12,334 nt of DNA. Source: Paracoccaceae bacterium. Its GTDB lineage: Bacteria; Pseudomonadota; Alphaproteobacteria; Rhodobacterales; Rhodobacteraceae. This document shows, one piece after another, positions 1 to 12,334 of this stretch (within the stretch, counting starts at the first letter, position 1; each line of letters begins with the position of its first letter). The stretch lies in the NCBI GenBank assembly GCA_026709725.1, contig JAPOSK010000590.1:1-12334 (forward strand), written 5' to 3'. The notes under the pieces were generated by a model. It worked only from the letters and a program-made list of their open reading frames with translations, was not told where the DNA came from and did not search any database. Both the position numbers and the translations under genes were made by a program.

Positions 1-1088
1 GGGATGGGGAGTGTTCCGTCAATTGTCAGCCCGTGCCCTTCAAGGGCGATGACACGTGGTGATGGGGAATTCGACAGCAGGATCATCCGTCGGACACCGA
101 GACTGCTGAGGATCTGGGCACCGAGTCCGTATTCACGCAATGTGTGTGGCGACTCATGCGGGCCGGGGTCAAGGGTGGGTGATGTCTCCCTGATCAGGAC
201 AAGAACGCCGCGCCCGGTCGCGGCAATCTGCTGCATGGCACGACGAATTTGATCATGCCGTCCCTGAACAAAGCCGAGAAGATCGGCAAGGACATTGCTG
301 GCATGGACCCGAACAAGGACCGGTTCGCCATCGTCAATCACACCCTTGGTCAGGGCGATGTGTTCCATGTCCTGGGTTTCGTCCCGGAAAATATGCAGGT
401 CCCATTCACCGCCGAAGGCCGATTCAACATGTGACTGCAGTCGGCATCGGACAATCTGGTCGTATTGCAGGCGATAGGCAATGAGATCTGCGATCGTGCC
501 GACATGAATGCCGTGCTTTCTGGAAAAGCTCAGAAGGTCCGGCATGCGGGCCATTGTTCCATCGGCATTCAGAATCTCGCAGATGACAGCAGAGGGATTC
601 AGGCCAGCAAGCCGGACAATATCAATCCCGGCTTCGGTGTGGCCGGCCCTGACGAGGACTCCGCCCTTTTGTGCCTGCAGGGGAAAGATATGGCCAGGTG
701 TGGCGATATCCCCGGCACCGGAGGCCGGATCAATCGCCGTCTGGACTGTAAGGGCGCGATCATGGGCGGAGATGCCTGTGGTGATTCCCTCCTTCGCCTC
801 AATTGAGACGGTAAAGGCTGTTTCATGCCGTGATGAATTGACCGCTGTCATCAACTGCAGACCAAGTGCAGCAATCCGCTCCTCGGTCAGGGCCAGACAG
901 ATCAGCCCACGTCCATGTGTTGCCATGAAATTGATGACATCGGGTGTGGTCATCTGGGCCGGGATGATCAGATCACCTTCGTTTTCCCGATCCTCATGAT
1001 CAGCCAGAATGACCATGCGGCCATTACGGGCGTCCTCAATCAGTGTCTGAGTGGGGACAATCGTTCCCGGTTCAGTATCAGGTGTCAT
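1..1088 (-). CDS. ribB: 3,4-dihydroxy-2-butanone 4-phosphate synthase with a degenerate GTP cyclohydrolase II-like domain (RibBX type), 3' end cut by window edge
   Basis: The reading frame is open from the ATG at 1088 to the left edge, giving 362 residues; only the last few are missing. Residues 1-205 are a complete DHBP synthase domain, which makes the four-carbon riboflavin precursor from ribulose 5-phosphate. Visible motifs are the acidic RENEGDL loop (34-40), GRGLIC (59-64), TTGISAHDRA (103-112), TPGHIFPL (130-137), RAGHTEAGID (147-156) and CEILN.DGTMAR (170-181). Residues 206-362 follow the RibA fold (YGLGAQIL at 320-327, then LGVRRMILLSN). However, the canonical VHSEC...C.C zinc site reads VHASN with no cysteines after it, and the QEGRGIGL loop is absent. 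GTP cyclohydrolase II activity is therefore unlikely and must be supplied by another gene. The start has GGAG five bases upstream and overlaps the end of ribE by 11 bases, suggesting coupled translation. The synthase call is near certain; loss of the second activity is an inference from missing residues. Confidence 0.95.
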   Translation of the reverse strand, partial: MTPDTEPGTIVPTQTLIEDARNGRMVILADHEDRENEGDLIIPAQMTTPDVINFMATHGRGLICLALTEERIAALGLQLMTAVNSSRHETAFTVSIEAKEGITTGISAHDRALTVQTAIDPASGAGDIATPGHIFPLQAQKGGVLVRAGHTEAGIDIVRLAGLNPSAVICEILNADGTMARMPDLLSFSRKHGIHVGTIADLIAYRLQYDQIVRCRLQSHVESAFGGEWDLHIFRDETQDMEHIALTKGVIDDGEPVLVRVHASNVLADLLGFVQGRHDQIRRAMQQIAATGRGVLVLIRETSPTLDPGPHESPHTLREYGLGAQILSSLGVRRMILLSNSPSPRVIALEGHGLTIDGTLPI

Positions 1089-1716
1089 GATGGCTCCACA
1101 ACCTCTCAACATAACGGGCGAGGGGGTCAATCTCAAGATTGAGGGTATCGCCGACCTCCGTCCGACCCCAGCCTGTCACCTTGCGGGTGTGGGGGATGAT
1201 ATTGACCCCAAAGACAAAGTCGGTGCCGGATCCATCAGAATAATCGTTGGCATCATCGGCTTCAGTGATCGTCAGGGACACACCATTGAGGGCAACGGAG
1301 GCTTTGGCTGGAAGATAGCGCCCAAACTCCGATGGGCACGCAAGACGGAATCGGATTGAGTCCGAGACTGATATGCGCTCCCGGACAGTGGCCAGCCCAT
1401 CAATATGGCCGGTTACAATATGCCCACCGAGCTCATCACCAACCCTGAGGGATCGTTCGAGATTGATCTGACTCCCCCGTTGCCAGTTGTGCACATTGGT
1501 CGCATTCGCAGTGAAATCCGAGACCTGAATCTCGAACCAGTCCGATGTCCCGGCTTGGCTGAGCGCCACCACTGTCAGGCAAATGCCATGGCAGGCAACG
1601 GATGCGCCAGGAACGAGGTCCCGACGCGTTGCCTGCGCGGCAATCCGAATTGTCCAATCACCCTCCCGGCGAATGTCGAGAACTTCACCAGTCTCGGTGA
1701 CGATGCCAGTAAACAT
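1078..1716 (-). CDS. ribE: Riboflavin synthase, alpha subunit
   Basis: This 212-residue cytosolic enzyme converts two molecules of 6,7-dimethyl-8-ribityllumazine into riboflavin, the last step of the pathway. It starts with the family hallmark MFTGIV and consists of two similar lumazine-binding barrels, about residues 1-97 and 98-200. The first contains SVACHGICLTV (39-49) and the second SVALNGVSLTI (140-150), the expected internal repeat. GGHIVTGHID (98-107) opens the second barrel, and the C-terminus has the usual GDTLNLEID..ARYVERL stretch. The length is normal for the family. A histidine stands at position 43 where the first barrel usually has asparagine. It lies 56 bases after ribD and overlaps ribB by 11 bases, so it is an internal gene of the rib operon. 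No strong ribosome binding site is visible before the ATG at 1716, but the MFTGIV start leaves little doubt. Confidence 0.97.
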   Translation of the reverse strand: MFTGIVTETGEVLDIRREGDWTIRIAAQATRRDLVPGASVACHGICLTVVALSQAGTSDWFEIQVSDFTANATNVHNWQRGSQINLERSLRVGDELGGHIVTGHIDGLATVRERISVSDSIRFRLACPSEFGRYLPAKASVALNGVSLTITEADDANDYSDGSGTDFVFGVNIIPHTRKVTGWGRTEVGDTLNLEIDPLARYVERLWSHHDT

Positions 1717-1772
1717 TGGTCAGTGCAGCCCCATCCCGGAAGCTCCCATTGCTGGTATGCAAACACCATGTC

Positions 1773-2873
1773 CTATTCGGTGGCGTCTGTTGCTGCTGAA
1801 CCCCGAACCCAGCAGCATACGCTGTCATTTCCGTAGCAGTCCACCGATTGCAATGTAAATTCTGGTCGATTGGGAAGCGGTCCGACTGCAGCGAGTGCCC
1901 TGCTGCCCAGAACCGTGCCGGCCATGAAGATGTAGACCCTGTCAACAAGACCTGCCTTGAGGAGGGATGTTGCGACCCGGGGACCACCTTCACAAAAGAT
2001 TCTGGTCATGCCGCGCTGCCCCAGCACCGCCAGCCCATCCATCAGATCAATCCGCCCATCGCTTCCGGTGCGGCATGCGATATGGGTCACGCCGTCAGGG
2101 GCGGATTCGGGGATGCGGGTGGCTCCATGGCATATCCACACAGGATGACTGGCAGCAGTGCGGATGAGTGCGGACTCTTCGGCAATCCGCAGTTGAGAAT
2201 CGAGGACAATCCGCACAGGCTGGTCTTCAATGCCGGCAAGCCGGACTGTCAATTGCGGGTTGTCAATCTCAATTGTGCCTCGCCCGACGAGGATGGCGTC
2301 ATGCTGCGAACGCAGATGATGACAGAGGCGTTGGGTCTGCGGGCCGGTAATCGCGGTTCGGGTGCCGACTTTGCCGGAAACTCTGCCGTCCAGCGTCATG
2401 GCAAGTTTGAGTGTCACGCCCGGTCGTCCGGTCGTGATGCGCGTGCAGTGTCCCTCATGCACATCCCTTGCACGATCATGCAGGCAATTTGTACTGACTG
2501 CGATGCCGGCGGCAGCAAGCAGACGATGACCCGCGCCGGCAACTCTTGGGTCAGGATCTTCCATGGCTGAAACCACCCGGGCGACGCCCGCATCAATAAG
2601 GGCCTGGGCGCAGGGGCGTGTCCTGCCCTGATGAGCGCAGGGCTCAAGCGTTACATATGCCGTCGCCCCCCGGGCGCGTTCACCGGCTGTCGCAAGGGCA
2701 CGTGTTTCAGCATGGGGACGACCGCCCCGTGCTGTCCAGCCCCTCGCGATGATGATGTCATTCTTGACAAGAACGCATCCGACGGCCGGGTTGGGCCAGG
2801 TTCGACCGCACTGGCGACTGCCGACCGCAAAGGCAAGCTCCATGTAGCGTGTGTCACTGCTCGTCAGACCCAT
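1773..2873 (-). CDS. ribD: Bifunctional diaminohydroxyphosphoribosylaminopyrimidine deaminase / 5-amino-6-(5-phosphoribosylamino)uracil reductase
   Basis: RibD performs the second and third steps of riboflavin synthesis from GTP. With the start at 2873 the protein has 366 residues, close to the family norm. The N-terminal zinc deaminase spans about residues 1-145, with HAE at 54-56 as the proton shuttle and first ligand, and TLEPCAHQGRTRPC (75-88) carrying the two zinc cysteines C79 and C88. The C-terminal NADPH-dependent reductase runs from about 150, with VTLKLAMTLDGRVSG (153-167), DAILVGRGTIEIDNP (192-206) and the nucleotide-binding FCEGGP (293-298). The frame stays open upstream to 3011, but that extension lies inside nrdR and matches nothing in RibD. 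Starts at 2873 or 2882 (GAGG just upstream) are both plausible; 2873 gives a 20-base overlap with nrdR. An arginine replaces the usual proline in the TPPC motif, which is probably harmless. Confidence 0.96.
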   Translation of the reverse strand: MGLTSSDTRYMELAFAVGSRQCGRTWPNPAVGCVLVKNDIIIARGWTARGGRPHAETRALATAGERARGATAYVTLEPCAHQGRTRPCAQALIDAGVARVVSAMEDPDPRVAGAGHRLLAAAGIAVSTNCLHDRARDVHEGHCTRITTGRPGVTLKLAMTLDGRVSGKVGTRTAITGPQTQRLCHHLRSQHDAILVGRGTIEIDNPQLTVRLAGIEDQPVRIVLDSQLRIAEESALIRTAASHPVWICHGATRIPESAPDGVTHIACRTGSDGRIDLMDGLAVLGQRGMTRIFCEGGPRVATSLLKAGLVDRVYIFMAGTVLGSRALAAVGPLPNRPEFTLQSVDCYGNDSVCCWVRGSAATDATE

Positions 2874-3342
2874 CCCTGCCATCGTCCTCATTGCCGGGTC
2901 GGATTTCCGAGACAAAAGACTCAAAATCATCGACCATCTGGAAATTCTTGTACACGCTCGCAAAGCGGACATAGGCCACGGTGTCAATGGACTCGAGTGA
3001 TTCCATGGCATGCCGACCGATCATTCTCGTCGAGATCTCTGTCTCACCGCTTTCCTCAAGACGCCGGATGATGCCGGTGATGATCTGGTTGATCCGCTCG
3101 CCATCAATACCGCGCTTGTGCAAGGCAACAACAAGTGAAGATTTGAGCTTCTCACGGTCGAAGTTCTGCTGGCGACCATCGGATTTGATCACTGACTGGA
3201 TTCCAATCTGCAGCCGTTCGTAGGTGGTAAAGCGACCCCCACAGGTCAGGCAGGAGCGCCGTCGCCGGATAACAGACTTCTCCTCAATCGGTCGTGTATC
3301 CTTGACCTGCGACTCAGGTGCCATGCAAAAGGGACATCGCAT
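2854..3342 (-). CDS. nrdR: Transcriptional repressor NrdR of ribonucleotide reductase genes
   Basis: NrdR senses ATP/dATP and represses ribonucleotide reductase genes at paired NrdR boxes. The 162-residue protein has an N-terminal zinc ribbon with C3, C6, C31 and C34 (MRCPFC and CLTC), followed by the basic DNA-contacting run RRRR (26-29) and GGRFTTYER (35-43). An ATP-cone domain follows at about 49-139, with EKLKSSL and the terminal YVRFASVYKNF (124-134) typical of the family. The last 20 residues are an acidic, poorly conserved tail. GGAG lies seven bases before the ATG at 3342. It overlaps ribD by 20 bases and is the first gene of the nrdR-rib block, a common alphaproteobacterial arrangement in which glyA often precedes nrdR; here glyA is absent. 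I saw no NrdR box in the 130 bases upstream, so self-regulation is not supported. Confidence 0.97.
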   Translation of the reverse strand: MRCPFCMAPESQVKDTRPIEEKSVIRRRRSCLTCGGRFTTYERLQIGIQSVIKSDGRQQNFDREKLKSSLVVALHKRGIDGERINQIITGIIRRLEESGETEISTRMIGRHAMESLESIDTVAYVRFASVYKNFQMVDDFESFVSEIRPGNEDDGRDGSDEQ

Positions 3343-3439
3343 CAGTGCACTCCGGAATGTGCCGTCATGTCAATGACTCTCCGGGTACAGTACAGAACCC
3401 TGCTTCCACTCTGAACTGCAATGCCCAGGCAACGATCAC

Positions 3440-3459
3440 CACCGCAACCTCGTGCGGTG
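3440..3459 (-). terminator. Stem-loop after the small protein gene, possible terminator
   Basis: CACCGCA at 3440-3446 pairs perfectly with TGCGGTG at 3453-3459 around a six-base loop. It lies 13 bases downstream of the stop of the small protein gene and upstream of nrdR. No T-run follows on the minus strand, so it may be a weak or Rho-assisted terminator, or only an mRNA-stabilising hairpin. Confidence 0.3.
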
Positions 3460-3472
3460 CGTCCCGGTGAAA

Positions 3473-3751
3473 TCAGGAAAGCCAGAGGCCCAGAATGGCG
3501 ACCGCGAGGCCCAGAATGGCGACTGCGAGGCCGATCATGCCAGCGATGGCCAGAAGCAGCCGTGTCTCGCGCTTGGCCATATCCTCGCGCATTTTGGCAA
3601 AGTTGACGTCAACTCCTGAACGCAGATCGCTGAGGCTGGCATCGATTCGGGATTCCATGGCTTCGTTCTCCCCGCGGATGGCAAGAAGCTGGCCGTCCAG
3701 CTTTCCCGTCAGTTCGGCAATTGCAAGCATGTTGTCATTTTCACTGTTCAT
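3473..3751 (-). CDS. Small coiled-coil protein with C-terminal membrane anchor, unknown function
   Basis: I do not recognise a specific family. The 92-residue product has a polar, heptad-like N-terminal part (about 9-62, alternating charged residues with regularly spaced L, I and V) that probably forms a coiled coil. A single hydrophobic segment (about 64-90) runs almost to the C-terminus, so it is predicted to be anchored in the inner membrane by its tail with the coil in the cytoplasm. The hydrophobic segment contains the heptamer GLAVAIL twice in a row, matching a two-unit 21-base tandem repeat. It stands alone between rpoD and nrdR with gaps of 159 and 130 bases. The start at 3751 has only a weak, distant purine stretch but sits just below a possible promoter that would give a leaderless transcript; an ATG at 3730 is an alternative. 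Sequence of this character suggests a real gene, with moderate confidence. Confidence 0.65.
   Translation of the reverse strand: MNSENDNMLAIAELTGKLDGQLLAIRGENEAMESRIDASLSDLRSGVDVNFAKMREDMAKRETRLLLAIAGMIGLAVAILGLAVAILGLWLS
3486..3527. repeat. Two-unit 21-base tandem repeat inside the membrane segment of the small protein
   Basis: Units 3486-3506 and 3507-3527 differ at a single position. They are in frame and encode the repeated heptamer in the predicted transmembrane helix of the small protein. The near identity suggests recent slippage or selection for a regular helix. Confidence 0.85.
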
Positions 3752-3757
3752 GCCGGA

Positions 3758-3786
3758 CAGTTAGCCCTCTTGCTCCCTTCAGTCAA
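3758..3786 (-). promoter_or_regulatory. Possible promoter of the small protein gene, predicted leaderless
   Basis: On the minus strand TTGACT (3786-3781) is followed after 17 bases by TAACTG (3763-3758). The ATG at 3751 begins six bases after the -10-like box, so transcription would start at or next to the start codon. The -35 match is good and the -10 match weak. This is inferred from sequence alone. Confidence 0.35.
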
Positions 3787-3794
3787 GTTTTCGG

Positions 3795-3812
3795 ATACAT
3801 TGCATACATTGA
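3795..3812. repeat. Short direct repeat upstream of the small protein gene
   Basis: Two adjacent nine-base units (3795-3803 and 3804-3812; ATACATTGC and ATACATTGA) lie just upstream of the -35-like box. The spacing would suit a regulator binding one face of the helix, or an A+T-rich upstream element. No regulator can be named. Confidence 0.4.
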
Positions 3813-3827
3813 ATTTCATCCATGCGC

Positions 3828-3856
3828 GGTTGGCAGGCCGCACCTGATTGTCAACC
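3828..3856 (-). terminator. Imperfect stem-loop downstream of rpoD, possible terminator
   Basis: GGTTG (3828-3832) pairs with CAACC (3852-3856), and inside it CAGG (3834-3837) pairs with CCTG (3843-3846) around a five-base loop, with an asymmetric internal loop between the stems. It lies about 55 bases after the rpoD stop. There is no T-run, so intrinsic termination is uncertain. Confidence 0.25.
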
Positions 3857-3910
3857 ACCCCCTTGAATCCTTTACGTCTTCCCGTTGTTTCAGGTCGGAA
3901 GTGGAGGGTG

Positions 3911-6900
3911 CTATTCATCGACAAAGGGTCTCAGGTTCCGTCCGCGGCTTGGGTTTTTGAGTTTGCGCAGGGCCTTGGCCTCAATCTGGCGGATGCGTTC
4001 ACGGGTGACCTGGAATTCGCGGCCAACCTCTTCGAGTGTGTTCTCTGAAGGGACGCCAATGCCAAATCGCAGGCGGAGGACCCGTTCCTCGCGGGGTGTC
4101 AGGGTGGCGAGGACACGGCAGGTTGTTTCCTTCAGACTGCTCTGGATGGCACTCTCCAGCGGCAGCATGGCCTGCTTGTCTTCGATGAAATCCCCCAACT
4201 GGCTGTCCTCCTCATCACCAACCGGTGACTGGAGACTCGACGGCTCCTTGGCAATCTTCATGACCTTGCGGACCTTGTCGAGGGGCATCCCGAGTTTCTC
4301 AGCCAACTCTTCGGGATTGGGTTCCCGTTTCAATTCAAGTTGCAGCTGTCGGGATGTCCGGTTGAGTTTGTTGATGGTCTCAATCATATGGACCGGGATC
4401 CGGATTGTTTTGGCCTGATCGGCAATTGAACGGGTGATGGCCTGCCGAATCCACCAGGTGGCATAGGTCGAGAACTTAAATCCTTTCCGGTATTCGAACT
4501 TGTCGGTCGCCTTCATGAGACCAATGTTGCCTTCCTGGATGAGGTCAAGCAGTTGCAGACCCTTGTTGGTGTATTTCTTGGAGATTGAAATCACCAGACG
4601 CAGATTGGCCTCAATCATCTCGTTTTTTGCCAGATTGGCCTCGTATTCGCCCTTCTTCAGTCGGGCATAAAGGCTGGTGAACTCAATATCACCATGGTCG
4701 CGCACGACGCCGGCAACGGGCAATTCCGGCAGAATTGCATGGTTCATGGGGGGTATGCCGTGCCCGAGCTTAAGTCCGACGTATTTACAGAGTCCGATGT
4801 ATTTCTCACGAACTGCCTCAACCCGATCCTGATGCTTTTCAATCAGGTCTTTCCAGCCCCGCCTGCCCAGCAATGACCGTTTCTTGTACCACAAGGGTTC
4901 GAGTTCATGACCCTGCCAGGCCTCGCGAAAATCCTTGCGATTGATTCGGCACCGGTCCGCCAGGCGGATCAGGTCCATCCGCAATGTCTGGAATTCGCTG
5001 TTGACCTTCTCAAGTTCCTCAATCAGTGTTTCAACACGTCGGCTGTGCAGATGCACCTGCTGAAGAAACGAGATCATGTCATTGCGGAGACGGATATAAC
5101 GGCCCTCCTGGGCTTTGGTGAAGCGGGCGATTTCCCCTGCTTCCTTGGCAATGCGCTTGTTCTGTATATCCTCCAGCTCCTTGCAGTACAGACTGATCGA
5201 ATCAAGCATCGCCATGACCTGATCACGAATCTCATTCTCCATTTCGGCAATGGTGGGACCGGTCCCTGATTCAGGATCGGGATTGCCCGGATCACCATCG
5301 GTGCCGCTTCCGCCCTCGCTGAATACATTGCCAGCCTTGCTGCCGGGCCAGTCATTGGCATCGACGGCAGAAATAATGCCGGCCTTGTTGAATTTTTCGT
5401 ATGTTGACTCGATGTTGATCTTGTCGGCCAACCCGACATTGTCTGTGCCCAGCTTCTCATTCCAGGAGGCGATCTCCCACATGGTCATTGGCAACTCGGT
5501 CAGCTTTCCGATCAGGGCATCCCGTTTTTCACGTTTGATCAGTCCCTTGATTGTAAACCAGTCGGTGGGAAAGAGTTGCCGGAATGTCTGATAGTTCACG
5601 CCGGCATCGAATCCGATATCCGAAATTTCCCGTCGCAGCCGGTTGACCTCATCAATCAGTGCCAGTTCCTTGGCAAGGCGCGACCAGCCGGCACCGGTCT
5701 GACGACCGCTGCGCTCCCTGAGCCCTGTGTCGTGCAGGTTGCTGTCAATAAACACATCCATCTCGCCGGGATCAATACTCATGCGCTGGGCGAATTTGCG
5801 TGTCTGGCTCCGAATGCGGTTCAGGGTTTTGTTGACATCCCTGCTTTGATCACACATCACATCGATCAGATTGGCGCTGAATGTGAGTTTCCTGAACTGG
5901 CTGGTCAGGCTGTCACATTCATTGAAGTAGCATATCTTGCTGGCCTCCAGCTCCTTGTCACCGCTGTTGATGAGCAAACGGACAGTGAATTGTTCCTTGA
6001 TCCTCACGCAGCGCTTGGCTTGCCGGTCGATCTGATTAAGCAGGGTCCGGGTTTTCTCATCCTGTTTCTGGCCCTCAACGAGGGTCATATCCTCCAGCCC
6101 CATGGCTTCGGTATCAACCAGGGCTGACAGGGGAAGATGACCCTGGCGGAACTCCATGTAGGTCTCAAGAAAGGCATCGACAAGGATCATCGAACTGCCG
6201 AATTCCGTGACCAGGCGCTGGCGGAGTGCCAGCGGATCCTGCTTGGCCTGTTTGATCAGTTTTGCCGGTGTGGCCCTGCGGAATGATTCCGGATCAGATT
6301 TCACCGCCTCAACAAAAGATTTCATGTCAGCAAGGAGCGTGGCAAAAACACCGGCCTTGTCACAGTCAATGGTCTGCCAGGCTGACGCATTCTTGCTCTT
6401 GATGACCGAACGCCAGTTGCTCCTGCGGCAATTGGCGACAACTGTATCAAAAAAGTCAGCCCGACTGATCTTGTGTTTCTTGGCCTCCTCGGCGATGCGG
6501 GATTGGAGTTCCTGCCAGTCATTCCATCTTTCAACAAGCTTGGTGATGCTGGCTTCGACTTCGCGGTGCCTGAAGACAATGGGTGTCAGCACATGAAGCA
6601 ATTCCTTCTTGGCCTTGACCAGCTGACGCTCCTGGGCCGCTGTAAACCGGTCATTCCTGCCGCAGATATAATCAAGTCGAGACGTGTTCAGATCACGAAA
6701 CCTTCGAAACTTCTGACGGTACGACTTCAGGATTTTTCGTGCGGCTGCTGCGGGATCAGCACAGGTGTCCTGACCAAGTCGGGACGTGTTCAGATTGATG
6801 ACGCTCTCCAGAGCACGCTTGCCACGCTCAATGGCGGCAAACCCGCCATCGACATCGTAAAGGAACATGTCATGGCCCTGAATCTCGGATTCCATCCTGG

Positions 6901-9145
6901 CCTGCGCCTGCAGTGATTTGCGGTAAAGCGAGACATTGCCGACCAGGATTTCCAGCTCCGATGGTGTCAGACCGGTTTGACGTATGCAGTCCCGCAACTT
7001 GCGAATCAGGGCCGGCAGGTCATTGCGCAACTTCAAGTTCAATTGTGTCCAGTATGTGCCCCCCTGCTTCTCAAGCTGTTTGAACCAGTCCGGATCTTCG
7101 GAGGACTGATAGAGGATTCGACGCAGTGATTCGGACCCCACCCGCTCGCGATTGGCGATCTGATTCAACGCAGCATCAATCTTCACATAGCGATTGTGGA
7201 TTTGTGAAACGCGCTGGATCAGCATGGAGTTCTGGTTTTCATGCAGGGCAAACGAATCGCATAACGCCTTGATATCGGCCCGTTGCCTGATTTCGGATTC
7301 GAGCAGGGCCGGCTGGTTTTTTTGCAGGCGTGACAATTCGAGTTTCAGCAGAGATTTGTCGCGTGGAAGATGCGTCTGAACCCGCTCGGCAATCTGGGCA
7401 ATCCGGCTGATAACCTCGGATCCCACCACTTTTTCCATGTCAAGAACCCCGGGCCGACGAAATGAACGCCAGGTGGCTTCAACATCTATGACATCCCGCA
7501 GCGTTGCCTCACCATCCAGAATCTCCTGATACCAGACGGCGATGGCCTTGTAGGTCCGCGGGCTGGTGGAGAGTGCGGCAAACACTTCCTTCTCACCCGC
7601 TTCAATACGCTTGGCGATTGCAATCTCTCCTTCACGGGACAGCAGATCGACATGACTCATTTCCTGGAGATACATCCGAACGGGATCGTTGCTTCGATCA
7701 ACTGCGGTGCTGCCCGTGCTGAATTCGACAAGGTCACCCCGGTCGCTTTCCTTGCCCTCGATCTCTCCGTTGTCCCGCTCCCGCTCCTGCGTGAGGTCGG
7801 TTTCATCATCAGCCCCATGACGATCACCATCGCGGTGATGGAGGCCGTCATGGTCCCACTCGCTGTCATCAGCATAGATGCTGGTATTTGGCAGACCGAT
7901 GATCGTGCGCAGATACTGTTGGGCGAATGCAAAAAAGTCACCCTGGGCATGATGATATGAGTCGACCGCCTGGGCAGTTCCGTCGGCGGCCCTGCTCCTC
8001 ACCCCGGATTCGCGCGGGTGAATGTCTTTCTTTTCGGCAATGATTTCATCAAGGATCGGGCGGAAATGCACCCTGAGCTCTTCCCGGGCCGCTTCAATCT
8101 TCCCGTGCGTTGTTGTGGCTGTCTCGGCATGCGTCCGGAATTCATCGGTGTTGAGGCCGGTTTTGACGCAGATCGCTTCCATGCGCCCGGCCAGATCAGC
8201 AGATTCTTCCCCGGCCAGTTTGGCCAGTTTCTGCCATGGTTCCGCCGTCTCTTCCGCAAGCCAGTCCGGCTGCAATTCCCTGCCATGCCAGGCGGAACGG
8301 AAATCCTCGACGCTGATCCCCGCCTTCCCCGCGAGTTCGAGCCAGCGGGTCTCCACAGTCGCGATTTCTTCCTGCAGGGCGGTGATTGATCCGAGCTGAT
8401 CGCCTATGACAGGACGATAGAAGGAAATCTTCGCCGTTGTTTCGCGAAGCTCGCCGCGGACCCGGAGATACCGCCGGGCCTGGGCCTTTGTGTAGCGCTG
8501 CGCGCGCCCGGACAGGTGCTCAAGGTACCGCTCGTGCAGCCCCCTGTATTCCTCATGAATCCGTGCCATGCGCGCCAGTGTGCGATCAAGCACCTGCCGC
8601 TCCCTGTCGCTCAGCTTGCCTTTTGTTCCCTGCAGCATATGGGCCATGGAACTGTAGGAACGGATACCGTTCTTGCCCATTGCAATCTTCGCCGGCCGTT
8701 TCTGGACTTCGGCCAGTGTGTCGACAAAATCATCCAGATCAATATCGCCGCTCTGAACGCGTCCATACCAGTCGGTCAGGATGCCTGATGCATGGGGAAT
8801 CTGGCAGAGTGCATCGTGGAATTCATCACCAAGGGCACCCAGGGTCCGGCTCAGGGACTTTTCGGTCTCCCGGGAATAATCCTCGGGCACATCATAGGGA
8901 TCAGTATCATCAGGACGACCGGTTCCATGACCGTTCGGGCTGATACCATCAGCGCTTTTCAGCCCTTCCGCAAGAATCGACACACCATTGTCCCGAAGCC
9001 GATCCTTGATGTTGTCAATCTGGCCTGAATCATAGTTGATTCCCTGGAGCTGCACCGTCAACTCCGCATCATCAATGCAGCCCTGTCTCCTGGCTTTCAG
9101 AAACAGCTCTCGAAGTGTGACCTCGGTCTGACTCGTCTCTTCCAT
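3911..9145 (-). CDS. rpoD: Giant primary sigma factor RpoD with five tandem copies of the sigma70 non-conserved domain
   Basis: RpoD directs RNA polymerase to housekeeping promoters. This copy has 1744 residues (roughly 200 kDa), nearly three times the usual size, in one uninterrupted frame. Order of parts: region 1.1 (1-65); a first diverged NCR copy (about 91-360); a charged linker rich in H and D (361-486); canonical region 1.2 beginning DPVRMYL (487-516); NCR copies two to five (517-756, 757-973, 974-1204, 1205-1464); an unusual proline-containing insert (about 1461-1490); and intact regions 2.1-4.2. In the core, [17 protein letters not shown] (1561-1577) covers regions 2.3-2.4 and [18 protein letters not shown] (1713-1730) is the -35 recognition helix area. 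The ATG at 9145 has GGAGG nine bases upstream and gives a proper region 1.1. It lies 257 bases below dnaG, the classical partner in the macromolecular synthesis operon. The core identity is certain; the five-copy reading rests on hand alignment. Confidence 0.97.
3914..4660 (-). other. RpoD core, regions 2.1 to 4.2
   Basis: Residues 1496-1744. Region 2 starts in [15 protein letters not shown] and contains [18 protein letters not shown] (1514-1531), the beta'-binding [13 protein letters not shown] (1534-1546) and the aromatic -10 melting motif. Region 3 is about 1580-1665, including [14 protein letters not shown] (1643-1656). Region 4 is about 1668-1744 with helix-turn-helix TLEEVGREF...RERIRQIE. 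It is highly conserved, with no missing key residue, so the protein should function as a sigma factor. Confidence 0.97.
4754..5533 (-). repeat. NCR copy 5 of RpoD, joined to region 2
   Basis: Residues 1205-1464. The front motif is [13 protein letters not shown] (1216-1228) with [11 protein letters not shown] (1239-1249). A glycine- and aspartate-rich insert (about 1263-1300) makes this copy longer than the others. The rest is the most canonical NCR of the five: [10 protein letters not shown] (1341-1350), [13 protein letters not shown] (1405-1417) and RRGWKDL with W1431. Confidence 0.92.
5534..6226 (-). repeat. NCR copy 4 of RpoD (most diverged)
   Basis: Residues 974-1204. The front motif is [16 protein letters not shown] (999-1014). 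The tail is GAGWSRL with W1154, followed by helices to about 1190. The 79-residue block (about 1064-1142) lacks the closing tryptophan, with leucine in its place, yet the spacing from that leucine to W1154 is again 12, as in copies 2, 3 and 5. Identity is low, so this copy rests mainly on position, spacing and motif order. Confidence 0.75.
6227..6877 (-). repeat. NCR copy 3 of RpoD
   Basis: Residues 757-973. The front motif survives as [16 protein letters not shown] (773-788), aligned to [15 protein letters not shown] (544-558). The 79-residue block 833-911 opens RFTAAQER, closely like RFTKAQEG in copy 5, and ends in W911; W923 lies 12 residues on. The internal hexapeptide LNTSRL occurs twice (785-790 and 819-824). 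Confidence 0.87.
6673..6795. repeat. Pair of 21-base in-frame direct repeats inside rpoD
   Basis: The segments 6673-6693 and 6775-6795 are identical except at one base and lie 102 bases (34 codons) apart in frame. Each encodes a copy of LNTSRL followed by D or G. Elsewhere the NCR copies show no obvious nucleotide similarity to one another, so this near-identical pair stands out. Confidence 0.85.
6878..7597 (-). repeat. NCR copy 2 of RpoD
   Basis: Residues 517-756. The front motif, with the conserved glycine at 545 and LRDVID..AT, is canonical. The 79-residue block is 609-687, ending PDW, and the conserved tryptophan W699 follows 12 residues after W687. The tail [16 protein letters not shown] (723-738) resembles the segment that normally leads into region 2.1 (ETGLEIGEFRRIVQMV in typical RpoD). 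Confidence 0.88.
7598..7687 (-). other. RpoD region 1.2 (canonical)
   Basis: Residues 487-516 ([10 protein letters not shown], then [17 protein letters not shown]) match sigma70 region 1.2, which contacts the promoter discriminator. This is the best-preserved segment upstream of the core and marks the functional copy, in contrast to the degenerate one at 91-110. Confidence 0.93.
7688..8065 (-). other. Charged linker between NCR copy 1 and region 1.2 of RpoD
   Basis: Residues 361-486 are mostly hydrophilic and low in complexity, probably disordered. The stretch 429-450 is dominated by aspartate and histidine (for example [14 protein letters not shown]), followed by an acidic E/D/R-rich run to 472. 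An acidic linker normally separates regions 1.1 and 1.2, so this may be its displaced counterpart. Confidence 0.6.
8066..8875 (-). repeat. NCR copy 1 of RpoD, preceded by a degenerate region 1.2
   Basis: Residues 91-360. SRETE at 91-95 lines up without gaps with SREGE at 503-507 of true region 1.2. After that, DALCQIPH...WYGRV...LDDFVD (111-142) lines up with AALSTSPR...WYQEI...LRDVID (523-554). Block 217-295 aligns without gaps to block 1341-1419 in copy 5, with about 24 of 79 residues identical by my count, including R.TKAQ..RY and DFR.AW.G.EL.P.W. The copy therefore appears to be a duplication of region 1.2 plus NCR placed before the functional region 1.2. Confidence 0.85.
8951..9145 (-). 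other. RpoD region 1.1
   Basis: Residues 1-65 form the acidic-basic helical bundle of sigma region 1.1, which occupies the DNA channel of free holoenzyme. The pattern [19 protein letters not shown] (11-29), with an [10 protein letters not shown] stretch following, fits the family. Its presence at the usual N-terminal place argues that the long frame is one real protein and not a fusion of unrelated genes. Confidence 0.8.
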
Positions 9146-9296
9146 TCCGAATGACCTCCGTGAACCCCCGTGACCGCCGATCCGGACTTGCAGGCTGATC
9201 CCGGGGCTGATGCTGCCCGTCCATCAAGCCTGTCCAACCCGGAACCATGCCGATTTCAATACAGACAGCATCGCAAAATACAGGCCACCAAGTCAG

Positions 9297-9324
9297 AAAA
9301 TAGGGCAGCAATTGCGAACGGCAA
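9297..9324 (-). promoter_or_regulatory. Possible promoter for rpoD
   Basis: On the minus strand TTGCCG (9324-9319) is separated by 16 bases from TATTTT (9302-9297). It lies directly below the terminator-like hairpin and about 150 bases above the rpoD start. This would give rpoD its own transcript with a leader of roughly 145 bases. The match is moderate and other positions in this A+T-richer stretch are possible. Confidence 0.35.
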
Positions 9325-9337
9325 TGCTTGCGGCAAG

Positions 9338-9364
9338 AAAAAATCGCACCACCCGGTGCACGAT
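9338..9364 (-). terminator. Terminator-like hairpin after dnaG
   Basis: On the minus strand GCACC and GGTGC (9359-9355 and 9350-9346) close a four-base loop. ATC and GAT extend the stem across a two-base bulge, and the stem runs straight into six T residues. It begins about 38 bases after the dnaG stop. This is the best intrinsic terminator in the window and would separate dnaG from rpoD, fully or partly. Confidence 0.65.
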
Positions 9365-9402
9365 CAGAAAATGACGGCCGGATTCGCCTGCAAAAATGTT
9401 CC

Positions 9403-11424
9403 CTATGCCTTGTTGAGCTCTTCCCGCAGGGCATCCAGATCTGCATCCGGTATGGACTGGCGTGTAGAGATTTCGCCGGCGGGCTGCCGCTGCCGTGATC
9501 GCCGCCCGGGGCTCGGGATATTCATTTCCAGTTCAATCTGCTCAAGATCGTTTTTGCTCACCGTAACCTGACCAAGGGTTACGCGCTCCGCCGCCTCAGG
9601 ATTCGCTGCCAGCCGTTGCTGCAGACCGGCTTTGTGATGAAACAACTGCTCTGCGGAGTGTTCACAACTGACCTCGGCATCCATGCTGTCAATGGCGGCA
9701 ACCAGATCCTCTGCCCGATTCCATGATTCCAGCCGGAACAGCACATCCTCAAGGAGATGTTTCGCTTCCTCACCCCGACCGCTCCCGGTGAGTTCTGGCT
9801 GAATACTCAACTGCTTCAATCCAAGCAATCTGTCGATTTCCACCCTCCCCACGCGCTCGTTGAGCGCTGCAACAAGATCAACATTCTCCAATCCCGACTC
9901 ACTGTGAATTTCCATGAGGGTCGAGAGAATCTGCTGATGGGCATGGACTGCAGGCAATTCCAGACCTTCCAGTCTCGCCATGTTGACATCAATCAACTCC
10001 GGGTGATGGATACAGAGGACAAGAGCGAGGGCGGAATCAAAATATCTCGGTGACTCCTGAAGATACCCGTCAGTTATCATGACCTCCGCCCGGCCCTTTG
10101 CGATGTCCGTCTGGTCCTGGACCTGTGCGGATTTGGTCGATTTCCGCAGAATGTCATTCCAGACCCGATCCTTGATGTGGGCAAGATAGCTCTTGCGCAC
10201 ATCACTGTTCTCAATGCGACTGATGGTCTGTTTGAGTTCCTGCTGCAGTTTGGCCTGGTGATCCGGTGACGCCAGATCGCGGCCGCGAACATACCGGCCC
10301 CACAGGAAATCGGCAAAACTCACACCATTGCTGAGGAGGTGTCGAAAGGCATCCGTCCCCGATTGACGAAGGACATCATCAGGATCAAGACCGTCGGGCA
10401 GGATGCAGAATTGCAGGCTGAAGCCCGGTTTGAGGAGCGGCAGTGCCAGATGCATGGTCCGGTCGGCTGCCCGCTGCCCCGCTTCATCGCCGTCAAGACA
10501 CAAAATCGGAGTCTGGTGCATCTGCCACAACTGCAACAGGTGGCTGTCCGTGATTGCAGTTCCGAGAGGTGCAACGCTGCGGGCGATCCCCGCTTCCGAG
10601 AGGGCCATCACATCAAGATATCCCTCTGTGACAATGAGCGGCTCTGTCCGCAGCGGCACCGACCTTGCGGTCTGGTGATTGAAGAGAACCGTGCCCTTGT
10701 TGAACAGTTCGGTAGCGGGTGAATTCAGGTATTTGGCCGGTTCGCCGTCCTTCATGGCCCGACCGCCAAATGCAATGATGCGTCCCTTGAGATCGGTGAT
10801 CGGAATCATCAGGCGATCCCGGAAGACAGGATACAATCCATTGCCCGAACCGGACTCCCGGGCCAGACCCGCAGCAATCAGCTGCCGGCTGGTGATGCCA
10901 TCACTCCGGCACATCTCAAGCAGATGCCTGGTATCGGGTGCATAGCCGATGCCAAACTGTGCAAGAGTCTCCTGCTTGAAGCCCCGACCGAGGATGTAGT
11001 CGTGGGCCCGCCGCCCCACACTCTCATGCAGGCACCGCTGAAAATAGCCATTTGCCCGTTCCAGCAATCGCAGCAGTGCCTCACGTGCAGAGGCCTGCTG
11101 GCGATCTGCCGGTGTTTCCTCGGGAACTGCCATGCCGGCAAGGTTGGCAAGATGCTCCACCGATTCACGGAAATCCATCCTGCGGTGCTGTTCAAGGAAC
11201 GTAAATGCATTTCCGCTCGCATGACAGCCGAAGCAGTAATATGTCCCCCGACTTTCCGTGACATGAAATGACGGCGTCTTTTCCCTGTGGAATGGGCAAC
11301 AGGCCCAATAGTCACCATTCGCCGGCCTTGATTTGCGCCCGTCCCAGTTGACAAACTGCCCGATGACCCGTGAAATCGAGGTTCGCGCTTTCAGATCATC
11401 AATGAATGCTTGCGGGATGGACAT
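9403..11424 (-). CDS. dnaG: DNA primase
   Basis: DnaG makes the RNA primers for chromosome replication and works with the DnaB helicase at the fork. The 673-residue protein shows the complete family layout. The N-terminal zinc-binding domain has C43, H46, C64 and C67 (CPFH and CFGC). The RNA polymerase domain includes FRDRLMIPITDLKGRIIAFGGRAM-type sequence (about 201-224) and KYLNSPATELF (231-241). The Toprim fold has E267 in VTEGYLDVM and D311/D313 in LDGDEAGQRA, the metal-binding acidic residues. DPDDVLR (348-353) ends the Toprim region. The remaining part, about 480-673, is the less conserved helicase-binding region, as expected. Its start at 11424 lacks a strong ribosome binding site, and the gene follows the DUF6476-like gene after 53 bases, so coupling or cotranscription is likely. 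A terminator-like hairpin follows. Confidence 0.98.
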   Translation of the reverse strand: MSIPQAFIDDLKARTSISRVIGQFVNWDGRKSRPANGDYWACCPFHREKTPSFHVTESRGTYYCFGCHASGNAFTFLEQHRRMDFRESVEHLANLAGMAVPEETPADRQQASAREALLRLLERANGYFQRCLHESVGRRAHDYILGRGFKQETLAQFGIGYAPDTRHLLEMCRSDGITSRQLIAAGLARESGSGNGLYPVFRDRLMIPITDLKGRIIAFGGRAMKDGEPAKYLNSPATELFNKGTVLFNHQTARSVPLRTEPLIVTEGYLDVMALSEAGIARSVAPLGTAITDSHLLQLWQMHQTPILCLDGDEAGQRAADRTMHLALPLLKPGFSLQFCILPDGLDPDDVLRQSGTDAFRHLLSNGVSFADFLWGRYVRGRDLASPDHQAKLQQELKQTISRIENSDVRKSYLAHIKDRVWNDILRKSTKSAQVQDQTDIAKGRAEVMITDGYLQESPRYFDSALALVLCIHHPELIDVNMARLEGLELPAVHAHQQILSTLMEIHSESGLENVDLVAALNERVGRVEIDRLLGLKQLSIQPELTGSGRGEEAKHLLEDVLFRLESWNRAEDLVAAIDSMDAEVSCEHSAEQLFHHKAGLQQRLAANPEAAERVTLGQVTVSKNDLEQIELEMNIPSPGRRSRQRQPAGEISTRQSIPDADLDALREELNKA

Positions 11425-11477
11425 GGGGCAATTATCACCACATCATCCTGACTTGGCAAACCGATAGTTTCTTTCCA

Positions 11478-11813
11478 TTATCCGCCCGGGCGAGCCTCAT
11501 CCGCAGCGACCACACTGATCTCCTGAACAAGGGTGCCGGTTCCGCCTTCATAGACCAGAATGGTGTCACGATGGGTTATGACGTAGAAATAGCGGCCTCC
11601 CTGGACAAAACCGGCCGCTTCATGTCCGGGGGCGAGGGTGATCTGTGCCGGAAGGGGCACTGTGGGCCGGCCAAGGCTCTGGAATCTCAGAATGAACAGG
11701 AGGACAATGATCAGGAAGCCGCCAATCATGGTCACAGTCAGAACCAGCACAAGAATTCGCAGCCATTTCAGGGTTGTCCACTGGTCTGGATCCATCTCAT
11801 GACCGGTCTTCAT
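11478..11813 (-). CDS. DUF6476-like single-pass inner membrane protein
   Basis: This 111-residue protein has a short N-terminal cytoplasmic part, a strong transmembrane helix at about 19-43 (LRILVLVLTVTMIGGFLIIV within it), and a small domain with TGTLVQEISVV near the end. The character and the position divergent to rluD match a family of alphaproteobacterial proteins that I recall as DUF6476; its function is unknown. The frame is open further upstream to 11999, but that part lies antisense in rluD. The start at 11813 is decided by AGGAGG at 11823-11818, four bases before the ATG. It is 53 bases upstream of dnaG on the same strand. The start codon overlaps that of rluD on the opposite strand. 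Gene reality is well supported; the family name is from memory. Confidence 0.82.
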   Translation of the reverse strand: MKTGHEMDPDQWTTLKWLRILVLVLTVTMIGGFLIIVLLFILRFQSLGRPTVPLPAQITLAPGHEAAGFVQGGRYFYVITHRDTILVYEGGTGTLVQEISVVAADEARPGG

Positions 11814-12334
11814 GATGCCTCCTGATTCCACCATAACCGTCCGGATACGGAAGGGTGCAGCCGGACGCCTTGATACCGCACTGACCAGGAATCTGCCAGA
11901 TGGCCGCCACCTGTCAAGGTCCCGTATCAGCAGGATCATCCGCGCCGGTCGTGTCAGTTGCAGAGGCAGTCCTGTCCGCGACACATCGGCCCGGGTCATG
12001 GCGGGGGAGATCTATGAGATCGATACCTCTGATGATCGTGCATCCGATATCTCCCCTGAAAACATCCCGCTCACCATCATCCATGAGGACAGGGACATCA
12101 TCGTCATCAACAAGGCAGCGGGCATGGTCATGCATCCGGCCCCGGGCAACCGGAAGGGGACATTGCTGAGTGCCGTTCTTCATCATGACCGCCGATCATC
12201 TCTCGCCCATGAAATGCCGGCACTTGTCCATCGTCTCGACAAGGACACGACGGGTCTCCTTGTGGTGGCCCGGACGGCCCGCGCCATGGCTGATCTCACT
12301 GCACAATTTGCCGCCCACAGTGCGGGCCGGATCT
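11812..12334 (+). CDS. rluD: Large-subunit rRNA pseudouridine synthase, RluD family, 3' end cut by window edge
   Basis: Enzymes of this family convert specific uridines of 23S rRNA (in E. coli 1911, 1915 and 1917, helix 69) to pseudouridine. The 174 visible residues contain an N-terminal S4 RNA-binding domain (about 16-62; GRLDTALTRNL, then LSRSRISRIIRAGRV) and the start of the catalytic domain with LTIIHEDRDIIVINKAAGMV-type sequence (from about 81), MVMHPAPGN, and HRLDKDTTGLLVVART, whose HRLDKDT holds the catalytic aspartate. The window ends just after AHSAGRI, so about half the catalytic domain is missing. An in-frame stop at 11800 leaves only the ATGs at 11812 and 11815 as starts; neither has a clear ribosome binding site, and a leaderless transcript is possible. 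The gene is divergent from the DUF6476-like gene. Family assignment is firm; RluD rather than a close paralogue is likely from the presence of S4 and context. Confidence 0.92.
   Translation, partial: MMPPDSTITVRIRKGAAGRLDTALTRNLPDGRHLSRSRISRIIRAGRVSCRGSPVRDTSARVMAGEIYEIDTSDDRASDISPENIPLTIIHEDRDIIVINKAAGMVMHPAPGNRKGTLLSAVLHHDRRSSLAHEMPALVHRLDKDTTGLLVVARTARAMADLTAQFAAHSAGRI
11818..11823 (-). promoter_or_regulatory. Ribosome binding site that fixes the start of the DUF6476-like gene
   Basis: A perfect AGGAGG lies four bases before the ATG at 11813, whereas the upstream in-frame ATGs lack a comparable match. It falls within the first codons of rluD on the opposite strand. Confidence 0.85.
11838..11867. 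repeat. Seven-base inverted repeat upstream of the DUF6476-like gene
   Basis: CGTCCGG (11838-11844) and CCGGACG (11861-11867) are perfect inverted repeats with a 16-base centre, lying 25-54 bases before the start of the DUF6476-like gene and inside rluD codons 9-19. It could be a leader hairpin or operator, or chance in G+C-rich coding DNA. Confidence 0.3.

What the first reader, a model, noticed from the sequence alone, without database searches (positions are those of the whole stretch)
3911..9145. A 1744-residue primary sigma factor built from five copies of the sigma70 non-conserved region
Ordinary alphaproteobacterial RpoD has one NCR of roughly 250 residues between regions 1.2 and 2.1. 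Here region 1.2 is at 487-516 and region 2 begins near 1496, so about 980 residues separate them, filled by four diverged NCR copies. A fifth lies between regions 1.1 and 1.2. Evidence by eye: the front motif G...L..(V/I)(I/V)(D/N) falls at 133, 545, 775, 1002 and about 1235, a period near 230 for copies 2-5. A 79-residue block is gap-free in copies 1, 2, 3 and 5 and ends in W. A conserved W (304, 699, 923, 1154, 1431) follows, spaced 12 residues after that block's end in copies 2-5. The core is intact, so it should still bind polymerase. The NCR contacts beta' and upstream promoter DNA in E. coli; a fivefold array could act as a large scaffold or as extra contacts around the holoenzyme. I know of no described sigma factor like this, but could not search.
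Basis: partly seen in the sequence, partly recalled or inferred. Interest (0 to 1): 0.95.

Follow-up and report, generated by a model that had tools for sequence, protein, structure and literature searches.

The report
Giant sigma factor with repeated NCR
A genus of uncultured marine Rhodobacteraceae makes its main transcription-start protein about two and a half times the usual size by repeating one of its own domains four or five times and keeping a worn-out copy of a neighbouring one, while two core subunits of its RNA polymerase have grown as well, which hints that the machine that loads DNA for transcription was rebuilt.

Summary
The minus-strand ORF 3911-9145 is a 1744-aa RpoD with regions 1.1, 1.2, 2, 3 and 4 and five NCR copies. 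It is not an artefact: the same protein with 2 changes lies on a 3.45-Mb contig, 7 of 8 other genomes of the genus have a full giant form (1565-1812 codons), and the eighth has one cut by its contig end. No second RpoD was found.

Outside the window, the genus also has enlarged beta-SI1 (RpoB frames 1784-1911 codons, against 1383-1436) and beta'-SI3, with normal alpha. In E. [quoted passage not shown] Architecture: near certain. Mechanism: inferred, about 0.35.

The parts
3911..9145 (-). rpoD, 1744-aa primary sigma factor
8963..9121 (-). region 1.1 (residues 9-61)
   Evidence: Pfam PF03979, 25.4 bits against cut-off 22.5
7886..8890 (-). degenerate second sigma2 domain (residues 86-420): regions 1.2', NCR copy 1, 2.1'-2.4'
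8132..8614 (-). core of NCR copy 1 (residues 178-338), inside the degenerate sigma2
   Evidence: 57.3 bits
7691..7870 (-). acidic linker (residues 426-485), predicted disordered
   Evidence: net charge -14; pLDDT under 50
7595..7690 (-). region 1.2 (residues 486-517)
   Evidence: Pfam PF00140; 27 of 30 invariant residues kept
6911..7594 (-). NCR copy 2 (residues 518-745)
   Evidence: 34.5 bits; hhalign prob 99.8
6230..6910 (-). NCR copy 3 (residues 746-972), absent in the four-copy sub-clade
   Evidence: 39.7 bits; hhalign prob 99.1
5531..6229 (-). NCR copy 4 (residues 973-1205)
   Evidence: 28.5 bits; hhalign prob 99.4
4685..5530 (-). NCR copy 5 (residues 1206-1487), closest to ordinary NCR
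   Evidence: 152.9 bits; hhalign prob 100; 27-29% mean identity to ordinary NCR against 16-20% for the other copies
4406..4684 (-). regions 2.1-2.4 (residues 1488-1580)
   Evidence: Pfam PF04542
4154..4381 (-). region 3 (residues 1589-1664)
   Evidence: Pfam PF04539
3956..4114 (-). region 4 (residues 1678-1730)
   Evidence: Pfam PF04545
9403..11424 (-). dnaG (673 aa, ordinary length), upstream neighbour
   Evidence: ORF; name by recognition, not searched

Best explanation
It is the primary sigma factor of this genus, enlarged by two internal events: a duplication of the whole sigma2 domain whose N-terminal copy decayed to a pseudo-sigma2 that keeps the fold, and tandem duplication of the NCR insert inside the working sigma2 (four copies here, three in one sub-clade). 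Shown here: the architecture, homology of all units, an intact working core, conservation across the genus, purifying selection in one sub-clade, and parallel enlargement of beta-SI1 and beta'-SI3. Inferred: it works as the housekeeping sigma, and the NCR array on the clamp side of the main cleft meets the enlarged beta-lobe/SI1, perhaps also SI3, on the other side, forming an extended DNA-loading gate or arch that controls DNA entry and holds the open complex.
For: Architecture. Working core: 27 of 30 and 80 of 87 invariant residues kept. Conservation: 7 of 8 other genus genomes with a full giant frame, the eighth cut. Selection: dN/dS 0-0.194 in all ten segments of three close pairs of the four-copy sub-clade. 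Parallel growth: RpoB in 5 of 5 genus genomes with an intact rpoB frame, SI1 repeats in 4 of 4 genes examined, RpoC in 5 of 5 genes examined; RpoA normal in 7 of 7. Gate role of NCR and lobe/SI1 in E. coli: PMC7822876 passages. SI3-sigma2 arch in cyanobacteria: PMC10120043 passages. NCR2 and NCR3 are neutral to basic (0 to +17 in 7 proteins) while ordinary NCR is acid (mean -22) and the genus SI1 segment is acid (-22 to -28).
Against: No structure of the complex: AF2 pTM is 0.48, so the placement of the units is unknown. The SI3-sigma arch paper has no mention of NCR, and in cyanobacteria the contact is to 1.2 and the specificity loop. Charge per residue of SI1 is not higher than in ordinary SI1, and NCR4 and NCR5 are not clearly basic. 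SI1 and SI3 vary in copy number in many bacteria, so their growth may be independent of sigma (PMC2939025 passages).
Confidence: 0.4

Rival explanations
1. The array is a multivalent docking platform: NCR copies, and the pseudo-sigma2, are separate sites for sigma-binding regulators such as GcrA or unknown factors, so that one sigma integrates several signals in a genus with few alternative sigmas.
For: GcrA is present in 9 of 9 genus genomes, and the best structural match of both models is the GcrA-bound sigma2 of Caulobacter. GrgA of Chlamydia binds NCR (PMC7403470 passages). The genus has few sigmas: giant RpoD, an RpoH-like one and at most one short one per genome (21 matches in 9 genomes). 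Copies have diverged and keep their positions.
Against: GcrA is single-copy at the cut-off in most genomes, and it is common in Alphaproteobacteria with a single NCR (recalled). No binding residues were compared. It does not account for the growth of SI1 and SI3.
Confidence: 0.25
2. Neutral growth: duplications inside non-essential inserts were fixed by drift in a host-associated lineage and then became hard to lose.
For: All growth is in parts known as inserts (NCR, SI1, SI3). Copy number differs between sub-clades. Copies are very diverged, about 10-23% between positions.
Against: dN/dS 0-0.194 in every segment tested, persistence of the same copies while sub-clades fell to 32-37% identity, three subunits affected but not alpha.
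Confidence: 0.2
3. Shielding: the enlarged inserts cover surfaces of the polymerase that phage or competitor proteins bind.
For: Inference only: the growth is on outer surfaces and the inserts evolve faster than the core.
Against: No inhibitor or phage evidence was looked for; shielding would not need conserved positions of copies.
Confidence: 0.08
4. Assembly or annotation artefact.
For: The window's genome is a fragmented MAG (634 contigs, 79.87% complete).
Against: Same protein with 2 changes on a 3.45-Mb contig; orthologues on a 3.64-Mb single contig (G007, OY282431.1) and in six other genomes as one frame.
Confidence: 0.01

Closest known systems
Ordinary group-1 sigma70 RpoD of Alphaproteobacteria (Caulobacter sigma; PDB 5yix, 7ye1, 9pgh)
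   Same: Regions 1.1, 1.2, 2, 3 and 4 in order; NCR between 1.2 and 2.1; dnaG neighbour; copy 5 and the core align to it
   Different: One NCR and mostly 650-850 codons in the genomes sampled, against five NCR copies, a second degenerate sigma2 and 1744 aa
Beta-SI1 (BBM2 repeats) and beta'-SI3 (SBHM repeats) of bacterial RNA polymerase
   Same: Insert modules of the transcription machine multiplied in tandem, with lineage-specific copy number (PMC2939025 passages)
   Different: Those are in beta and beta'; a sigma NCR array was not found in print (searches under Tried and rejected)
SI3-sigma arch of cyanobacteria (PMC10120043)
   Same: Proposed as the working analogy: an enlarged insert bridging the main cleft to sigma2
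   Different: There the bridge is built from beta' alone and touches 1.2 and the specificity loop; here sigma itself is enlarged and contact is not shown
Long RpoD-like proteins P0020-P0026 (1310-1994 aa)
   Same: Primary-type sigma grown by repeats of one of its own regions
   Different: They repeat region 1.1 and, in the two scanned with Pfam (P0020, P0021), have one NCR stretch

Membership tests
Group-1 primary sigma70 (RpoD) | Regions 1.1, 1.2, 2, 3 and 4 present in order | tested here: met
   All five Pfam models above cut-off; NCBIfam RpoD NF004208 800.7 bits against cut-off 555
Group-1 primary sigma70 (RpoD) | Conserved residues of the working core kept | tested here: met
   27 of 30 (r1.2) and 80 of 87 (r2-r4) positions invariant in 27 ordinary RpoDs are kept in P0001
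Group-1 primary sigma70 (RpoD) | No other RpoD in the genome | tested here: met
   One Sigma70_r2 match in the own genome; in 9 genus genomes the other matches are frames of 186-325 codons. Own genome 80% complete
Group-1 primary sigma70 (RpoD) | Essential housekeeping transcription in the cell | not testable with these tools
   Uncultured; needs expression and in vitro transcription
Ordinary single-NCR RpoD architecture | One NCR and one sigma2 domain | tested here: not met
   Five NCR copies and two sigma2 domains
Sigma70 NCR (PF04546) | Each unit is homologous to NCR | tested here: met
   HMM hits in five places, shuffles at most 2.1 bits; hhalign 99.1-100, reversed controls at most 4.1
Working sigma2 domain (N-terminal copy, residues 86-420) | Conserved residues for core binding and -10 reading | tested here: not met
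   15 of 64 conserved region-2 positions and 9 of 28 in region 1.2' kept; both region-2.3 tryptophans replaced
SI3-sigma arch type of holoenzyme | Contact between sigma and an enlarged core insert across the main cleft | not testable with these tools
   No complex prediction or structure available here

The most novel reading that the evidence does not exclude
In this genus the RNA polymerase was rebuilt by multiplying its own accessory modules together: four or five NCR copies plus a pseudo-sigma2 in sigma, three to six SI1 motifs in beta, and an extra block in beta'-SI3. These co-evolved into a closed ring or arch over the main cleft, a form of bacterial holoenzyme not described before.
Probability: 0.35. 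Interest if true: 0.95.

Novelty: new variant of a known kind. Interest (0 to 1): 0.88.

Why it matters
Primary sigma factors are among the most constrained proteins of bacteria, and the NCR is usually treated as a single dispensable insert. A genus whose only RpoD holds four or five NCR copies, kept by selection, and a second dead sigma2 shows that this protein can accept and keep internal duplications. It is a natural experiment on what the NCR does, since the copies have had time to specialise. The parallel growth of SI1 and SI3 makes the DNA-loading-gate idea directly testable by structure and in vitro transcription.

Tried and rejected

Weak points of my counts. P0010's copy 3 scored 9.8 bits or less than the 12-bit line, or had no core hit there, so P0010 counts as four in that call; by position I treat it as five-copy because its array is as long as that of P0007. 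The copies of P0010 in the tree are c1, c2, c4 and c5 only. In that tree c2, c4/x and c5 are clades (support 0.812, 0.998, 0.981), but c1 and c3 mix with weak support. The NCR profile used 28 of 30 ordinary loci (L011 and L020 did not fit the cutting motifs). Searches had a wrong frame for L117; one search is the corrected run. dN/dS covers only the four-copy sub-clade, so copy 3 was not tested; two of five pairs were saturated. With Pfam alone, only two of the five copies of the own genome reach E 1e-3, so very diverged arrays elsewhere could be missed.

Literature: searches. One search, with six phrases such as 'giant sigma factor', found no paper. I found no description of tandem NCRs, but only open-licence PMC papers were searchable. 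Seen as passages: PMC7403470, PMC10120043, PMC7822876, PMC2939025, PMC10235432. All others were seen as listings only.

Full report
What is there. The ORF at 3911-9145 lies on the minus strand and encodes 1744 residues without a stop. It sits between a dnaG-like ORF (9403-11424) and nrdR-, ribD-, ribE- and ribB-like ORFs, all on the minus strand (names by recognition). Pfam finds sigma70 regions 1.1, 1.2, 2, 3 and 4 above cut-off and Sigma70_ner in six stretches. NCBIfam's RpoD model scores 800.7 against a cut-off of 555.

Real and conserved. The window's genome is fragmented (634 contigs, 79.87% complete), but a 1744-aa protein differing only at residues 812 and 1072 is listed with a longest contig of 3,453,898 bases. 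Seven of the 16 giant relatives P0002-P0017 are listed with contigs over 1 Mb. The genus has nine genomes here: besides the window's, seven have an uninterrupted giant rpoD (1565-1812 codons stop to stop) and one, G001, has 883 codons cut by its contig end. One is a single 3.64-Mb chromosome (OY282431.1, 'Paracoccaceae bacterium'). The titles of the eight giant loci say Rhodobacteraceae or Paracoccaceae MAG. A passage of PMC10235432 takes bins CAR1_bin20 and CAR3_bin23 from a sponge MAG set, and one genus record is CAR1_bin_2, so a sponge origin is likely for that one; for the others it was not verified. In three close pairs of the four-copy sub-clade, all ten segments have dN/dS between 0 and 0.194.

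History. Copies 2, 4 and 5 form clades by position across sub-clades that share only 32-37% identity; copies 1 and 3 are poorly resolved. Most of the array therefore predates the radiation of the genus. Copy 3 is missing from nine proteins (P0008, P0009, P0011-P0017); whether it was lost or never gained is open. Copy 5 is the closest to ordinary NCR (mean 27-29% identity, against 16-20% for the others).

Where it was not seen. In 394 genomes of the family (393 genera), 378 have an NCR match. By my reading of the table, five have more than one: two genus members, G016 and G025 (pieces of one NCR in frames of 724 and 708 codons), and G072 (two contigs). The match list of that call was cut, so frame lengths were not seen for all. 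In 130 genomes drawn from the phylum, 128 match, and the longest frame besides the window's is 840 codons.

The rest of the polymerase. The 21 Sigma70_r2 matches of the nine genus genomes are eight giant RpoDs, eight RpoH-like frames of 300-325 codons and five short ones of 186-219; none is a second RpoD. RpoB frames are 1784-1911 codons in five genus genomes with an intact frame, against 1383-1436 in five others of the family. The growth is in the SI1 segment: 520-699 aa in four genus genes against 175-176 in three ordinary ones. An ordinary-SI1 profile finds three clear repeats there in the three genes of the four-copy sub-clade (a fourth hit is at 2.2 bits or less), and in G007 four clear ones and two of about 5 bits; the maximum in 200 shuffles was 1.9. 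RpoC has an extra 85-100 aa, and about 16-26 more nearby, in five of five genus genes, in the part where SI3 sits. RpoA is normal: 338-367 codons in seven genus genomes, 343-394 in three others.

How it may work. In E. coli, movement of sigma1.2/NCR or of beta-lobe/SI1 opens the DNA-loading gate, and NCR touches the beta' clamp toe (PMC7822876 passages). In cyanobacteria an enlarged SI3 reaches sigma2 and stabilises the open complex (PMC10120043 passages). Here both arms of that gate, and SI3, are enlarged in one genus. The simplest functional reading is a larger gate or arch; this is inference. NCR2 and NCR3 are neutral to basic (0 to +17 in seven proteins) where ordinary NCR is acid (mean -22, range -35 to +3), and the genus SI1 segment carries -22 to -28. 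That fits a contact but does not show it, and SI1 is not more acid per residue than ordinary SI1. Rivals are docking of regulators (GcrA in 9 of 9 genomes), neutral growth, and shielding.

Known or new. Growth of SI1 (one to six predicted BBM2 units across bacteria) and SI3 by tandem copies is known (PMC2939025 passages). A sigma factor with multiplied NCR and a second sigma2 was in no paper that my searches found (listed under Tried and rejected). The protein is a clear member of the primary sigma70 family with a new architecture.

Noticed in passing
L111, L112, L113, L118 (rpoB of G006, G007, G005, G002): RpoB of this genus is 1784-1911 codons long; its SI1 segment is 520-699 aa against 175-176 and holds repeated SI1 motifs.
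   Followed up: partly
L094-L098 (rpoC of G000, G007, G006, G003, G005): RpoC has an extra block of 85-100 aa in the SI3 part, with internal self-similarity by profile comparison.
   Followed up: partly
P0020-P0026 (1310-1994 aa): Another set of long RpoD-like proteins in which region 1.1, not NCR, is repeated: 7-11 matches to a loose motif each, and Pfam r1.1 at E 2.7e-56 and 9.7e-39 in the two proteins scanned.
   Followed up: partly
P0037 (1323 aa) and P0040 (1466 aa): Precomputed Pfam domains of DnaG primase and of sigma70 in one protein: possible DnaG-RpoD fusions.
   Followed up: no
P0057, P0090: Long RpoD-like proteins with precomputed ankyrin-type Pfam domains.
   Followed up: no
P0018, P0028: RpoD-like proteins with long N-terminal extensions rich in K and A; P0028's is a run of near-identical short repeats.
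   Followed up: no
Genus genomes G000-G008: Small sigma set: giant RpoD, an RpoH-like sigma (not found in the incomplete G000) and at most one short sigma per genome.
   Followed up: partly
G100, G344, G226: Three family genomes scored at least 93% complete gave no RpoD-like match to P0001; probably gaps, not checked.
   Followed up: no
G468 contig C2, G072: Two NCR-bearing frames in one genome: G468 has two with the same score on one contig (626 and 744 codons), G072 two on different contigs (547 and 485 codons).
   Followed up: no
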